DNA from: Algoriphagus lutimaris | GTDB lineage: Bacteria; Bacteroidota; Bacteroidia; Cytophagales; Cyclobacteriaceae | DNA length: 64,000 nucleotides | Assembly (NCBI RefSeq): GCF_017051705.1 | Contig: NZ_JAFIDJ010000001.1 | Span: 62,001 to 126,000, forward strand | Reading direction: 5' to 3' | Shown here: positions 1 to 64,000 of the stretch, one piece after another | How the letters are laid out: the number at the start of each line of letters is the position of its first letter | Numbering within the stretch: the first letter of the stretch is position 1 | Translations under genes and position numbers: made by a program | The notes under the pieces: model-generated | Database searches by the model: none | The model's input: the letters and a program-made list of their open reading frames with translations, nothing else | What the model was told of the DNA's origin: nothing

Positions 1-138
1 GACGTTAGGTGGAGGGATTACGATGGTGTAAGGCTCTTTATTCGGATCTACTTTCGAAGAAAAAAGCTTGTGCTCCATCCAGTAAGCATACCACTTGGCT
101 TCTGCTGAGGCTGGATCGTATTTGCTGGCAATAGACAT
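1..138 (-). CDS. valS: Valyl-tRNA synthetase, N-terminal end (cut by window edge)
   Basis: This is the first 46 codons of a gene that runs off the left edge. The translation begins [20 protein letters not shown] and reaches [10 protein letters not shown]. The PPPNVTG-type strand is the start of the class I synthetase catalytic domain (HIGH region just after it) and is characteristic of ValRS, as is the N-terminal 'Y-P...E..WY..W' pattern. The enzyme charges tRNA-Val in the cytoplasm. The ATG at 136-138 is the only plausible start, and a Bacteroidota -7 element lies 23 bases upstream. Family identity is strong even though only the N-terminus is visible. LeuRS and IleRS have different residues at the PPPNVTG strand. 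Confidence 0.88.
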
Positions 139-160
139 AGAAGGATAATTAATTGAGGGG

Positions 161-168
161 CAAAAATA
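161..168 (-). promoter_or_regulatory. Putative -7 promoter element for valS
   Basis: Read on the minus strand this is TATTTTTG, an exact fit to the Bacteroidota primary-sigma element TAnnTTTG. It would give a leader of about 15-20 bases before the valS ATG at 138. No TTG is seen at the ideal 19-21 base spacing, so the call is tentative. Confidence 0.4.
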
Positions 169-265
169 GGGAAAAAGCCAATTTTTGCGGCATGATTGGA
201 GGATCAATTGCAAAGCGAAGAAAAAATAGTCTCTAAAGCTATGGTGAATTTTAATTCTAAAAATC

Positions 266-291
266 AATTGGGAATAGGTCTTATTCCAATT
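266..291 (-). terminator. Weak hairpin after the Gre-like gene
   Basis: Arms AATTGGGAATA and TATTCCAATT pair with one bulged G and a short loop, directly after the stop codon (295-297) of the minus-strand Gre-like gene. The following minus-strand sequence has only a short T-rich stretch, so it is a modest terminator candidate. Confidence 0.35.
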
Positions 292-294
292 AGG

Positions 295-795
295 TTAATA
301 GTGGATTGCTACTATTTCAAAAACTCGATCTTCTTTTGCAAGTTTTAATACCGCCTGATCGCCGACTTTTTTACCAGTTAAAATTTTTGCGATAGGGGAA
401 ATAAATGAAATTTTGTTTTTGGAAATATCTGCTTCATCTACCCCTACAAGTTGATAAGTCATCTTTATGGGGCTTTTGTTTACTTTGAGTGTTACTGTGG
501 CTCCAAACCGTATTTCATCTTGTGGTTGCTCACGTAGGATTACCGGTTTAGCGGTAGCAATTCGTTCTTCGAGCAAATGGATTTTAGCATTGATAAAATT
601 GGAAAGGATACGTTTTTCCTGTTCAGTGGTAGCTTGAATTTTGGTTTTTTCTTCCAATAAAGCTTCCTTTTCGGAAAGTAATTCAACCAATCCATTTTCG
701 GTCACGTAATTGGTAACACCATTTGGAAGCTCTACTCTTGGTGGAACCAAGGGGGTTTCTTCCTGATCTTCTTCTTTTACAAATCCTCTACTCAT
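295..795 (-). CDS. GreA/GreB-family transcription elongation factor
   Basis: The 166-residue product has the layout of a Gre factor. Residues about 40-95 are charged and helical (ELLSEKEALLEEK ... LLEERIATA), matching the antiparallel coiled coil that enters the RNA polymerase secondary channel. Residues about 100-166 form the C-terminal FKBP-like Gre domain, with the family pattern ISPIAKILTGKKVGD (compare S-P-[IL]-x-x-x-L-[LM]-G-K-x-[VE]-G-D). Gre factors stimulate cleavage of backtracked RNA. An acidic N-terminal extension (EEDQEE) precedes the coil and is longer than in E. coli GreA. The gene stands alone on the minus strand. Whether it is a true GreA/GreB or a diverged competitor such as Gfh1 or Rnk cannot be decided here. 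Confidence 0.8.
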   Translation of the reverse strand: MSRGFVKEEDQEETPLVPPRVELPNGVTNYVTENGLVELLSEKEALLEEKTKIQATTEQEKRILSNFINAKIHLLEERIATAKPVILREQPQDEIRFGATVTLKVNKSPIKMTYQLVGVDEADISKNKISFISPIAKILTGKKVGDQAVLKLAKEDRVFEIVAIHY

Positions 796-890
796 GGTGT
801 ATTCTCAATTTCTTTCCTAAAGAAGGTATTGTGCTAGGATAAAGTTTCATTTTCTAGGTATTCCGAAGAAATCTTTTTCCTATTACGATG

Positions 891-1349
891 CTATTCAGAC
901 ACCTTTTTATCCAAGACATTCAAAAGTTTGAACAGTGTTTTTTGAAAGGAAAGTATCTCATCTTCAGAAATAATCTTATCATGAAATGATTCCACAATTT
1001 TTTTGGGTATCTCCACCGCTTTTTCCTTCAATTCCATTCCTGCTTGGGTTAAGGTAATCATGACCGTACGCTCGTCCGTTTTGGAGCGTATTCGTTGGAT
1101 GAGGTTTTTCTGTTCCAATCGTTTCAAAAGAGGGGTTAAGGTATTGGATTCCAAAAACAGGCGTTTTCCAATGGACTTGACGCTTTGTTCCTGAAATTGC
1201 CATAAAGTAAGCAAAACTAGGTATTGGGGATAGGTAATACCCAACTCCTCTAGGAATGGGGTATATATTTTGGTGGTCAAACGAGACGCTGCATATAAGG
1301 GAAAGCAGAGCTGATTTTCTAAATACAGCTCTGGTGCCGGATTAGCCAT
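891..1349 (-). CDS. ohrR: MarR-family organic-hydroperoxide sensor OhrR
   Basis: A 152-residue winged-helix regulator. The N-terminus [14 protein letters not shown] carries Cys15 at the position of the peroxide-sensing cysteine of OhrR, followed by [18 protein letters not shown], typical of the OhrR subgroup. The DNA-recognition helix and wing are at about residues 55-100 ([28 protein letters not shown]). Reduced OhrR represses its targets, and oxidation of the cysteine releases DNA. The start overlaps the upstream gpx stop by 8 bases, so it is the last gene of a doxX-gpx-ohrR operon. The palindrome at 2274-2293 in front of doxX is the likely autoregulatory operator. Unusually, the partner is a glutathione peroxidase, not an Ohr protein. 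Confidence 0.87.
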
Positions 1350-1836
1350 GGTTTAATACTTTTTCAATGTCTTTTTCCATCTTTTTGGGTACAGAAATAG
1401 GGGCATATCGCTTGATAGGAACCCCATTTTGATCAATTAGAAATTTGGTGAAATTCCATTTAATTTTACTTCCCAAAAGTCCTCCGGATAGCTTTGATTT
1501 AAGAAATTTGTAAAGGGGATGGGCGTTATTACCATTCACTTCGATCTTTTCAAACATCGGAAAACTCACGCCATAATTTACCTGGCAAAATTCCTGTATC
1601 TGCTCTGAATTTCCTTTTTCTTGATTTCCGAACTGGTTACAGGGAAATCCTAAAACGACCAAGCCTTGATCTTTGTATTTTTGATAGAGCTCCTCCAGGC
1701 CTTCATATTGGGGAGTCAGACCGCATTGGCTGGCGGTATTGACTATCACGAGTGGTTTACCTTGATATTCTTTAAGACTGATCTTTTTCCCGGCAAGCGT
1801 ATTCGCCTCAAAATCATATACAGTTTTCAATTTCAT
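1342..1836 (-). CDS. gpx: Glutathione peroxidase family (thiol peroxidase)
   Basis: A 164-residue thioredoxin-fold peroxidase of normal bacterial length. The peroxidatic cysteine is Cys38 in [12 protein letters not shown]. The family strand [14 protein letters not shown] supplies the catalytic Gln, and [10 protein letters not shown] supplies the Trp and Asn of the tetrad. A further Cys in [12 protein letters not shown] is the usual resolving residue of thioredoxin-dependent members. The enzyme reduces hydroperoxides to alcohols and is probably cytoplasmic, as no signal peptide is seen. It lies one base downstream of doxX and overlaps ohrR by 8 bases, which ties it to the OhrR regulon. It uses Cys, not selenocysteine. 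Confidence 0.92.
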
Positions 1837-1837
1837 G

Positions 1838-2260
1838 CTATTTTTTATTTCTGTTAATTAAATATTTCAATGCTCCGGTTGACCATAATGCCCATAAAAT
1901 CAAAACAGGCTGAAAAAACAGGCGGATCAATCGTTTTTGATCAGTGTCTAAACCAAATGCGCTGATTTCATTGGTGTACTGGGAAATGTTCCCTGGGAAT
2001 ATCAATACGTAAAAGATTGCCAAGGCGATTCCAACTTTAATTTGATGTTTCCAAAGAAATATCATAGCCAAACCAAGGGCTATTTCTACCACTCCTGAAG
2101 AGATTACTACAAAATCCATGAATTCAGGATTGTCAGGTAACCATCTTGGGACCTGTGCTTGAAATTCATCGCGTTGGAAGGTAAGGTGGCCAATTCCCGC
2201 TAGGGTCATAAATCCGCCAAGAATGACGCGCATTATTTTCTGAAACAAGTTCGTTTTCAT
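1838..2260 (-). CDS. DoxX-family membrane protein
   Basis: A 140-residue protein with about four membrane helices. The N-terminal pattern [20 protein letters not shown] is the DoxX signature, and later segments are [35 protein letters not shown] and [16 protein letters not shown]. DoxX-type proteins sit in the inner membrane and are often linked to thiol or oxidative-stress genes, but their biochemistry is poorly defined. Here it is the first gene of the doxX-gpx-ohrR operon, with the putative OhrR operator 14 bases before the ATG. The start at 2260 fits the helix prediction. Confidence 0.82.
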
Positions 2261-2273
2261 CAGTCGCTAAGGA

Positions 2274-2293
2274 TTAAATCGTGTGCGATTTAA
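2274..2293 (-). promoter_or_regulatory. Putative OhrR operator
   Basis: A perfect 8+8 palindrome, TTAAATCG and CGATTTAA, around a 4-base centre TGTG. It lies 14 bases upstream of the doxX ATG. AT-rich inverted repeats with an AAATCG core are typical of operators bound by proteobacterial OhrR. A minus-strand TACATTTA (2291-2298, 7 of 8 matches to TAnnTTTG) overlaps it, so bound repressor would block transcription. Confidence 0.6.
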
Positions 2294-2547
2294 ATGTAGT
2301 GTAAATTACATTCTAAATCAAATCATTCAAGAAGGGTATAGATGTTTTTGGAATTCCTTCATGATCTGGGATTTAAGCTTGAATAACCTCTTTTTGAAGG
2401 TTTGGTTTACTTTTTCGTAAAATCTGGCTTGAATTAAAATTCTTTTCAACTCATCTAAAACAAAGAATATCAGTTGGATGTTGGGACGAGGTAGTACTGT
2501 AAAATCAAGCCAAAAATTTAATTCCTTTTCATTTCCTATATAAACCC

Positions 2548-2555
2548 TAAATTTG
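2548..2555 (+). promoter_or_regulatory. Putative -7 promoter element of fahA
   Basis: TAAATTTG is an exact match to TAnnTTTG. Transcription would start near 2562, leaving a leader of about 15 bases before the ATG at 2577. This also argues against the alternative TTG start at 2553. The -33 region has TTT where TTG is expected. Confidence 0.5.
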
Positions 2556-2576
2556 CCCCTTGAAAGATTTTTAATC

Positions 2577-3845
2577 ATGAGCGACATTACGAGTAACACC
2601 TTGAGTACCTGGGTGGAAGTCCCCAAAAATTCCGATTTTACCATTTATAACCTGCCTTTTGGGGTGTTTAAAAACAAAAGGTTGAGCCCTAGAACTGGAA
2701 TAGCCATAGGTGACAAGATTGTGGACCTAAGCGTTTTGGATCAAGAAGGTTTTTTTTCGGACCTATTTCTTCCAGAGGGGATTTTCATAAATGAGGCTTT
2801 GAATGATTTGATTTCTCTAGGTAAGGTTCAAACCAAAAAGATCAGAGAGCGAGTCCAGGATTTACTTTTAGCGGACAATGAAAAGCTAAGAGATCATTCG
2901 GTAAGAGGTAAGGTGATGGTCAACCGAAAGGAAGCAGAAATGCTATTACCTGTCAAAATCGGTGATTATACAGATTTCTACAGTAGTATGGAGCATGCAA
3001 CCAATGTAGGTAAAATGTTCCGTGATCCTGAAAATGCATTATTGCCGAATTGGAAACATTTGCCGGTAGGCTATCATGGCAGAGCATCTAGTATCATACC
3101 TTCCGGGGTTCCTGTTCACCGTCCCAAAGGACAATTTAAAACTCCTGATATGGATGTGCCAGGATTTGCTCCCTCCAAGAAAATGGATTTTGAGTTAGAG
3201 CTTGCTTTTATCACAGGGAAGTCCACTAGATTAGGAGATTCTGTAAGCACTGCAGATGCAGAAGATTACATTTTTGGATTTACCTTATTCAATGATTGGT
3301 CAGCACGTGACATCCAGGCCTGGGAATACGTGCCATTGGGACCATTTCTTGGAAAGAGCTTTGCCTCATCCATGTCACCTTGGGTGGTAACCTTAGAGGC
3401 TTTAGAACATTTTAGAGTGGATAACCCGATTCAAGATCCGGAAGTGTTGCCTTATTTAAAATGTGACACTGCCCATAGTTTTGATATTAATTTGGAGGTA
3501 TTTATTCAGCCTGATGGTAAAAAAGCAACCAAGGTTTGTCAATCAAATTTCAAGTCTATGTACTGGAACGTAGCACAGCAATTGGCTCACCATACCGTCA
3601 ATGGTTGTAATATCAATGTCGGTGATTTGATGGCCTCTGGAACAATTTCTGGCACCAAGGAAGATTCTTTTGGGTCCTTGTTGGAACTGTCTTGGAATGG
3701 CAAAAATACTTTGAAATTGGATACTGGAGAAGAAAGAACATTTCTTGAAGATTGGGATACTGTCATCATGAAAGGGTATGCAGAAAAGGACGGGATTCGA
3801 GTAGGTTTTGGAGAGGTGAAATCCCAATTATTACCAGCGAAGTAA
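2577..3845 (+). CDS. fahA: Fumarylacetoacetase
   Basis: The 422-residue product matches the usual length of FAH. The last step of tyrosine and phenylalanine catabolism, hydrolysis of 4-fumarylacetoacetate to fumarate and acetoacetate, is its reaction. Family motifs are present in order: DYTDFYSSMEHATNVG and VGYHGRASSI near residues 125-175, FELELAFI carrying the metal-binding Glu pair near 205, FNDWSARDIQAWEYVPLGPF near 240, and GDLMASGTISG near 350. The ATG at 2577 is chosen over an in-frame TTG 24 bases upstream because it follows a good -7 element by a short leader and begins the conserved N-terminus. The gene is monocistronic here, ends in a clear terminator, and its pathway partners (HppD, HmgA) are not in the window. 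Confidence 0.95.
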   Translation: MSDITSNTLSTWVEVPKNSDFTIYNLPFGVFKNKRLSPRTGIAIGDKIVDLSVLDQEGFFSDLFLPEGIFINEALNDLISLGKVQTKKIRERVQDLLLADNEKLRDHSVRGKVMVNRKEAEMLLPVKIGDYTDFYSSMEHATNVGKMFRDPENALLPNWKHLPVGYHGRASSIIPSGVPVHRPKGQFKTPDMDVPGFAPSKKMDFELELAFITGKSTRLGDSVSTADAEDYIFGFTLFNDWSARDIQAWEYVPLGPFLGKSFASSMSPWVVTLEALEHFRVDNPIQDPEVLPYLKCDTAHSFDINLEVFIQPDGKKATKVCQSNFKSMYWNVAQQLAHHTVNGCNINVGDLMASGTISGTKEDSFGSLLELSWNGKNTLKLDTGEERTFLEDWDTVIMKGYAEKDGIRVGFGEVKSQLLPAK

Positions 3846-3868
3846 TTTAACCTTTATATAATTCAATT

Positions 3869-3903
3869 AAGGCTTCTGATAATGATATCAGGAGCCTTTT
3901 TGT
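3869..3903 (+). terminator. Rho-independent terminator of fahA
   Basis: A 13-base-pair stem (one G-T wobble) starting AAGGCTTCTGATA with a 4-base loop ATGA is followed by five T residues. It lies 24 bases after the fahA stop. Confidence 0.85.
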
Positions 3904-4090
3904 TTGATATTATTATTTTTTTTGATCAATTATTATTAATTTATAAATACTTGAAATTCAGCTACTTGCTGAATGTTTGATTTCTTCATGAAATCGGTTC
4001 CCGCAAAGGGATTGTAGTCAAAATGCGCTCATTTTTAGGCTAGAGCGTAAAAAAAACACTTTTATTACATTTTTATAACCCTTAAAAACC

Positions 4091-5590
4091 ATGGCAAAAC
4101 TTAGAAACTTTTCCATCACTACCCCCTTGCTTTTTGCGTTTCCGTTGAAAAGCACCTGGGCCAACAACCCAATTAATTTAGGAGCTCCCATCAACTCAGG
4201 AGGATGGGAAAATGCTGGATCCTTAAAATTTTCAAGAGGATACATTATGGCAAAAAATGATGCCAATTTCCTGTATTTAGCGATTGACGCTTTGGAAGAT
4301 ACCGGAAATGATCCTGGTACTAACGATTACTTCTGGCTTTCTTTTGATTACAATCGAGACCGGGCCATAACCAGTAATGTGGACATCAATTACGCCTTGT
4401 ATCAAAACCAACCCAATAAACTAGCAATCCAAAAGTACTTGGGGCCTGGTTCATGGACCGGGATTTCTGTTCCCCCTAAGTCTGAAGTGGTGCAGGAGTT
4501 TGCTCCAAGTCCCAATTCAGAGGTGAGCCATAGAATATGGAAATTCAAAATTGAGTTGAAAGAAATCAATGTTTCTCTTTCTTGGCCATTGAGTACTCCC
4601 TACACGTATTTTGGCTTTAGGGTACGATCCAGCAATCCAGGTTTTATCACTGATTTTCCAGGAGGATTTTTCAAGGATTTCACCAAACTCAGGCAACTGA
4701 TCTTATCCAGAAAACCAACGATCCCCTCTGCAGATTTGGGGCCTTTAGTTGGAAGTGTTGGACTTATTCCTACTACTAAAATTGATGCCCTTGGTAGGGC
4801 TACTACTGATCCAGGGTATTATGTACATGTAGAAAATGCAGCGTTTGGAGGAACTCTGAATTTGATAGGAAATAGAACCAAACTGCAACAATTATACGCT
4901 GCGGGAAATCGGAAATATAAAGTTGAAATAGACCCACCAGGAGGATCTTACACGAAATTGATCAGTAATTGGTCCAACTACCGATGGACTGGAAGCACCT
5001 ATGCATTACAATCTTTTGCTCCTTCGGCTTATGGTTATTACCAACTTCCAAATCCAGCCATAGATTACTCCATTGATGATTTATTGATTCAATTTCCGAC
5101 TACGGCCTTATTGCCAGGTTTGTATAAAATCAGGGTTACATTTTATGTAGGAAGTAGTAATACCACTGTTGCTGCGCAGCAGGAGTTAAGACTTTATATC
5201 GATAACCATGTCCCTGCCACGAATATTGAAAGTATCAAACATGGTAGCAGTGAAGTTTCAGCTTGTGCTATCGAAACCATTGGTGCAGCTCCTGATGGAC
5301 TAAATTTTAGGATTACAGCCAATGACCCTGAGGGTAATTTGAGAGGAGTCAGTTTCTATGCTACGTATGGGGCAGGCTTGTCCACTTCCATTTACTCTGA
5401 AGGATATTCCTTGTCTAAGGGAAACTGGACTGGATTTACGAACAAACTGGCGCCTGCCACTGGGAATTGGAGGCCTCCTCAATCTTGTGCCTACAGCTTT
5501 GTCTTAGTGGCGACGGCAAGGACTACAAATGGGTATTCTTACATCGGAAAAAATACGATTCACAGGAATTTAACCCTCTTGCTTGGCTAA
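4091..5590 (+). CDS. Secreted protein of unknown function
   Basis: A 499-residue protein starting with an exported-type N-terminus (ITTPLLFAFPLKSTWA, cleavage likely after residue 24). Residues about 40-200 (FLYLAIDALEDTGNDPGTND, YFWLSFDYNRDRAI) resemble the beta-sandwich of CBM9/DOMON-like modules, which often bind sugars or haem, but the match is by eye only. The central part has no family I can name. The C-terminal ~110 residues (TNIESIKHGSSEVS ... FRITANDPEGNLRGVSFYAT) look like an Ig-type beta domain. No lipobox, catalytic motif or C-terminal sorting signal was recognised. The gene is flanked by terminators on both sides, so it is expressed alone. Confidence 0.7.
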   Translation: MAKLRNFSITTPLLFAFPLKSTWANNPINLGAPINSGGWENAGSLKFSRGYIMAKNDANFLYLAIDALEDTGNDPGTNDYFWLSFDYNRDRAITSNVDINYALYQNQPNKLAIQKYLGPGSWTGISVPPKSEVVQEFAPSPNSEVSHRIWKFKIELKEINVSLSWPLSTPYTYFGFRVRSSNPGFITDFPGGFFKDFTKLRQLILSRKPTIPSADLGPLVGSVGLIPTTKIDALGRATTDPGYYVHVENAAFGGTLNLIGNRTKLQQLYAAGNRKYKVEIDPPGGSYTKLISNWSNYRWTGSTYALQSFAPSAYGYYQLPNPAIDYSIDDLLIQFPTTALLPGLYKIRVTFYVGSSNTTVAAQQELRLYIDNHVPATNIESIKHGSSEVSACAIETIGAAPDGLNFRITANDPEGNLRGVSFYATYGAGLSTSIYSEGYSLSKGNWTGFTNKLAPATGNWRPPQSCAYSFVLVATARTTNGYSYIGKNTIHRNLTLLLG

Positions 5591-5606
5591 AAGATGATTA
5601 GAAATC

Positions 5607-5642
5607 AAGACCAATCTGAGAGTATTCGGATTGGTCTTTTTA
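5607..5642 (+). terminator. Rho-independent terminator after the secreted protein gene
   Basis: Perfect 10-base arms AAGACCAATC and GATTGGTCTT with a 12-base loop, followed by a T run, 17 bases after the stop at 5590. Confidence 0.85.
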
Positions 5643-5652
5643 TTGGCTTTGG

Positions 5653-5692
5653 AAAATAAAAAAGCGGAACTTCCTTTCAGTGAAGTTCCGCT
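5653..5692 (-). terminator. Rho-independent terminator for the TIM-barrel lipoprotein gene
   Basis: Arms AGCGGAACTTC and GAAGTTCCGCT (11 base pairs) are preceded on the plus strand by an A-rich run at 5654-5662, which is the U tract of a minus-strand transcript ending at 5713. Confidence 0.85.
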
Positions 5693-5712
5693 ATCATTGG
5701 AATTGGAAGAGT

Positions 5713-6630
5713 TTATTTAAACCCGATTTCCTTTAATCCATCATGGCTGATTTTAATGGCTTCCATAGGATCTAATCCAAAAGTTTGATCTTGTTCAACT
5801 AGATAGAATTCCATACCTGACTGATCTTTTTCTGCCAAAATTCTAGCAAAATCTATCGTTCCAGTATTGACAGGAGCGAAGTTTCCTTCTTGGTTCATGT
5901 CTTTCACATGCCAAGCTTTAAATCTTCCAGGGTATTTTTCAAAATAAGTCAAAGGATCTACTCCTGCTTTAGTTACCCAGAAAAGGTCCATCTGAAAATT
6001 CACAAATTCAGGGTTACACTTTTCTAAAAGCAAGTCTTCGATGATGGTTCCATCTTCCATGGCTTTGAACTCAAAATCATGATTGTGGTAAAGCAATTTG
6101 ATTCCAGCTTGATTGCATTTCTCTCCCAATGTATTCATGATATTTACTAATTCATCAGGGGTGCCTTTCATTCCCATGGATCTGGTTTCTTGATTAACAG
6201 TAAACATGCCCATAGGAGGGACAGGAATTACAAAATATTCAATTCCAGCGGCTTTCACGTCAGCGATCAACTGATCAGCATTCTCCATGTTGACCATGCC
6301 CATATGCGCACTTTTTGCAGTCAATCCAAGAGATTCCAAATAAGATTTGAACTCAGATGGAGTCATTCCATAAAATTTGCCGTCAGCATAGTTTGCAGCT
6401 TCTACATAGGCATATCCTGCGTCAGCTACGGCTTGTAAGGTGGTTTTAGGATTCCTTGCCATGGAATCGCGAACGGTGTAAAGTGCTAATCCTCCAAAGC
6501 TGGAAGATTCGGCCACAACCGCTTCCATAGTTTCTGTGGATTCTTCTGTGTTGGTTTTTGAACTACAAGAGGTAAATCCTATGGTTATAAGAAAAACCAA
6601 GGATAAGGTTAAATTGAAATGTTTTTTCAT
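5713..6630 (-). CDS. Sugar phosphate isomerase/epimerase-like lipoprotein (AP-endonuclease 2 TIM barrel)
   Basis: A 305-residue lipoprotein: signal MKKHFNLTLSLVFLITIGFTSC has a lipobox ending at Cys22. The mature part is a xylose-isomerase-like TIM barrel (LALYTVRDSMARNPKTTLQA, IKLLYHNHDFEFK, FQMDLFWVTKAGVDP, AWHVKDMNQEG). The NHDFEF, D-L-F-W and HVKD motifs supply the metal-binding Glu, Asp and His residues usual in this superfamily. Bacteroidota have many such exported paralogues near sugar catabolism genes, but the substrate is unknown. The gene is monocistronic, with its own terminator. Confidence 0.85.
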   Translation of the reverse strand: MKKHFNLTLSLVFLITIGFTSCSSKTNTEESTETMEAVVAESSSFGGLALYTVRDSMARNPKTTLQAVADAGYAYVEAANYADGKFYGMTPSEFKSYLESLGLTAKSAHMGMVNMENADQLIADVKAAGIEYFVIPVPPMGMFTVNQETRSMGMKGTPDELVNIMNTLGEKCNQAGIKLLYHNHDFEFKAMEDGTIIEDLLLEKCNPEFVNFQMDLFWVTKAGVDPLTYFEKYPGRFKAWHVKDMNQEGNFAPVNTGTIDFARILAEKDQSGMEFYLVEQDQTFGLDPMEAIKISHDGLKEIGFK

Positions 6631-6787
6631 AAGGGTTGTTTTAAATCACGACAAGTTAGCTAAATCAAATAATTTTTTAGGCGAAAGAATAAAAATTGAG
6701 ATGCTGGAAAATTTAAGAAAAGGGAAAGTTTAGGAAACAAAACTGAATTAAAACGTTTGTATAAGTACAACCAACTTTAATTTAACT

Positions 6788-7453
6788 ATGTCAACCATTG
6801 TAAAAATACTGGATATCCAAACTTTGACACATGATGTGAAACAATATACTGTGGAGAAGCCTGAAGGATATACGTTCATCCCTGGGCAGGCTACTGAAGT
6901 GGCAATCAACAAAGAGGAATGGAAGAATGAGTTACGACCTTTTACTTTTACCTCTTTGCCCGAAGAAGAGCATTTGGAGTTTGTAATTAAATCTTATGCG
7001 GATCATGACGGGGTCACCAATCAATTGGACCGATTGGTCAAAGGAGATGAACTCGTGTTGAATGATTCCTGGGGAGCGATCCAATACCATGGAAAAGGTG
7101 TATTTGTCGCAGGAGGGGCAGGAATTACTCCTTTTATAGCAATTATCAAAGATTTAAAAAAGAAGGGAGTCCTTGCTGGGAATAGCCTTTTCTTTGCCAA
7201 TAAAACCAAAGAAGATGTGATTTTGGAGGACTATTTCAAGGATACTCTTGGGAATGATTTTATTTCAATACTTGAAAAGGAAACGGTTTCAGGCCATGAG
7301 CATGGTCGAATTGGAGCCGATTTTTTAAAAAATCATGTTAAAGATTTCTCCCAGCACTTTTATGTTTGCGGACCAGACCCAATGGTCAAAGCAATCAGTG
7401 AAACGCTTGAAAAGCTAGGTGCAAAACCGGATGCCATTACTTTTGAAAAATAA
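6788..7453 (+). CDS. FNR-type FAD/NAD(P)H oxidoreductase
   Basis: A compact 221-residue ferredoxin-NADP+ reductase-like enzyme. The FAD-binding motif RPFTFTS is at residues 50-56, the NAD(P) nucleotide motif VAGGAGITPF at about 110-120, and the C-terminal YVCGPDPM motif closes the nicotinamide site. There is no 2Fe-2S ferredoxin module, so it is a stand-alone flavin reductase passing electrons to an unknown acceptor such as flavodoxin, ferredoxin or a haem protein. It is cytoplasmic. It stands alone and is convergent with the serine hydrolase gene, with a 5-base gap. Confidence 0.88.
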   Translation: MSTIVKILDIQTLTHDVKQYTVEKPEGYTFIPGQATEVAINKEEWKNELRPFTFTSLPEEEHLEFVIKSYADHDGVTNQLDRLVKGDELVLNDSWGAIQYHGKGVFVAGGAGITPFIAIIKDLKKKGVLAGNSLFFANKTKEDVILEDYFKDTLGNDFISILEKETVSGHEHGRIGADFLKNHVKDFSQHFYVCGPDPMVKAISETLEKLGAKPDAITFEK

Positions 7454-7458
7454 AGATT

Positions 7459-9045
7459 TTATTTCTCCTCTTTTTCAATAAAAGCAAATAGCAATTGCTG
7501 AACTTTAGGGTCTTTCTCTGGTGTAAGTGTGAATAATATTGCCACATCTCCATTTTCACCTTTGAGTCTAAAAATGCCTCTTAATTGATTTTGAGGTTCA
7601 ATTTCAGTGACTTCCAGAATTTTGCCTGCTTGATCCAGTGCTTTGGAGATTTCACTTACACGATGCTCTCTACTTTTATCCAAAAAGAAATTTTCTGCAA
7701 AAATATCGGCTTTTAGGGCGTCTTCGCCTTGTTGAAACGTTTCGGCAACTTGAGTTTTTCTTGTCTCTAAGATGGATGAAACTGGTAATACTCGAGGATC
7801 TAATTCCAATTCATCAAATAGCATTTGCTGGATCTTTTGCAAAGGCCAAGGAGTGGTGTAGGTCAAATTGCAGAATGCCATGATGCCAATTCCGTATTCT
7901 GGGTAAAAAACATAATTGCTACCAAAGCCTGGAAGGGCTCCACCATGTGAAACCCATTTTTGACCCTCACAATTTTGATAAATACCCAAGCCGAATCCAT
8001 ATCCTGAGACGATTGCACAAGGTTCTTCTTTATAGTTTTTGGCATTAGAATTCAATCTAGGGAATTGAGGTGTTTGCATTTCCCGAAGCGAACTCCTTTT
8101 CAATGGTTCTCTTTCATTTTCGTTTCGGGGAGGCCAGGCAGAGAGATGAAAACTTACATACTTGCTAAAATCCTCTATGGAGGTAATTAATCCCCCCATG
8201 GATCCAAAGGCTCCATCATGAAGCATAGGTTCCAATTTCCATTTTTCATCTTCCCATCGATAGCCTATGGCTAGCTGATCGGTAGGAACCTCGTTGATTT
8301 CCCAATACGTATGAATCATGCCCAAAGGGGTTAGGATTTCCTCTTGAATGTATTGTTGATAGGGTTTTCCGGAAACTTGAGAGACTATATAACCAAGCAT
8401 TGCATAACCGGTATTGCTGTATTCGTATTGGAATGAAGGAACATTGGAGAAGGAAATTCCATCACTGATCAAGTCCAACAACATTTGGTTGGATTCATCC
8501 AATTGGCGGTCTCCCCAAGGATTGTCTTCCGGAAAGCCAGCAGTCATGGTCAATAAACTCTCAATATCGATTTCAGGGGCATCTTGCGTCAGATAGGTAG
8601 TGTGTTCCATTTCAGGAATATACTTGATGACAGGATCTTTTAATGCAAGCTTTCCTTCATCCCGAAGTTTTAGAATGGCCATCGCGGTAAAGCTTTTCGT
8701 CATGGAGGCTATTCGAAAGGCAGCACTGGAACTGGCAGGTAATTGCTTTTCCAGATCCAAAACTCCTACCGCTGAGGAAAGCACTAACTCCTCGTCCACC
8801 ACGATCCCATAAGCAATTCCAGGGATATGATTCTCCTTGGCATATTCTTCCATAATCACTTGAAGCTTTTCATCTAGAGTCTTGATTTTTTTAGCTCGTT
8901 GGTCATCTATAAATTCTGGCTTTTTGTACTCCAATGAAAAGAGATGCTCGATTGATGAATCAGGAACTTGAGCTTCCTTAGAAGGTGCATTGCAAGCTGA
9001 AATCAAAAGGAGTATTGAAAAGAGAGCTAAAAGATGATTTTTCAT
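7459..9045 (-). CDS. Serine hydrolase of the class C beta-lactamase family (lipoprotein)
   Basis: A 528-residue protein with lipoprotein signal ALFSILLLISAC (Cys18). The catalytic SxxK motif is S114-M-T-K117, the second motif is Y209-S-N211, and HGG in KWVSHGGALPGF near residue 370 stands for KTG. About 100 residues follow the hydrolase fold as an accessory C-terminal domain. Members hydrolyse esters, D-amino peptides or beta-lactams, and the sequence does not tell which. It is likely tethered in the periplasm or on the surface. True AmpC is shorter (about 380), so resistance should not be assumed. Confidence 0.88.
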   Translation of the reverse strand: MKNHLLALFSILLLISACNAPSKEAQVPDSSIEHLFSLEYKKPEFIDDQRAKKIKTLDEKLQVIMEEYAKENHIPGIAYGIVVDEELVLSSAVGVLDLEKQLPASSSAAFRIASMTKSFTAMAILKLRDEGKLALKDPVIKYIPEMEHTTYLTQDAPEIDIESLLTMTAGFPEDNPWGDRQLDESNQMLLDLISDGISFSNVPSFQYEYSNTGYAMLGYIVSQVSGKPYQQYIQEEILTPLGMIHTYWEINEVPTDQLAIGYRWEDEKWKLEPMLHDGAFGSMGGLITSIEDFSKYVSFHLSAWPPRNENEREPLKRSSLREMQTPQFPRLNSNAKNYKEEPCAIVSGYGFGLGIYQNCEGQKWVSHGGALPGFGSNYVFYPEYGIGIMAFCNLTYTTPWPLQKIQQMLFDELELDPRVLPVSSILETRKTQVAETFQQGEDALKADIFAENFFLDKSREHRVSEISKALDQAGKILEVTEIEPQNQLRGIFRLKGENGDVAILFTLTPEKDPKVQQLLFAFIEKEEK

Positions 9046-9110
9046 GGAATAAAGAATTGGGTACCAAAAGATAAAGTTTCGCAGCTAGAAGCCAAAGAAT
9101 CCAGTTTTAA

Positions 9111-10382
9111 TTACTTGTGGATTGTTGGGGAACTGGATGTACCATTCTTAGCTAAGACTTTTTTGACTAACGGACCTATGGTTAGGCCCTGACCTATAAT
9201 GGAAAATACAACAATGATGTAGGTGATTGTAAGAAAGAGTTCCCGCTCCATTTGTGTTTCTAAAGAGAGTGCCAATGCGATGGAAATCCCACCTCTGATT
9301 CCTCCCCAGGTCATCAATAAGTTTGTTTTGGGGATAAAGTCCAATTTCTTTTCAAAGATGGCAACAGGGCCAGCCAAAGATAAAAACCGGGCAATTAAGG
9401 CAATTGGAATGGCGAGCAGCCCATAGATTAAATATTCCTCTTTGGCAGAAATAATGAGTAGTTCTAAGCCAATTAAGACGAATAAAACGGCATTTAGTAG
9501 TACGTCGATGAGCTCCCAGAATTTGTCTACATAATTATGCGTGATCTCTGACCAAGCAATTTTTGGGGATTTATTCCCTATAAAGATCCCTGCTACTACC
9601 ACTGCTAAGGGTCCTGATACATGAAGCAAATGAGCCAATCCTGACAGTCCCATGACTAATGCGAGAGTTATGATTACTTCTGTTTCGTAGTGGTCTATTA
9701 CTTTCATCACTTGGAAAGTGAGCCAGCCTGTGATAAGGCCTAAGGTAATTCCACCCACCACTTCTTCCAAAAAAAGCAGGCCGACTTCACTTGCAGAGAC
9801 AGCGTCAATCCCTTGTTGTGCAATTTTGAAGATCACTAAAAACACGACAACGCCCACCCCATCATTGAACAGGGATTCTCCCACGATTTTAACTTCCAGT
9901 TTTTTGGGAGCATTGGCATCTTTAAGGATTCCTAAAACTGCAATGGGGTCAGTAGGAGAGATCAATGCCCCGAATAAAAGGCAATAGATATAGGATATTT
10001 CGTGTCCAAATGCTTGAAAAACAAAGTACATCATGGAGCCCACGAGAAAGGTTGACAAGACGACTCCAATGGTAGCGAAAGCGGCAATTGGAGCTTTCAA
10101 GGTTTTCAAAGCATCGAGTTTCGTATGTAAGGCGCCAGCAAATAATAGAAAGCTTAGCATGACGTCCAATAATGCAGTTTCAAAATCGATGGACTGGATC
10201 AATAATTCTGCTTCATCAATAAAAAAGTGGTTGATTTTACCTAAAGCCGTTATTCCTATGGTAAAAGCAATGGCTATAATCATCAAACCAATAGTGAAGG
10301 GTAATTTCAAAAACTTGGTATTGATAAATGCAAATACTGCCGATAAAACAATGAGAATGGTGATAATGGTAAAAATGCTCAT
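9111..10382 (-). CDS. Na+/H+ antiporter, CPA1 (NhaP/NhaA-like exchanger) family
   Basis: From the ATG at 10382 the product is 423 residues with about 12 membrane helices. CPA1 signatures are present: GALISPTDPIAVLGILK around the unwound TM segment, and GESLFNDGVGVVVFLV with the conserved N-D pair of electroneutral exchangers. Later come GLSGLAHLLHVSGPLAVVVAGIF and TWGGIRGGISIALALS. It exchanges cytoplasmic Na+ (or K+) for protons. An in-frame ATG 66 bases further upstream would add a non-hydrophobic 22-residue tail not seen in the family, so the internal start is preferred. Confidence 0.9.
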   Translation of the reverse strand: MSIFTIITILIVLSAVFAFINTKFLKLPFTIGLMIIAIAFTIGITALGKINHFFIDEAELLIQSIDFETALLDVMLSFLLFAGALHTKLDALKTLKAPIAAFATIGVVLSTFLVGSMMYFVFQAFGHEISYIYCLLFGALISPTDPIAVLGILKDANAPKKLEVKIVGESLFNDGVGVVVFLVIFKIAQQGIDAVSASEVGLLFLEEVVGGITLGLITGWLTFQVMKVIDHYETEVIITLALVMGLSGLAHLLHVSGPLAVVVAGIFIGNKSPKIAWSEITHNYVDKFWELIDVLLNAVLFVLIGLELLIISAKEEYLIYGLLAIPIALIARFLSLAGPVAIFEKKLDFIPKTNLLMTWGGIRGGISIALALSLETQMERELFLTITYIIVVFSIIGQGLTIGPLVKKVLAKNGTSSSPTIHK

Positions 10383-10487
10383 AGAATCCTGATTTAGGTA
10401 ACAGGAAATTACAAGCATTTTTTGAAAAGGTAATGAGATGTGCCTCAAAAGAACACATGCTGCTATGGTAGGTTTTATTTTTAAAGG

Positions 10488-11732
10488 TTACATAAATCCA
10501 AATACTAGTGGGAAAACAAAAACTACAATGCAGGCCCAAATAAAGTAGATAGGGATAAATTTGGCCACAGTCGTTCCAATGTCTTCAAGAACTGCTTTTT
10601 GACGAAGAGCTTTGCTTAGTTGGTATGCCACAAGTAATAAATGGATTAGAATAAGTAGGTTGGCTACCAATACGGTAAGTCTATTCGGAGTAAACCCCCA
10701 TTCTGAGATTCGAAAGGTAATGGCAGATAAAGCGATTCCATTGACCACAATGGTGAGGCAAGAAAGAAGAAATAGTACCCAACTATCAAAAGTGATTTTC
10801 TCTATATGAGATGTTTCAGCAATGGAAAAGAAAATCAATGCCATGACTCCAATCAACAACAGATTAAAGATTAACAAAAACTCCCGGTCATTGTAAGGAT
10901 CCTTTCCTGAGTAAATGATGGCGATAACATAGGCCAACAACATGATCAAAACAGCAGGGCTAAACAGTTTAGCGATGATAGGAGTGACTTTATTGACCAA
11001 TTGAGGATTGGATTGAGTGAGAAAGGTGCCTAAAATAGGTATAGCAGGAAGTCCAAAAACCATCAAGTACTTTTCAAAAAAGGGTTCCAAGTTGATGCCG
11101 ATCAGCTCGAATAATCCAAAAGTCATGCCCATCAACAGAGCTCCTGCAATTCCGAGCACTGCACATAAGACGGCTACTTCTCCATTGAATTTTAAGAATT
11201 CCAAACGCGGTTGGAGGCTTTTGGATTTGTTTCCAACAAAAGAAATTCCAAGCATGTACCAAAGTAGAAGAGGTAAATGAATACAAGCCAAAATCAAAGT
11301 GTCGCTTTCCGGGTTGTTGGGAAGCAGGTTGATATAAATGATGCAAATGCTGAATATCCCAGCTAAGACGCCGACGGTTTGTCTAGAGAGCTGATTTCGC
11401 CATGCAAAATAGGTGGTCAATACAGGGAAGATGATAAAACCTAGATTTCTCGGGTAAAAGAAATCAGGCGAGACTGAAATGATATCAGGTAGTTTAGCAA
11501 CCAGCCCTGCAACTAGGCAAGCAATAGCTATGTAAAGCATTTCATTTTTTTGTCCCCAATAAATAGCATTGCTTTCGTAGTTTAGTCTGGCATTCCAAAA
11601 TTCAGTTGCGGAATTTTGTTCAATTTTTGGAGATAGTTTGAGGAATGATTCCGTGAATAGTGACTTGTTTGACCGATAGAGTTTCTCTAAGGAAACTGGG
11701 TCATTTAGGTGGGTTAAAATCTCTTGTTCCAT
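10488..11732 (-). CDS. Polytopic membrane protein of unknown function (DUF4153-like)
   Basis: A 414-residue protein with a soluble N-terminal ~60 residues followed by about ten hydrophobic segments. Toward the C-terminus, SGKDPYNDREFLLIFNLLLIG followed by MALIFFSIAE resembles the DUF4153 family, but this is recognition by pattern, not a search. No transport or catalytic motif is evident. It precedes the antiporter gene on the same strand with a 105-base gap, and follows the DoxX-like gene after 48 bases, so it could be co-transcribed with the regulator cluster upstream. Confidence 0.72.
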   Translation of the reverse strand: MEQEILTHLNDPVSLEKLYRSNKSLFTESFLKLSPKIEQNSATEFWNARLNYESNAIYWGQKNEMLYIAIACLVAGLVAKLPDIISVSPDFFYPRNLGFIIFPVLTTYFAWRNQLSRQTVGVLAGIFSICIIYINLLPNNPESDTLILACIHLPLLLWYMLGISFVGNKSKSLQPRLEFLKFNGEVAVLCAVLGIAGALLMGMTFGLFELIGINLEPFFEKYLMVFGLPAIPILGTFLTQSNPQLVNKVTPIIAKLFSPAVLIMLLAYVIAIIYSGKDPYNDREFLLIFNLLLIGVMALIFFSIAETSHIEKITFDSWVLFLLSCLTIVVNGIALSAITFRISEWGFTPNRLTVLVANLLILIHLLLVAYQLSKALRQKAVLEDIGTTVAKFIPIYFIWACIVVFVFPLVFGFM

Positions 11733-11780
11733 GGTGTGATATTTTTAGCTATAGGGTAGGAGATAGGTGTCATAAATGGA

Positions 11781-12506
11781 TTAATTTTTTGAATTTTCAT
11801 ATGTTTCTAAGCAAGTATCTAATGGACTTCCATTTGTATGGATGCATTCACAAAAAGCAAATCCGACGGTTTCATTTTCTGTCCCGATAAATTGCTTTTT
11901 GCATGATTCCAGGGAATTTTGAGGCATTACCTCATGACCGAATCGCGTGAATAAGACGAAGAAAACCATGGTTAAAAGAACTCCACCAAAAAATAGAAAT
12001 GGAAATTTAAGACTGTATTTTCCTGGTTTTGAAAAGCTTATCTTTTTAGAGAAGCGATTAAATGGTATGATAAACCTTAGTTTGTCATAATGCCATGCAA
12101 GGATGTAAAGATTAGCCAAAACCATCAGCGGTGAGGTAATATAGGAGCCCACAAATCTCACAGCATAGGATAAGATCCAGATATTAACAATGATTGGCAA
12201 GTATAATAATGCTCCCATTAAAACCGTCCTTGGTAAGAGAAGTAAAATCCCTGCCGTAACCTGCGCATAGCCAATAAATGTGTAATAGTAGCCAGTATGA
12301 TGAAGAGCTTCCAGATAAGCCCCCATCGGGTGAATCTCAGATAAACCACTGGCAAATCGTTCGCCCAGGATTTTTACCATTCCTGCTACGATAAAGGCAT
12401 ACGCTAATAGAATTCGGCAAAAAAGCTGGAAAAGCCAATACCACCGGTTTTGCTTTATTTCGATATAGTACTTTTCCAAAGTGTTCTTGGGAGTGAATTC
12501 AATCAT
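11781..12506 (-). CDS. DoxX-like membrane protein with Cys-rich tail
   Basis: From the ATG at 12506 the product is 241 residues. The region FCRILLAYAFIVAGMVKILG and the following helices (FIGYAQVTAGILLLLPRTVL, LLYLPIIVNIWILSYAV) look like the DoxX/MauE four-helix bundle. After a further helix, a C-terminal ~45 residues contain cysteines in SCKKQF, FCECIH and DTCLETY, which may be a periplasmic metal or disulfide module. The longer reading frame to 12656 was set aside because it would run over the neighbouring gene ending at 12535. The function is unknown. Confidence 0.72.
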   Translation of the reverse strand: MIEFTPKNTLEKYYIEIKQNRWYWLFQLFCRILLAYAFIVAGMVKILGERFASGLSEIHPMGAYLEALHHTGYYYTFIGYAQVTAGILLLLPRTVLMGALLYLPIIVNIWILSYAVRFVGSYITSPLMVLANLYILAWHYDKLRFIIPFNRFSKKISFSKPGKYSLKFPFLFFGGVLLTMVFFVLFTRFGHEVMPQNSLESCKKQFIGTENETVGFAFCECIHTNGSPLDTCLETYENSKN

Positions 12507-12534
12507 ATCTTTTTGTTTAGTTAAGTTGTAGAAT

Positions 12535-12861
12535 TCAATTCCAATCTCCCGTAAGTCTAAATGCGAATACAGCACATAACCAGATGGCGATAAAATAAAG
12601 TAGGGTGCTAAAGAGGATCGCAATGAGTTTGGGAGTTCCTTTTGGAAACCAGACAAAGCCCATTAAGTAAAAGAAGAGTGCACCAAAAATTCCTCCCAAT
12701 GGAATAAAAGTCAAGGGAATTAACATCCATTTTTGAAATATATCTTCTTTGAATAGAATGATGGATCCTAGACAGGAAAGGGGGATTGCTGCCCCAATAA
12801 TTCCAGCTGCCAGCATGGATTTGGCTTGTAGGCCTTTTAGAAAATCGATTTCAGTTTTCAT
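12535..12861 (-). CDS. Small integral membrane protein
   Basis: A 108-residue protein with three hydrophobic segments (AAGIIGAAIPLSCLGSIILF, MLIPLTFIPLGGIFGALFFY, LIAILFSTLLYFIAIWLCAV). It has no motif I recognise. The gene starts 22 bases downstream (minus strand) of the inverted operator copy at 12883-12899 and follows the winged-helix gene, so it is probably a direct target of that regulator. Confidence 0.68.
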   Translation of the reverse strand: MKTEIDFLKGLQAKSMLAAGIIGAAIPLSCLGSIILFKEDIFQKWMLIPLTFIPLGGIFGALFFYLMGFVWFPKGTPKLIAILFSTLLYFIAIWLCAVFAFRLTGDWN

Positions 12862-12882
12862 TCGCTTAGATTTTATGAAAGT

Positions 12883-12899
12883 ACTTTGTATTTCAAAGT
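12883..12899 (-). promoter_or_regulatory. Operator copy 1 of the winged-helix regulator (putative)
   Basis: ACTTTG-TATTT-CAAAGT is a 6+6 palindrome with a 5-base centre. It is 22 bases upstream of the 12861 ATG and right after the regulator gene. The second copy at 13832-13848 is the exact reverse complement of this 17-mer. The distal half-site contains TTTG as read on the minus strand, so it may overlap the -7 element. Confidence 0.62.
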
Positions 12900-12915
12900 G
12901 AATGGGTAAATTTTT

Positions 12916-13209
12916 TTAGGTTTTGTTTTCTTTGATCAAATTTTCAAGGAATTCTAAATGCTCTTCAAAGGCTTTTTTGCCTTGTAGAGTAGCGGAATAG
13001 GTAGTTAAAGGCTTTCTTCCGACGAAGGATTTATTGACGGTTATATATTCTTGCTTTTCTAGGTTTTTGAGGTGTGATGCCAAGTTCCCGTCCGTTACTT
13101 CCAGGAGTTCTTTGAAGGAATTAAAGTCGTATTCCTCATTGACCATCAAGATGGACATGACCCGCAAACGGACTACGTTTTCAAATGCTTTATCGTAATT
13201 CCCCTTCAC
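12916..13209 (-). CDS. Winged-helix transcriptional regulator (HTH_34 type)
   Basis: A 97-residue DNA-binding protein. It starts with NVVRLRVMSILMVNEEYDFNS, then FKELLEVTDGNLASHLKNLE as the recognition helix and KSFVGRKPLTTYSATLQGK as the wing, followed by KAFEEHLEFLENLIKE for dimerisation. This is the 'winged helix DNA-binding domain' subgroup common in Bacteroidota. It lies one base after the 13211-13822 membrane gene in the same operon. The matching 17-base palindromes before that gene and before the 12861 gene are its likely targets, so it is probably an autorepressor. The ligand is unknown. Confidence 0.85.
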   Translation of the reverse strand: MKGNYDKAFENVVRLRVMSILMVNEEYDFNSFKELLEVTDGNLASHLKNLEKQEYITVNKSFVGRKPLTTYSATLQGKKAFEEHLEFLENLIKENKT

Positions 13210-13210
13210 C

Positions 13211-13822
13211 TTATCTTTCGTATTTATAGTACATCATAGTTCCATATATAATATGTACTACCCCAAAGCCAATTGCCCAAAGAATCAAGCCAAAGGAAGG
13301 CAAGAATGCAGAAATCACTCCCAAAATAAGTTGGCAATAGCCTAGGTATTTGATGTCGCTTAATGTGAAATGAGAAGCACTTACCAGTCCGATCCCATAA
13401 AAAATCAATGTTGCCGGAACTAACATCTCGATTTGGTCTCTCATGATCAAGGCCAAGCAAAAAATCCCTCCCATTAATACAGGGATGAATAATGCTTGTG
13501 CAAATCTTTTGCTGGCTGAGGACAAAAAAGTAAGTGCTTTTTTCTTGCTTTTATTTTGACTCATGATCCAGGCAGTTGTAATGGCGAGAACCATTACGAT
13601 CAGGGCTGTGATCAATACATAATGAAGTAGACTATCATTGTATTCAGCTGATGGAGGTCCGATGGGTGAATTTGGATAATAAATCCATCCATAGGCTAAT
13701 CCTGCTCCTATAAGAGCATAGGTTCCAGTTAAAATTCCAGATAGTCCACTCAAGGATAAAAAGCGGGTGCTTCGTTCCATCATGGATTTAATCTCAGCTA
13801 ACTCTTGTTCTGGCTTTCTCAT
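13211..13822 (-). CDS. Multi-pass membrane protein paired with the winged-helix regulator
   Basis: A 203-residue protein with five or six hydrophobic segments (LSGLSGILTGTYALIGAGLA, YVLITALIVMVLAITTAWIM, FIPVLMGGIFCLALIM, LVPATLIFYGIGLVSASHF, LILGVISAFLPSFGLILWAI). The N-terminus PEQELAEIKSMMERSTRF is charged. The pairing of such a protein with an HTH_34 regulator, one base apart, is common in this phylum, but its activity is not known. Operator copy 2 lies only 10 bases upstream of its ATG, so transcription is likely controlled by its own partner. Confidence 0.75.
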   Translation of the reverse strand: MRKPEQELAEIKSMMERSTRFLSLSGLSGILTGTYALIGAGLAYGWIYYPNSPIGPPSAEYNDSLLHYVLITALIVMVLAITTAWIMSQNKSKKKALTFLSSASKRFAQALFIPVLMGGIFCLALIMRDQIEMLVPATLIFYGIGLVSASHFTLSDIKYLGYCQLILGVISAFLPSFGLILWAIGFGVVHIIYGTMMYYKYER

Positions 13823-13831
13823 TTTAAAAGT

Positions 13832-13848
13832 ACTTTGAAATACAAAGT
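13832..13848 (-). promoter_or_regulatory. Operator copy 2 of the winged-helix regulator (putative)
   Basis: ACTTTG-AAATA-CAAAGT, 10 bases before the ATG at 13822. It is the exact reverse complement of the 17-mer at 12883-12899, centre included, which is hard to attribute to chance in two intergenic gaps of the same cluster. Confidence 0.62.
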
Positions 13849-13913
13849 AAATTTTAAAATTTGGATTTAAAATGGATTGTTAAATTATTTTTTTTAAAAA
13901 TTAAGGAGGCCAG

Positions 13914-14609
13914 TTATTCAAACTGTTGCAAACGCCTTAAAACTTCCTCTTTATAGGATCGGCTAATGGTCAAGGCTTTATCGGCAATCTCTAAGTATTC
14001 GTGGGTATAAGAATGGATGGCAGAAATATTCCCTATAAAGGATCGATGGAAACGCAGAAACTGACTTTTGGGTAACTTTCCTTCAAAATTGGAAATGCTT
14101 TCCCTGACGACTAGGACACGATCTTTCAAATGAATTTTAATGTAGTCAGAATAACTTTCGACGTAGAGAATATCTGAGAAATCTATTTTTTCCATTTTCC
14201 GATCCTGACGAACAAACAGGAATTCAGGCTTCTCAGAAGTTGAAGTATCCCCATCTTTCTGTAGGGACTTCTTGACTTTTGCGACAGATTTAAGGAATCG
14301 ATCAAATGGAATAGGCTTTAGTAAATAATCAGTGGCTTCCAGATTAAATCCTTCAATCGCATATTCCCGATAAGCTGTGGTGAAGATGACATGAATCTCT
14401 TTGGGAATGATTTTGGCGAAGGCCATACCGTCGATTCCAGGCATATTGATATCTAAAAATACCAGATCGATTGTATTTTGTTGCACTACATTAAAGGCCT
14501 CATTGGAATTGCTACAACAATCCACCAGATGAAGATAATCTACTTTAGAGATGAAATCCTTCAGGATATTCTGGGCTATGGGTTCGTCGTCAACAATGAG
14601 GCAGTTCAT
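13914..14609 (-). CDS. LytTR-family response regulator
   Basis: A 231-residue response regulator. The receiver domain has acidic pocket D7-D8, phosphoacceptor D53 (VFLDINMPGIDG) and Lys near 98 (LLKPIPFD). The C-terminal ~100 residues form a LytTR DNA-binding domain (FLFVRQDRKMEKIDFSDILY, FLRFHRSFIGNI). It overlaps the upstream kinase gene by 4 bases, a typical translationally coupled LytSR pair. No dedicated target can be named; the region 15728-15838 holds an inverted repeat that may be a site. Confidence 0.93.
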   Translation of the reverse strand: MNCLIVDDEPIAQNILKDFISKVDYLHLVDCCSNSNEAFNVVQQNTIDLVFLDINMPGIDGMAFAKIIPKEIHVIFTTAYREYAIEGFNLEATDYLLKPIPFDRFLKSVAKVKKSLQKDGDTSTSEKPEFLFVRQDRKMEKIDFSDILYVESYSDYIKIHLKDRVLVVRESISNFEGKLPKSQFLRFHRSFIGNISAIHSYTHEYLEIADKALTISRSYKEEVLRRLQQFE

Positions 14610-15682
14610 GATACCTGTGGCTTTGGTTGGGTGGTTAACAGTTTTAGCTCAACTACAAAATAACCATCTGATTTCTTGATGTTAAATGAATGGGAATCCG
14701 GGTACAATAGTTTAAGTCTTTTTTTGATATTTTGAAGACCTATTCCTGAAGAAGTCAAGGTTCTTTTTGTTACTGAATCATCGAAAGAATTCTTTACAGA
14801 AAACGCTACTTTATTTTCTTGAGTCTCAATTCTAATTTCGACAAAGGCCCCTTTCCCATGTTTGAAGCTGTTTTCCAATAAAGGAAGAAACAGCATCGGG
14901 GCAATCATCAGGTTATTTGTTTCTTCAGGAAAATTTGAAATAATCCGTAGTTTATCTCCATGTCTCAATTTTTCCAAGGCTAAATAGTCTTTCAAATGAT
15001 CTATTTCATCCTGCAAGGGAACCAGCGTTTTTTGAGTTTGGTATAAAATGTAATCCAACAGATTGGACAGCTTGAGAATCAACTCAGGGGTTTCGGGACT
15101 TTTTGCAATAGCAGAGCCATAAATTGTATTGAGTGTGTTGAATAAAAAATGGGGTTGAATCTGCATTTTGAGGTAAGAAAGTTCCTCTTGCTTAAGTTGA
15201 AGTTCTCCATTAAGAATGGTGTACTGCAGTTCCTGGTTTTTCAGGTGTAGCTTGTAGCTTTCCCGATAGGCAGCGAATAAAGAAGTGACCAAAACTACGA
15301 TATAAACAGCCACAATGATAAGGTAGAGATTTTTTGTCAAAGTAAATTCGGTGCCGAGCGATTCCACCGAATTGATAAAAAGGAAACCGTAAAAGGAGGA
15401 TAAAGCGATCAGAAAAATAGAGATGACAATGGAATAAAAAGTATAGAGCGAAAACCAAAAGTACCGTTGCCGAAACAGATATTTCGGGATAAGATAAAAG
15501 CTGAATACGTTGACCATTCCCATGGTAACCGGAAGTAAAAAGGTTCCGAAAGTAAAAGCCGGACCAAGATCAGAAATCGTGATTCCAAAGTAAAAAGCAA
15601 AGAATACCAGCGCACCAAAACAGATGGAGATTTGCTCCAGCATTTTCTTTAGCAATTGCTTTATTACTCGATTCTTATCCAT
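14606..15682 (-). CDS. LytS-type sensor histidine kinase (His_kinase family)
   Basis: A 358-residue inner-membrane kinase from the ATG at 15682 (an in-frame TTG at 15697 is less likely). Four hydrophobic segments occupy residues 20-140, with no large sensor domain. A short coiled linker (LKNQELQYTILNGELQLKQE) leads to the phosphorylation motif QIQPHFLFNTLN with His178, then an ATPase domain with N-box FLPLLENSFKHG and glycine motif GIGLQNIKKRL. It phosphorylates the response regulator whose ATG lies within its own stop region. The signal sensed is unknown. Confidence 0.92.
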   Translation of the reverse strand: MDKNRVIKQLLKKMLEQISICFGALVFFAFYFGITISDLGPAFTFGTFLLPVTMGMVNVFSFYLIPKYLFRQRYFWFSLYTFYSIVISIFLIALSSFYGFLFINSVESLGTEFTLTKNLYLIIVAVYIVVLVTSLFAAYRESYKLHLKNQELQYTILNGELQLKQEELSYLKMQIQPHFLFNTLNTIYGSAIAKSPETPELILKLSNLLDYILYQTQKTLVPLQDEIDHLKDYLALEKLRHGDKLRIISNFPEETNNLMIAPMLFLPLLENSFKHGKGAFVEIRIETQENKVAFSVKNSFDDSVTKRTLTSSGIGLQNIKKRLKLLYPDSHSFNIKKSDGYFVVELKLLTTQPKPQVS

Positions 15683-15727
15683 TTTTAAGTAAGACAAGGT
15701 CTTTTAAAAAATTGTATTTCCAAAGAA

Positions 15728-15838
15728 TTTGCGACGATTGACAGGTTTTGGAAGATAAGTAACTTCAGGGAATAACCTTTTTCCAGAATCCAGTTGAATC
15801 CAGTCAAATCCCTAACCTTGCCAGTCGTTTGTCGCAAA
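15728..15838. promoter_or_regulatory. Divergent regulatory region with an 18-base imperfect inverted repeat
   Basis: The 215-base gap between the kinase and the divergent ExbB-like gene contains TTTGCGACGATTGACAGG at 15728-15745 and its near reverse complement at 15821-15838 (14 of 18 positions agree). Between them a 10-base tandem AATCCAGTTG/AATCCAGTCA occurs. The spacing is large, so they could be two binding sites rather than one hairpin. LytTR regulators bind repeats, but the match to a LytTR consensus was not established. Confidence 0.35.
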
Positions 15839-15897
15839 AACCACTATCAGCCTGCGAAGTATGGTAAACTTGTGAACTCATTTAAATAAAAAAATCA

Positions 15898-16326
15898 ATG
15901 GACACACTCACAACAATTTTAGGTCAAAACATAGTGTTTTTAAATGTTATAACTGATCGTTTTCAGGAAGGTGGTTTTCTTGGAATGACACTAGTTTTCT
16001 TATGCTTAATATTGGGAATCTTCTTTACGATAAAAGCTTTTTCAAATCTTAAAAGTAATTTACCCACTTTCACTAAGTATAAAAAGCTGATAAATCAGGT
16101 CGTTTTGCTTGGTCTGGTAATCTCTTTTCTAAATTCCCTTTTGGGATTGATTCAGGCATTTGATTCATTGGAAGCTACAGGCGGAGCTGATCCAGCTATT
16201 GTTGCTGGCGGTCTAAAAGTCACTCTGCTTTCGCCTCTTTTTGGGTTACTCGTCTTCGTTCTGGGTTATACTGCCACTTTTATACTTAGCTGGATGCGAA
16301 AAACAGACCTGGAAGAAGCTAAATAA
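15898..16326 (+). CDS. MotA/TolQ/ExbB-like membrane protein
   Basis: A 142-residue protein with three to four membrane helices. GGFLGMTLVFLCLILGIFF, NQVVLLGLVISFLNSLLGLI and the Gly-rich AIVAGGLKVTLLSPLFGLLV with following helix match the conserved end of ExbB/TolQ/MotA proton-channel proteins (the 'GLxxALxxTxxGL' region). It is shorter than canonical ExbB (about 230), lacking the long cytoplasmic loop, and no ExbD/TolR partner is next to it. Such solo short members are common in Bacteroidota. Its coupled machine is unknown. The stop is 32 bases before the esterase start. Confidence 0.75.
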   Translation: MDTLTTILGQNIVFLNVITDRFQEGGFLGMTLVFLCLILGIFFTIKAFSNLKSNLPTFTKYKKLINQVVLLGLVISFLNSLLGLIQAFDSLEATGGADPAIVAGGLKVTLLSPLFGLLVFVLGYTATFILSWMRKTDLEEAK

Positions 16327-16358
16327 ATCAACATTCAAATTCCATAAAATCCTTTCTG

Positions 16359-17591
16359 ATGTCATTTTTCTTCAATCAAAAAACAGTTCTTTGCCTCGCT
16401 ATTTTGTTCAGCGTAATTGGTGAAGCTAAAGCTCAATATTTATCTCAGATCGGCTTAAAGGACTCTGTTTATTCAGAAGTTTTAAAAGAGTCCAGAGAGT
16501 TTTATGTACAGTTTCCAGAGGGATTTGATCCTGAAAGTGGCAAGAAATATCCCGCAGCATATATTCTCGATGGAGAGATTTTGTTGCCGGGACTGAGTGT
16601 CACGCAGAAGTTTTATTCGGGAGGTTTTATCCCCGATATGATCCTTATCGGAATTTCCAATCATCAAAATAGAACAAGGGACTTGACTCCATCTCTTGTG
16701 GAACCTAGTTGGGAACCTAATGGAGGAGCAGCTGATTTTTTAGAATTTATTTCTAAAGAATTGATCCCATATATCGAAAAAAAGTATCCGGTTACGGATT
16801 ACAGGAGCTTGATAGGACATTCCTACGGGGGGCTGTTTGCTATTAATACACTGCTAAACCAACCTGAACTTTTTGAAAATTACCTGGCAGTTGACCCTAG
16901 TTTGGATTGGGATGATCAATTGATGTTAAAGCAGGCGAAAGAAGTTTTTTCGAAAGAAAGCCTGGAAGGAAAATCTCTATATGTTTCACTTAGTGGGCAG
17001 TTGCATATGCAAAAGCCCGAAATGACTATCGCTACTGTCATGCAGGACGACTCGGATTTTACACTTTTCGCCCGAAGTAATCTTGCTTTTTCGGAGTTCA
17101 TCAGAGCAAAAGCAGGACAAGGTTTAGATTATGATTGGGAATTTTTTCCAAAAGATCTTCATGGCACTATTCCTCTTCCATCTATAAGGAATGGCTTGAT
17201 TTCCCTGTTTGAATGGTTTCAAATGGAAAACGTTGAATTGTTCAATATACCAGAGACAACCACTTCAGAACTACTTGATTTGATCAATTATAGGGCGAAA
17301 AAGTTAGAGGCTCATTTTGGATACCCGGAACCACCTATTCCTGAAGATTTGATGAATATGTCTGGATATATGAGTTTGGATCGGGGACAATTGGAAAAAG
17401 CGAAAATGTTTTTTGAGCAGGGAATTTACTATTTCCCTAAAAGTGCCAATATGTATGACTCAATGGCGGATTATTTTATTGCTGTGGGTAACTTCGAAAG
17501 TGCTTACAACCATGTAAAAAAAGCTTATTCCTTGAGCGAGAGCGATTACCATAAAGAGCGAATGGAAGAATTGGGATTAAAAATTAATTAG
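16359..17591 (+). CDS. Exported esterase D-family hydrolase with TPR tail
   Basis: A 410-residue alpha/beta hydrolase. A signal peptide (VLCLAILFSVIGEAKA) leads the mature protein. The catalytic Ser is in GHSYGGLFAINTLL, the family block YPAAYILDGE is near residue 65, and a His is likely in DLHGTIPL. This is the 'putative esterase' family (EstD/FrsA-like, also IroE/Fes siderophore esterases). The C-terminal ~70 residues (QLEKAKMFFEQGIYYFPKSA, SAYNHVKKAYSLSE) form one or two TPR repeats. It follows the ExbB-like gene closely and may share its transcript. The substrate is unknown. Confidence 0.85.
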   Translation: MSFFFNQKTVLCLAILFSVIGEAKAQYLSQIGLKDSVYSEVLKESREFYVQFPEGFDPESGKKYPAAYILDGEILLPGLSVTQKFYSGGFIPDMILIGISNHQNRTRDLTPSLVEPSWEPNGGAADFLEFISKELIPYIEKKYPVTDYRSLIGHSYGGLFAINTLLNQPELFENYLAVDPSLDWDDQLMLKQAKEVFSKESLEGKSLYVSLSGQLHMQKPEMTIATVMQDDSDFTLFARSNLAFSEFIRAKAGQGLDYDWEFFPKDLHGTIPLPSIRNGLISLFEWFQMENVELFNIPETTTSELLDLINYRAKKLEAHFGYPEPPIPEDLMNMSGYMSLDRGQLEKAKMFFEQGIYYFPKSANMYDSMADYFIAVGNFESAYNHVKKAYSLSESDYHKERMEELGLKIN

Positions 17592-17763
17592 TCTCTTTCT
17601 GATAATATTTTAAAAATTCGGACAAACCTAGAATTTGTAAGCGCATTTTCTGGGTTTTTTGTGGAATATTTCGATCACTTCCTGGAAATGATTTTGTCCA
17701 TTTATTGCCTAAGGATTTTCTGTATATTCATGACAACTTTTAACTTCAATCCCCTTCCAATTT

Positions 17764-19119
17764 ATGAATAGGAAATTATTTCTTTTGGTAATTTTAGTTG
17801 CTTTAATCAGCAAACAAACATACGCTCAAAATCTCATCATCAATGGAGGATGGGTGTTTGACACTTCTACCAAAACCTTTGAAAAGAATAAAGGGATATA
17901 CTTGGTGAATGGGGTTTTTGGAACTGGTTCAGAGCAAATCTTAAATTGGGAAGTATTTAACTTGACCGACGAAGATTATGTATTACCCGGACTAATCGAT
18001 TTGCATGCCCATTATAGAATCAGCTACAATCAAGAAGCCTATGACGATACGGTTGCCATGCCCAAGATATTTCTGGCTAATGGGGTCACCAGTACTTTTC
18101 CTGCTGGGGAAATAGAGCCCGAGAAAATGTGGGATCTACAGAAAGAAATTGATGCCAATAAGAGACCTGGTCCAAGAATCCTCCATTCTGGGCCATATTA
18201 TGGAACAGCAGCTCCTGATTGGAATCCAGATTTTACAGAAAAAGATATTCGTGAACGAGTGGATTATTGGGCAAAAAGAGGAGCCTATGGTTTGAAAGCC
18301 AAAGGGATTACTCCTGAGCATTTGGCCATTCTTATCGATCAGGCTCATAAGAATAAATTAACGGTAACCGGTCATTTGGATTCTGGGTTTAGAAATTCTG
18401 TCAATCCTCAAGATGCGATTGACATGGGTATAGATCGGGTAGAGCATTTTTTAGGAGGGGATTTATTGGCTGATACTACCAATGCGTACTATAGCTTGAA
18501 ACAACTGGATCCCATGGATCCGAAATTGGAGGAAATCATTCAATTGTATATTCAAAATGGGGTGTATTTCGATGCTACTTTAGGAACCTATGGAGCGATT
18601 GGTCTGGTTGATTCTCCAATTTTTTTTGATTGGGCCTATGAAAGACAATATTTCACCCCATTTACAGAGAAACTGATAGAAGGGATCAAACCATCCGATT
18701 TCAATGCCTTATGTGCAGAGATTTATCCTGTAAAACAAGGAGTCTTGAAAAGATATTATGATGCCGGAGGCTTGATAACTGTCGGTACGGATAGGCCTTT
18801 ATTATTGGATAATTATCTAGGAGGTGGAATAGGAGGTTTTTTCATCCATAGGGAAATGGCAGCCATGGTGGAAGTAGGAATTCCTGCTGCGGAGGTGCTG
18901 TATTTTGCCACACAACAAAATGCAGAGGCTTTGGGAATTGAGGATCGAGCGGGAAGCATCAGTCCTGGGAAATGGGCCGACTTGATGATTACGAAAGGAA
19001 ACCCGATCGAGGATATTAAGAGGACTCGATTCGTTCATACTGTCATCAAAGGGGGCAGGATCTATTCATCAGAGGAATTGAAAAATGCTGCTAAAGGGAA
19101 GTTGGGGCCAGAGAAATAA
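17764..19119 (+). CDS. Exported amidohydrolase
   Basis: A 451-residue amidohydrolase-superfamily protein with a signal peptide (LFLLVILVALISKQTYA). Metal-binding HxH is H81-A-H83 in GLIDLHAHY, with the Lys/His ligands in GAYGLKAKG and VTGHLDSG, a further H in RVEHFLG and the catalytic D in TVGTDRPLL. The C-terminal strand SPGKWADLMITKGNPIEDI is typical of imidazolonepropionase-like members. It probably hydrolyses a cyclic amide or dipeptide in the periplasm. It is convergent with a second, distinct exported amidohydrolase 39 bases away, so the two may act on related substrates. Confidence 0.87.
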   Translation: MNRKLFLLVILVALISKQTYAQNLIINGGWVFDTSTKTFEKNKGIYLVNGVFGTGSEQILNWEVFNLTDEDYVLPGLIDLHAHYRISYNQEAYDDTVAMPKIFLANGVTSTFPAGEIEPEKMWDLQKEIDANKRPGPRILHSGPYYGTAAPDWNPDFTEKDIRERVDYWAKRGAYGLKAKGITPEHLAILIDQAHKNKLTVTGHLDSGFRNSVNPQDAIDMGIDRVEHFLGGDLLADTTNAYYSLKQLDPMDPKLEEIIQLYIQNGVYFDATLGTYGAIGLVDSPIFFDWAYERQYFTPFTEKLIEGIKPSDFNALCAEIYPVKQGVLKRYYDAGGLITVGTDRPLLLDNYLGGGIGGFFIHREMAAMVEVGIPAAEVLYFATQQNAEALGIEDRAGSISPGKWADLMITKGNPIEDIKRTRFVHTVIKGGRIYSSEELKNAAKGKLGPEK

Positions 19120-19158
19120 AAATATTCATCGGATCAATACCATTTTCAGCTTCTTATT

Positions 19159-20460
19159 CTATTTGATCGCTTTGATCACTTTTCCTCCTTTCATTACGAA
19201 TTCTACACGGGATAATTCAGTAATATCGTCTAGCGGATTTTTCTTCGTAGCAATGATGTCTGCAAATTTCCCAACCTTAATACTTCCTATTTCATCCTCT
19301 TTCATCAATAATTCCGCATTTACTTTAGTTCCTGCGAGAATCGCCTGCAAAGGGGACATTCCTAATTTGACAAGTAACTCAAATTCCTTAGCTGCAAAAT
19401 AGGGAGGGAATCCAACATTGTCTGAACCAATTCCCACTTTTACCCCTCGTTCAATGGCTTTTGAATACATCTTCCATGACTCCTCTCGATGCTTCAAGGT
19501 TAATTCATACATTTTGGCCTGTGCCTCACTTTCCTTCCATGTCTCCAATCCATACTCTCCGACACTAACAGTAGGAATTAAAAATGCATCATACTTCAAA
19601 AAAAGATCAATACTTTCATCATTGAGAAAGGTGCCATGTTCTATGGATCTTGCCCCAAACTGGATCGCTTTATTGATGCCTTCTGTAGCATGTGCATGAG
19701 CCATCACCGGAACACCTCTTCTTTTGGCTTCTTCCATTGCTGCTATTATTTCCTCATCACTAAACTGGACATTTTGTGGGTTATCTCCTTCGGACATAAA
19801 TGCCCCAGTTACCAAAATTTTAATCCAGTCGCTTCCATATTTTATTTCCTCCCGAATAGCCTTTTGAATTTCCTCTTTACCATCTACGACTAGACCATCA
19901 GCAATAATCGATTGATCAGGAGAGAAAAAATTAATATCACCCCCACCCCCTGTCACTGATAAATAATGTCCCGCTCCGTAGATTCTTGGGCCATCAAATA
20001 AACCGTTATTTATCGCATCTCTAATTTCAAAATGTGCGTATTGGGTATCCGCATCACCTGCTATTCTTAAAGTAGTCCAACCCTCATTCAGCCAATTTTG
20101 GACTGATTTTAATCCTCTGAGCGCATTGAAAGCCGAGGACCCTTTTAAGTGATTTACTTGGTAATCGTCTCCATAAATTAAGGGATGTACATGTGCGTCT
20201 ATCAATCCTGGCAGCACAGTATATGCGGAAAGATCTATCACTTCATAATCAGGTTTTATAATAGCTCTATTTCCTATTTCTACAATTCTATCCTCCTCAA
20301 TGAGGATTACTGTATTGGTGAAGACTTTATCATCTTCAGCGGTAATAAGTTTACCACATATGATCGCTGTTTTTTCTTGAGCATGCAGCACAAGGGAAAA
20401 CATGAGCATAAGTACGGATAAGAGGATTCGGTTTTTCATCATCAGTTTTTTTTGAGGCAT
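19159..20460 (-). CDS. Exported imidazolonepropionase/Xaa-Pro dipeptidase-like amidohydrolase
   Basis: A 433-residue amidohydrolase with a signal peptide (LLSVLMLMFSLVLHAQ). The metal site starts with PGLIDAHVHP, followed by a Lys in SDWIKILVTG, MAHAHATEG, IEHGTFL and the Asp in GIGSDNVGFP. The C-terminus GKFADIIATKKNPLDDI is the usual closing strand. Related enzymes include secreted prolidase-like and N-acyl-amino-acid hydrolases. The start could also be an ATG at 20442 or 20439, both of which keep the signal peptide. Its stop faces the stop of the other amidohydrolase. Confidence 0.88.
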   Translation of the reverse strand: MPQKKLMMKNRILLSVLMLMFSLVLHAQEKTAIICGKLITAEDDKVFTNTVILIEEDRIVEIGNRAIIKPDYEVIDLSAYTVLPGLIDAHVHPLIYGDDYQVNHLKGSSAFNALRGLKSVQNWLNEGWTTLRIAGDADTQYAHFEIRDAINNGLFDGPRIYGAGHYLSVTGGGGDINFFSPDQSIIADGLVVDGKEEIQKAIREEIKYGSDWIKILVTGAFMSEGDNPQNVQFSDEEIIAAMEEAKRRGVPVMAHAHATEGINKAIQFGARSIEHGTFLNDESIDLFLKYDAFLIPTVSVGEYGLETWKESEAQAKMYELTLKHREESWKMYSKAIERGVKVGIGSDNVGFPPYFAAKEFELLVKLGMSPLQAILAGTKVNAELLMKEDEIGSIKVGKFADIIATKKNPLDDITELSRVEFVMKGGKVIKAIK

Positions 20461-20569
20461 GGTCAGGTTGACTATGCGCTAAATATTGGGCTTTCCTTGA
20501 CCTAATTACCGCTTTTTATCCTACAATAGCCTAGCGTGAATTCTTGTAGGGGGTGGTTATTAACAAAGC

Positions 20570-21964
20570 CTAATCAAATAAATATACACTAAAGTCCTTG
20601 ATTTGTGCTTCCCCTTTTGAGTCCAGAATTTTCAGGCGTATCTCAGACAACTCCATTTCATCAAATCGATGAATGAACTTATGGCCTATAACTGTACCTT
20701 CAAAAATGGTCTCCCAACCACTTTTGGTTTTGCCTTCCACTAAAAATTTACGAATGCGTTCTCCTTTAGAGATTTCCTCCATTAGGACCAATTGATTGAT
20801 TGCTGTTCGTTTTGGTAGGTTGATGCTGAGCTTATTCCCAGAACCTGAAGTAGACCCGATTTTATTGCTAAACCTTCTTTTGATTTCATCTCCGAATTCC
20901 ATTAATCGTTTGGTATCAGTATCGGGAATTAGACCTTCTGCATTGGGGGTCAGTCCTAAAATCAGACTGGTATTATGGCCTACCGAATTATAATACATAT
21001 TGACAAGTTTCTCCAAGGGATATACCAAATGGTCTCTTCCCGGTTCCCAAAACCAATCATGTCCTCCATGTCCCCTCAAGGGGGCATCGCTCATGGCAGG
21101 CATATAATAGGTACCGTTGGGGTCTCCTGTTTTCAGTAATTCAAAATTATTTTTACTGATTTCCTCCCTTGCACTTTCTCCCGATCCTATCGCCGGGTAA
21201 GCAAAGGTCCCCCAACTCGGATAAGGAACAGTTCCGGATTCACTGCCTCCCCAACGCATATCTGCCCGCTGTAGGTTGTGATAAAACAAACCATTGGGTT
21301 GGTATTTTTCAAATATGGATAAAACATCTGGACCTCCTTGTTCAGGGCCATGTGCACCTCCATCAAACCAAACCATGGCCCAGTCTCCGTAATTGGTAAA
21401 AATTTCTTTGACCATACCTTCAACCATGGTGTTGTAATGCTGCTGACGATTTTTAGCAAATTCACTAGATCCTTCGATCCTAAAATCGTGGATTCCATAG
21501 AAGGAATTCCATCTGATTCCAATATAAACTCCCGCTTGGAGTCCATACTTTTCACAAGAAGCTTTAAAATCCCGGAGTAGATCGCCTTTGCCATCTTGCC
21601 ATTTCAAAGCCTTCATGCTATAAGGGTTGTAATCACTTTGAAATAAAGCAAAGCCAGTTTCATGGGTAGCGGTCAAAATAGCAATTTTTACTCCCGCGTC
21701 TTTTGCGGCTTTTACCCATTGGTCTGTATCTAGTTTTTCAGGATTGAAAATGTTATAATCTGGAATAGGAGTAATTCTGTTATAAGCCTGGTTGTAAACT
21801 TTCCCATCAAACACATGGAGATCATAGTGAAAGACGGCTACCATCTCTGTATTTTGCCAGTTAAGCTGGGCCTGAGTTGGAATGGGAACTTGATCTTGCG
21901 CTTGCGAAAATGTCAAACCAAGGAAAAATAGGCAAAAGCTTAACAGGGATTTTTTTAGGGACAT
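20570..21964 (-). CDS. Alpha-L-fucosidase-like glycoside hydrolase (GH29)
   Basis: A 464-residue exported enzyme: signal FCLFFLGLTFSQA, then a GH29 TIM barrel. MVAVFHYDLHVFDG, AGVKIAILTATHETGFALFQ and YGLQAGVYIGIRWN are family blocks, and the catalytic nucleophile is D201 in MVWFDGG. A C-terminal beta domain begins near residue 385 (NLPKRTAINQLVLMEEI, FKFIHRFDEM-type strand). GH29 enzymes release L-fucose. Here the usual KHHDGF motif reads ATHETGF, so specificity may differ. The next gene, an exported hydrolase, is on the same strand upstream after 44 bases. Confidence 0.85.
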   Translation of the reverse strand: MSLKKSLLSFCLFFLGLTFSQAQDQVPIPTQAQLNWQNTEMVAVFHYDLHVFDGKVYNQAYNRITPIPDYNIFNPEKLDTDQWVKAAKDAGVKIAILTATHETGFALFQSDYNPYSMKALKWQDGKGDLLRDFKASCEKYGLQAGVYIGIRWNSFYGIHDFRIEGSSEFAKNRQQHYNTMVEGMVKEIFTNYGDWAMVWFDGGAHGPEQGGPDVLSIFEKYQPNGLFYHNLQRADMRWGGSESGTVPYPSWGTFAYPAIGSGESAREEISKNNFELLKTGDPNGTYYMPAMSDAPLRGHGGHDWFWEPGRDHLVYPLEKLVNMYYNSVGHNTSLILGLTPNAEGLIPDTDTKRLMEFGDEIKRRFSNKIGSTSGSGNKLSINLPKRTAINQLVLMEEISKGERIRKFLVEGKTKSGWETIFEGTVIGHKFIHRFDEMELSEIRLKILDSKGEAQIKDFSVYLFD

Positions 21965-22008
21965 GTTAGGGTAATTTCTTTTAAAAGCTTAAAAAAAATG
22001 GAATGCTT

Positions 22009-22803
22009 TTACTTTTCAATACTTTTTAGGATAAAGTCCACCAATAGACTTGGATCTTTTAAACTATGTGGATGATGTCCAACTCCTGGTTTTGGGATCA
22101 AAGTAATTTGTCCACCAGCTTTTCGGAATTCTTCAGCTAGCAAATAGGTGTTTTCCATAAAAGGGACAACTTTGTCTGATTCCCCATAAACATGTATCAC
22201 AGGAATCTTTGCTTTCGCAATTGCAACACTCTTGTATATGGGAATGCCTTTAAAATCACGAACGGAAGCAGAATCCAATCCATACGCTTCTAAACATTTT
22301 TTCCAATCATTGGGACTTCCTTGACCAGCAAATAAGCCTCCTGGCCAACTTTTGATATCGCAGACCGGAGCGTCTGCATAGATGGAATAAACTTTATCAG
22401 TATTTTCTGTGGCCCAATTATAAATAATCAGACCACCACGGCTCATGCCTTCCAAAACCACCTTCGGGTTTAGTTTGTATTCTTTTCTGCAGAATTCATA
22501 AAACTCATTCCATCGTTGCACAGCTTCTGGATTACCAAATAACCCGGCTACATCTACATAAACTACATGAAATCCTTTTTCTAATAAGGCTTGGTCCAAT
22601 TGTGGCTCATGTCCCCAGAACCGAGCTCTCCAAATCCAGTTTCTGGTATCATTTGCCTCTTTGGGGAATACGATCTTTGCTGCATGGCCTTGAAATGAAA
22701 ACTCCTTTACTTCATATTCTGAGAAAGCAGAATTCTGGGCAAAGCTTTGAGAAACCAAAAAGCTAAAACCAATAATCGCGATGGTTTTGATAAGGGAGTT
22801 CAT
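22009..22803 (-). CDS. Exported alpha/beta hydrolase (dienelactone hydrolase/acetyl xylan esterase-like)
   Basis: A 264-residue alpha/beta-hydrolase with signal IAIIGFSFLVSQSFAQ. The nucleophile elbow is VLEGMSRGGLIIYNWA, the acid is in HVYGESDKVVPF and the His is in KPGVGHHPHSL. The N-terminal AKIVFPKEANDTRNWIWRAR pattern is seen in exported Bacteroidota sugar esterases that sit beside glycosidases. Its position before the GH29 gene supports an ester-removing role, such as deacetylation of a polysaccharide, but the substrate is unknown. Confidence 0.83.
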   Translation of the reverse strand: MNSLIKTIAIIGFSFLVSQSFAQNSAFSEYEVKEFSFQGHAAKIVFPKEANDTRNWIWRARFWGHEPQLDQALLEKGFHVVYVDVAGLFGNPEAVQRWNEFYEFCRKEYKLNPKVVLEGMSRGGLIIYNWATENTDKVYSIYADAPVCDIKSWPGGLFAGQGSPNDWKKCLEAYGLDSASVRDFKGIPIYKSVAIAKAKIPVIHVYGESDKVVPFMENTYLLAEEFRKAGGQITLIPKPGVGHHPHSLKDPSLLVDFILKSIEK

Positions 22804-22826
22804 AAGTTAGCTGGATTTGAGCGAAT

Positions 22827-23279
22827 TTATAGTTCCTCTTTAGGAATGGCCATGGTGTGGTTTCCTATCAAGTAGCATTTCCCACCAATTTCCACATAAG
22901 TTCTCATAAAATGATAGGTAGTGGGTTGAGGTCCTCGATCTACCACAGTAATCCCCGTGACCACCGCAGTATTACCGGAAATAGCCACTTTTACATCTCG
23001 TTGGGACCTTGAACGGGTATTTGAAGTTCCTGCTGCTTTCTGTTTTTTGGCCCGTTCAACTACCGACCATTTAGAATCCACCATGGTACCATGATTATGT
23101 ACCCAGACAAACTCCTCTCCCAAAGTAGTTTCAAAAAAATCAGGGTTGGGATGCAAATTTGCCTCTTCCCATTTTGAATCAAGTAATTTGATGCTTTCTG
23201 CTGTCATACAGGTAGTTTGAGCGGAAGCGATGTAATAGGAGGAAAATACGAGTAGGAATAAAAGAATACTGGCTCTCAT
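22827..23279 (-). CDS. Exported NTF2-like protein (SnoaL/DUF4440-like)
   Basis: From the ATG at 23279 the product is 150 residues: signal RASILLFLLVFSSYYIASA, then an NTF2-fold domain (IKLLDSKWEEANLHPNPDFF, LGEEFVWVHNHGTMVDSKWS, AVVTGITVVDRGP, YHFMRTYVEIGGKCYLIGNH). The upstream in-frame stretch to 23465 overlaps the epimerase gene and does not look like protein, so the signal-peptide start is chosen. The fold often hosts small-molecule lyases or isomerases, and no substrate can be given. It lies close before the hydrolase gene on the same strand. Confidence 0.82.
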   Translation of the reverse strand: MRASILLFLLVFSSYYIASAQTTCMTAESIKLLDSKWEEANLHPNPDFFETTLGEEFVWVHNHGTMVDSKWSVVERAKKQKAAGTSNTRSRSQRDVKVAISGNTAVVTGITVVDRGPQPTTYHFMRTYVEIGGKCYLIGNHTMAIPKEEL

Positions 23280-23361
23280 TTGGATTGGGTTATGGGCTAT
23301 AAAACTAGTTAAAGGTTTTAGTGAAATGATTAAGAATAGGATAGGCTCTAAAATGATTTGA

Positions 23362-24255
23362 CTATTCCCAATCCAAATAATTTCTCCAATTATGCTGTTC
23401 CTTGAAGCCCAGTACTTCTTTGATTTTTCGATTTGAAAATAAGGCTTCATGCTCTTCCAATTCACGGGTGATAGGTACTCCTGGAAAGAATTGTTCAGCC
23501 AGTTTTTTACTAGGAATCACTGCTCCGTTATGGTCATTTCCTGCATTGAAGACTTGGTATCCTAACCCATTTTTCTTCAAACATAAGTCCACAATTTGCC
23601 CCAAATCTCTGGCATCGATATAGCAAAATGCATTCCTACGTCTGACCTCAGGATTTTCTAAATAGTGAGGGAATAATTCGACATATTCATGAGGCTCAAT
23701 TACATTCCCGATACGAAGGGCATAAATGTCATAACCTGATCTTCGCTGGAAGGTCCGAGCCGTTTTTTCATTAACTACTTTGGATAAGCCATAACTATCC
23801 ATAGGATCCACATCATAGTCTTCCTCCAGTGGTAAAGATTTAGGGTCGGTTTTCCCATCAGAAAAACAAATCCCATAGGTGGTTTCCGAAGATGCGATGA
23901 TGATCTTTTTTATTCCCAACTTCACTGCCGCCTCAATCACATTGTAAGTGCCTATGGAATTTACTCGGAAAGTTTCATTGTCGGGATTGATCAAAATTCT
24001 GGGGACTGCAGCAAAGTGAACCACTGCATCAAACTTGGGCGTCCCATTACCTATTTCCAGTTCGCCTAGATTGGAATAGGAGGACATGGCATTGAACATT
24101 TGTCCCGAATCGGTGATATCGGCTATCAAATTGTCCACTTTGGGGTGATTCAAAGGTTTCAAGTCTACATTCATGACCTGATGCCCCTGGTCCAATAAGT
24201 AGGGGATGACGTGTTTTCCAGCTTTTCCTGAACCTCCTGTAAAGAATATTCGCAT
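23362..24255 (-). CDS. NAD-dependent epimerase/dehydratase
   Basis: A 297-residue extended SDR from the ATG at 24255. The Rossmann motif is TGGSGKAGKH near residue 7, the catalytic Tyr-Lys pair is YGLSK with a Ser in SSETTYG, and the substrate region shows EPHEYVELFPHY and FCYIDARDLGQ. Extended SDRs of this type act on nucleotide sugars or related hydroxy compounds. The frame extends to 24300 but the Rossmann strand begins at this ATG. It is cytoplasmic, in a cluster with the exported GH29 and esterase genes, which suggests sugar processing. Confidence 0.9.
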   Translation of the reverse strand: MRIFFTGGSGKAGKHVIPYLLDQGHQVMNVDLKPLNHPKVDNLIADITDSGQMFNAMSSYSNLGELEIGNGTPKFDAVVHFAAVPRILINPDNETFRVNSIGTYNVIEAAVKLGIKKIIIASSETTYGICFSDGKTDPKSLPLEEDYDVDPMDSYGLSKVVNEKTARTFQRRSGYDIYALRIGNVIEPHEYVELFPHYLENPEVRRRNAFCYIDARDLGQIVDLCLKKNGLGYQVFNAGNDHNGAVIPSKKLAEQFFPGVPITRELEEHEALFSNRKIKEVLGFKEQHNWRNYLDWE

Positions 24256-24330
24256 GTTGAGATTGGGGTTTATTGTGAAAATGAAATGAGGATCATTCAA
24301 AGTAAAAAACCTTGAATGATCCTTTAGGAC

Positions 24331-27300
24331 TTAATTATCAACTGTTAATCGATGGTCTTTTTTAAGGCCTTTATTGATTTTGGGAACAGTAGTTTTAATG
24401 ACTTGATCCCGTTCCTCTTTCAATTTAGGTTTCATGGAGTTATAATACTCAAATTGTGCTTTTTGATCCGAAGTCCATGGACCTATGTAATTATCAATCT
24501 GAGAATAGAGTGTTCTGATACGGCTGTTTAATTCCCCATATTTTCTGATAATTTCTTTCAATGGAGCTGCATCATCCTGATCGTATGAAATGTTATCTTC
24601 CTCAAGTTTTTCTAACTGTTCCTCTAATTTTTGAATCGGAGCTCTATCTTGTGCTACTTCCGAACTCAGAGCAAGGATCTTTTTGAGAGAGGCAGTCCAT
24701 TCTTTTCTTACTCCAAGTGGAATATCAAGTCTAGGGTCATCATTCACCCTAAAATTCTCTTCAAAGATTTCACCATTGACTTCTAGCTTAGCAGTGTACA
24801 ATCCTGGAATTACATAAGGTCCATTCATTCTAGATCTACCAGATCCAGGAGCACCATATTCATACCTCAAATCCCACATTATACGATGAATTCCGGGTTT
24901 ATTCTTAGTTTTTACTTCATTCACATAATCACCATTGCTATCATAAATCTTCAAGCTGATGGCATCTTTTGCTACAGAATCTTGGAGGTAATAATCAATT
25001 ACTGCCCCGAAGTCAGGGTTTTCACCACGATAATACATATCTCCTGTATGTGCCCCGTCATTGGAGTAATTGATGATAGATGCATCTTCAATTGTGAATA
25101 ATTCTGCTGATTGCTGAAGAACTTCTGGAGTCAATTCCTGTAAGGCATTCACATGATCCAAAATCCAAACCCCACGTCCATGGGTTCCCAAAACCAAGTC
25201 ATTGTCTCTAGGGTGAATGACCAGATCATTGAAAGGAAGTGTAGGCATATTGCTTTTCAATTCTACCCAGTGCTTTCCTGCATCAATGCTGATAAATAAA
25301 CCGAATTCAGTTCCTAAGTACAATAAATCTGGATTCTTAGGATCCTCTCTTAAGGTTCTCGCAACGCGATTGGCTGGTAAATCACCTGCTACAGATTCCC
25401 AGGTTTTTCCATAATCTTCCGTGCGATAGATGTAATTGCTATAATCATCATTTCTATAATTATTGATCGCTACATAAGCCCTTCCTGCTTGGTGTACCGA
25501 AGGTTCAAATGTATTGATCCAAGTTTCCTTTGGTAAACCTTCTAAGGCGCTACTTACATCATTCCAGGTTTTTCCGCCATCCCATGAAACCTGCAATAAA
25601 CCATCATCGGTACCGGCGTATAGCATTCCTGGGGTGTGCAAATCTTCAGCAATGGCAGTAAGGGTAGGGTAATAAGGGATGCCATCATCCAAAGATGCGG
25701 TATGCTCATCTGGTCGTTGTCCCATGATCAATAGTTCACGACGATTTACCTTAGTCGTTAAATCCCCTAAAGCAGCCCAACTAGCTCCATTGTCGGTGCT
25801 TTTCCATAATACATTGGTGCCCGCATAAATGGTGTTGGGGTCATGGTTTGATAGAAAGAAAGGTCCATCCCAATTGCCGGGAGCCATTGCGTTTCCTAAT
25901 TCAGGTTCGGGAAGTCCCGGGCCCCAAGCATCCCAGTTTCTTCTGGCACCAATTCTGCCTTTTGGGTCCCCGGGGCGAATGTCTTGACGTTGTCCATTTT
26001 TCATATTGAGTCGGGATAGACCCAAATATTGAGATTCGGTGTACACTACATCCGGATCGTTTTGATCCACCAAGTTGAGGAAGCCATCGCCTCCTCCTAA
26101 TCTTTTCCAATCCTCATTGAGTATTCCATCTCTGCGGTAAGTTTCACTTGGTCCTACCCAGCTTCCATTGTCTTGTAATCCTCCATAAACGTTGTATGGA
26201 ACCGCATTATCCACGGATATTCTATAGTATTGACTGACCGGAAGATTGTTGATAAAAAGCCATTTGAGTCCACGGTCGTACGAAATCCCTATACCTCCGT
26301 CATCGCCTTTGATGACATGTCTGGAATCCTTGGGGTTTACCCACAAAATCCGATCATCTCCGTGTAGGGATTGACGCGGTGCGGTAAAGGTTCTTCCGCT
26401 ATCACTGGAATAGCTGTACTGGTTCATCATATAGATGCGGGATTCATCACTTGGATCCACCAAAGGCTGGGAAGCATACATGGGTCTCGGGTTCCAGTCG
26501 CTCATCAACTCCCAACTTTCTCCTTTGTCCTTGCTTCTGTAAATCCCGGCTCTTCGTTCATTGTATGCAGTGGAGGCATTGTATTGAAAACCTTGTTCCA
26601 ATGATATAAATACAACCTCTGGATTTTTGCGATATATCGAAATTCCAATTCTTCCATAATCTCCCTCTGGAAGACCATTGCTTAGTTTTTTCCAGGTTTT
26701 ACCTCCATCGATGGATTTATGAATTCCACTTCCGGGTCCTCCTCCATGAAAACCATAAGGCTTTCTCATTCTCTGGTAGGTAGCCGCATAAAGAATATTG
26801 GGGTCTGATGGGTCCATAGCCACATCGACTACGCCTGTTTCCTCATCCACATAAATCAATCGTTCCCAGGTTTTCCCACTGTCACTGGTTTTGTAAAGTC
26901 CTCTTTCTTCATTAGGACCCCACAAATGTCCCATGGCAGCCACATAGGCCACGGCAGTGTCAGTAGGATGAAGTACGATCCTTCCGATATGGTGAGAGTC
27001 TTTCAATCCCACGTTTTTCCAGGTTTTTCCTCCGTCATGAGAAAAGTAAACCCCATCTCCCCAGGAATTACTTTGTCTATTGGCTCTTTCTCCAGTTCCT
27101 ACCCAAAGGATGTTGGGATGTGCTTGATTCAAAGCGATTGCTCCAATGGAATGGGTGTTTTCTTTTTCAAATACCGGTTCGAATGAAATTCCATTGTCGC
27201 TGGTTTTCCAGATTCCACCAGTAGCAGTGGCAGCATAAAAAGTGTAAGGATCTGATTCCAGTACTGCCAAGTCTACGATTCTACCACTCATGGTGGCAGG

Positions 27301-27411
27301 ACCTATATTTCTTAAGGGCAGTCCATCTAATAATTGACTGGTTAACTGCTGGCTAAAGACAGAAAATGAGAGGCTCATGCAGAGCAAGAGCAATAAGGAT
27401 TTGGTTTTCAT
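24331..27411 (-). CDS. Exported VPS10/Asp-box beta-propeller protein
   Basis: A 1026-residue secreted protein with signal SLLLLLCMSLSFSVFSQ. At least nine BNR/Asp-box repeats of the form S-x-D-x-G-x-x-W are visible, for example SHDGGKTWKN, SIDGGKTWKKL, SKDKGESWELM, STDNGASWAAL and TEDYGKTWESV, plus interspersed DPSDPNILY-type linkers. This is the sortilin/VPS10 propeller seen in Bacteroidota 'glycosyl hydrolase' annotations, although no sialidase active site is evident. Residues about 840-1026 form a beta domain (IMWDLRYEYGAPG) and a helical tail. A role in carbohydrate or protein binding is inferred. The ATG at 27411 fits the signal peptide better than the frame start at 27465. Confidence 0.85.
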   Translation of the reverse strand: MKTKSLLLLLCMSLSFSVFSQQLTSQLLDGLPLRNIGPATMSGRIVDLAVLESDPYTFYAATATGGIWKTSDNGISFEPVFEKENTHSIGAIALNQAHPNILWVGTGERANRQSNSWGDGVYFSHDGGKTWKNVGLKDSHHIGRIVLHPTDTAVAYVAAMGHLWGPNEERGLYKTSDSGKTWERLIYVDEETGVVDVAMDPSDPNILYAATYQRMRKPYGFHGGGPGSGIHKSIDGGKTWKKLSNGLPEGDYGRIGISIYRKNPEVVFISLEQGFQYNASTAYNERRAGIYRSKDKGESWELMSDWNPRPMYASQPLVDPSDESRIYMMNQYSYSSDSGRTFTAPRQSLHGDDRILWVNPKDSRHVIKGDDGGIGISYDRGLKWLFINNLPVSQYYRISVDNAVPYNVYGGLQDNGSWVGPSETYRRDGILNEDWKRLGGGDGFLNLVDQNDPDVVYTESQYLGLSRLNMKNGQRQDIRPGDPKGRIGARRNWDAWGPGLPEPELGNAMAPGNWDGPFFLSNHDPNTIYAGTNVLWKSTDNGASWAALGDLTTKVNRRELLIMGQRPDEHTASLDDGIPYYPTLTAIAEDLHTPGMLYAGTDDGLLQVSWDGGKTWNDVSSALEGLPKETWINTFEPSVHQAGRAYVAINNYRNDDYSNYIYRTEDYGKTWESVAGDLPANRVARTLREDPKNPDLLYLGTEFGLFISIDAGKHWVELKSNMPTLPFNDLVIHPRDNDLVLGTHGRGVWILDHVNALQELTPEVLQQSAELFTIEDASIINYSNDGAHTGDMYYRGENPDFGAVIDYYLQDSVAKDAISLKIYDSNGDYVNEVKTKNKPGIHRIMWDLRYEYGAPGSGRSRMNGPYVIPGLYTAKLEVNGEIFEENFRVNDDPRLDIPLGVRKEWTASLKKILALSSEVAQDRAPIQKLEEQLEKLEEDNISYDQDDAAPLKEIIRKYGELNSRIRTLYSQIDNYIGPWTSDQKAQFEYYNSMKPKLKEERDQVIKTTVPKINKGLKKDHRLTVDN

Positions 27412-27551
27412 AAGGGTGGTTTTCTTTATCAACTTGAATTTAATCAGATGTGGGGAGTCTACCATCCAATTTTTGAGGAATGGTGGAGAGTTGATAGGGA
27501 AGTAATGAAAAAATAACCCAATAAAGAATTGTGAATTTTAGATTTAATATA

Positions 27552-27586
27552 GAGGTAAAGTGGAATTATATGTTCCACTTTACCTC
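27552..27586. other. 14-base-pair perfect hairpin without U tract
   Basis: Arms GAGGTAAAGTGGAA and TTCCACTTTACCTC flank a 7-base loop. It lies 26 bases after the stop of the membrane partner of the sigma factor, so it is a 3' processing or pause hairpin candidate. Neither strand continues into a T run, so it is not a classical terminator. Confidence 0.5.
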
Positions 27587-27611
27587 ATTTGTTATCTTTA
27601 AAATCAATAAA

Positions 27612-28247
27612 TCAGCGCTGCAACTCTTCCATTTCGGCAAGTGCATGATCGAGCTTATCTAGGATTTTGCCATAGATGGCTCTCACATCTTCCTTATGAA
27701 TCACCTTACTGAACGCACTCATGATACCTGCTCCAATAAAGATGGCCAAAGTAGTATAAGTATGGAGGCCGAAAATCAAATCTGAAGTACTTTCAGCTAC
27801 TTTTTCGCGCATGGGTGAAAAGATGTCGGAGTACCAAATCCCAAAATAAAAGAGCAAGATTAACGCTGGATATACGAATCGATACATGTTGCCATAGCGC
27901 TCTGTAGAGCGGTCGATCCATTCTTTGAAGGATTTTAAAAAAGCATAACTGCTTTGCCCCTTATCTAGCTTTTCCAAGGATTTTAATTCTTGGTATGCCG
28001 TATAGGCTACATAAAGCATCATTACCAACATGAGGCTACCAGCCACGAGCGCACCCGCCAATACTGCTCCGATAAATAAGAGGGAGGACCCAATGATAAT
28101 TCCCCAAATATTGATTTTGAACATTTTCTCAAATTTTTCAATCAGATGTATGGACTTCCTATTGTAAATGTCATTGACTTTAGGAGCTATCAGCGCATCA
28201 CTTTTTAGAAATCCTTGTTTCCAGGTAGTTTCAATTGATTTTTCCAT
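27612..28247 (-). CDS. Membrane protein coupled to an ECF sigma factor (putative anti-sigma)
   Basis: A 211-residue protein with four membrane helices (WGIIIGSSLLFIGAVLAGAL, LVMMLYVAYTAYQEL, VYPALILLFYFGIWY, HTYTTLAIFIGAGIMSAF) and a charged cytoplasmic segment between helices 2 and 3, with a helical C-terminal tail (ILDKLDHALAEMEELQ). It lacks the zinc-binding anti-sigma motif HxxxCxxC. Its ATG lies inside the sigma gene (17-base overlap), so its amount is tied to that of the sigma. The same arrangement and topology recur at 48497-49090. An anti-sigma role is inference. Confidence 0.7.
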   Translation of the reverse strand: MEKSIETTWKQGFLKSDALIAPKVNDIYNRKSIHLIEKFEKMFKINIWGIIIGSSLLFIGAVLAGALVAGSLMLVMMLYVAYTAYQELKSLEKLDKGQSSYAFLKSFKEWIDRSTERYGNMYRFVYPALILLFYFGIWYSDIFSPMREKVAESTSDLIFGLHTYTTLAIFIGAGIMSAFSKVIHKEDVRAIYGKILDKLDHALAEMEELQR

Positions 28248-28722
28248 CTAATAATTTTTTTAAGCGTTCTTTAATACGTTTGATTTTTACCCCGATATGA
28301 TTTGGGTTGGTTCCCATGATGTCTGCGATTTCCTGATAGGATTTTTCTTCCAGGTATAGTAAAATTATTCCTCTGTCTACCTCGGATAATTTTCTGATGG
28401 CCTGGAAAAGTTGTTCCAATGACTCGTCTGAAAATGCCTTTGAATCTTCTGATAGCTCCTCAGGTATGAATTCTGAACCGGTATGCTGAGGGGTATTTTT
28501 CTTTTTCTTGAGTAAAGTCATACTCACATTCAGCGACAATCGGTACACCCAAGTAGACCATTCTGATTGACCTTGGAAGTTGTGTCTGCTTTTCCAAATT
28601 TGTAAACACACTTCCTGATAGTAGTCTTCGAAATCTTCCTGCGTATCCGTATATGCCCTGCAGATCTTGATGATAATCGGGGCATAGGGTAAAATTGATG
28701 CTGAATAAAAATCGCTACTCAC
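28231..28722 (-). CDS. ECF-family RNA polymerase sigma factor 1
   Basis: A 163-residue sigma-70 ECF protein. Region 2 is near residues 10-70 (YTDTQEDFEDYYQEVCLQIW, STWVYRLSLNVSMTLLKKKK), an acidic linker follows, and region 4 is at 105-160 (LSEVDRGIILLYLEEKSYQE, IADIMGTNPNHIGVKIKRIK). There is no ECF-specific C-terminal extension. It overlaps the membrane partner gene by 17 bases. A motif in its upstream region is shared with the second sigma gene at 48000, so cross- or auto-regulation is possible. Confidence 0.93.
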   Translation of the reverse strand: MSSDFYSASILPYAPIIIKICRAYTDTQEDFEDYYQEVCLQIWKSRHNFQGQSEWSTWVYRLSLNVSMTLLKKKKNTPQHTGSEFIPEELSEDSKAFSDESLEQLFQAIRKLSEVDRGIILLYLEEKSYQEIADIMGTNPNHIGVKIKRIKERLKKLLDGKIN

Positions 28723-28762
28723 TGGCTTTTTCTTAGTTAGTGGCTCAAATCATAATTTATTA

Positions 28763-28789
28763 CACCTCATTGGATATTTTTTCAAAAAA
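28763..28789 (-). promoter_or_regulatory. Upstream motif shared by both sigma genes, copy 1
   Basis: On the minus strand this reads TTTTTTGAAAA, seven more bases, then AATGAGGTG. The 9-mer is 40 bases before the sigma ATG. The same TTTTTTGAAAA and AATGAGGTG pair is at 47928-47950 in front of the second sigma gene, with a different spacing. An autoregulatory promoter or protein site is inferred. Confidence 0.4.
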
Positions 28790-28910
28790 TGTGATTTATC
28801 ACTTATTGGTGATGTTGGGGAAAGGGAATGACTTGGATATAATATGGGAAGGTTAGAGGAGGTATAATGAAGAAAGCCCCTCCTTTCTGATTTTATAGAA
28901 ATAAAAAAGA

Positions 28911-30179
28911 TTAATCTTTCAAGGTGAGGGAACCCAATCGCTCGCCCATCAAGAGATGTTCATAGCCTGCTCCATTACCCATTTGGGGTGCATCTAAGGT
29001 GAATTGGACGAATTCCTGAAATAACATCACAAAGTCTGAACCCCCAAATTGGAAATATCCCAAAGGATCACCCTTTTGGACACGGGACCCTTTTTTTACG
29101 GTATCTTCAAAATTAACCGAACCGATGGTAGCCATGCCCACTGGGATCAATGCCACCAATCCAAATTCTTCTGTGTCTAAAATGACACAGCCTCTGGTTT
29201 CCAAAATCTGCCAATCTATGCCAGTAGGATCATAGGCATAACGTTGGTTGGCAGGATCCCATTCCAGAAGCCCACCCGCTACCCCTAAACCAGGTATCAG
29301 TTTAACCTCTTTGATCACCCCACTTAAAGGGAAATGATAGCGATGGTAATCATTGATTGCCAGAAAAGAGTGTAAAAAAGTGCCATTTTTAAAGGCATTT
29401 GCATACTCGCTTTCTTCTCCAATAAGCTTGTAAACAGAACGGAAAGTAGCAGATTTGACAGGAACTCCCGCTTTGGCAACAAGAACCGAACTACTGTCTA
29501 TTTCCCAAGTTCCAATCGGTCTGGAATCAGCAAAAGAAGTAACAATCTGATTATCCTCGGGAGAAGTAATGGGCCTCTCTTCTGGAGATTGGAGCTTTCT
29601 TGCAAAGAAATCATTAAAAGAATGCCAATGGGATGGGGCTTCATACCAGGAAGTGTTTAGCCCAAACAGACTGTCAGCTTTGGCAAGTTGGTAATAGGAT
29701 TCGTTCCAGGATTCTTCGGATGAAAGGTATTTTCCCCATTCCTTGTTGAATTTTGTCAACCAGGATACAAAGGGTTCTGAAAATTGGATGGTATTGTTAT
29801 AAAGCCCTTTGCCTTCCAGTTCTGGAAGAGGTTGGTTGATCAGAAAGTAGAAGTACCGGAGGCTCTTGCTGATGTCGGAATAAACTTCAATGCTGTCCTT
29901 TTGTTCATATAGGCTCCAGGGCATCCCTTTTTCTGTTTTGGAAACAAATTCCAGGTATTGTTCTAAAGATTGCACAGGATTGGTCTTTGGGTCTGGATTG
30001 GTAATTTTTGCTCGTTCAATGGACTGCTCCAAAAGCTTCTGTACCTCAGGCTCCGTCTTCATTAAACTGATCAGTTCCACCGTCATGGGATGGTAATCCA
30101 CCTGGTTGGCTGCATCACTACAGCTAAAGCAACATCCGATAAGCAGAAAAATACTAAAAAAATAGTGATGCTTTTCCAT
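28911..30179 (-). CDS. Lipoprotein of the phosphatidylserine decarboxylase family
   Basis: A 422-residue protein with a lipoprotein signal (FFSIFLLIGCCFSC, Cys20 likely). The C-terminal ~250 residues follow the phosphatidylserine decarboxylase pattern: FNDFFARKLQSPEERPI, YHRYHFPLSGVIKEV with the catalytic His, GSVNFED, and KGDPLGYFQFGGSDFVMLFQ. The last motif holds the GGS at which PSD proenzymes cleave to form the pyruvoyl group, but Asp replaces the usual Thr after Ser. Classical PSD makes phosphatidylethanolamine at the inner membrane and is not a lipoprotein, so this form probably acts elsewhere, in the periplasm or on another amino acid. The N-terminal ~150 residues are extra. Confidence 0.82.
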   Translation of the reverse strand: MEKHHYFFSIFLLIGCCFSCSDAANQVDYHPMTVELISLMKTEPEVQKLLEQSIERAKITNPDPKTNPVQSLEQYLEFVSKTEKGMPWSLYEQKDSIEVYSDISKSLRYFYFLINQPLPELEGKGLYNNTIQFSEPFVSWLTKFNKEWGKYLSSEESWNESYYQLAKADSLFGLNTSWYEAPSHWHSFNDFFARKLQSPEERPITSPEDNQIVTSFADSRPIGTWEIDSSSVLVAKAGVPVKSATFRSVYKLIGEESEYANAFKNGTFLHSFLAINDYHRYHFPLSGVIKEVKLIPGLGVAGGLLEWDPANQRYAYDPTGIDWQILETRGCVILDTEEFGLVALIPVGMATIGSVNFEDTVKKGSRVQKGDPLGYFQFGGSDFVMLFQEFVQFTLDAPQMGNGAGYEHLLMGERLGSLTLKD

Positions 30180-30260
30180 ATTGTTAGAAAAATGATTCTT
30201 TCTAAATTACTAAAAAGCTTGAAATAATACTATTTCAAAACTCTACTTTTGAAAGTGTTT

Positions 30261-30437
30261 TTAGATGGGATTTATTGATTTTTTGTTCTTCTGTTTACTC
30301 TTGTTCTACCACACCAAAAAGCCTGTAATCGGTAAGGAAGCTCCAATCAAGGAAGCTAAATAAGCAAGAATTCTCCCTGTAAGACCCCAGACACTTCCAA
30401 TATGGAAGTCATAGACCAACCCATTGGTTTTGCTGTT
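30261..30437 (-). pseudogene. Remnant of a PepSY-associated TM protein C-terminus
   Basis: In one frame directly after the TAG of the adjacent remnant (30438-30440), the translation reads YDFHIGSVWGLTGRILAYLA then SLIGASLPITGFLVW, a TAG at 30306-30308, and NKSKQK. This is the membrane end of a PepSY_TM (iron/siderophore-associated) protein, whose normal ending has WWNK. The TAG replaces the second Trp. No start codon or upstream part of the gene remains, so a deletion probably joined it to the neighbouring remnant. Confidence 0.65.
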
Positions 30438-30931
30438 CTATTTGGGCATTGTGTAGGATAAACTTCTGCACGCTTTCATTTTCTCGACCCACTGGTTTGT
30501 AAAAAAAGGATCCAGTTTTACCTCTGCATGTTGATAGATTTGATCACTGATTTTCGAGGTGATCAAAGAAGCTCCGAAAGCATCCGCTAAACCTTGGGCG
30601 TATGTGGATTCATTGGGATGCGGCAATAGTCTTCATTACTTCCAATAGCCAAGTAATCGGTTAGTACCTCGTATATCAGGTCATGGGTTTGGCCAAGAGC
30701 GACCGTAAACATAGAGGTCAGCCGGATCGGTTTTCCCAGGAAATCAGGCATATTTCCAGAGGCTAAAGCTTTGAAAATTTCCTCTTCTCGTTCTTCTAAT
30801 TCCAAAGGGATCATTTGCTGCATAAATTCCAAACCAGTCTCTGTATCTGGATTTCTTTCCGGAATCTGTACTGGGGTGATCTTACTTTGAGCTATTGAAA
30901 AGAGTGGAAAAAGAATTAAAAAGGAAAGCAT
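30438..30931 (-). pseudogene. Frameshifted exported protein gene
   Basis: The N-terminal part (114 codons from 30931) has a signal peptide (FLILFPLFSIAQ) and reads MIPLELEEREEEIFKALASG, DYLAIGSNEDYCRIPMNPHT and then stops at 30587. The following residues AQGLADAFGASLITSKISDQ continue in another frame from about 30605, and this frame ends KLDPFF. A further shift of one base at an A7 run (30501-30507) restores YKPVGRENESVQKFILHNAQ. The pieces add up to one protein of a family I recognise by its DYLAIGS-E-D block but cannot name. Two frameshifts in short homopolymers argue for decay, though a sequencing error cannot be excluded. Confidence 0.7.
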
Positions 30932-30988
30932 AATTGAAACATGTGAAAAAAAGCAAGGATTGTTCCCCTGGTTTTAAGCATAAGGATT

Positions 30989-31669
30989 ATGAATGTTAAA
31001 GCATGCAATTTTTTATCGGACATTTGCATCCATTCGAATTTCAAATCCGTTAAGGCAGATGACCTGTTATCTGAGATACACCTAATAGGGAGGATGCAAA
31101 AGCAAAATCAAGATAAACCCTCCTTCAATTTGGGGATTCTAAGTAAAAGTCTCTTTATACTAATCACCATCAATGCGGCCTCATTTGCCAACTTCTCCTA
31201 TTTTTCAATGTTTATAGATCTATTTATTTCCATGCTGTGGAGCGTATCTCCTTTTGGAGAAGCCAAATTCGGAATTCCTTATGCCTTACTCAACGGGGTG
31301 AATATTTACCTGACTTTTGTTTGCTGTTTTGTAGCAAATATTCTAGTCTTTCCGGTGATGAACTTTTTTCTCCAGGTAGTCAACCGATACCTGCTTAAAT
31401 GGTACCATTATAAAAAAGCTGCTATTTTTGTGGGTCGCCGTACCAAAGCAGGGGCAGGTGAAAATGTGAAGAAATATGGGTTTTGGGGTTTGATGGTTTT
31501 TGTTTCTATTCCCTTTCCCGGTACCGGAGTATACGCCGGTACGATTGCCAGTTTTCTTTTTGGACTGGATAGGAGAAAGGCTTTTTTCGCCAACGCAGCA
31601 GGGATTTTTATTTCCTGTGTGATTGTTTGGATTACTACCCTTGCAGCGATGAATGGGTTTAAGGCTTAG
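30989..31669 (+). CDS. Small multidrug export-type membrane protein (PF06695-like)
   Basis: A 226-residue inner-membrane protein. The region LWSVSPFGEAKFGIPYALLN, followed by FVSIPFPGTGVYAGTIASFL, FGLDRRKAFFANAAG and a last helix, is the Sm_multidrug_ex family pattern with two half-repeats of helices. The role in export is only nominal in this family. The first ~35 residues are not conserved-looking, so the true start may be the ATG at 31094. It is divergent from the remnant on the minus strand. Confidence 0.75.
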   Translation: MNVKACNFLSDICIHSNFKSVKADDLLSEIHLIGRMQKQNQDKPSFNLGILSKSLFILITINAASFANFSYFSMFIDLFISMLWSVSPFGEAKFGIPYALLNGVNIYLTFVCCFVANILVFPVMNFFLQVVNRYLLKWYHYKKAAIFVGRRTKAGAGENVKKYGFWGLMVFVSIPFPGTGVYAGTIASFLFGLDRRKAFFANAAGIFISCVIVWITTLAAMNGFKA

Positions 31670-31864
31670 GACACTCCAATATTCAATAGCTCAATCCCAC
31701 AGGATTTATCCTTTATGCTCAGTCCCCAATGGCCTCAGAAGGACGAGATGTAAAATTTTTAAAAATTAGCAAATGAGAAACTTCAGGATTTCAAACCCTA
31801 AAGAGCGAAAACTGAAAGTGAATTATACATTCATCGGAAACAAATAGCAGAACTAAATTTATAA

Positions 31865-31890
31865 AAGAATCCAGACCGGATCCTTTTTTT
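31865..31890 (+). terminator. Possible rho-independent terminator
   Basis: An AAGAATCC/GGATCCTT-type stem with one mismatch and a 5-base loop is followed by seven T residues. It is 196 bases after the nearest plus-strand stop (31669), so its gene is uncertain. Confidence 0.4.
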
Positions 31891-31933
31891 GCATTGAAAT
31901 TAAGTCTGCTAATCTTCTTGAAAGCTTGATGTC

Positions 31934-32206
31934 TTATACCGGGACGGGCATGGAGACCACCACGGGTAAAAGAACGCTGTGCTTTTCGATAGCTACTTTT
32001 TGCATGACTTCGGGATCTCCCAAAACTTCCTGCATCTTAGCTAAATCGGTCACTTCTGCCACCAAAACAATGGAATTGGGATCATCTGTGTCCTGAAACG
32101 TCTGAAAGCTGGTTCCGAATTTGGAGAAAATCTCTACTCGGTCTTGATGACCTTTCATCCAGGTGTCAAAATCGCCTACTTTATGGCGCATTACTACTGT
32201 TGGCAT
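31934..32206 (-). CDS. Small dimeric alpha/beta-barrel-like protein
   Basis: A 90-residue protein: MPTVVMRHKVGDFDTWMKGH, then an alternating pattern (FQTFQDTDDPNSIVLVAEVT, LAKMQEVLGDPEVMQKVAIE) that fits the ferredoxin-like dimeric barrel of antibiotic-monooxygenase-like and cyclase-like proteins. No catalytic residue can be assigned. The gene stands alone. Confidence 0.68.
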   Translation of the reverse strand: MPTVVMRHKVGDFDTWMKGHQDRVEIFSKFGTSFQTFQDTDDPNSIVLVAEVTDLAKMQEVLGDPEVMQKVAIEKHSVLLPVVVSMPVPV

Positions 32207-32641
32207 GGGTTATTGGATTAAAAATGATTCCTACTCGTTTGGCTTTTCGGATTTCGCCCCCTGGTTAATCAGGCAGGGATTGGTCTGGTGGTGAAAAGAA
32301 ATCTCGCTCCAGTTTCCATAAGTTACCCATTCTGCTAGAAAGAAGCTAAAATTAAATTATTGGTAATCAATAATTTGAAAGAGATAGAAAAGCAGGGGTT
32401 GAAGTTTTTGTATAATGTTGAACAAGTTTTCAATCCACTTCAGGATTACAAATCCTGAAGAGAAGGTTGAATTTTGGAGGAACTCCCTTAAACTAACCGA
32501 TTTGAAGGAGAGTTTAGGCAGAAGGCTTTTTTCTTCAGACAGTAGTATTTTTGAGACCAAAAGGACTTATACCTAAAATCCCCCGACATTTTTTCTTTTG
32601 AAAATGATAGAATCTATCTTGGGGTAGTCAAACTCAAAATC
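32207..32641. other. 435-base intergenic stretch holding one REP-like palindrome
   Basis: No gene is supported here. The only structure seen is the perfect palindrome at 32438-32460 (listed separately). A 67-codon minus-strand frame across it (32357-32560) is low-complexity and has no recognisable domain. Confidence 0.6.
32438..32460. repeat. REP-like palindrome, single copy
   Basis: Perfect arms CTTCAGGATT and AATCCTGAAG around the trinucleotide ACA. Arms, core (GATT-3-AATC) and spacer match palindromes 1 and 4 of the cluster at 35319-35456. A degenerate copy is at 31783-31797. Confidence 0.75.
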
Positions 32642-33745
32642 ATGAAGAAATTACTTTTGTTCAGCCTACTATTATTTGCCTTTTTAACGCTGCAGGCACA
32701 GCAAAAAGCCTGGATGCTTGGGCCTTTTGTTAGACCTGTTGACGCAAAACCTATCATTGCGCCACAGTCTACCACCACTTTCCAAGATCCTATGACTGGG
32801 AAAACAGTTGCCTGGGAATCTATGGCAACGTTTAACCCAGCTGCTGTGGTAAAAGGCAATCAGATAATGGTGCTCTATCGTGCCGAGGAGAAACTCGGGG
32901 AAAAAGAAATCGGTGGACATACCTCCAGAATAGGTTTGGCTAAATCGGATGATGGCCTTTCTTTCAAGAGGGAACCAGAACCTATTTTTTATCCGAAAGA
33001 GGATATGCAAAAAGAATTTGAATGGACAGGAGGGACGGAAGATCCTCGGATTGTCGAAACAGAAGAAGGCTTGTTTGTCTTGACCTATACCCAGTGGAAT
33101 AGAGATGTGCCGAGACTTGCAGTGGCCACTTCCAAAGATCTCAGGACATGGGAAAAGCATGGGCCCATTTTTAAAGATTGGAAAGATGGAAAGTACCATT
33201 TTACCGAATCAAAATCAGGGGCAATCGTTACTGAAATCAAAAATGGCAAGCTCTATGCAGCTAAAATTGATGGGAAGTATTGGATGTATTATGGAGTACC
33301 TCATATTTGGCAGGCCACATCCGAGGATTTGATCCATTGGCAACCGGTAGAGAATCACGAAGGAAACCGTGTGCCGGTTTTAAGTCCAAGGCCAGGGTAC
33401 TTTGATTCGTGGTTGGTAGAAGCAGGTCCGCCTCCTGTCTTGACAAAGGATGGAATTGTAGTGCTATACAATGCAGGAAATTCACAGCAGGTAGGAGTAA
33501 AAAATCTTGGCAACCGGGTTTATACAGGAGGACAGGCGCTTTTCTCCGCTACCGAACCTTGGAAATTATTGGATCGGGTGGAGGAACCTTTTATCCAACC
33601 TACATTGCCATTTGAAAAGTCAGGTCAATATCCTGAGGGGACCACATTTTTGGAAGGCTTGGTTTATTTTCAGAACCTGTGGTTTCTGTATTATGGCACA
33701 GCAGATAGTATGGTAGGAGTGGTTTCCTGGTCTGAGAAAAATTAA
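32642..33745 (+). CDS. Exported GH130-family glycoside phosphorylase/hydrolase
   Basis: A 367-residue protein with signal LLLFSLLLFAFLTLQAQ. The five-bladed propeller of GH130 is recognisable: FNPAAVVKGNQIMVLYRAEE, SRIGLAKSDDGLSFKREPEP, then the catalytic block GGTEDPRIVE with its proton-donor Asp near residue 130, followed by YTQWNRDVPRLAVATSKDL and LVEAGPPPVL. Known members cleave beta-1,4-mannosyl links by phosphorolysis or hydrolysis. A periplasmic location excludes dependence on cytosolic phosphate pools, so hydrolysis is more likely. No partner is adjacent. Confidence 0.88.
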   Translation: MKKLLLFSLLLFAFLTLQAQQKAWMLGPFVRPVDAKPIIAPQSTTTFQDPMTGKTVAWESMATFNPAAVVKGNQIMVLYRAEEKLGEKEIGGHTSRIGLAKSDDGLSFKREPEPIFYPKEDMQKEFEWTGGTEDPRIVETEEGLFVLTYTQWNRDVPRLAVATSKDLRTWEKHGPIFKDWKDGKYHFTESKSGAIVTEIKNGKLYAAKIDGKYWMYYGVPHIWQATSEDLIHWQPVENHEGNRVPVLSPRPGYFDSWLVEAGPPPVLTKDGIVVLYNAGNSQQVGVKNLGNRVYTGGQALFSATEPWKLLDRVEEPFIQPTLPFEKSGQYPEGTTFLEGLVYFQNLWFLYYGTADSMVGVVSWSEKN

Positions 33746-33751
33746 TCGATT

Positions 33752-33940
33752 TTAGATATTATAGCTATAAATAAAAGGACCGAAATCCTCATGATTATAA
33801 ACCCATTCAGTCTCATTGATATAGGATTCAGAATATGTTGAATCGACTTCAATTGACCACCAATTTCCTAAAATCCCGATTGAACTCACTTTCTTGGAAC
33901 AGCCAATCGAAGTAAAAAATAATAAGACTATTGGATCCAA
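33752..33940 (-). pseudogene. Short lipoprotein-like reading frame, possibly a fragment
   Basis: A frame of about 62 codons reads PIVLLFFTSIGC with a lipobox-like Cys, then GNWWSIEVDSTYSESYINET and VYNHEDFGPFIYSYNI. It resembles a small lipoprotein, but the only starts are a TTG or unlisted codons and no family was recognised. It may be a truncated gene. The rest of the 33746-34106 gap shows nothing else. Confidence 0.3.
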
Positions 33941-34106
33941 TAAAAAGATCTTTTCTTTCTCAAAATAAAACTTTTATGTGAGCCCTTTTTCAAATTAAAT
34001 CTAAAGAGAAGAGAAATCCACCATGGGTATTATTTGAATTTTTTAGACAATCCATTGATGGCATTGAGTCAATTTTTTAAAATAAGGCAAATTTAAAAAA
34101 CCGAAT

Positions 34107-35138
34107 TTATTTCGCCACAAACCAATCCATCCCATCAGGATTCTCAAAGCCAGGTATTTCTTTCATCACGGTCATGGTATTGGTGTCGATGACTACTAAT
34201 TTATTTCCGGCGCTTACTGCATAGTATGCCCGTGGTCGAACGGGATCGATGAGTATGCCCTCACCACCGGCACCTACGTCAATTTGTTTTACTTCTTTTC
34301 TTGTGGCCACATCCCAGACACGCAGCTCCGTGCCCTGCAGCTCATTCATCAAAACGTATTTTCCGTCTTTCGTAAACTTGATACGGTTGTTCAATCCCCC
34401 TTCAAATGAAATTGTATCGACCAATTTCATTTCCTGAACATTGATGATGGATAATTTCTTCGCATGCATGTGAAGCACCCAGAACTCCGTACCATCGGGT
34501 GAAAGTGCCATGCCTTCCATTCGGGTGTCACCGGGAAAATTATGGAATACAAAATTCTTCCGACCTCGATCATTGGTTACCCGATCAATAATAGAAATCA
34601 CTTGGCCATTGCTGCTGGCAGTGAAAATGCGATTTTCGTCAGGAGTGACGATGAGCATATGTGAACCACCGGGGAGGCCAATGACCTCATCAAAAGTTTT
34701 AGAGGTCGGATCATAACGCGAAATCAGGCGATTGGTCTCATGGCCTATGTAGAGATGATTGCCTGCGAAGGTAATCGCATGCCGGTTTCCAAATGCACTG
34801 ATATCAATGGGTTCCATTCTCTTTTGCTCAATCATATCCACTACTGTGATTCCTGGAAGATTCGAGCCGATGTATACATATCTCCCGTCGGTTGCCAGTT
34901 CGTGTAGATTTCCTCCTGCCGGAATACGAGCGACCACTTCCAATGTTTCCGGATCGATAATCACCAGTCGGCCTGCATCCTTCTCACCTAAAAGCAAAGC
35001 TTCTTTGGGAGTGGGGCCGAAGCTCACTACTGGTGAATCCGGATCAACGGCCTTGCTTTGCCTTTGTGCAAGTAAGGGTTGTACCTCAAACAGAAGAAGC
35101 GAAATCAGGACTAGTAATAAACAGCTTGAGTTTTTCAT
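34107..35138 (-). CDS. Exported YncE-like beta-propeller protein
   Basis: A 343-residue protein with signal LLLVLISLLLFEVQPLLAQ. Repeated strands of the form LVIIDPETLEVVARIPAGGN, VVDMIEQKRMEPIDI, ISIIDRVTNDRGR, LSIINVQEMKLVDTISF and LVVIDTNTMTVMKEIPGF define the six- or seven-bladed YncE/SMP-30-like propeller. No enzymatic motif is seen, so a binding role is likely. It stands alone, transcribed away from the repeat region. Confidence 0.86.
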   Translation of the reverse strand: MKNSSCLLLVLISLLLFEVQPLLAQRQSKAVDPDSPVVSFGPTPKEALLLGEKDAGRLVIIDPETLEVVARIPAGGNLHELATDGRYVYIGSNLPGITVVDMIEQKRMEPIDISAFGNRHAITFAGNHLYIGHETNRLISRYDPTSKTFDEVIGLPGGSHMLIVTPDENRIFTASSNGQVISIIDRVTNDRGRKNFVFHNFPGDTRMEGMALSPDGTEFWVLHMHAKKLSIINVQEMKLVDTISFEGGLNNRIKFTKDGKYVLMNELQGTELRVWDVATRKEVKQIDVGAGGEGILIDPVRPRAYYAVSAGNKLVVIDTNTMTVMKEIPGFENPDGMDWFVAK

Positions 35139-35318
35139 AACTGGAATTTGGATATGAGTAGTTATAAAAACCTGCTCTTAAGCTCGTCCTGTGCTGTCTT
35201 GAAGGTTCCGTTCTTTTTTTGTTGATTCTCTGGTTCATTGGGATAAGATGGTGTAGTTAAAACTACACCTAGTGGGGAAAGTGTAGGAGTAATCTCAGCT
35301 ACTTGAGGGGGGCTTGCT

Positions 35319-35456
35319 CTTCGAGATTTGTAATCTCGAAGCCTTATCTGAAGATTTATAATCTTCTAAAATTATATGTTTTTCTTTTTACGAGGATTGA
35401 AAATCCAATGAAATTGGTTCAGGATTACAAATCCTGAACAGCGGAATTTCAAATTC
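35319..35456. repeat. Cluster of five REP-like palindromes with a common GATT-3-AATC core
   Basis: In the 551-base gap 35139-35689, five palindromes have a 3-base centre: 35319-35341 (arms CTTCGAGATT/AATCTCGAAG, centre TGT), 35350-35366 (GAAGATT/AATCTTC, TAT), 35394-35406 (GGATT/AATCC, GAA), 35417-35439 (GTTCAGGATT/AATCCTGAAC, ACA) and 35444-35456 (GAATT/AATTC, TCA). Centres are 28, 42, 28 and 22 bases apart. Arms vary but pair perfectly, which means selection for pairing rather than for sequence. REP/RAYT-type elements are the closest known class. The rest of the gap shows no gene. Confidence 0.75.
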
Positions 35457-35632
35457 TTTTGGATGGGAAGATGAAGTTTTAAACTAGACCTATAGGAATG
35501 GGATTGTAACGGGACATCATAGCAGGTTGGTTCTTCTCCTTCCTCCCTCGGCGAAAAGGAGCAATCACGATAAAATGGTAGGATTGCCGTCAGCCAAGTA
35601 TTGAGAGTTAGAAGGCAATGCCGATTAATATT

Positions 35633-35662
35633 TTGGGATTGCTGCCTCATCCAGTATCTTTG
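35633..35662 (+). promoter_or_regulatory. Consensus promoter of the aguBA operon
   Basis: TTG at 35633-35635, 19 bases, then TATCTTTG at 35655-35662, a full match to the Bacteroidota promoter. Transcription would begin near 35669, about 20 bases before the GTG start. Confidence 0.8.
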
Positions 35663-35689
35663 TTCCCTTAACCATAAAACCGATCAATA

Positions 35690-36565
35690 GTGGCAAATAA
35701 AACTGTAAAAGTGGGCTTGGTCCAGTTGAGCTGTTCTGCTGATGTGGCAGCGAATCTCGAAAAAACCATTGTCGGAGTTCGCCAAGCGGCTGCCCAAGGC
35801 GCACAAGTGGTGGTCCTTCAGGAGCTGTTCCGTTCCCTATATTTTTGTGATGTAGAAGATTATGAAAACTTCAAGTTGGCCGAAGCCATCCCAGGTCCCT
35901 CTACGGATACCTTTGGTGCCTTGGCAAAAGAACTTGGAGTGGTCATTGTTGCATCCCTTTTTGAGAAAAGAGCAGAAGGCTTGTACCATAACACCACAGC
36001 AGTTTTGGATGCGGACGGTACCTATCTTGGGAAGTACCGAAAAATGCATATTCCAGATGATCCGGGCTATTTTGAGAAGTTTTACTTCACCCCTGGAGAT
36101 CTGGGTTATAAAGTATTCAATACCAAGTTCGGGAATATTGGAGTCTTGATCTGTTGGGATCAGTGGTATCCAGAAGCAGCAAGAATTACGGCTTTGAAAG
36201 GAGCGGATTTCTTAGTGTATCCTACCGCGATTGGTTGGCATAAGGATCAGGATGGCCTGACCAATGACGAACAATACGGTGCTTGGCAGACGATTCAGCG
36301 TTCCCATGCAGTGGCCAATGGGATTCCGGTAGTATCTGTGAACCGTTGTGGGATCGAAGGAGATATGAAATTTTGGGGAGGATCTTTCGTTTCCAATCCT
36401 TTTGGAAGAGTGATCTTCAAAGCTAGCCACGAAGAGGAGCAAATACACGTAGAGGAACTTGATTTTGCAAGTTCTGACCGATACAGAACGCACTGGCCTT
36501 TCTTGAGAGATCGAAGAATTGATTCTTATCAGCCGATTACCAAACGATTCCTGGACGAAGAATAG
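35690..36565 (+). CDS. aguB: N-carbamoylputrescine amidase
   Basis: A 291-residue nitrilase-superfamily enzyme. The catalytic triad is E45 (VVLQELF), K118 (YRKMHIPDDPGYFEKFYF) and C155 (VLICWDQWYPEAAR). The block after Lys118 is diagnostic for AguB. It releases CO2 and NH3 from N-carbamoylputrescine to give putrescine. The start is a GTG at 35690-35692, chosen because it heads the conserved N-terminus and lies 20 bases from the promoter's expected start. aguA begins 6 bases after its stop. Both are cytoplasmic. Confidence 0.95.
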   Translation: MANKTVKVGLVQLSCSADVAANLEKTIVGVRQAAAQGAQVVVLQELFRSLYFCDVEDYENFKLAEAIPGPSTDTFGALAKELGVVIVASLFEKRAEGLYHNTTAVLDADGTYLGKYRKMHIPDDPGYFEKFYFTPGDLGYKVFNTKFGNIGVLICWDQWYPEAARITALKGADFLVYPTAIGWHKDQDGLTNDEQYGAWQTIQRSHAVANGIPVVSVNRCGIEGDMKFWGGSFVSNPFGRVIFKASHEEEQIHVEELDFASSDRYRTHWPFLRDRRIDSYQPITKRFLDEE

Positions 36566-36571
36566 GACCTC

Positions 36572-37645
36572 ATGGCAAACATTTTTGAATTAGCGAAAAC
36601 CGGAGAAATGACTCCTGCGGAACTGGGGTATTATTTTCCAGCTGAATTCGCACCCCATACTGCTACATGGTTGAGTTGGCCGCATAAGGAGGAATCCTGG
36701 CCGGGCAAAATCCATACGATTTATCCAGCCTATTGCGAGTTTATCAAGATCGTCGCGAAAGGGGAGATTGTGAATATCAATGTGGCAGATGAAGCCATGA
36801 AGGCTTTTGCTGTAGCTCAGCTGGAACAAGCTGGTGCGGACCTAAGCAAAATCAAATTTCATTTTTTTCCAACCAACGATGCTTGGTGTCGTGATCATGG
36901 ACCAGCATTTCTGATCAATCCCGATGCGGAAGAGAAGAAAGCTTTGGTGAAATGGAATTACAATGCTTGGGGAAATAAATATCCACCGCATGACTTGGAC
37001 AACCAGATTCCTTATCGCATTGCAGAGCACTTAGGGATTCCTTGTTTTACACCTGGAATCGTCATGGAGGGAGGTTCTGTGGAGTTCAATGGCAAAGGAA
37101 CGCTTTTGACTTCTAGAGCTTGTCTCTTAAATGAGAATAGAAACCCACACCTGATTCAGTCTCAGATTGAGAAATACTTATGTGACTATTACGGAGTCAG
37201 TCATATCCTATGGGTAGGAGATGGGATTGTGGGAGATGATACCGATGGGCATATCGATGACATTACTCGCTTTGTGAATAACGATACCGTCGTGACCGTG
37301 GTGGAAGAAAATAAGTTGGATGAAAACCACTTGTTGCTCGAGGAGAATCTACAGGAGTTGAAGCAAATGCGTTTGGAAGATGGCAAACAATTGAATATTG
37401 TGGAGTTGCCGATGCCGGAAGCAAAGTACTACGAAGACCAGCGATTGCCTGCTTCCTATGCGAATTTCTACATCGCCAATGAAGCGGTGGTTGTACCGAC
37501 TTTCCGTGATAAAAATGACCAAAAAGCATTGGATATTTTGGGTGATTGCTTCAAAGATCGTAAGGTAGTAGGAGTGGATTCACTGGATATCATCTGGGGC
37601 TTGGGTAGTTTCCATTGCCTGAGTCAGCAGGAACCGGCTGTTTAG
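36572..37645 (+). CDS. aguA: Agmatine deiminase
   Basis: A 357-residue pentein-fold enzyme that converts agmatine to N-carbamoylputrescine, the step before AguB. FPAEFAPHTATWLSWPHKEE, NDAWCRDHGP, GIVMEGGSVEFNG, GDGIVGDDTDGHIDD and the C-terminal GSFHCLSQQEP carry the guanidine-binding Asp/Glu, the catalytic His (HID) and the catalytic Cys349. It shares the aguB promoter. The 6-base spacing and order match polyamine operons in many bacteria. No arginine decarboxylase is in the window to feed it. Confidence 0.96.
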   Translation: MANIFELAKTGEMTPAELGYYFPAEFAPHTATWLSWPHKEESWPGKIHTIYPAYCEFIKIVAKGEIVNINVADEAMKAFAVAQLEQAGADLSKIKFHFFPTNDAWCRDHGPAFLINPDAEEKKALVKWNYNAWGNKYPPHDLDNQIPYRIAEHLGIPCFTPGIVMEGGSVEFNGKGTLLTSRACLLNENRNPHLIQSQIEKYLCDYYGVSHILWVGDGIVGDDTDGHIDDITRFVNNDTVVTVVEENKLDENHLLLEENLQELKQMRLEDGKQLNIVELPMPEAKYYEDQRLPASYANFYIANEAVVVPTFRDKNDQKALDILGDCFKDRKVVGVDSLDIIWGLGSFHCLSQQEPAV

Positions 37646-37649
37646 TAGG

Positions 37650-38207
37650 CAGTGGTCAGTAACAGTGGGCAGTCACAGTAAACAGCCTCAGTTGGGAGTG
37701 TCTGAATTGTGAAACACGCATTAACTCCCCCTTTAAGTAGTTTCTTATTGGATGCTAATTTTAATCAAAGAGGGCTAGGGGGATTTGGGAATTTAGTATT
37801 AAGCCGGTAGTACCAGTGAGCAGTAATGAAAAGAACTGTTAGATTTCTTCTTAAATTCTTATAAAGTGCCATAGGTACGAAGTAACCATTGCGATCCCGA
37901 TATCAGTGCCATCGCCACGATACCTAAATCTGAAATCAAACTGTCTTCGTCCTCCAGCGACATCTTAAAAATTCTAAAGGCAATGGTGGGCTGGAGGGAA
38001 ATGGAATGATTATTTTTTACCAGGCATTCTATCCTTCGTTCCTCAGGATTTCATACCTGGCTATAGATATTAGACCCTTACAGGGTCAGTAAACTGCTAG
38101 ACATTATCTGAACCTAGAAACCATTTTCAGCTTTCTGACTTTAGCCTTCTGATTTTTTCAACAACTATAAAAGTTATCTGCAAACTGCTACTGAATACTG
38201 ACCACTG
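37650..38207. repeat. Repeat-bounded intergenic element with inverted CAGT-rich ends
   Basis: The 564-base gap between the two convergent genes holds CAGTGGTCAGTA at 37650-37661 and its exact reverse complement at 38196-38207. The left end repeats CAGT every 6-7 bases (37650, 37657, 37663, 37670, 37676), and the right end does so on the other strand. Inside are a GACCCT/AGGGTC palindrome with a 3-base centre (38073-38087) and a degenerate CAGGATT copy (38043-38059) like the REP family above. No gene, transposase or target duplication was identified. The element ends 2 bases before the ABC gene's stop. Confidence 0.6.
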
Positions 38208-38209
38208 TA

Positions 38210-38899
38210 TCAATGCCGGATCACCTTTCCATCTTCCATTTCGATGATGCGATCAGTGCCGGATGCGAATTCGGTATCGTGGGTGACGATCAGCATGGTC
38301 TGTCCGAATTCCTGAGCCAATTCCTTGAACTTGTTATACACAATGTCAGAGTTCTTTTTGTCCAGGTTTCCAGTAGGTTCATCTCCCATGATCAATAAGG
38401 GATCGTTGATTAAGGCCCTGGCAATGGCAACCCGCTGCTTTTGACCACCAGAAAGTTGGTAGGCTTTTTTCAAAGCATGATCCTCCATATCAAAAATCTT
38501 GAGCTTTTCCATAGCCCGGTGTTCCAGTTCTTGTCGGGAATATTTCCCAAGTTTCAATCCCGGAATCATAATGTTCTCCAATACAGAGAATTCATTGAGC
38601 AGGTAGTGAAACTGGAATACAAAACCGATTTTTTCATTTCTAAGCTTGGCTAGGTAGTTGGCAGGTTTTCCGGATATCAACTCCTGATCCATCCATAATT
38701 TCCCATCAAATGCCGTGTCCATGGTGGATAAAATATAAAGGAGCGTAGACTTCCCACAACCGGATTTACCTACCACCGAGACAAACTCTCCCCGATTGAT
38801 TCGAAAGGTTACCTTCTTTAGGACCTGGGTTTTAACCGGGTTATAGAAATATTTGTCTATGTCTTTCGCTTCTAAAACGCTTTTCTTTTCCAGACTCAT
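38210..38899 (-). CDS. ABC transporter ATP-binding subunit (LolD/MacB type)
   Basis: A 229-residue ATPase. Walker A is GKSGCGKST (residues 44-52), the signature LSGGQKQRVAIARAL is near 143, Walker B is LLIMGDEPTGNLD and the switch His is in IVTHDTEF. It belongs to the LolD/MacB lineage by the 'L-N-D-K-x-x-E-P-T-G-N-L-D' style Walker B region. It overlaps the permease gene by 4 bases. It energises the adjacent permease, which moves lipoprotein, peptide or toxic compound from or across the inner membrane. Confidence 0.92.
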   Translation of the reverse strand: MSLEKKSVLEAKDIDKYFYNPVKTQVLKKVTFRINRGEFVSVVGKSGCGKSTLLYILSTMDTAFDGKLWMDQELISGKPANYLAKLRNEKIGFVFQFHYLLNEFSVLENIMIPGLKLGKYSRQELEHRAMEKLKIFDMEDHALKKAYQLSGGQKQRVAIARALINDPLLIMGDEPTGNLDKKNSDIVYNKFKELAQEFGQTMLIVTHDTEFASGTDRIIEMEDGKVIRH

Positions 38900-40152
38900 T
38901 TTCCTCTGATAATATCTACTGGATCCACACCACTGGCTTTTCTGGCTGGGAAATAGCCGGCGAAATAAGTGGTAACTACACTGAAAATCCCACCGATTAA
39001 ATAGTATTTCACATTAAAATCTACCGGAAAAGTTTTGATGGTAGGCAATGCTTCTGTTTCAAAGGGGATTCGTTCTATGCCCAAACAGGCTAGAAAGCCT
39101 AAAATCAAGCCAATACTTCCCCCAACCACTCCGATGACCAAGGCAATGCTTATAAAAATCCTCTTTACATCTTGGGAATTGAAACCAATTGCTTTTAGGA
39201 TGGCGATGGTGTCCAATTTCTCATAAATCATCATGTTGAGAATATTGTAAATTCCAAAGCCAGAAACTACTAGAAGTGTAATTCCTACTGCATAACTGAT
39301 CAGAGTTCGGATGTAGGTTCCGGTTTCAAACTGTGCGTTGACCGTTTGAATATCGTCCGCATCAATTCCGAAAATTTCCCTGTATTCTTTTGCCATGGAA
39401 GGAGCTAGGTCTAAATCCGTAAGTTTGATTTGAATGTCTGTAATGTAGGAGGATGGTTCGCCTAGCATCTTTTGCACCGTAGAAATACTGGCAAAACTAT
39501 TGGCGTTGTCATAATCTCCTAGTCCGGATTGGTAATAGCCCACCACTTTCAATTGGATTTTATTTCCATTGGCGGTGGTGGCCTGGATTACATCTCCAAT
39601 ATCTGCTAACATCCGATCGGCTGCTCCTTTACCTAGGATAATGCTATTGGTTTGTTTGAGGTCCTCATAATCTCCGGTAGTCACATAATCTTGGAAAGCA
39701 AACAATTCTGCTTCCTTATCTACATCAATTCCGTTGACTACGCCTGTGATATCTATGGTTCCCACATTGAAAAATACCTGAGCGGCAATTTTGGGACTGA
39801 TTCCAGTAACCCTTGGATCTTCTTCCAAAGCGTGCATAATGGACTCACTGTTATAAATAGAAAGTCTGCTGGTACTTGGTCGAATGGACCGGATGAAGTT
39901 TAAGGAATTGGAAAATTCATCGCTGATATCTACCGGCTGATCGGGATTGGGTTTGATTTCATTGTAAAATCTAATATGAGGAGTTCGGTTCAATACCAAA
40001 CCATCAAGCATCTCGTTGAGCCCATTCATAAAACCCAGCAAAGTCACAAACATGGTGATACTGAAAGTGACTCCAATTGCAGCTACCAAGGTTTGCTTGA
40101 GTCTGGCTGTCATCAAAGCCTGAGAGATCTCTATGATCAATCCCCACTTCAT
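38896..40152 (-). CDS. FtsX/MacB-type ABC transporter permease
   Basis: A 418-residue permease: a first helix near residues 20-42 (TLVAAIGVTFSITMFVTLLG), a large periplasmic MacB-PCD domain (residues 45-290), then three helices (LISYAVGITLLVVSGFGIYN, FISIALVIGVVGGSIGLILG, YYLIGGIFSVVTTYFAGYFP) ending PARKASGVDPVDIIRG, the family's last cytoplasmic motif. It overlaps both neighbours by 4 bases. The mechanotransmission architecture suggests export by periplasmic work on substrate rather than transport through the permease. Confidence 0.9.
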   Translation of the reverse strand: MKWGLIIEISQALMTARLKQTLVAAIGVTFSITMFVTLLGFMNGLNEMLDGLVLNRTPHIRFYNEIKPNPDQPVDISDEFSNSLNFIRSIRPSTSRLSIYNSESIMHALEEDPRVTGISPKIAAQVFFNVGTIDITGVVNGIDVDKEAELFAFQDYVTTGDYEDLKQTNSIILGKGAADRMLADIGDVIQATTANGNKIQLKVVGYYQSGLGDYDNANSFASISTVQKMLGEPSSYITDIQIKLTDLDLAPSMAKEYREIFGIDADDIQTVNAQFETGTYIRTLISYAVGITLLVVSGFGIYNILNMMIYEKLDTIAILKAIGFNSQDVKRIFISIALVIGVVGGSIGLILGFLACLGIERIPFETEALPTIKTFPVDFNVKYYLIGGIFSVVTTYFAGYFPARKASGVDPVDIIRGK

Positions 40153-41258
40153 AATGCAGGTTTCAATAAAACAGTGGAAGCATCAATTCCCTCTAAGATC
40201 TCTGCAAATTGATAATTTCTGATTCCTACCTTGACGATTAATGTATCTTCATTTTCATTGATTACAAGAGAATCTGCAATCAAATAGGCTCGAGGGATGA
40301 CCAAGGTTTGTTCTTTCACTTCCGTGATGATATTCGCTTCCAAAGTCAGGTTGGGATACAACTGTGGGGGAGATTTGGAGAATTTGGCTTCCACTTTAAA
40401 GCTTTTACTTTGCATATCCATCAAAGGGTAGATTTTACTCACTACCGCTTCGAAGGCCTGCCCTTTATAGCTGTCCATGGAAACAGAAACCCGTTGTCCT
40501 ACTTCCACTTTCGAAATATCGTATTCATCTACCTGTAGTTCCAAAATGAAATCGTCTGCACTTCCCAGGACTGCCAACGCCACCTGAGGAGTCACCATTT
40601 CCCCTCGTTCTTTCAAAAGAGCATACACTTTACCATTGATTTTACTTTTCAGAACATAGTCACTCTCCAGGACCTTGCTGATGGCTAAATTCTTGGAAGC
40701 ACTGCTGGAATTGTATTCGATTTCACGTTTGAGGTCTTTGTATCTAATCAAAGCAGATTCGTATGCTGTCTTTGAATTTTCCCAGTTTAGCTTCTTTTGC
40801 TCAAATTCTATCTCTGTTCCAATGTTTTGATCATGCAGGCTTTTTTGTCTAACATACAGCAAGGAATCATTTAGCATCTTACTTTTATTGAGGTCAATGG
40901 CAAGTTGCAGGTCTCGGAGCCGAGATTGATTAGCCTGTAGGTCTGCATAGGATTTGGCGAGTTCTGCATTTTCCCTACTGAGTTTTTCACGCTCACTAAA
41001 TACTGCCAATAGGGGAGTTCCAATGGACACTGAATCTCCTTCTTCTACAAAAATCTCCTGAATTGGGCCGCTTGCATTGGTAAACGCATCGTATTGATCG
41101 ATGGCTTTGATATTGCCAGAAGCATAGACTGATTCGGTAATGGATTTTACTTCTGGACTGATTCGTTCTCCGGAACCATTACTACAGGAAAAAATAAAGA
41201 AGAGAAGGCCCAATAAAATTATTGGGATACTCATGTACTCAAAGCTGAATTTTCTCAT
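40149..41258 (-). CDS. Periplasmic adaptor (HlyD/MFP) lipoprotein
   Basis: A 369-residue membrane-fusion protein. Lipid anchor after IILLGLLFFIFSC (Cys25). Residues about 45-70 form the lipoyl half-motif (IQEIFVEEGDSVSIGTPLLA), 75-170 the coiled-coil hairpin (ELAKSYADLQANQSRLRDLQ), and 200-330 the barrel domains. It is the first gene of the operon adaptor-permease-ATPase. As in MacA, it would connect the inner-membrane pump to an outer-membrane factor such as TolC, which is not in the window. Confidence 0.88.
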   Translation of the reverse strand: MRKFSFEYMSIPIILLGLLFFIFSCSNGSGERISPEVKSITESVYASGNIKAIDQYDAFTNASGPIQEIFVEEGDSVSIGTPLLAVFSEREKLSRENAELAKSYADLQANQSRLRDLQLAIDLNKSKMLNDSLLYVRQKSLHDQNIGTEIEFEQKKLNWENSKTAYESALIRYKDLKREIEYNSSSASKNLAISKVLESDYVLKSKINGKVYALLKERGEMVTPQVALAVLGSADDFILELQVDEYDISKVEVGQRVSVSMDSYKGQAFEAVVSKIYPLMDMQSKSFKVEAKFSKSPPQLYPNLTLEANIITEVKEQTLVIPRAYLIADSLVINENEDTLIVKVGIRNYQFAEILEGIDASTVLLKPAL

Positions 41259-41412
41259 AGGGATCCTTTGAGTGGAAAGTTGGATTTTGCTTACCTGAAA
41301 ATAAGGACAATTATGGGATAAGTCCAGTTTTATTGAAACACTTGATTTTTTAATTCCATATTCCGTAAGATTAAGTTATTTTAGTAGTCATTGTTTTCGG
41401 CTACCGCTATCT

Positions 41413-42300
41413 ATGAACCACCTAGTTACCTGTAGATATTTTTTGGTCTTGGCGCTCTTGATTTTAAATTCCTGTGCGTTTAAGGGAGTACATCGATACA
41501 AAGGGCTCGAGTACACCAATTCAGACTTGGATGCCTCCATTCCAACAAAAAGCCTGAATGTGTTTTCTCCTAAAAAAGCAGATAGTCTACCCGTAATGAT
41601 CTTTTTGTATGGAGGAAGTTGGGAAAGTGGCAAAAAGGAAATCTATGATTTTTTAGGAAGTAGAATGGCGCGAAGAGAGGTAGTGACTGTGATTGCGGAT
41701 TATCCGCTTTCACCCGATTATCAGGTGGAGGAAATGGTCAAAACTGCAGCCCATGCAGTTCGATGGACCAAAGAAAATATAGCCAAATATGGGGGAAGCC
41801 CGGATCAGATCTTTATTTCGGGACATTCTGCAGGTGCCCATTTAGCGGCTGTGTTGTCCACTAATAATAAATATTTTGAGGAGTTGAAAATGGATAATCC
41901 CATCAAAGGAGGGATTTTGATTGACCCTGCAGGCTTGGATATGTATTGGTTTTTAAGTGATTATCCATCTGATGGAGAGAAGTATTTCAAGACTTTTACC
42001 GAAAATCCGGATGTTTGGAAAAGCTATTCTCCTATTTACTTTTTAGAAGGGCAGAAAATCCCTTTGCTGATATTGGAGGGGGAACGAACCTATCCATCGA
42101 TTTCAAAAAGCATCGACCGATTTTTGGAAAAAGCAGAAGAGGAAGAAGTGGAGGTGTCCTACGAGTTTTATCCTCACAAAAAGCATATCCCAATGATTAC
42201 TCAGTTTTTTTGGACTGGGAGTCAGGGATATGATGATGTATTGGGCTTTATTCGGAAAGAAGCAAGTGAGGCAAGAAAAGCGACGAGCTTGAAACCTTAA
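41413..42300 (+). CDS. Lipoprotein alpha/beta hydrolase (esterase/BD-FAE-like)
   Basis: A 295-residue hydrolase with lipobox LALLILNSC (Cys21). The oxyanion motif is YGGSW, where HGGSW is usual, the nucleophile is GHSAGAH near residue 138, and His is in YPHKKHIPM. The family includes carboxylesterases and kynurenine formamidase-like enzymes. The Tyr-for-His change before GG is shared by some bacterial members. The stop overlaps the stop region of priA by 4 bases. The substrate is unknown. Confidence 0.86.
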   Translation: MNHLVTCRYFLVLALLILNSCAFKGVHRYKGLEYTNSDLDASIPTKSLNVFSPKKADSLPVMIFLYGGSWESGKKEIYDFLGSRMARREVVTVIADYPLSPDYQVEEMVKTAAHAVRWTKENIAKYGGSPDQIFISGHSAGAHLAAVLSTNNKYFEELKMDNPIKGGILIDPAGLDMYWFLSDYPSDGEKYFKTFTENPDVWKSYSPIYFLEGQKIPLLILEGERTYPSISKSIDRFLEKAEEEEVEVSYEFYPHKKHIPMITQFFWTGSQGYDDVLGFIRKEASEARKATSLKP

Positions 42301-44819
42301 TTGGGGTCCACGTCTACAATAAACCGCACCGATCGAAATTCTGGTTTAGCCGTAATTTGTTCCTGAATTTGAGCAATTTGCGTTTTGAATTCAGTTTGCG
42401 AGGCACCGGAGCGGTCCAACTTGATCAAACTTTCGAATTGGTATTGGTTTTTAATTCTGCCAATCAATGCTTTTTCAGGACCTAAAACAATCTTCTTCAC
42501 CGCGACCCCTGCCATTTGTCGATGCAATTCCATGGCAGCTTTTTCCGCAGTTTTGAAATCGGTGTGTCTGGTAGTGATTTTAATCAGTTTGACATAAGGA
42601 GGATAATAGAATTTTTTCCGTTCATGAATTTCATGTTGGTAAAACTCCAAATAATCTCCCTTGATAACTTGTTGATAAATAGCCTCATCTGCTTTTCGGG
42701 TTTGGATAATGACATTTCCTTTGGCTTCCCTTCTTCCGGCTCTACCTGCTACTTGAGTGATTTGTTGGTATGCCCGTTCTCCCGACCTGAAATCCGGGAA
42801 ATTTAAAATCCGATCCCCATCCCAAACTCCGACCACCGTTACATTTCCGAAATCTAGTCCTTTAGTGATCATTTGGGTACCTACTAAGATATCTATATGA
42901 CCCGAACCAAATTCATCCAGTAATTTTTGATACCCATATTTGCTTCTGGTGGTATCCAAGTCCATTCTTCCTATTCTAGCTTCCGGGAATAACAGGCTCA
43001 AGGATTCTTCAATTCGTTCTGTACCCATGCCCATTGTGGTCAAGTGATTTCCTCCACAAGCTGGGCAGGAAACAGGGACTTTCTCTTTATAGCCGCAGTA
43101 ATGGCATCTCAACTCCTCGGCGAATTGATGATAGGTAAGACTTACATCGCACTGAATGCATTGCCCCGTCCATCCGCAGTCTTCACATTGGATGTAAGGA
43201 GAGTACCCTCTTCTATTCTGGAAAATCAGGACTTGCTCCTGCTTGCTCAATGCCTCTTGGATTTTCTCACGCATCATTCTGGTGGAGTCGACTTTAAGCA
43301 GGTTTTTTCGCTTGTCGGCTCCAAGATCTGCTAAGTGGAATTCAGGTAAGTTGGATTTTCCATAGCGCTCTGAGAGCTCTACCAATCCATATTTTAGGGT
43401 TTCTGTGGCATTGAAATAAGATTCAAAAGAAGGAGTAGCGGATCCCAATAAGGTTTTTGCCTGATGAAAATAGGCCAGCATAATGGCGGAATCCCGGGCT
43501 TGAAATCTTGGAGCTGGATCAAACTGCTTGTAGCTGGATTCATGTTCCTCATCCACGATAATCATTCCTAAGCTGTCGAATGGTAAAAAGATGGATGATC
43601 GTACCCCTACTACAAAAGGAAATCTTCCGGAGATGACGCCATTCCAAACTTCAACGCGTTCATTGTCTGAGTATTTGGAGTGGTAAACGCCCATTTGACC
43701 CCCAAAAACTTGTTTTAGCCTGGATACAATTTGAGTAGTCAAGGCAATTTCTGGAAGTAACATCAATACTTGGGAACCCGATTCCAGTACTTCTTTGATC
43801 AGTTGAATATAGATTTCCGTTTTTCCACTTCCGGTAATCCCATGAAGCAATACCGTGGACTTGGTGTCAAAATGGGATTTGATTTCTGAGATGGCGAGTT
43901 CCTGTCTTTCTGAAAGTATAATTTCCCCTGCGGTTACTTCCGTTTCATCAATTCTATTGACTACCTGCTTAAAGGACTCAAAAACACCATTTTTGATTAG
44001 CGTTTTAAGGGAGCTTTCGGAATCACCTTCTTCCAATAAGGAAGTTTTGTCCAAGCCTTTTTCATTCAGACTAGGATTATTAAACACAGGGATATCCCGC
44101 AGGTATTTTAAGAGAATGGATTCCTGCTTTACCTTACCAGAAAGCTGCTCGAAGAGCTGTTCCAGAGTTTGTTTGTCTTCTGCGATTTCCTGCTTTAAAC
44201 GGATTCTGGTTTCAACTTTGGGTGTGTATTTATCCTGAACACGTTCAAAAATCAGAATGGCTTCCTTATAGACCAGACTTTTGAGGATGGGATGGATGGT
44301 CTTGATGCCCAATATTTTCTCACAATCCTCATAGCTGAGTTCCGCCTTGTTTTCCAAAGCTTCCAAAATCAGTTCTTCCCGGGCATCCAATGGGTATTGA
44401 CTTTCTTCAGCGACGAAATTAGGGTGGAGTTGTACTTTACTTTCGCTGCTCAGCCGGAGTCCAGAAGGTAATGCGGCCAGCATGACTTCTCCGATATGGC
44501 AACAATAGTATTCTGCCATCCAGACCCAAAATCGAATTTGAAGTGGGTTGACAGTAGGTTGTTCATCCAGAATGTCTAAAATTGGCTTTGCTTCGTATGC
44601 CTTGGGAGGTTTCGAGTGCACCTTGCCGATGATCCCTGTCAATACCTTTTTTCTTCCAAACTGCACGATGACTCTTGCTCCAATCTGTACTTGGGGGACC
44701 AAAGCAGCAGGAATTCGATAGGTAAACATCCTTGGAATGGGTACCGGCAAGATGATATCAGCAAAGGTATTGTTTCCTTCGTCTGGGAATAAATCTGGAT
44801 GAGTAATCAAACTTTCCAA
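42297..44819 (-). CDS. priA: Primosomal protein N' / replication-restart helicase PriA
   Basis: An 840-residue superfamily 2 helicase. The N-terminal 3'BD (ADIILPVPIPRMFTYRIP) is followed by Walker A GITGSGKT (327-334), the DEEH box (IIVDEEHESSYKQ), and the zinc site with cysteines CEDCGWTGQCIQC and CHYCG plus CPACGG. Motif VI is QVAGRAGR. PriA reloads DnaB at stalled forks. It is the last gene of GSCFA-DUF255-priA, 4 bases after the DUF255 stop. Length and motifs are normal. Confidence 0.96.
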   Translation of the reverse strand: MESLITHPDLFPDEGNNTFADIILPVPIPRMFTYRIPAALVPQVQIGARVIVQFGRKKVLTGIIGKVHSKPPKAYEAKPILDILDEQPTVNPLQIRFWVWMAEYYCCHIGEVMLAALPSGLRLSSESKVQLHPNFVAEESQYPLDAREELILEALENKAELSYEDCEKILGIKTIHPILKSLVYKEAILIFERVQDKYTPKVETRIRLKQEIAEDKQTLEQLFEQLSGKVKQESILLKYLRDIPVFNNPSLNEKGLDKTSLLEEGDSESSLKTLIKNGVFESFKQVVNRIDETEVTAGEIILSERQELAISEIKSHFDTKSTVLLHGITGSGKTEIYIQLIKEVLESGSQVLMLLPEIALTTQIVSRLKQVFGGQMGVYHSKYSDNERVEVWNGVISGRFPFVVGVRSSIFLPFDSLGMIIVDEEHESSYKQFDPAPRFQARDSAIMLAYFHQAKTLLGSATPSFESYFNATETLKYGLVELSERYGKSNLPEFHLADLGADKRKNLLKVDSTRMMREKIQEALSKQEQVLIFQNRRGYSPYIQCEDCGWTGQCIQCDVSLTYHQFAEELRCHYCGYKEKVPVSCPACGGNHLTTMGMGTERIEESLSLLFPEARIGRMDLDTTRSKYGYQKLLDEFGSGHIDILVGTQMITKGLDFGNVTVVGVWDGDRILNFPDFRSGERAYQQITQVAGRAGRREAKGNVIIQTRKADEAIYQQVIKGDYLEFYQHEIHERKKFYYPPYVKLIKITTRHTDFKTAEKAAMELHRQMAGVAVKKIVLGPEKALIGRIKNQYQFESLIKLDRSGASQTEFKTQIAQIQEQITAKPEFRSVRFIVDVDPN

Positions 44820-44823
44820 GGAA

Positions 44824-46860
44824 TCAGGCTAAATAGGGTAGTTGAGAAATTGCTTCTTCGATGGTATTTACCGGCTTTTGGCAGGCATGGTCGAAGCAAA
44901 CATAAATTAAGGCATTTCCATTGGAATCAGGGGTTTTTCCCTGAAGTATTGGGGCAGTTTCTGTCAATTCTTCAGAATAGGCCACGAGTGTATTGGCAAG
45001 GTAGAGTTGCTTCAATTCGAAAGCGAGTTGGGTAGCGCCTTTACCTACAATGGCGATTTCAGCGGTAGGAACCAGTTTTTCCAAATACAGGTTGGCCCAG
45101 TTACAAAGAAATCCGGGTTCTTTGAGAATTAACTCCTTCATTCCTCCTAGCATTTTATTGGCCATTTCCTGATATTTTTCCTCATAGGTAAACAAAGAAA
45201 GCCGGTGTAAATTTCTTGCCATGATGGAATTGGAAGCAGGAATGACATTGTCAAACAGCTCTTTTTTATTGGCAATCAGTTTTTCTGAGTTAGGGTTATT
45301 AAAATAGAAGAAGCCATCGCCTTCATCGAAAAACTCATTCAAGCAAATGTCTGTTAAGGATACAGCTGCATCAAGGTAGGATGAAGTTCCGGTTGCCTCA
45401 AACAGCATCAGGTCTGTTCGGATGAGTGCAGCATAATCTTCTAGGAATGCAGGAGTATAGGCTTGTCCATTTTTATAGGATCGGAACAACTTTCCTCCAA
45501 TCGTCATCTTTTTGGCTATGAATTCTCTGTTTTGAATGGCTAGCTTTAATACTTCTGAGTTTCCGCTTGCATAATAGGATTGAATTAAGCCTATGGACAT
45601 TAAACTATTCCAACCACTTAAAATTTTATCGTCTTTTCCAGGGTGGATTCTTCGGTTTCTTACAGATAGTAACTGGCTTTTTACCTCTGCCAGCTTTGAA
45701 ATCAACTCCTCTTCAGTCATTCCATGAATTGCGGCCACGGTAGCGTAAGTGGAGGTCTGGAATAAGATATTCACACCTTCTTCCCAATTACCAGTGGACT
45801 TCAAGTTGTAAAGTTCTGCGAACCAGGCTAGGTGTTCCGGAATGACTTGTTCAAGTTCCTCATAAGTCCAAGTGTAGAATTTTCCTTCTACTCCTTCGCT
45901 ATCGGCGTCTTGCGCTGCTTGAAAAGCTCCTTCCTCTTGTAGCATTTCTTCCGAAAGCCACTGGATGGTTTCATTTACTTTCTCCAAGAAAAAATCTTCT
46001 TTGCTTACTTGATAGGCCTTGGCATAGAGTTCCAATAATTGGCCGTTGTCATAAAGCATCTTTTCAAAATGTGGAGCAAACCATTCACCATCTACCGAAT
46101 AGCGGGCAAAACCCCCTCGGAGATGATCGTATATTCCGCCCATACCGATTTTGCGAAGAGTAAACAGGACCTTTTCGATTAGTAATTGGCTGTTGCTTAA
46201 CAAGGCATAGTCCAATACAAAATTCCAGATTGCAGGCATGGGGAATTTTGGGATTCGGTTCATTCCTCCCCAATCAGGATCAAATTGACTGCTTAATTTG
46301 GTGATGATCTCAGCTAAATCATCTGGATCTAATTCCGCTTCTCCAGGAACGATTCCATATTTTTCTGTTTCTTTTTTGGAAATACTGATTCCAAATCCGG
46401 CTGCGCTTTCTGCCAATTGGTCTTCATGTTTGGCAAAGGCATCTGCGATATTTGCCAATAGATTTTTCCATTGGGGATTCGGAAAATAGGTGCCTCCATA
46501 AAATGGCTTTTGGTTCGGCATCAAAAATACGTTCAAAGGCCAACCTCCCTGAAGTCCCATGGCTTGCACCGCATCCATGTAGATGTTGTCTATGTCTGGT
46601 CTTTCTTCCCTGTCAATTTTGATGCATACAAAATTTTCATTCATCAGATCCGCAGTGATCTGGTCTTCAAAGCTTTCCCGCTCCATGACATGGCACCAAT
46701 GACATGCAGAATATCCGATGGACACAATGATGGGTTTATTTTCTATTTCGGCCCTTCTCAAGGCTTCAGGTCCCCATGGGTACCAGTCGACCGGATTATG
46801 GGCATGTTGTAGAAGGTAGGGGCTTTGGCTATTGATCAGCCTATTGGAAGGTTTGCTCAT
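44824..46860 (-). CDS. Thioredoxin-domain protein (DUF255/YyaL, SSP411 family)
   Basis: A 678-residue protein. The N-terminal block [20 protein letters not shown] is the DUF255 signature, with a thioredoxin-like fold and the CxxC motif C53-H-W-C56, then the glycoside-hydrolase-like alpha/alpha barrel (residues about 200-600, with [20 protein letters not shown]-like helices). The family spans bacteria to mammals and its catalytic role is not settled. It is 7 bases after the GSCFA gene and 4 bases before priA. Confidence 0.93.
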
Positions 46861-46867
46861 GGTAGAT

Positions 46868-47848
46868 TCAGAATTCGGAAAGCGTGTTGGTTACGGTCTC
46901 CAGTTCTTTAGAAAAATCAATTTGACTGTTCAATCGTTCCAGTTTCTCTTTTAAGTTTTGAAGGAATTTTTGATGTGCGATGCTTTTTGGGTTCAATGGT
47001 CTATGCCCAAGCTCCAGTTTGACACTTTTAATTTTTTCAAACAATCCTTGGGACTCTTCTGTGAACAAGGAATTTTGCCACTTGCTCCAGATATAATCTT
47101 CGGCTTGTAAGGTAGGGTGGATCAAATCAGGTTTATAAAAGCGATATTCCCTTAACTCATCTACCATGATTTCATAGGAAGGGAAATAGTGGACCTGTTC
47201 ATATTTATTGGCAAACTCACCGCACAATACCCTCAATAGACTCTTGCTCATTTGATTTTCTGGAATGCCATCTTTGATATGTCTTACTGGACTAAGTGTT
47301 AATATGATCTGCAAATGGGGATTCTTTTCTTTAAGCTTTTTAAAAACCCGTGAGAGATGGTTGGACATTTCTTCCAAGCCAGTCAGTCTTTTTGTAAATA
47401 ATTTCCCCGGCTGCTTATGGCAGTTGGCTACGGGTTCCGAACTTTCAGCCAATTCATATAGCCAAGCTGTTCCTAGAGTCAAAATCAAATAATTACTGGA
47501 TAAGAGGTATTCCTTGGTGAGAAATCGTTCTCCTGTCAATCTACCTCTTAGTTCCTCAAAAGAATAGCCCATCACTTGGGAATGTGCCCAATAATGAAAA
47601 TGCATTCCATCCCGTTCTAGAAATAGGGACTCAGGAAGGTATTGATCTTCCAAAGCAGCTTCGAGCAACTGGCAAATAGGAATAGGGTGGAAGAGGGTTC
47701 CAAATGGATTGATTAAAATATCCATTTTTGATTCCTGCATTCTTTTTCCCATAGTTTCTGCAAAGCAAGAGCCTAGGCTGAGGATCTTATCAGTGTAAGA
47801 AATAGGTTTTGGATGGGGAGGGATTTCAAAACTTGTGGTCCATTGCAT
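46868..47848 (-). CDS. GSCFA-domain protein
   Basis: A 326-residue protein. It begins with [20 protein letters not shown] then [12 protein letters not shown], the motif that gives the family its name, and contains [16 protein letters not shown] and later [18 protein letters not shown], which provide His and Asp residues of an SGNH-like hydrolase fold. The family is largely restricted to Bacteroidota and some Alphaproteobacteria. The activity is not established. It heads the operon with DUF255 and priA. Confidence 0.92.
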
Positions 47849-47927
47849 ATTCGAAAATAAGCAATTGGTATTTTAGAAGACAGGTTTTTGGATATGAATC
47901 AAAGAATGGATTTTCGATTCAAATTGA

Positions 47928-47950
47928 TTTTTTTGAAAATAAATGAGGTG
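47928..47950 (+). promoter_or_regulatory. Upstream motif shared by both sigma genes, copy 2
   Basis: TTTTTTGAAAAT followed two bases later by AATGAGGTG, 49 bases before the ATG at 48000. Same words as at 28763-28789 on the other strand in front of the first sigma gene. Confidence 0.4.
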
Positions 47951-47999
47951 AACTGTGATTTTTTTCTTGATAATGAGACTAATGAGTAAAACCAAGTAA

Positions 48000-48506
48000 A
48001 TGAGTAAGGAAGAAGAATTCGTCAATCTAATTCAGGAGAATCAAGGGCTGATCTACAAGATTACCTTGGTGTATTCCAATGAAAAGGAAGAACAAGATGA
48101 TTTGTATCAGGAAATTGTTTATCAAACTTGGAAGTCATTTGATCAATTTAAAAAGGCTTCCAAGCCAAGTACCTGGCTTTATCGTGTGGGGATGAATACG
48201 GCGATCACTCATTTAAATAAATCAAAGAAGAAACCCTTATTGGTGTCTTTGGATCATTCTTTTATGAATTATTCAGAGTCGGTTGATTCAGAAAAAGAAG
48301 AAAAGATCAAATGGCTTTATGCACAGATCAGGAATCTGAATTTACTGGATCGAGGAATCATGTTTCTTTTTTTGGAGGGGAAGAGCTATGAGGAAATTGG
48401 ACAGATTACTGGTATATCCACGAGCAATGTGGGGACTCGAATGTCCCGAATCAAGCAAAAACTAAAATCTGAAGCCACACCTAAACCAACTAAGATATGG
48501 AATTAG
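48000..48506 (+). CDS. ECF-family RNA polymerase sigma factor 2
   Basis: A 168-residue ECF sigma. Region 2 covers residues 10-75 (EEEQDDLYQEIVYQTWKSFD-like helices, STWLYRVGMNTAITHLNKSK) and region 4 covers 105-155 (LNLLDRGIMFLFLEGKSYEE, TGISTSNVGTRMSRIKQKLK). It is clearly related to the sigma at 28231-28722 by shared blocks (S-T-W-[LV]-Y-R, L-L/V-D-R-G-I). It overlaps its membrane partner by 10 bases. The upstream motif is shared with sigma 1. Confidence 0.93.
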   Translation: MSKEEEFVNLIQENQGLIYKITLVYSNEKEEQDDLYQEIVYQTWKSFDQFKKASKPSTWLYRVGMNTAITHLNKSKKKPLLVSLDHSFMNYSESVDSEKEEKIKWLYAQIRNLNLLDRGIMFLFLEGKSYEEIGQITGISTSNVGTRMSRIKQKLKSEATPKPTKIWN

Positions 48507-49090
48507 AAGAGATGCAATCATTATGGGCTGATCTAAGCCAAAAAATTGAAAAACAGGATAAAATTCAAAAGGAGTTATTAATGGAAATCACCAAGCAGAA
48601 ATTCAGGAACAAACTCAATGGAATCAGGCTTCCGGAAATCATAGGGTCCATCATTTGTTATGGATATGCTATTTATTTTATGATTCGATTTTCAGAATTA
48701 GAACTATGGTATAATCAGCTATTTGCTTTGTTGACCATTGCCATCATGATTGTCTTGCCTACAGCTAGTTTAGCATCAATCAAGGCCATGAGGTCTGTTA
48801 AAATCCATGGAGATGCTCCTGCGGAAATGTTGGATAAATTTGCAAAAAGCAAGATCAGGTTTTGGAAGGTTCAGAAATACGGAATGGTATTAGGTGCAGT
48901 CCTGCTTATTACGATCATGCCTCCCATTAATGAATTGCAAGGTACTTCGGAGATGATGTCGAGGCCTATTTTTTGGATGCTTTATATACCAGGAGGTTTG
49001 CTGTTTATGGTATTGTTCAGTCGATGGGTATATAACAGGTATAAAAGAGTCATCCTTGCATCTGAAAATATGTTGACCGAATTGGAGTAG
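48497..49090 (+). CDS. Membrane protein coupled to ECF sigma factor 2 (putative anti-sigma)
   Basis: A 197-residue protein with a helical N-terminal domain (MELEEMQSLWADLSQKIEKQ), then four membrane helices (IIGSIICYGYAIYFMIRF, FALLTIAIMIVLPTASLA, MVLGAVLLITIMPPIN, WMLYIPGGLLFMVLFSRW). No HxxxCxxC zinc motif. Translational coupling to the sigma and four-helix topology repeat the 27612-28722 pair, though the sequences are too diverged to align by eye. A non-canonical anti-sigma role is inferred. Confidence 0.72.
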   Translation: MELEEMQSLWADLSQKIEKQDKIQKELLMEITKQKFRNKLNGIRLPEIIGSIICYGYAIYFMIRFSELELWYNQLFALLTIAIMIVLPTASLASIKAMRSVKIHGDAPAEMLDKFAKSKIRFWKVQKYGMVLGAVLLITIMPPINELQGTSEMMSRPIFWMLYIPGGLLFMVLFSRWVYNRYKRVILASENMLTELE

Positions 49091-49091
49091 C

Positions 49092-49123
49092 AAAAAAGAA
49101 GCTGTTAAACAGCTTCTTTTTTT
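49092..49123. terminator. Bidirectional terminator between convergent genes
   Basis: A 13-base-pair stem (AAAAAAGAAGCTG on the left) with a 5-base loop and T runs on both strands serves the sigma-2 operon and the DUF1835 gene. It overlaps the DUF1835 stop codon at 49105-49107. Confidence 0.85.
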
Positions 49124-49848
49124 ATTTCTTCCAATAGTCTTTTTATCTGTAGGTCACCAAAACCATATATGGGTGCTCTTTTGATGAATTCTAAAAATAT
49201 TTTCTTGAAGTCATCTGTCTTAAGTTCGTCTAAAATCTCTAAAAGGGTGGCTTTTGGCTTTCCAGGATAAGTTCCATGGGGAATGGCATCTTTCCACGCC
49301 TGTACAGCTTCCAATAAAAAGGGAAGCTCATAATGATCTTGCTTAGCAAGTGTCATAGCTTCGTCGATATGTTGAAGTTGATACAGAGTCCATAAGTTTC
49401 CCAAGATAGATCTTTCATTTTTGGTTAGTAAACGAGCATCTCTGAAATGTTCATGCAGTTGCCGTTCATTCAATTCAGCAAAACCCAACCGGAGATCTGC
49501 TTTTTCGGGAATGATTAAATAAACTTCTCCTTGGTGTTTTCTGAGTAGGTTCATGACAAACCATAAGTTTACCTGGCAGAAAAGATCTTTCTCAAACCAG
49601 CAATAAACCTTTTCATCCGATCTAGCGGTTAATATTGTTTCAAATTCAGGAACCACTTTTTCAAAGTACCCTTTTTCTTTACTTCCATAGTGAGAAGTTA
49701 GGTATTCATCCCTGATTACCCATAATTCTTCCAAGGATTGGGCTTCTACTGGTCCATCTAAAAGGCATTCTCTGACCACGGCGCGTTGGCCATGAATATC
49801 GGGAGGGAATTTTGAGGCTAAAGAATCTCCATTTAAAATGTGTAACAT
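49105..49848 (-). CDS. DUF1835-domain protein
   Basis: A 247-residue protein beginning MLHILNGDSLASKFP, the DUF1835 signature, followed by VVRECLLDGPVEAQSLEELW and a Rossmann-like middle (LLRKHQGEVYLIIPEKADLR), with a DUF3658-like helical C-terminus. The activity is unknown. Its ATG is one base from the stop of a decayed DUF1801 gene, so the two once formed an operon. Confidence 0.85.
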   Translation of the reverse strand: MLHILNGDSLASKFPPDIHGQRAVVRECLLDGPVEAQSLEELWVIRDEYLTSHYGSKEKGYFEKVVPEFETILTARSDEKVYCWFEKDLFCQVNLWFVMNLLRKHQGEVYLIIPEKADLRLGFAELNERQLHEHFRDARLLTKNERSILGNLWTLYQLQHIDEAMTLAKQDHYELPFLLEAVQAWKDAIPHGTYPGKPKATLLEILDELKTDDFKKIFLEFIKRAPIYGFGDLQIKRLLEEIKKEAV

Positions 49849-49849
49849 G

Positions 49850-50294
49850 CTAGGTTGATTTTTGGTCCTGTTTCATGATTTGGGAATAACACTCACGAAT
49901 CAAAGTTCGAAGGACAGACTCATTTATATCAGATAATTTATTGATTTATAAACAGCCTTTGCTGGTTTTGTATTTCCCCAATTGATTTAATGTTTCTTCA
50001 AGATCGGAAAAACTTTTCATTAGGTAAATGGAAAGTGATTGCTTTCTTGGAGAGAATCCTACGGGAAACCATTCTTCTTCTCCTCCGGATTTATAGGAAT
50101 TAGTAAATCTTCCATACCCAATGATACTCGGTTCTCACAATTCTGTGCCTGTTCTTGTTTCTTGCTGAAAAATTTCTAACAGCTTAAAACCATCTTTTTT
50201 TCTGGTTTCGTTTTCAACCGAATTCAAAAAAATCTTGTGCCTAAGACTTGCTAGCTCCTTTTTTAAATTCTGCTATTTTATAAGGATTTATTAT
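49850..50294 (-). pseudogene. Decayed DUF1801 gene
   Basis: Reading across three frames gives NPYKIAEFKKGASKS, a TAG, AQDF, a frameshift in a T run, then SVENETRKKDGFKLLEIFQQ, ETRTGTEL, a TGA where the family has Trp (L-W-E/G-P-S-I-I-G), and EPSIIGYGRFTNSYKSGGEE. It continues WFPVGFSPRKQSLSIYLMKS, SDLEETLNQLGKYKTSKGCL, a TAA where the family has Tyr, and INKLSDINESVLRTL up to a TAG at 49850-49852. DUF1801 (YdhG-like) has GFSPRKxxLxxYxM and GKxKTGKxCLYI, so identity is clear. Three nonsense codons and one frameshift show it is dead. It lay between the VOC gene (touching its stop) and DUF1835. Confidence 0.85.
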
Positions 50295-50681
50295 TCATTC
50301 TTCATAAAATTCGATGGGCAAGTCATCAGGATCTGCAAGGAAAGTAAATCGCCTTCCCGTATGCTCATCTACACGAATAGGCTCAGATTCAATTTGCCGT
50401 TTTGATAATTCTGCGACGCAAGAATCTAGATTTGGGGTAGCAAAAGCCAAATGCCGCATTCCTGCTGCCTCTGGCCTGGAGGGTCGCTTCGGAGGAGCCG
50501 GAAAGGAAAATAGTTCAATGATATAATTTCCATTTAATTCCAAGTCCAATTTATAGGATGCTCTTTCTTTCCTATAAACCTCTCTTATGATTTTCAGTCC
50601 TAAGACCTCCGTATAGAATTTTTTGGACAGCTGGTAATCAGAACATATGATGGCAATATGATGGACTCGTGATAAGTACAT
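50295..50681 (-). CDS. VOC-superfamily glyoxalase-like protein
   Basis: A 128-residue single VOC unit pair. H8 (VHHIAIICSDY), the Glu in YIIELFSF, the His in GMRHLAFAT and the Glu in LPIEFYE fit the four metal ligands of glyoxalase I-like enzymes of the GloA2 subgroup. It may isomerise or dioxygenate a small substrate, or bind a toxic one. Its ATG touches the stop of the S9 peptidase gene (no gap), so the two are co-transcribed. Confidence 0.88.
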   Translation of the reverse strand: MYLSRVHHIAIICSDYQLSKKFYTEVLGLKIIREVYRKERASYKLDLELNGNYIIELFSFPAPPKRPSRPEAAGMRHLAFATPNLDSCVAELSKRQIESEPIRVDEHTGRRFTFLADPDDLPIEFYEE

Positions 50682-52754
50682 TTAATCCATGAGGTGTTTC
50701 TGTAGAAAATCAGCAGTTGCTTGATCCACACGAATCATATTCGACCATTTCATCCAATGGTGTGTGTCACCAGGAATGATTATGGATTCATACGGCTTGC
50801 CCAATTCCTCAAATCTTCGGATTAAATCCACGGTTTGTCTAACCGGTACATTTCTATCATCATCCGCATGGATAAATAAAACAGGGGAGGTCCAAGTGTC
50901 TAGGTCAGCTATCGGAGAAGATTCCCAGGCAGTTTTTCTTGCCAAATCCAGGTCTGGAGCTTGTTCATAATTCGGAGAAAGGTCATACCTTCCATCCAGA
51001 TCATGTACTCCATGAATATCTACACCTACTTTAAATAAATCTGAATCTCTTGCCAAAGCCAAGGCAGTTAAAAACCCACCATAAGAACCTCCATAAATCC
51101 CAATTTTTTCCGGATTCACCTGAGGTAAATTTGCCAAATATTCACCTGCAGCTTTTACGTCCTGGTATTCAACCGCGCCTTGAAAGTAGGCTCCAGCTGG
51201 TTTATGAAATTCGTAGCCGTAGCCAATTCCCAGTCTATAATTGACAGATAGCACAACGAAACCCAAATTGGCCAAGTATTGATTAATAGAATAGGTATTG
51301 GAATAATAATCCATATAACTCCAACCTAACAGCATTTGTCTCTGGGGACCTCCATGCACAAAAACTACTGCTGGCTTGGTGGAGGCTCCGCCTTCTTTTT
51401 CAAATAACTGTCCATAAACGGTGGTTCCATCAGGGGCGGTGAATTTCACTTGTTTTGGAGTGACCAATTGGTTTTGTGGAAAGTCAGTGGGTATGAGGTA
51501 TTCACCAAGTAATTGCGTACTATTCCCATCTTTAACTTTTACCAAATGTGACCTTTGAGCAGTAGCACTGAAGAAGGCCAATTTTCCAGATTCACCCACC
51601 CAAACTGGGTATGCCTCGATACCGGTACCGGTAGTTTCCCAAGTCAATTTTCCCGAAGAAACCTCAATGGATCCAATATGTCTTCTGTCTAAATCTTCTG
51701 GTTCTGTACCGGTATTTGCGGAGAAAACAAGCTTTTTTCCATCTGGGCTGAGCTTAATTTGTTCCACCATGTAATTTCCAGGCGTCAATAATTTGGAAAC
51801 TTTGGAATTAATATTCAGAGCATATAAATGTTGCCAGCCATCTTCATAGGATAAGTATACCAAGTCTTCATTTCCTGAGAAATCAAAGAAAGGATAGACA
51901 TAGGATGCTGCTAAGGTTTTGGGAGCTTCCCATAGTTTTTGCCCCTTTTCTGATCCTATATTTGCTACCCAAATTTCCCAGGGATTGTGTCTAGGTTCTA
52001 AAATAGGGAATGCAGCACCACTGCCCCCAGGTCTTCTGATAAAGGCAATCTTTTTGCCATCAGGAGACCAGTGAATATTGGAATCTCGATGGAAAGAGGG
52101 AGATACCCATTGAATGGAAGTTTCGGGATTTTGAAAGACGCCTATCATAGAATGGGAGCCTCTGTTGACGACAAATGCGAGCTGCTGCCCATCAGGAGAA
52201 TAGCTGAGCTCATTGATGTTGCCCTTGATTTCAAAGAGTTGGCTTGGCTTCTCTGAACTATCTAAATCTACCGCCCAAACCTGGCCTCCTTTCAAAAATA
52301 AAAGTTGATGCGGAGGACCGAATACAGGATCATCCGCTTCTGCTACCACCTCAATTTGTTGAGTAGTTAGATTTATTTTCCAAATTTCTACTTTGGGGAG
52401 AGTAGGTAGATTTTGTGCATTGACGGTGGAGGATGCATTCCCTCCTCCATGATCTCCGCCTCTTACAAATACTAGCCATTTTCCATCAGGAGAAAACTGA
52501 AGGCTTGAAATCTCTTGTCCATCATCTTTATCAAACGGAGTGATTTTTTTTGGAGTGAAGCCTGGGCCCTCCGCTAGGTAAACATTTCGCTTCCCTTGTT
52601 CATTCATGGCCCAGGCTATTTTTTCTCCAGTGGGAGAGCTGGTTAATTCGGAGGGAAAGGAAAATTTTCCTACTTGTTCCATGGTGAAATTTTGGGCACA
52701 CAACACATGGGCAAGAAGAAAAAATACAAGCGTAAGAAAATGGTTAGGTTTCAT
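50682..52754 (-). CDS. Exported prolyl oligopeptidase-family (S9) serine peptidase
   Basis: From the ATG at 52754 the product is 690 residues: signal FLTLVFFLLAHVLCAQ, a seven-bladed propeller with TolB/WD40-like strands (LQFSPDGKWLVFVRGGD, LSYSPDGQQLAFVVNRG, IHWSPDGKKIAFIRRPG), and a hydrolase domain near residues 430-690. The nucleophile is in GIYGGSYGGFLTAL, the acid in FIHADDDRNVPV, the His in IPGDTHHWMKW. This is a dipeptidyl-peptidase/acylaminoacyl-peptidase-like enzyme, probably periplasmic, clipping peptides for uptake. The frame start at 52796 would overrun the gap before dacB. Confidence 0.9.
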   Translation of the reverse strand: MKPNHFLTLVFFLLAHVLCAQNFTMEQVGKFSFPSELTSSPTGEKIAWAMNEQGKRNVYLAEGPGFTPKKITPFDKDDGQEISSLQFSPDGKWLVFVRGGDHGGGNASSTVNAQNLPTLPKVEIWKINLTTQQIEVVAEADDPVFGPPHQLLFLKGGQVWAVDLDSSEKPSQLFEIKGNINELSYSPDGQQLAFVVNRGSHSMIGVFQNPETSIQWVSPSFHRDSNIHWSPDGKKIAFIRRPGGSGAAFPILEPRHNPWEIWVANIGSEKGQKLWEAPKTLAASYVYPFFDFSGNEDLVYLSYEDGWQHLYALNINSKVSKLLTPGNYMVEQIKLSPDGKKLVFSANTGTEPEDLDRRHIGSIEVSSGKLTWETTGTGIEAYPVWVGESGKLAFFSATAQRSHLVKVKDGNSTQLLGEYLIPTDFPQNQLVTPKQVKFTAPDGTTVYGQLFEKEGGASTKPAVVFVHGGPQRQMLLGWSYMDYYSNTYSINQYLANLGFVVLSVNYRLGIGYGYEFHKPAGAYFQGAVEYQDVKAAGEYLANLPQVNPEKIGIYGGSYGGFLTALALARDSDLFKVGVDIHGVHDLDGRYDLSPNYEQAPDLDLARKTAWESSPIADLDTWTSPVLFIHADDDRNVPVRQTVDLIRRFEELGKPYESIIIPGDTHHWMKWSNMIRVDQATADFLQKHLMD

Positions 52755-52798
52755 ATAGGAGGTGGTTAAATGATTGGAAAGATTGAAGACTCGCATGC

Positions 52799-54106
52799 TT
52801 AGTACTTGTCATGAATCAGGTAAAGTGTTTTTTCTAACTCTGTTTTCAATTGAGAAGAAGGTAAGGCATAATTATTCAGAATACAGGAAAAATGCAGGAT
52901 TTTACCACTCTTGGTAATGAGGTATCCACTGAGTGCATTACTCATGCTCAATGTTCCTGTTTTGGCATAGATGTAAGCAGGTTGTCCTTGATCTGCTTTG
53001 TACCAATTCTTGATGGTTCCGGATTCACCTCCTGCGGGAAAATAGGCTTTGATTTTTTCGAGAGGAACCTCTGCTCTAATCTTTCCGAGTAAGGCAATGA
53101 TTGAACGAGGAGTAAACATGTTTTTTGCGGATAGACCAGAACCATCCACCCATAAGGGTTCATCCGGTAAATCAGCTAACAGATTTTCTTTTGCATAGTC
53201 GATGGCATCCGATGTACTGAGTTGGTTGGTCAGTTGATCGGAAACCAATAGCATTAATTGTTCAGCTAGGAAGTTGTCCGAAATTTTCATCATTTGTGCA
53301 TATATGCTATCTGCAGGGGTGGTTTGAAGTTTTTTCGGGTCTAATTTTCCTATTTCCTTATCTTGAATAATTGTGATCTCTTTCCCCGTTTTTTCTGCTA
53401 GAAGCTTTGCTATGAACTCTGAACTGGTTACAAATGGAATGTCTTGTTCAAATTCTTTTACCTCTACCCGGTCAGCTGTTTGATAGGAGAACTTGTTTTC
53501 AAAACGATCTCTTCTAAATCGGTACCCTTTCCAGTCCTCGGTTATCGTTCCAGTTAAATCAGGCTTGAAACGTTCTGGAATTACCCTAAATGTTTGTTCC
53601 GTAGAGTCCTGTTGGATTCGTACCACATTTCCAAAAATGGGCATGGCCGATCGCTCGGTCGCATAATAATAATTATACCAATCCCATGACCATCCTGGGC
53701 CGAAGGCATCCACTTGGTCAAAATTGTCTAGCAGGAATAAGTTTTTGTTGGAGGATTTTAAAAATTGAAGTGCTACTTCATTTTGTAGGTCTGGATGCAA
53801 TAAGCCGGGATCTCCTGTCCCCCAGAAAATTAAGGAATCGCCTTTTTCTATGTAGTTCAGTCCATTGACCAAATCATCGCCCAATACGGAGTAAGAGGTA
53901 TAGAAGGTGAATAGTTTGGTGTTGGAAGCAGGGATAAAATATTTATCCGAATTGATATCCACCAAGACTTCACCCTTTTCAGGGTCGAGAAGCATAAAAC
54001 CCATGTGCCCTTTATTGAGAATCTCTGATTTGTTCAGTGATTTATTGATTTTTTGGACGGTACAGGAACTGAAAAGTACCAATATTCCAATAAGTAATTT
54101 CTTCAT
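52799..54106 (-). CDS. dacB: D-Ala-D-Ala carboxypeptidase/endopeptidase (PBP4/DacB, S13)
   Basis: A 435-residue lipoprotein (ILVLFSSC, Cys15). SxxK is S61-N-T-K64 (FIPASNTKLFTFY), SxN is in KISDNFLAEQLM, and KTG is in AKTGTLSMSNALSGYL near residue 385. The inserted domain between motif 1 and 2 is typical of S13 enzymes. It trims or cross-links peptidoglycan peptides in the periplasm. It lies 44 bases upstream of the S9 peptidase start and faces no other gene, so peptidoglycan and peptide use may be linked in one transcript. Confidence 0.92.
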   Translation of the reverse strand: MKKLLIGILVLFSSCTVQKINKSLNKSEILNKGHMGFMLLDPEKGEVLVDINSDKYFIPASNTKLFTFYTSYSVLGDDLVNGLNYIEKGDSLIFWGTGDPGLLHPDLQNEVALQFLKSSNKNLFLLDNFDQVDAFGPGWSWDWYNYYYATERSAMPIFGNVVRIQQDSTEQTFRVIPERFKPDLTGTITEDWKGYRFRRDRFENKFSYQTADRVEVKEFEQDIPFVTSSEFIAKLLAEKTGKEITIIQDKEIGKLDPKKLQTTPADSIYAQMMKISDNFLAEQLMLLVSDQLTNQLSTSDAIDYAKENLLADLPDEPLWVDGSGLSAKNMFTPRSIIALLGKIRAEVPLEKIKAYFPAGGESGTIKNWYKADQGQPAYIYAKTGTLSMSNALSGYLITKSGKILHFSCILNNYALPSSQLKTELEKTLYLIHDKY

Positions 54107-54134
54107 AGGTTGGGGATTTCTATCAAAAGATAAA

Positions 54135-54169
54135 TAAAAAAAGTCTCCTATTGAATGGATAGGAGACTT
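54135..54169 (-). terminator. Terminator of the SusD-like remnant
   Basis: An 11-base stem (AAGTCTCCTAT / ATAGGAGACTT) with an A-rich plus strand at 54135-54142 gives a U tract for a minus-strand transcript. It follows the remnant at 54200-54349, so it is a relic of that gene rather than of dacB, which starts downstream. Confidence 0.7.
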
Positions 54170-54199
54170 AGGTTTATAATAAAAGGATTATTGGTCTTA

Positions 54200-54349
54200 C
54201 TAGATTTTGTCCAGTAACGTAACAGTAGGGACGTTGTTTTCATTTCTACTTACTTCGCTATCGGGATAGGCCAATCTTCTGCCATCGTATCCTGTTTCAG
54301 GATGTAGGAATATATTTTGAATAACTGCATTAAATAGATGATTCGGAAT
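54200..54349 (-). pseudogene. C-terminal remnant of a SusD/RagB-like lipoprotein
   Basis: A 49-codon open stretch with no start reads FNAVIQNIFLHPETGYDGRR, then LAYPDSEVSRNENNVPTVTL and LDKI before a TAG. The R-R-L-x-Y-P-x-S-E-x-x-x-N...N-V-P-T...D-K order matches the end of SusD-like nutrient-binding lipoproteins, which finish D-K-[IV]-W-W. The TAG stands where Trp would be. The terminator at 54135-54169 fits this gene. Nothing else of the gene, or its SusC partner, remains here. Confidence 0.48.
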
Positions 54350-54358
54350 TTATAGCCC

Positions 54359-54390
54359 AAAAAAAGCCACTTCAATTTGAAGTGGCTTTA
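54359..54390 (-). terminator. Rho-independent terminator of hppA
   Basis: Arms AAAGCCACTTCAA and TTGAAGTGGCTTT with a tiny loop and a T run on the minus strand, 19 bases after the hppA stop at 54409. Confidence 0.85.
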
Positions 54391-54408
54391 TATGAAAGGA
54401 GGGTGGTC

Positions 54409-56616
54409 TTAGTGGATTACTTTTTTTGTTTCCGTTACGATCTTCTTTCCATCTTCATATTTGATTTCCTTTTTTACCTCAACTCGTTCAGCCATTTCGG
54501 ATCCATGAGAAACATGGCTAATATGTGGGGCAATTACCAATGCCACGATAGACATCAATTTGATCAAGATATTCATGGAAGGTCCAGAAGTGTCTTTAAA
54601 GGGATCTCCTACTGTATCACCAGTAACAGAAGCTTTATGTGGTTCTGACTTCTTGTAGTACATTTCGCCATCTATTTCCACTCCTTTTTCAAAGGATTTT
54701 TTTGCATTATCCCATGCACCACCTGCATTGGATTGAAACATTCCCATCAAGACTCCTGAAACAGTTACCCCCGCAAGTAAACCTCCCAACACCTCGGGTC
54801 CAAAAGTAAAACCTACAATAATGGGAGTGATCAAGGCGATAGCTCCTGGGGCAATCATTTCACGAATTGAAGCTTTTGTGGAGATTTCAACACATTTGTC
54901 ATATTCAGGCTTGGCTTTATACTCCATGATTCCAGGGATTTCCCTAAACTGACGTCGAACTTCATTCACCATGTCCATGGCTGCTCTACCTACTGCTGCA
55001 ATGGCGAGAGAGGAGAAAATAAATGGAATCATACCTCCGACAAATAGTCCTGCCAATACATCCGCTTTATAGATGTCAATGGCATCAATTCCTGCTATTC
55101 CAACAAATGCTGCAAATAATGCCAGAGATGTCAATGCTGCTGAAGCAATAGCAAAGCCTTTTCCGGTAGCTGCTGTGGTATTTCCTACCGCATCTAAAAT
55201 ATCTGTTCTACCTCTTACCTCTTCTGGAAGCTGGCTCATTTCCGCAATTCCTCCTGCATTATCCGCAATGGGTCCAAATGCATCAATCGCTAACTGCATG
55301 GCCGTAGTCGCCATCATTCCTGCAGCTGCAATCGCTACTCCGTACAATCCTGCAAATTCATAAGCTCCATAGATTCCACCTGCTAATACCAAAATCGGTA
55401 ATACAGTGGATTCCATTCCTACAGATAAACCACCGATTATGTTGGTAGCATGTCCTGTAGCGGATTGCTTTATAATCGATAGGACAGGTCTTTTACCCAT
55501 CGCAGTATAATACTCTGTAATAATACTCATCAAAGTTCCCACGATCAATCCCAGAATGATGGCATAAAATACGTCCATGTTCGAAAACGCATACCCTCTG
55601 ATCGAAAGGGTTTCAGGTAGCATGTATTGTACAACAAAGAAAGAAGCAATACCCGTAAAGATGATAGAAGACCAGTTTCCCATGTTCAATGCTTTTTGAA
55701 CATCTCCTTTTTCATCTTTAATGGTTACGAATGCCATTCCTATGATAGAAAACACAATTCCCAATCCCGCAAGAATCATGGGTAGTAGAATAGGTGCTAT
55801 TCCTCCAAATGCATCTACAGAAACAATTTCTCTTCCCAATACCATGGTGGCTAGGATAGTAGCTACGTAGGATCCAAAAAGGTCAGCTCCCATACCTGCT
55901 ACATCGCCTACATTATCTCCCACATTATCTGCAATGGTGGCCGGATTTCTCACATCATCTTCAGGGATTCCTGCTTCAACTTTTCCAACTAAATCTGCAC
56001 CTACGTCAGCGGCTTTGGTATAGATACCACCGCCTACTCTTGCAAATAATGCGATGGATTCTGCACCCAAAGAGAAGCCTGCCAATACTTCCAAGGCTTT
56101 TTCCATCTCGACGCCATTTACTCCAGCTCCTACGCTCTGTACGTAAAGATGGTAGAAGAAAATGAACAGAGAGCCTAAACCCAATACGGCAAGTCCTGCA
56201 ACTCCAAGTCCCATGACAGATCCTCCTGTAAATGACACTTTGAGGGCTTGCTTCAGGCTTGTTCTTGCAGCCTGAGTAGTTCGTACATTCGCTTTGGTAG
56301 CGATACGCATTCCGATAAATCCTGCAAAAGCCGAGAAAAATGCACCAATTAAAAATGAAATGGCAATGACCGGGCTTGATGTTTCTACCATCATTCCTGA
56401 CCATCCTAATAGAATCATGGCAATGACGGCAAAGTAACCAAGTACCTTCCATTCTGCCCTAAGAAATGCCATGGCACCATCGGCGATATAGCCCGCCAGT
56501 TCCACCATGGTCTTATCTCCTGTTTCTTGTTTCGTAACCCAGGAAGATTTTATGGCCATTACGATGAGACCTAAAATTCCCAATGCTGGGACCAAATAAA
56601 TAAGCGCGTTTTCCAT
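54409..56616 (-). CDS. hppA: K+-stimulated membrane-bound pyrophosphatase (proton or sodium pump)
   Basis: A 735-residue, about 16-helix pump. The active site is [20 protein letters not shown] followed by [20 protein letters not shown], with the partner loop [10 protein letters not shown]. At [13 protein letters not shown], Ala (not Lys) at the K+-dependence position and Gly three residues later indicate the K+-stimulated class. Pyrophosphate hydrolysis drives ion efflux across the inner membrane. The start at 56616 is supported by the promoter at 56661-56690, since the frame start at 56655 coincides with the expected transcription start. A ~35-residue charged tail ([20 protein letters not shown]) extends past the last helix. 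Confidence 0.94.
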
Positions 56617-56660
56617 ATAAATTCGTAATACTAAATTGGATTTATTGATTATCAACTGAG

Positions 56661-56690
56661 CAAATATAGAATTTCTCTTGAAGGCGACAA
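56661..56690 (-). promoter_or_regulatory. Consensus promoter of hppA
   Basis: On the minus strand, TTG (56688-56690), 19 bases, TATATTTG (56661-56668). A full match to the Bacteroidota consensus. Transcription would begin near 56654, 38 bases before the ATG. Confidence 0.8.
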
Positions 56691-56835
56691 CTCCAAAGAA
56701 ATCACTGTATAATAAGAAGAAAAACCTATTTTATTGAGGATTTAGCAATAAAACCAAGTCAAGATTAAGATTGGGCTCGTTAATGGAACTTATTTGCTGA
56801 AAATAAGTTAATTTCTATAACACATCGAACTTAGT

Positions 56836-59214
56836 ATGAAAAGTGAAAAAATGCTTTCCGATTTAAAGTTTAATTCATTTTTAGACTTTAATCTGCTTTT
56901 TGAACAGTGGGAAAAGCTAAGTGATAAAGAGAATCCAAGTACTTGTTTGTATCAAGATTATTTGACACGAATGAAGGATTATCCTGATCTGAGTAAATTT
57001 CCTATCGAGAGAGAAGATGTATTGAAAGATAAAAATAAGCTAGGTTTTAGTTTGATCTTAAGTTCACTTTTCCCTTTATCCGGTCAGGAAGAAAATAAAA
57101 TATTAGGTTTATCTAAGCCATTCGATTACAACCCGATTTATTGTACCCCTGCCTTCAAAAAGGAATTTTTGACCCCAGAAGGAGAAGTAAAGATCCCTTA
57201 CAATCTCAATGAAGAGCGGATTTTTTTTCATAAAATGCTGCATGTCTATGCATTGATCCTCGACCAACTTTATGGGATCAAAATCAATGAGATTTACCCC
57301 CTAGTCTTTAAGGTTCCCAGTTCTGAAGGCTTTACTAGGCATTATCAAATCCAAATCAATTCGCAGTTTGTAAAGGTAGTTCCTAAGATCCCTCTTCCTG
57401 AAATTAAGCGAAAGTCAGAATTTTGTTCCAGTAATAAGCCCAACCATTACGATGTGGAAAAATGGATGGAGTTGTTGCCATTGGAGATGTTTGAATTCCA
57501 CGGCTTTATTTTGATGGAGGCTCAGGACCTTACCGTCGCTCAAAGTGTAGCTACTTTAAATGAAGCTGTATTAAACCAAGAACAAGTAACAGCGGAGTCT
57601 TTTATGGAAATTGTAGAAGATTCCGTCAAAAGCTTATTAGGAAAGCCCGGAATAAAAGTAGGACTGGCGGTTTTACAAACCATCAATGGGAGGATAGTGA
57701 TGACTGAAAGCAGACTTGCTTATAGTTATTTGATCAAACAATTGTGTGGAGAAGGTTGTGAAAAAAGTTACCAGGCTGTATTGGAGTTGTTGTCAACAGT
57801 TGAAAAACCGATTTTTCTGAATGATTTGGATGTTGCGAGAGAAAAATTGCCGTTGGGTGTGAAGTTGAATGAGATGGGAGTCAGGGAAATTATTTTGTAC
57901 CCTTTGAGGCATAATGGAGATTTAGTAGGGGTTTTGGAAGTTTGTTCTTTTCAGGAGCAGACTTTTGATCCATTGATGTTAGTGACTTTAGATTATTTAG
58001 CCCCCTCGCTTTCTTTGGCTCTAAACAGGCAAGCTGAGGTGTTAGACCAAAAAATCAAAAGCATCATACGGAAAAATTTCACCGCAATACATCCTGTAGT
58101 AGAGTGGAAGTTTGACGAGATCGCATTGGATTATGTGTTAGAGGAAGAGGAAGGTGGAAGTCCTGAAATTAAACCCATTGTTTTTAACGATGTCTATCCG
58201 TTGTATGCGGCTGTGGATGTAAAAAATTCATCAGTAGAACGGAACAGTGCCATTCAAGATGATTTTCAAATACAGTTGGCCTTAGCAAAAAAGGTCTTGC
58301 GAAAGGCTAAAGAAGTTCATTTTCTTCCATTGATGGATCGATTGATAGATCAAATTGAGGAGTTCGAAAAGCGAATTAACTTTATGTTGGTAAGTGATGA
58401 AGAGGTGAAAATCACAGACTTTTTCCATTATGATTTAGAGCCTGCATTTAACTACCTAAAAAATAATTTTGAAGACCTTGAAGTGGATGTAAATACCTAC
58501 TTCAAAGCTTTGGATGCTAAACTGGGAGTGGTTAGTACCAATAGGAATTCCTTCGAAAAAAGTCTTTCCAAAATAAACCAAGTAATTGGTAACTATCTCG
58601 AAAAAGAGGAAGCCAAGGTGCAGCAAATGTTCCCCCATTATTTTGAAAAATTCAAAACTGATGGGATAGAGTATAATATTTACATTGGACAGTCTTTGGT
58701 CAAAGACCAGAAGTATGATCCGCTGTATTTAAAGAATCTAAGGCTTTGGCAATTACAGACCTTAATCGAAACGGTTCATTTGGTTGCCCATCAAAAGAAC
58801 GAATTGGAGTATCCATTGGATGTGACTCAAATGATTTTGGCACACAGTACACCGATCTCAATCAGTTTTAGGTTGGACGAACGAAAATTTGATGTAGAGG
58901 GAGCTTACAACATTCGATACGAAATTATCAAAAAGCGCATTGATAAGGCTTTGGTAAAAGATTCAAGAGAACGCTTGAACCAGCTTGGAAAAATTGCGAT
59001 AGTTTATTCTCAGGAAAAAGAGGCTAGAGAGTACTTGGACTTTATCAAGTATCTACAGAATAAGAATTTGTTGACCAAAGAAGTGGAAGAGCTAGAGTTG
59101 GAAGAAATGCAAGGGGTATATGGGATGAAAGCGATTCGGGTCACAGTCAAAGAAAGGACTCATGAGAATCAGGAGATTTTCTCAAAACTGATAGCCGAAA
59201 GAAAAGAAGGGTAA
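56836..59214 (+). CDS. GAF-domain protein of unknown role
   Basis: A 792-residue cytoplasmic protein. The N-terminal ~250 residues (LYQDYLTRMKDYPDLSKFPI, KMLHVYALILDQLYGIKINE) match nothing I can name. Residues about 260-400 are GAF-like (SVKSLLGKPGIKVGLAVLQ, VREIILYPLRHNGDLVGVLE, FDPLMLVTLDYLAPSLSLAL). The C-terminal ~350 residues are helical with acidic stretches and a cluster of ELELEEMQ. No kinase, cyclase or DNA-binding motif is seen. Its last 33 bases overlap the convergent 59182-62823 gene, so coupling of the two mRNAs is possible. Confidence 0.78.
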   Translation: MKSEKMLSDLKFNSFLDFNLLFEQWEKLSDKENPSTCLYQDYLTRMKDYPDLSKFPIEREDVLKDKNKLGFSLILSSLFPLSGQEENKILGLSKPFDYNPIYCTPAFKKEFLTPEGEVKIPYNLNEERIFFHKMLHVYALILDQLYGIKINEIYPLVFKVPSSEGFTRHYQIQINSQFVKVVPKIPLPEIKRKSEFCSSNKPNHYDVEKWMELLPLEMFEFHGFILMEAQDLTVAQSVATLNEAVLNQEQVTAESFMEIVEDSVKSLLGKPGIKVGLAVLQTINGRIVMTESRLAYSYLIKQLCGEGCEKSYQAVLELLSTVEKPIFLNDLDVAREKLPLGVKLNEMGVREIILYPLRHNGDLVGVLEVCSFQEQTFDPLMLVTLDYLAPSLSLALNRQAEVLDQKIKSIIRKNFTAIHPVVEWKFDEIALDYVLEEEEGGSPEIKPIVFNDVYPLYAAVDVKNSSVERNSAIQDDFQIQLALAKKVLRKAKEVHFLPLMDRLIDQIEEFEKRINFMLVSDEEVKITDFFHYDLEPAFNYLKNNFEDLEVDVNTYFKALDAKLGVVSTNRNSFEKSLSKINQVIGNYLEKEEAKVQQMFPHYFEKFKTDGIEYNIYIGQSLVKDQKYDPLYLKNLRLWQLQTLIETVHLVAHQKNELEYPLDVTQMILAHSTPISISFRLDERKFDVEGAYNIRYEIIKKRIDKALVKDSRERLNQLGKIAIVYSQEKEAREYLDFIKYLQNKNLLTKEVEELELEEMQGVYGMKAIRVTVKERTHENQEIFSKLIAERKEG

Positions 59215-62200
59215 GGTTTCTTCGTTATTAAAACCTAGAGAAATGGTAGCAACGATTTGGTTTAATGGTGCGAGCCATACTCCCAAGCCAAAGGTATTGT
59301 GCCATTTATTAGATTTTTCGTTTTCCATCCAAACTCTACCAATGTCATGAAACCCTAACACGCCTACAGTAGCTGGTAAAATGTAAGTTTTTAGGTTGAA
59401 CACCTGAATCCTCACTTCCGTGTTATTGTAGGCTACTGCTTTTCCATTGAATCGGTAGCGGCGAAATCCTCTTAAATTGTCCATTCCTCCTAGGATTTGA
59501 CCTTGAAAATAGGCGTAATTTCCCCAGTTTTTTCCGGCTCCGAATCGAGTGGCCCATACCATTCTGGAGGGGTAATTGAATGACCAATACAAAGCCAATT
59601 CAGTGTCAAACCGAGTGAAGTTATTGGAAGCCTTATTTAAACCCCAGCTTCGTTTAAGCTGATTTTGAAAAAGGAACCCTCGGGTAGGTATATGCTCATT
59701 ATCCCTTTTGTCGAAATTGACCTGAGCAGTTACCCCTGAATAGAACTTGGCTTGATCAATATCCTCCTGGTCTAAACCAGACTCAGGACTTGTTATAAAT
59801 TTTCCTTCATTATCATCCGGATCAAATCGATACACCTGATAATGTGGTCCAATGGTTAAGGTGCCACTTTCACCAAGGTTAGTTTGAAGCCCAGTGGATA
59901 ATTCATACCAGCTAAAACGTGCTCGGTAATAGCGGATCTCAAAATTTTCAGGGTTGTAAGTGGATTCATTTCCTTGGCCGAAAAAGTTGAAGGCATAGTC
60001 TGGGGCTTTTATATCTGCTTTCCATACTAAATCCCAGTTATTTAAAACATCGACCGCATGACCTTCATAGTCCAGATTAAAGGCATTGGTTTTAAAAGCC
60101 CAGTTCCCTTTTAAGCTTTGTCTGATGGCATAAGGCTCTTTTTTAAACCCCTGCTTTTCCCACAAAACTCCAGCGCCAAAGAATATCCCGTCATCTTTAT
60201 TGAATTCCACAGATGCTAGAGGCATCACTTTGTCATACTTAAATTCTTTTCTATTGTACTCCAATAAATTGGGTTTATAGGCTTTGATTATTTTGGACGA
60301 AGATCCGGATTGGATTTGAGTTTTTTCATTTTTTGACTGATAGATAAGCTGGGAAGTTTTCTTCAAATCAGCATCATCCTCATATTCCTTATCACCTTTA
60401 CCTGGGATGACTCTAATTTTAATATCTCCAGGACCTTCTCCTTCAAAAATAAATTTGTCTTCTCCTTCCAGACCATAGAGTCGGATTTCTTTTGTTTCAT
60501 CAGGGAGGAATGTTCGGTCAAAAATTTTCTGCTTTATGTTGCCTGATTTACTAATCTTGCGAACTTCCACTTTTACATTTCCGTCTGGATAATGTTTGAC
60601 TTCAAACTCCTCGTTTTTATTGGAACCTACTACATTGACATTTAATGCTAAAAAATGGTAGTATTCCAGAGATTTTTCTTTGAGCCAGGTTTTTCTGTGT
60701 AGCAGTTTTGCTTTTATTTCAACCCCGTCATGTTTTTTGACCGTGTCAGGCCATGAATCCAATGCATGATCGATTTCTTCTTCCGTTAGTTTAGGAAGCA
60801 GGTTGTCCAGTACTTTTTCCCAATCCTTCTGGTCCAGATTATTCAAAAAGCTACGGTCAAAATACCTGCCGTTAAACATGAACCCATTTACATTTTTCAG
60901 TTCATAACCGAAACCTTGGAATTTAGGGTTCAACCAAGGTCTACTGGCCAGTTTTGGAAAGAAGCCTTCATTCAGGAAGAATGCCTGATCACGATCTCTT
61001 GGCATGGGTTTAAATTCCCAATCACCTTTATTTTTCTCTCCAACCCATCTCCATTGATCATCATGTCTGTCCCAATCCGCAATCCAAAGGTCAAAAATCC
61101 TTGCTTTGAGCACTTCCTTTTGATTTACCTGGTTGTCATTATCCTTCTTGATTTTTTTCAACATCTTGTCGGTGCTGAAAAACTCAATGTCTTTCGGGGC
61201 ATCCGAATGGCCAATTTCCCGCTCTTCGAAGAGATAGAGTTGGTCCGCAAAGGTTTTTCGATAAACTCCTAGCAAGGGGTCATCAGGTAGATACACAATA
61301 GAGGGATTGGTATGAATCACTCCAACTGCATGGGCTAGCCTGGCAACGGCCATAGCAGCGTAGGGATGAGAGGATGAGATTTGATCTTGAACAACTTCCT
61401 TGGCTATGGTCTGCCTCAGCGGAACGGAAAGTGCATTTTCAGGATATTTGTTGATAGACCTCAATACAAATTCCTTTCCCTCGGGATTTTCTAAGCGAAG
61501 TGAACGGGTTTGCATGCCACCACCTCTTTTGGTGATCTTGAGGCCTCCTTTTTCCTGAGTCAAATCCAAAGAAGGAAAGGTAACTGGGATTGCCCAGGTC
61601 TCCCGATAGTTAGTGCCTAAAAATGCCTGATACGCCTTGCCATGCAGGTACTGTAAGGAAATGGGTTCGGTTACTTCTTTCGGAAGGTTTCTATCAAATA
61701 ATTGTAACTCTGCAGGGGTATCTGCAAATGGCTGTATCAGTTCAGATTCATATAAAGGAGCTTCTTTTAAAGGGTCAAAAAAAGTGAGCTTTACCTGATG
61801 GTTTTCATAAAAATCCAAGGTGGCATACCCTTGTTTGGGATAGGTGAATTCCGCTGGGTTATTTTTTTTGATATAGGTGTTTTTCGCTCCTGCCCCGCTA
61901 ACTACATAATGGGTATTTCCCTCTTTGGTATAAAAAAGGCCATGTTCATGACCAGCAACTTGAATGACATTGGGATGTGAATCAAAAAGCCGATCCAGTG
62001 CTTTGATCATGGCTTCATACTTAGGATGAGGGATGTCCTGAATATCTCCAAACCAAGATCTATACAATGGATAGATTGAACCGACTACAGGTAAAGGAAT
62101 ATACAGGTTTTCTGAGGCTGCTGTTAAAGGGAAAAGATGGTCTTTCCAGCTATATGCCCCATTATGCGGTCCATAAGCGCGCATGGGATGGTGCATGGCA

Positions 62201-62823
62201 AATACAATGGTTTTATCTTGATTCTCTTCCAGGGTATAGGCCAGTGAAGCTAAAATTTCCTCTTCGGTTTTGAATTCACAATCGGATTCAACGCCTGGCT
62301 TGTCTTTGGAATGCAGCCACCATTGGCTATCAAAGGCAATCAGCAATGTTTCTGAATCAAGTAGTGTTAGGTAAGGACCAGGGCAACCTCCAGAAGGGAC
62401 TAAATTGACTTTTTCAGTAGGGTAATTGTCTTCAATATATTCTTCAGCATACAGTATTCGATTCCAACCTTCAGACTTTCCCTTTTTCCAATCATGATTT
62501 CCTGGGACCATCCAGATTTTCCCGGAAATAGAAGAAAATAAATCAAGCTGAGTTTTCAATATGGCTTCTGCTTCTGGTCGATCTTCATCACTAATCGATG
62601 GCATTCCTAATGGATAAATATTATCTCCTAGGTAGAGGATATGAGTGGGTAAATTCGGTTCCGAAAGCGCCTTTTGTTTTACTTTTTCAACAACTGGATG
62701 ATGTTTGTTTTCTAATTCCCCTGCATCCCCAATTAAATAAAGCCTGAACTTTAAGTCAGCTTCTTGGGCATTGGTACTAACTACCCAGAAAAGAGTAAGG
62801 ATGTAGAGAAACAGCTTTTTCAT
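59182..62823 (-). CDS. Metallophosphoesterase / kinase-like / BamA-type barrel fusion
   Basis: A 1213-residue exported protein (signal KLFLYILTLFWVVSTNAQ). Residues 25-340 are a calcineurin-like phosphoesterase: D33 (LIGDAG), D67-N68 (YLGDNIY), GNHD at 108-111, H211-H212 and GHEH at 291-294. Residues about 430-640 look like a kinase-like fold (HipA/CotH/PI-kinase type): a Gly-rich hairpin KRGGGMQTRSLRL, VLRSINK, then DWDRHDDQW (583-591) as catalytic loop and PMPRDRDQAFF (607-616) as metal loop. Residues ~810-1213 hold Tyr/Phe-rich strands ending FFSFGYQF, an outer-membrane surface-antigen (Omp85/BamA-like) barrel. The kinase part is inferred by eye; the outer two are well supported. It is co-transcribed after the SdiA-regulated-like gene (4-base overlap). 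Confidence 0.85.
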   Translation of the reverse strand: MKKLFLYILTLFWVVSTNAQEADLKFRLYLIGDAGELENKHHPVVEKVKQKALSEPNLPTHILYLGDNIYPLGMPSISDEDRPEAEAILKTQLDLFSSISGKIWMVPGNHDWKKGKSEGWNRILYAEEYIEDNYPTEKVNLVPSGGCPGPYLTLLDSETLLIAFDSQWWLHSKDKPGVESDCEFKTEEEILASLAYTLEENQDKTIVFAMHHPMRAYGPHNGAYSWKDHLFPLTAASENLYIPLPVVGSIYPLYRSWFGDIQDIPHPKYEAMIKALDRLFDSHPNVIQVAGHEHGLFYTKEGNTHYVVSGAGAKNTYIKKNNPAEFTYPKQGYATLDFYENHQVKLTFFDPLKEAPLYESELIQPFADTPAELQLFDRNLPKEVTEPISLQYLHGKAYQAFLGTNYRETWAIPVTFPSLDLTQEKGGLKITKRGGGMQTRSLRLENPEGKEFVLRSINKYPENALSVPLRQTIAKEVVQDQISSSHPYAAMAVARLAHAVGVIHTNPSIVYLPDDPLLGVYRKTFADQLYLFEEREIGHSDAPKDIEFFSTDKMLKKIKKDNDNQVNQKEVLKARIFDLWIADWDRHDDQWRWVGEKNKGDWEFKPMPRDRDQAFFLNEGFFPKLASRPWLNPKFQGFGYELKNVNGFMFNGRYFDRSFLNNLDQKDWEKVLDNLLPKLTEEEIDHALDSWPDTVKKHDGVEIKAKLLHRKTWLKEKSLEYYHFLALNVNVVGSNKNEEFEVKHYPDGNVKVEVRKISKSGNIKQKIFDRTFLPDETKEIRLYGLEGEDKFIFEGEGPGDIKIRVIPGKGDKEYEDDADLKKTSQLIYQSKNEKTQIQSGSSSKIIKAYKPNLLEYNRKEFKYDKVMPLASVEFNKDDGIFFGAGVLWEKQGFKKEPYAIRQSLKGNWAFKTNAFNLDYEGHAVDVLNNWDLVWKADIKAPDYAFNFFGQGNESTYNPENFEIRYYRARFSWYELSTGLQTNLGESGTLTIGPHYQVYRFDPDDNEGKFITSPESGLDQEDIDQAKFYSGVTAQVNFDKRDNEHIPTRGFLFQNQLKRSWGLNKASNNFTRFDTELALYWSFNYPSRMVWATRFGAGKNWGNYAYFQGQILGGMDNLRGFRRYRFNGKAVAYNNTEVRIQVFNLKTYILPATVGVLGFHDIGRVWMENEKSNKWHNTFGLGVWLAPLNQIVATISLGFNNEETLPFFSFGYQF

Positions 62824-63674
62824 GGCTGATAAGGGAATATAAGAATATTGGGTCGGCCATCCCTGGCTTCATTCGAAATGAAAAGTGTCCCATCTTTGGA
62901 AAAAGTAATCCCTTCCGGTTGCTTGAAAAGAGCCGGGTTTAAATGATGAAAGCTAACAGGGTTAAATTCTTGATCTAATACCATAAGCCAGTGGTCACTT
63001 GAAGATAAGAGGTAGTATTTTTTTTCGATGGGATGGAAAGCAATAGCAGATGGTTGCATTTTGACTTTCTTAAAATCATCTTCCTTTAATAATGGTTCCA
63101 ATTGCTCATTCTTAAGAATAAAATTGGCATCCTCTTCAAAACTCATAGACTCTAAATTGAAAGCAAAAACTGAGGATTTATTGGAGCTTTTATCCCAACT
63201 ACAGACTTTGCAAAAAATCCAAATGAGAGGTTCGTCCGCAGATTTGATCAATGCCTCAAAATCTCGTTTTTCTTGAATAGGGAATTTATGGATAGTCGTG
63301 TTACTATATTCCGTTAATGGTTCCTCTACTTGATAGAGGTTTCCATTACTTTGAAGGACCCAGGCTTCATTGCCCATGAGCATGATATCTTCAATGTCTT
63401 TGTTTTTGGCAAACTTTTTTTTATCAGTGATTTTGCCTGAGTTAGGATTTAATTCAAAAATAACGGAAGACTCATCTTCAATCGCCCAAAGGGTTTGTTC
63501 ATTGATCCATTCCAGCCCAGAGATTTCCTCCAAATCATTGGAGAGGTTGAATTTTTCCACATTTTCCAAAGAGTAATGGGAGGGAAAACTGTAATAATCT
63601 GCCCGCTTATCCTGTGAATAACATTGACTTAAAAGCAGAAAGCAAAAAATGGATATATTAGATATTTGGTTCAT
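62820..63674 (-). CDS. SdiA-regulated-domain-like exported propeller protein
   Basis: A 284-residue protein with signal SNISIFCFLLLSQCYS. It contains LEEISGLEWINEQTLWAIED, IEDIMLMGNEAWVLQSNGNL, KVKMQPSAIAFHPIEKKYYL and FKQPEGITFSKDGTLFISNE, the pattern of the SdiA-regulated/phytase-like propeller (YjiK family), where the E-G-I/L and S-N-E blocks are Ca2+/substrate residues. It starts the operon with the large phosphoesterase fusion (its stop overlaps that ATG by 4 bases). A phosphate- or phosphoester-linked role fits both but is inference. Confidence 0.84.
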   Translation of the reverse strand: MNQISNISIFCFLLLSQCYSQDKRADYYSFPSHYSLENVEKFNLSNDLEEISGLEWINEQTLWAIEDESSVIFELNPNSGKITDKKKFAKNKDIEDIMLMGNEAWVLQSNGNLYQVEEPLTEYSNTTIHKFPIQEKRDFEALIKSADEPLIWIFCKVCSWDKSSNKSSVFAFNLESMSFEEDANFILKNEQLEPLLKEDDFKKVKMQPSAIAFHPIEKKYYLLSSSDHWLMVLDQEFNPVSFHHLNPALFKQPEGITFSKDGTLFISNEARDGRPNILIFPYQP

Positions 63675-63731
63675 GTATGATCGAGAACTAATATTCTTTT
63701 ATCTTAGAATACTCAAAATAAGGTAATAACA

Positions 63732-64000
63732 GTGGATAACCAATTGAAAAAATTCGAATCCTGGATGCGGGAAATGTTTGCTAACCGACAAATTCCTGAG
63801 GTTTGCTATCATAATCTGGACCATACCTTATTAATTGTAGAAAAAGTAAATGAGATAGGAAAGTACTATAAACTTTCTGATCAGGACCTTGAAGATCTAT
63901 TTTATGCCGGCTGGCTACATGATGTTGGTTACTGGGATGGAGTGGCTGAAGGACATGAACAGCAAGGAGCAGACCTTGCTCAGAATTGCCTGACCGAATT
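63732..64000 (+). CDS. HD-domain phosphohydrolase (cut by window edge)
   Basis: A frame from a GTG at 63732 runs off the right edge (89 codons seen). It reads KFESWMREMFANRQIPEVCY, HNLDHTLLIVEKVNEIGKYY and then LFYAGWLHDVGYWDGVAEGH. The His in YHNLDH and the HD pair in LHDVGY are the metal ligands of the HD superfamily; a further H in EGHEQQG follows the family's third His. Many Bacteroidota HD proteins of this type are nucleotide phosphohydrolases. An ATG at 63765 is a weaker start. It is divergent from the SdiA-regulated-like gene. Confidence 0.82.
   Translation, partial: MDNQLKKFESWMREMFANRQIPEVCYHNLDHTLLIVEKVNEIGKYYKLSDQDLEDLFYAGWLHDVGYWDGVAEGHEQQGADLAQNCLTE

Follow-up and report, generated by a model that had tools for sequence, protein, structure and literature searches.

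We have identified a widespread and uncharacterised family of Bacteroidota outer-membrane proteins that carry an apparently extracytoplasmic kinase-like domain, often fused to a phosphoesterase. The representative studied here is the product of one gene in the window, that is, the whole 64,000-nucleotide stretch of Algoriphagus lutimaris DNA that was analysed (Table 1). We favour, with moderate confidence, the reading that this protein is a secreted phosphotransferase anchored in the outer membrane. Both the fold class and the barrel type are known, whereas the family itself is new.

Table 1. Features of the gene and of its upstream neighbour, in positions of the window; residues are those of the encoded protein.
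Feature	Positions	Strand	Evidence
Whole gene, 1213 aa: signal peptide, phosphoesterase, kinase-fold domain, beta domain, Omp85 barrel	59182..62823	-	ORF, Pfam, models
Probable Sec signal peptide, residues 1-20	62764..62823	-	read by eye
Calcineurin-like phosphoesterase, residues 21-365	61729..62763	-	PF00149 E 4.7e-6; GAP50 3tgh match E 1.1e-10
Kinase-fold domain (predicted), about residues 395-730	60634..61641	-	
Gly-rich loop G434-G436	61516..61524	-	G434 67/73, G435 68/73
R455 to K459 (in VLRSINK)	61447..61461	-	R455 70/73, K459 70/73; model strand 451-456
Putative catalytic loop D585-R-H-D-D-Q590	61054..61071	-	alignment; model coil after helix 568-580
Probable metal site D610-R-D612, after hairpin 591-608	60988..60996	-	D610 69/73, D612 69/73; model
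Beta-rich domain, about residues 731-855, between kinase fold and barrel	60259..60633	-	alignment, models
Omp85 barrel, about residues 865-1213, 16 long strands	59185..60231	-	PF01103 E 5.9e-13; model; BamA/TamA matches
Upstream SdiA-regulated propeller gene	62820..63674	-	4-base overlap with the 59182..62823 gene; Pfam

The motifs named by the original prediction were all found in this minus-strand reading frame, at the residues it gave: GDAG starts at residue 32, GDNIY at 66, GNHD at 108 and GHEH at 291, while in the middle segment VLRSINK starts at 453, DRH at 585 and DRD at 610, and residue 590 is Q. The two ends proved to be as familiar as had been proposed, since both scored above their Pfam cut-offs (Metallophos, PF00149, residues 27-226, 27.6 bits against 21.5; Omp85, PF01103, residues 967-1186, 49.4 bits against 24; E values in Table 1). 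Between them, from residue 226 to 967, the whole-protein query had no Pfam match, and the barrel was the sole part named by NCBIfam, with a score below the cut-off. Proteins of the Omp85 superfamily have an RG[FY] motif in loop 6. The features of this superfamily found here are the PF01103 score, a count of 16 long strands in the model, and the sequence NLRGF at residues 1116-1120, between strands 11 and 12; structure matches of the barrel include BamA and TamA. The beta-rich domain contains G-x-G-x-D-like stretches, has an Asp (D789) that is invariant in 73 sequences, and by eye bears a resemblance to an RTX-like beta-roll.

Sequence methods (Pfam, NCBIfam and PDB) failed to reveal the middle domain, whose fold came from a structural model. 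The model is confident and shows a Gly-rich hairpin, a basic strand, a helix, a putative catalytic loop, a hairpin and a putative metal Asp, which is the order of elements in kinases. By title, nearly all of the 50 PDB matches listed in each of two structure comparisons were kinases or kinase-fold phosphotransferases; the VIA-align 2 list holds only structures passed on by Foldseek, so unlisted families may match as well. Identity to structures of the PI4K-II, CtkA, HipA and FAM20 type was 8-14% among the matches listed. CtkA, one of the best Foldseek matches, had a low TM-score (0.51-0.53 by target) and an rmsd of about 8. The original prediction of a kinase-like fold is thus supported by a confident model and by matches to solved structures that are mostly kinases, albeit with low Foldseek TM-scores and for a predicted rather than a solved structure. 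In the reading that we favour, the modelled domain has an atypical kinase-like fold resembling those of CotH, PI4K, HipA and FAM20.

In profile-profile comparison, CotH was matched weakly (probability 17.6%, score 36.9); HipA scored 31.6 (8.9%), and the two unrelated controls, the only ones used, scored 17.0 and 24.7. The query had no Pfam match to CotH (PF08757) or HipA (PF07804) up to E 1, and Fam20C (PF06702) was unlisted for it. Among the 73 family members, one matched CotH at E 0.025 and one matched Fam20C at E 0.0014; no listed match to any of these three families reached its gathering cut-off. HipA_C was absent from the 25 families listed of the 40 that the members matched weakly. Searches of PDB sequences found no kinase either with the whole protein, whose best matches were purple acid phosphatases aligned to the phosphoesterase (E >= 0.077), or with a profile (best E 0.73).

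Conservation was counted in 73 aligned sequences from 70 loci, of which 30 were returned by the whole-protein search and 40 were chosen from its list for diversity with their neighbours unseen; 80 further loci, retrieved with the motif DRHxDQW[RK]W, were excluded from these counts. Conservation above chance was found at D585 (67 of 73), R586 (70), H587 (66), Q590 (67, with N in four more), D610 (69), D612 (69), R455 (70) and K459 (70), and D578 was invariant (73). The four residues on which the original prediction turned, D585, Q590, D610 and D612, are therefore nearly invariant. R455, K459, D585, Q590, D610 and D612 were intact together in 64 of the 73 rows. Among the nine departing rows, two differ by N590 alone and two by Gly585 with N590, and the remaining five are heavily changed, with between two and six of these positions altered (L058, L060, L061, the first copy of L059 and the second copy of L040).

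These counts also bear on the possibility of a pseudokinase-type domain, which would hold a phosphorylated ligand or a nucleotide for the phosphoesterase or the barrel without any transfer. R455 and Q590 presumably occupy the places of the Lys and the Asn found in most kinases, and these unusual residues, the loss of most of the motif in the five heavily changed copies, and a probable extracytoplasmic site without known ATP would all suit such a domain. We nevertheless consider it unlikely, because all six positions are kept in 64 of 73 rows and because 21 of the 26 rows that truly have no phosphoesterase keep the motif, with no such partner to receive the ligand. The latter count is a corrected one: the alignment has 29 of 73 rows without an aligned phosphoesterase, 24 of them with an intact kinase motif, but three of these (L004, L049 and L050, motif intact) only seem to have none. 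The sequence of L004, which has an internal TAG, was taken only from the reading frame after the stop and was so scored as having no phosphoesterase. The kinase genes of L049 and L050 were scored in the same way, since in these split loci the phosphoesterase is a separate gene.

The metal site of the phosphoesterase was scored at D33, D67, N109, H110, H211, H292 and H294. All seven residues were intact in 35 of the 44 rows that have the domain, and at least one was changed in the other nine. Seven of these nine rows keep the kinase motif intact. As the kinase motif is kept more often than the phosphoesterase site, the kinase site is the better kept of the two centres. The original idea of opposite activities on one surface protein finds partial support: both would be putative, and the phosphoesterase is not obligatory, being truly absent from 26 of 73 rows.

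Of 395 sampled Bacteroidota genomes, 202 had a match in the whole-protein search, although weak matches may reflect the barrel or the phosphoesterase alone. A profile of residues 375-870 detected the family in 54 genomes out of 148 at a threshold of E 1e-10, one of them matching weakly (3.5e-12). Scanning the GTDB species collection by motif gave at least 593 related stretches; the best 80, which were kept, are by title nearly all from Bacteroidota, with the exceptions of one Chlorobiota record and one Thalassovita MAG (contamination possible). Of five relatives in a plasmid collection, four are named 'hypothetical protein' and one has no annotation.

Among 151 loci, 150 had the kinase region, with 160 kinase-region ORFs in total. 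A phosphoesterase and a barrel accompany it in 107 of these ORFs, 47 have the barrel without a detected phosphoesterase, and six have no detected barrel. L049 and L050 are split loci, in which three consecutive genes encode the kinase-like domain, the phosphoesterase and the barrel separately. Kinase-only genes occur in two Rufibacter records (L122 and L128), in L099 the kinase region lies on a fragment and the barrel on a second one that follows it, and the kinase ORF of L136 is cut by the locus end. The altered copies in L040 and L059 stand in tandem with an intact copy. On a FastTree tree we counted 10 changes for the phosphoesterase and 15 for PPK1, some of the absences behind these counts being artefacts of short loci, since flank lengths are uneven.

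Signals read by eye suggest an extracytoplasmic site of action for the domain. In the split loci, lipoprotein-like signals were seen on the kinase and phosphoesterase genes and a Sec-like one on the barrel gene, and the Rufibacter kinase-only proteins have a positively charged start followed by a hydrophobic stretch. The original prediction of a surface protein is not favoured here: by analogy with other Omp85 proteins, the soluble part that precedes the 16-strand barrel is predicted to face the periplasm, not the surface. In the phosphotransferase reading, the signal peptide would export the protein and the barrel would insert in the outer membrane, where the usual Omp85 topology would leave the soluble domains facing the periplasm. 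The Gly-rich hairpin together with R455 and K459 would hold the phosphates of the donor, D585 would activate the acceptor, and Q590 and D610/D612 would hold the metal. The kinase-fold domain would then move phosphate onto an envelope protein, glycan or lipid, and the phosphoesterase, if present and intact, might trim or reverse the product.

The main obstacle to this reading is the identity of the donor. Secreted kinases are established, FAM20 in eukaryotes and CotH for spores. ATP is not known to occur in the periplasm, and the lack of a known donor has kept phosphorylation outside the bacterial cytoplasm little studied. With its conserved kinase residues, this common family of Bacteroidota outer-membrane proteins makes the donor question testable.

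Among non-ATP donors, polyphosphate is the first to consider, given the linkage to PPK1. Of the 70 loci not picked by motif, 16 contain PPK1, spread over seven families and arranged in several gene orders, whereas gene density predicts 0.16 (assuming 1.1 copies per 4.2 Mb); among all 150 kinase loci, 34 contain it. At the scale of whole genomes, at least 17 of 54 have PPK1 no more than 20 kb from a family gene (15 by coordinates, and G080 and G138 from locus data); 12 of these 17 belong to one family, with a spacing of about 12-15 kb. A binomial estimate for this closeness supposes a 1% chance per genome and takes no account of such kinship. There is no linkage in the source genome of A. lutimaris, where PPK1 is on the same contig but about 550 kb away. 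Co-occurrence at the genome level is uninformative, because 135 of 148 genomes have PPK1. No PPK1 was found in 60 CotH and HipA control loci (226 kb), but this control is weak, since only about 0.06 was expected there by background, and we rely on the density expectation of 0.16. The linkage is thus partial, and could instead reflect regulation shared with stress or phosphate genes. We regard as rather improbable the more specific proposal of an ATP-free envelope kinase, which would take polyphosphate supplied by the nearby PPK1 in many lineages and whose product the phosphoesterase would remove. If true, it would amount to a polyphosphate-driven extracytoplasmic phosphorylation system.

The pairing of a phosphoesterase with Omp85 was published in 2014, but the kinase domain has no prior description that we recognised: in searches of the open-licence PMC literature, no listed paper was recognised by its title or opening lines as describing it. 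Passages of Heinz and Lithgow 2014 (PMC4104836) describe a 'Metallo' subfamily of Omp85 proteins with PF00149, termed there a metalloprotease domain, N-terminal to the barrel as in our protein; the word 'kinase' is absent from the main text of that paper. Judged from the subfamily description rather than from member lists, 'Metallo' probably includes the proteins studied here. The same passages propose roles in assembly or secretion for this subfamily, and the barrel matches BamA and TamA, so the protein could be an assembly or secretion factor, with the barrel acting as in BamA, TamA or PlpD and the soluble domains being moved to the surface or acting on the substrates that pass. This seems highly improbable to us, as Pfam gave no POTRA match for the whole-protein query and such a role leaves the kept kinase residues unexplained. 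PlpD-type patatin-Omp85 proteins are likewise enzymes fused to an Omp85 barrel, but they combine a patatin with one POTRA domain instead of a phosphoesterase, a kinase fold and a beta domain. According to PMC7821199, which refers to Nguyen et al. 2016, CotH is an atypical kinase, is related to Fam20C and is inactive in its D228Q variant. None of the phosphoesterase, kinase or barrel parts of the window was found in the 60 CotH and HipA loci. A paper on another protein, OMP76 (PMC10281475), cites a report on a Riemerella anatipestifer metallophosphoesterase (PMC8208144).

The upstream gene had been proposed as a coupled phytase-like propeller. The coupling is seen in the overlap (Table 1), but the best Pfam match is SdiA-regulated (E 4e-12), with Phytase-like below the cut-off. 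Of the 156 kinase-region ORFs scored (four more, at locus ends, were left out), 58 have a codirectional propeller gene immediately upstream, with the 4-base overlap in 18 of the 58. By architecture, such a propeller gene accompanies 49 of 104 ORFs with a phosphoesterase, nine of 46 without one, and none of the six without a barrel. A phosphate-scavenging machine, in which the phosphoesterase and propeller free phosphate, the barrel imports it and the middle domain handles the substrate, would agree with the GAP50 match, the weak, sub-threshold purple-acid-phosphatase matches and the weak Phytase-like similarity of the propeller. Phosphoesterase and propeller are both often missing, however, while the kinase region and barrel persist, and we know of no Omp85 barrel that imports small molecules, so we hold this to be very unlikely.

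Other neighbours were grouped by single-linkage BLAST clustering, with one representative naming each cluster (PAP2 and histidine kinase by eye). The recurrent clusters within 4 kb were an HD-PycTM protein (69 loci), a class III cyclase (31), PPK1 (31), a GAF protein (31, convergent in the window), a histidine-kinase-like protein (16) and a PAP2-like protein (13). A histidine-phosphatase-superfamily neighbour, taken for SixA, was found within the same distance in 12 loci.

Analysis of the neighbour clusters revealed that a protein with HD and PycTM (Pycsar effector) domains adjoins the kinase-barrel locus in 69 of the 151 loci, and a class III cyclase is sometimes found close to it. The two may form a Pycsar-like pair, or they may make up a module with a housekeeping role.

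Among the matches listed, PPK1 is present twice in each of two genomes, and one copy lies close to the kinase-barrel gene: that of 701 aa in G140:C30 (locus L045) and that of 684 aa in G070:C10. These adjacent copies may be dedicated paralogues. In G070:C10 and G019:C15, two genomes of one family, a short CotH gene was also observed no more than a few kb away from the kinase-barrel gene. In the window, 54409-56655 (-) looks by eye like a putative membrane-bound ion-pumping pyrophosphatase.

Inactive FAM20A pairs with active FAM20C, and the degenerate copies at L040 and L059, each with its tandem partner, may be comparable to this pairing. The beta-rich domain contains G-x-G-x-D-like stretches and an invariant D789; judged by eye, it resembles an RTX-type roll.

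Features of the kinase-barrel loci
Feature	Position	Strand	Remark
Tandem kinase-barrel copies	L040:6537-9122		one copy without some catalytic residues (alignment)
Tandem kinase-barrel copies	L059:1276-3915		one copy without some catalytic residues (alignment)
Beta-rich domain	window 60259-60633	-	between kinase fold and barrel
HD-PycTM protein	L003:35-1333	-	example
HD-PycTM protein	L001		example; upstream of propeller (SdiA-regulated) gene
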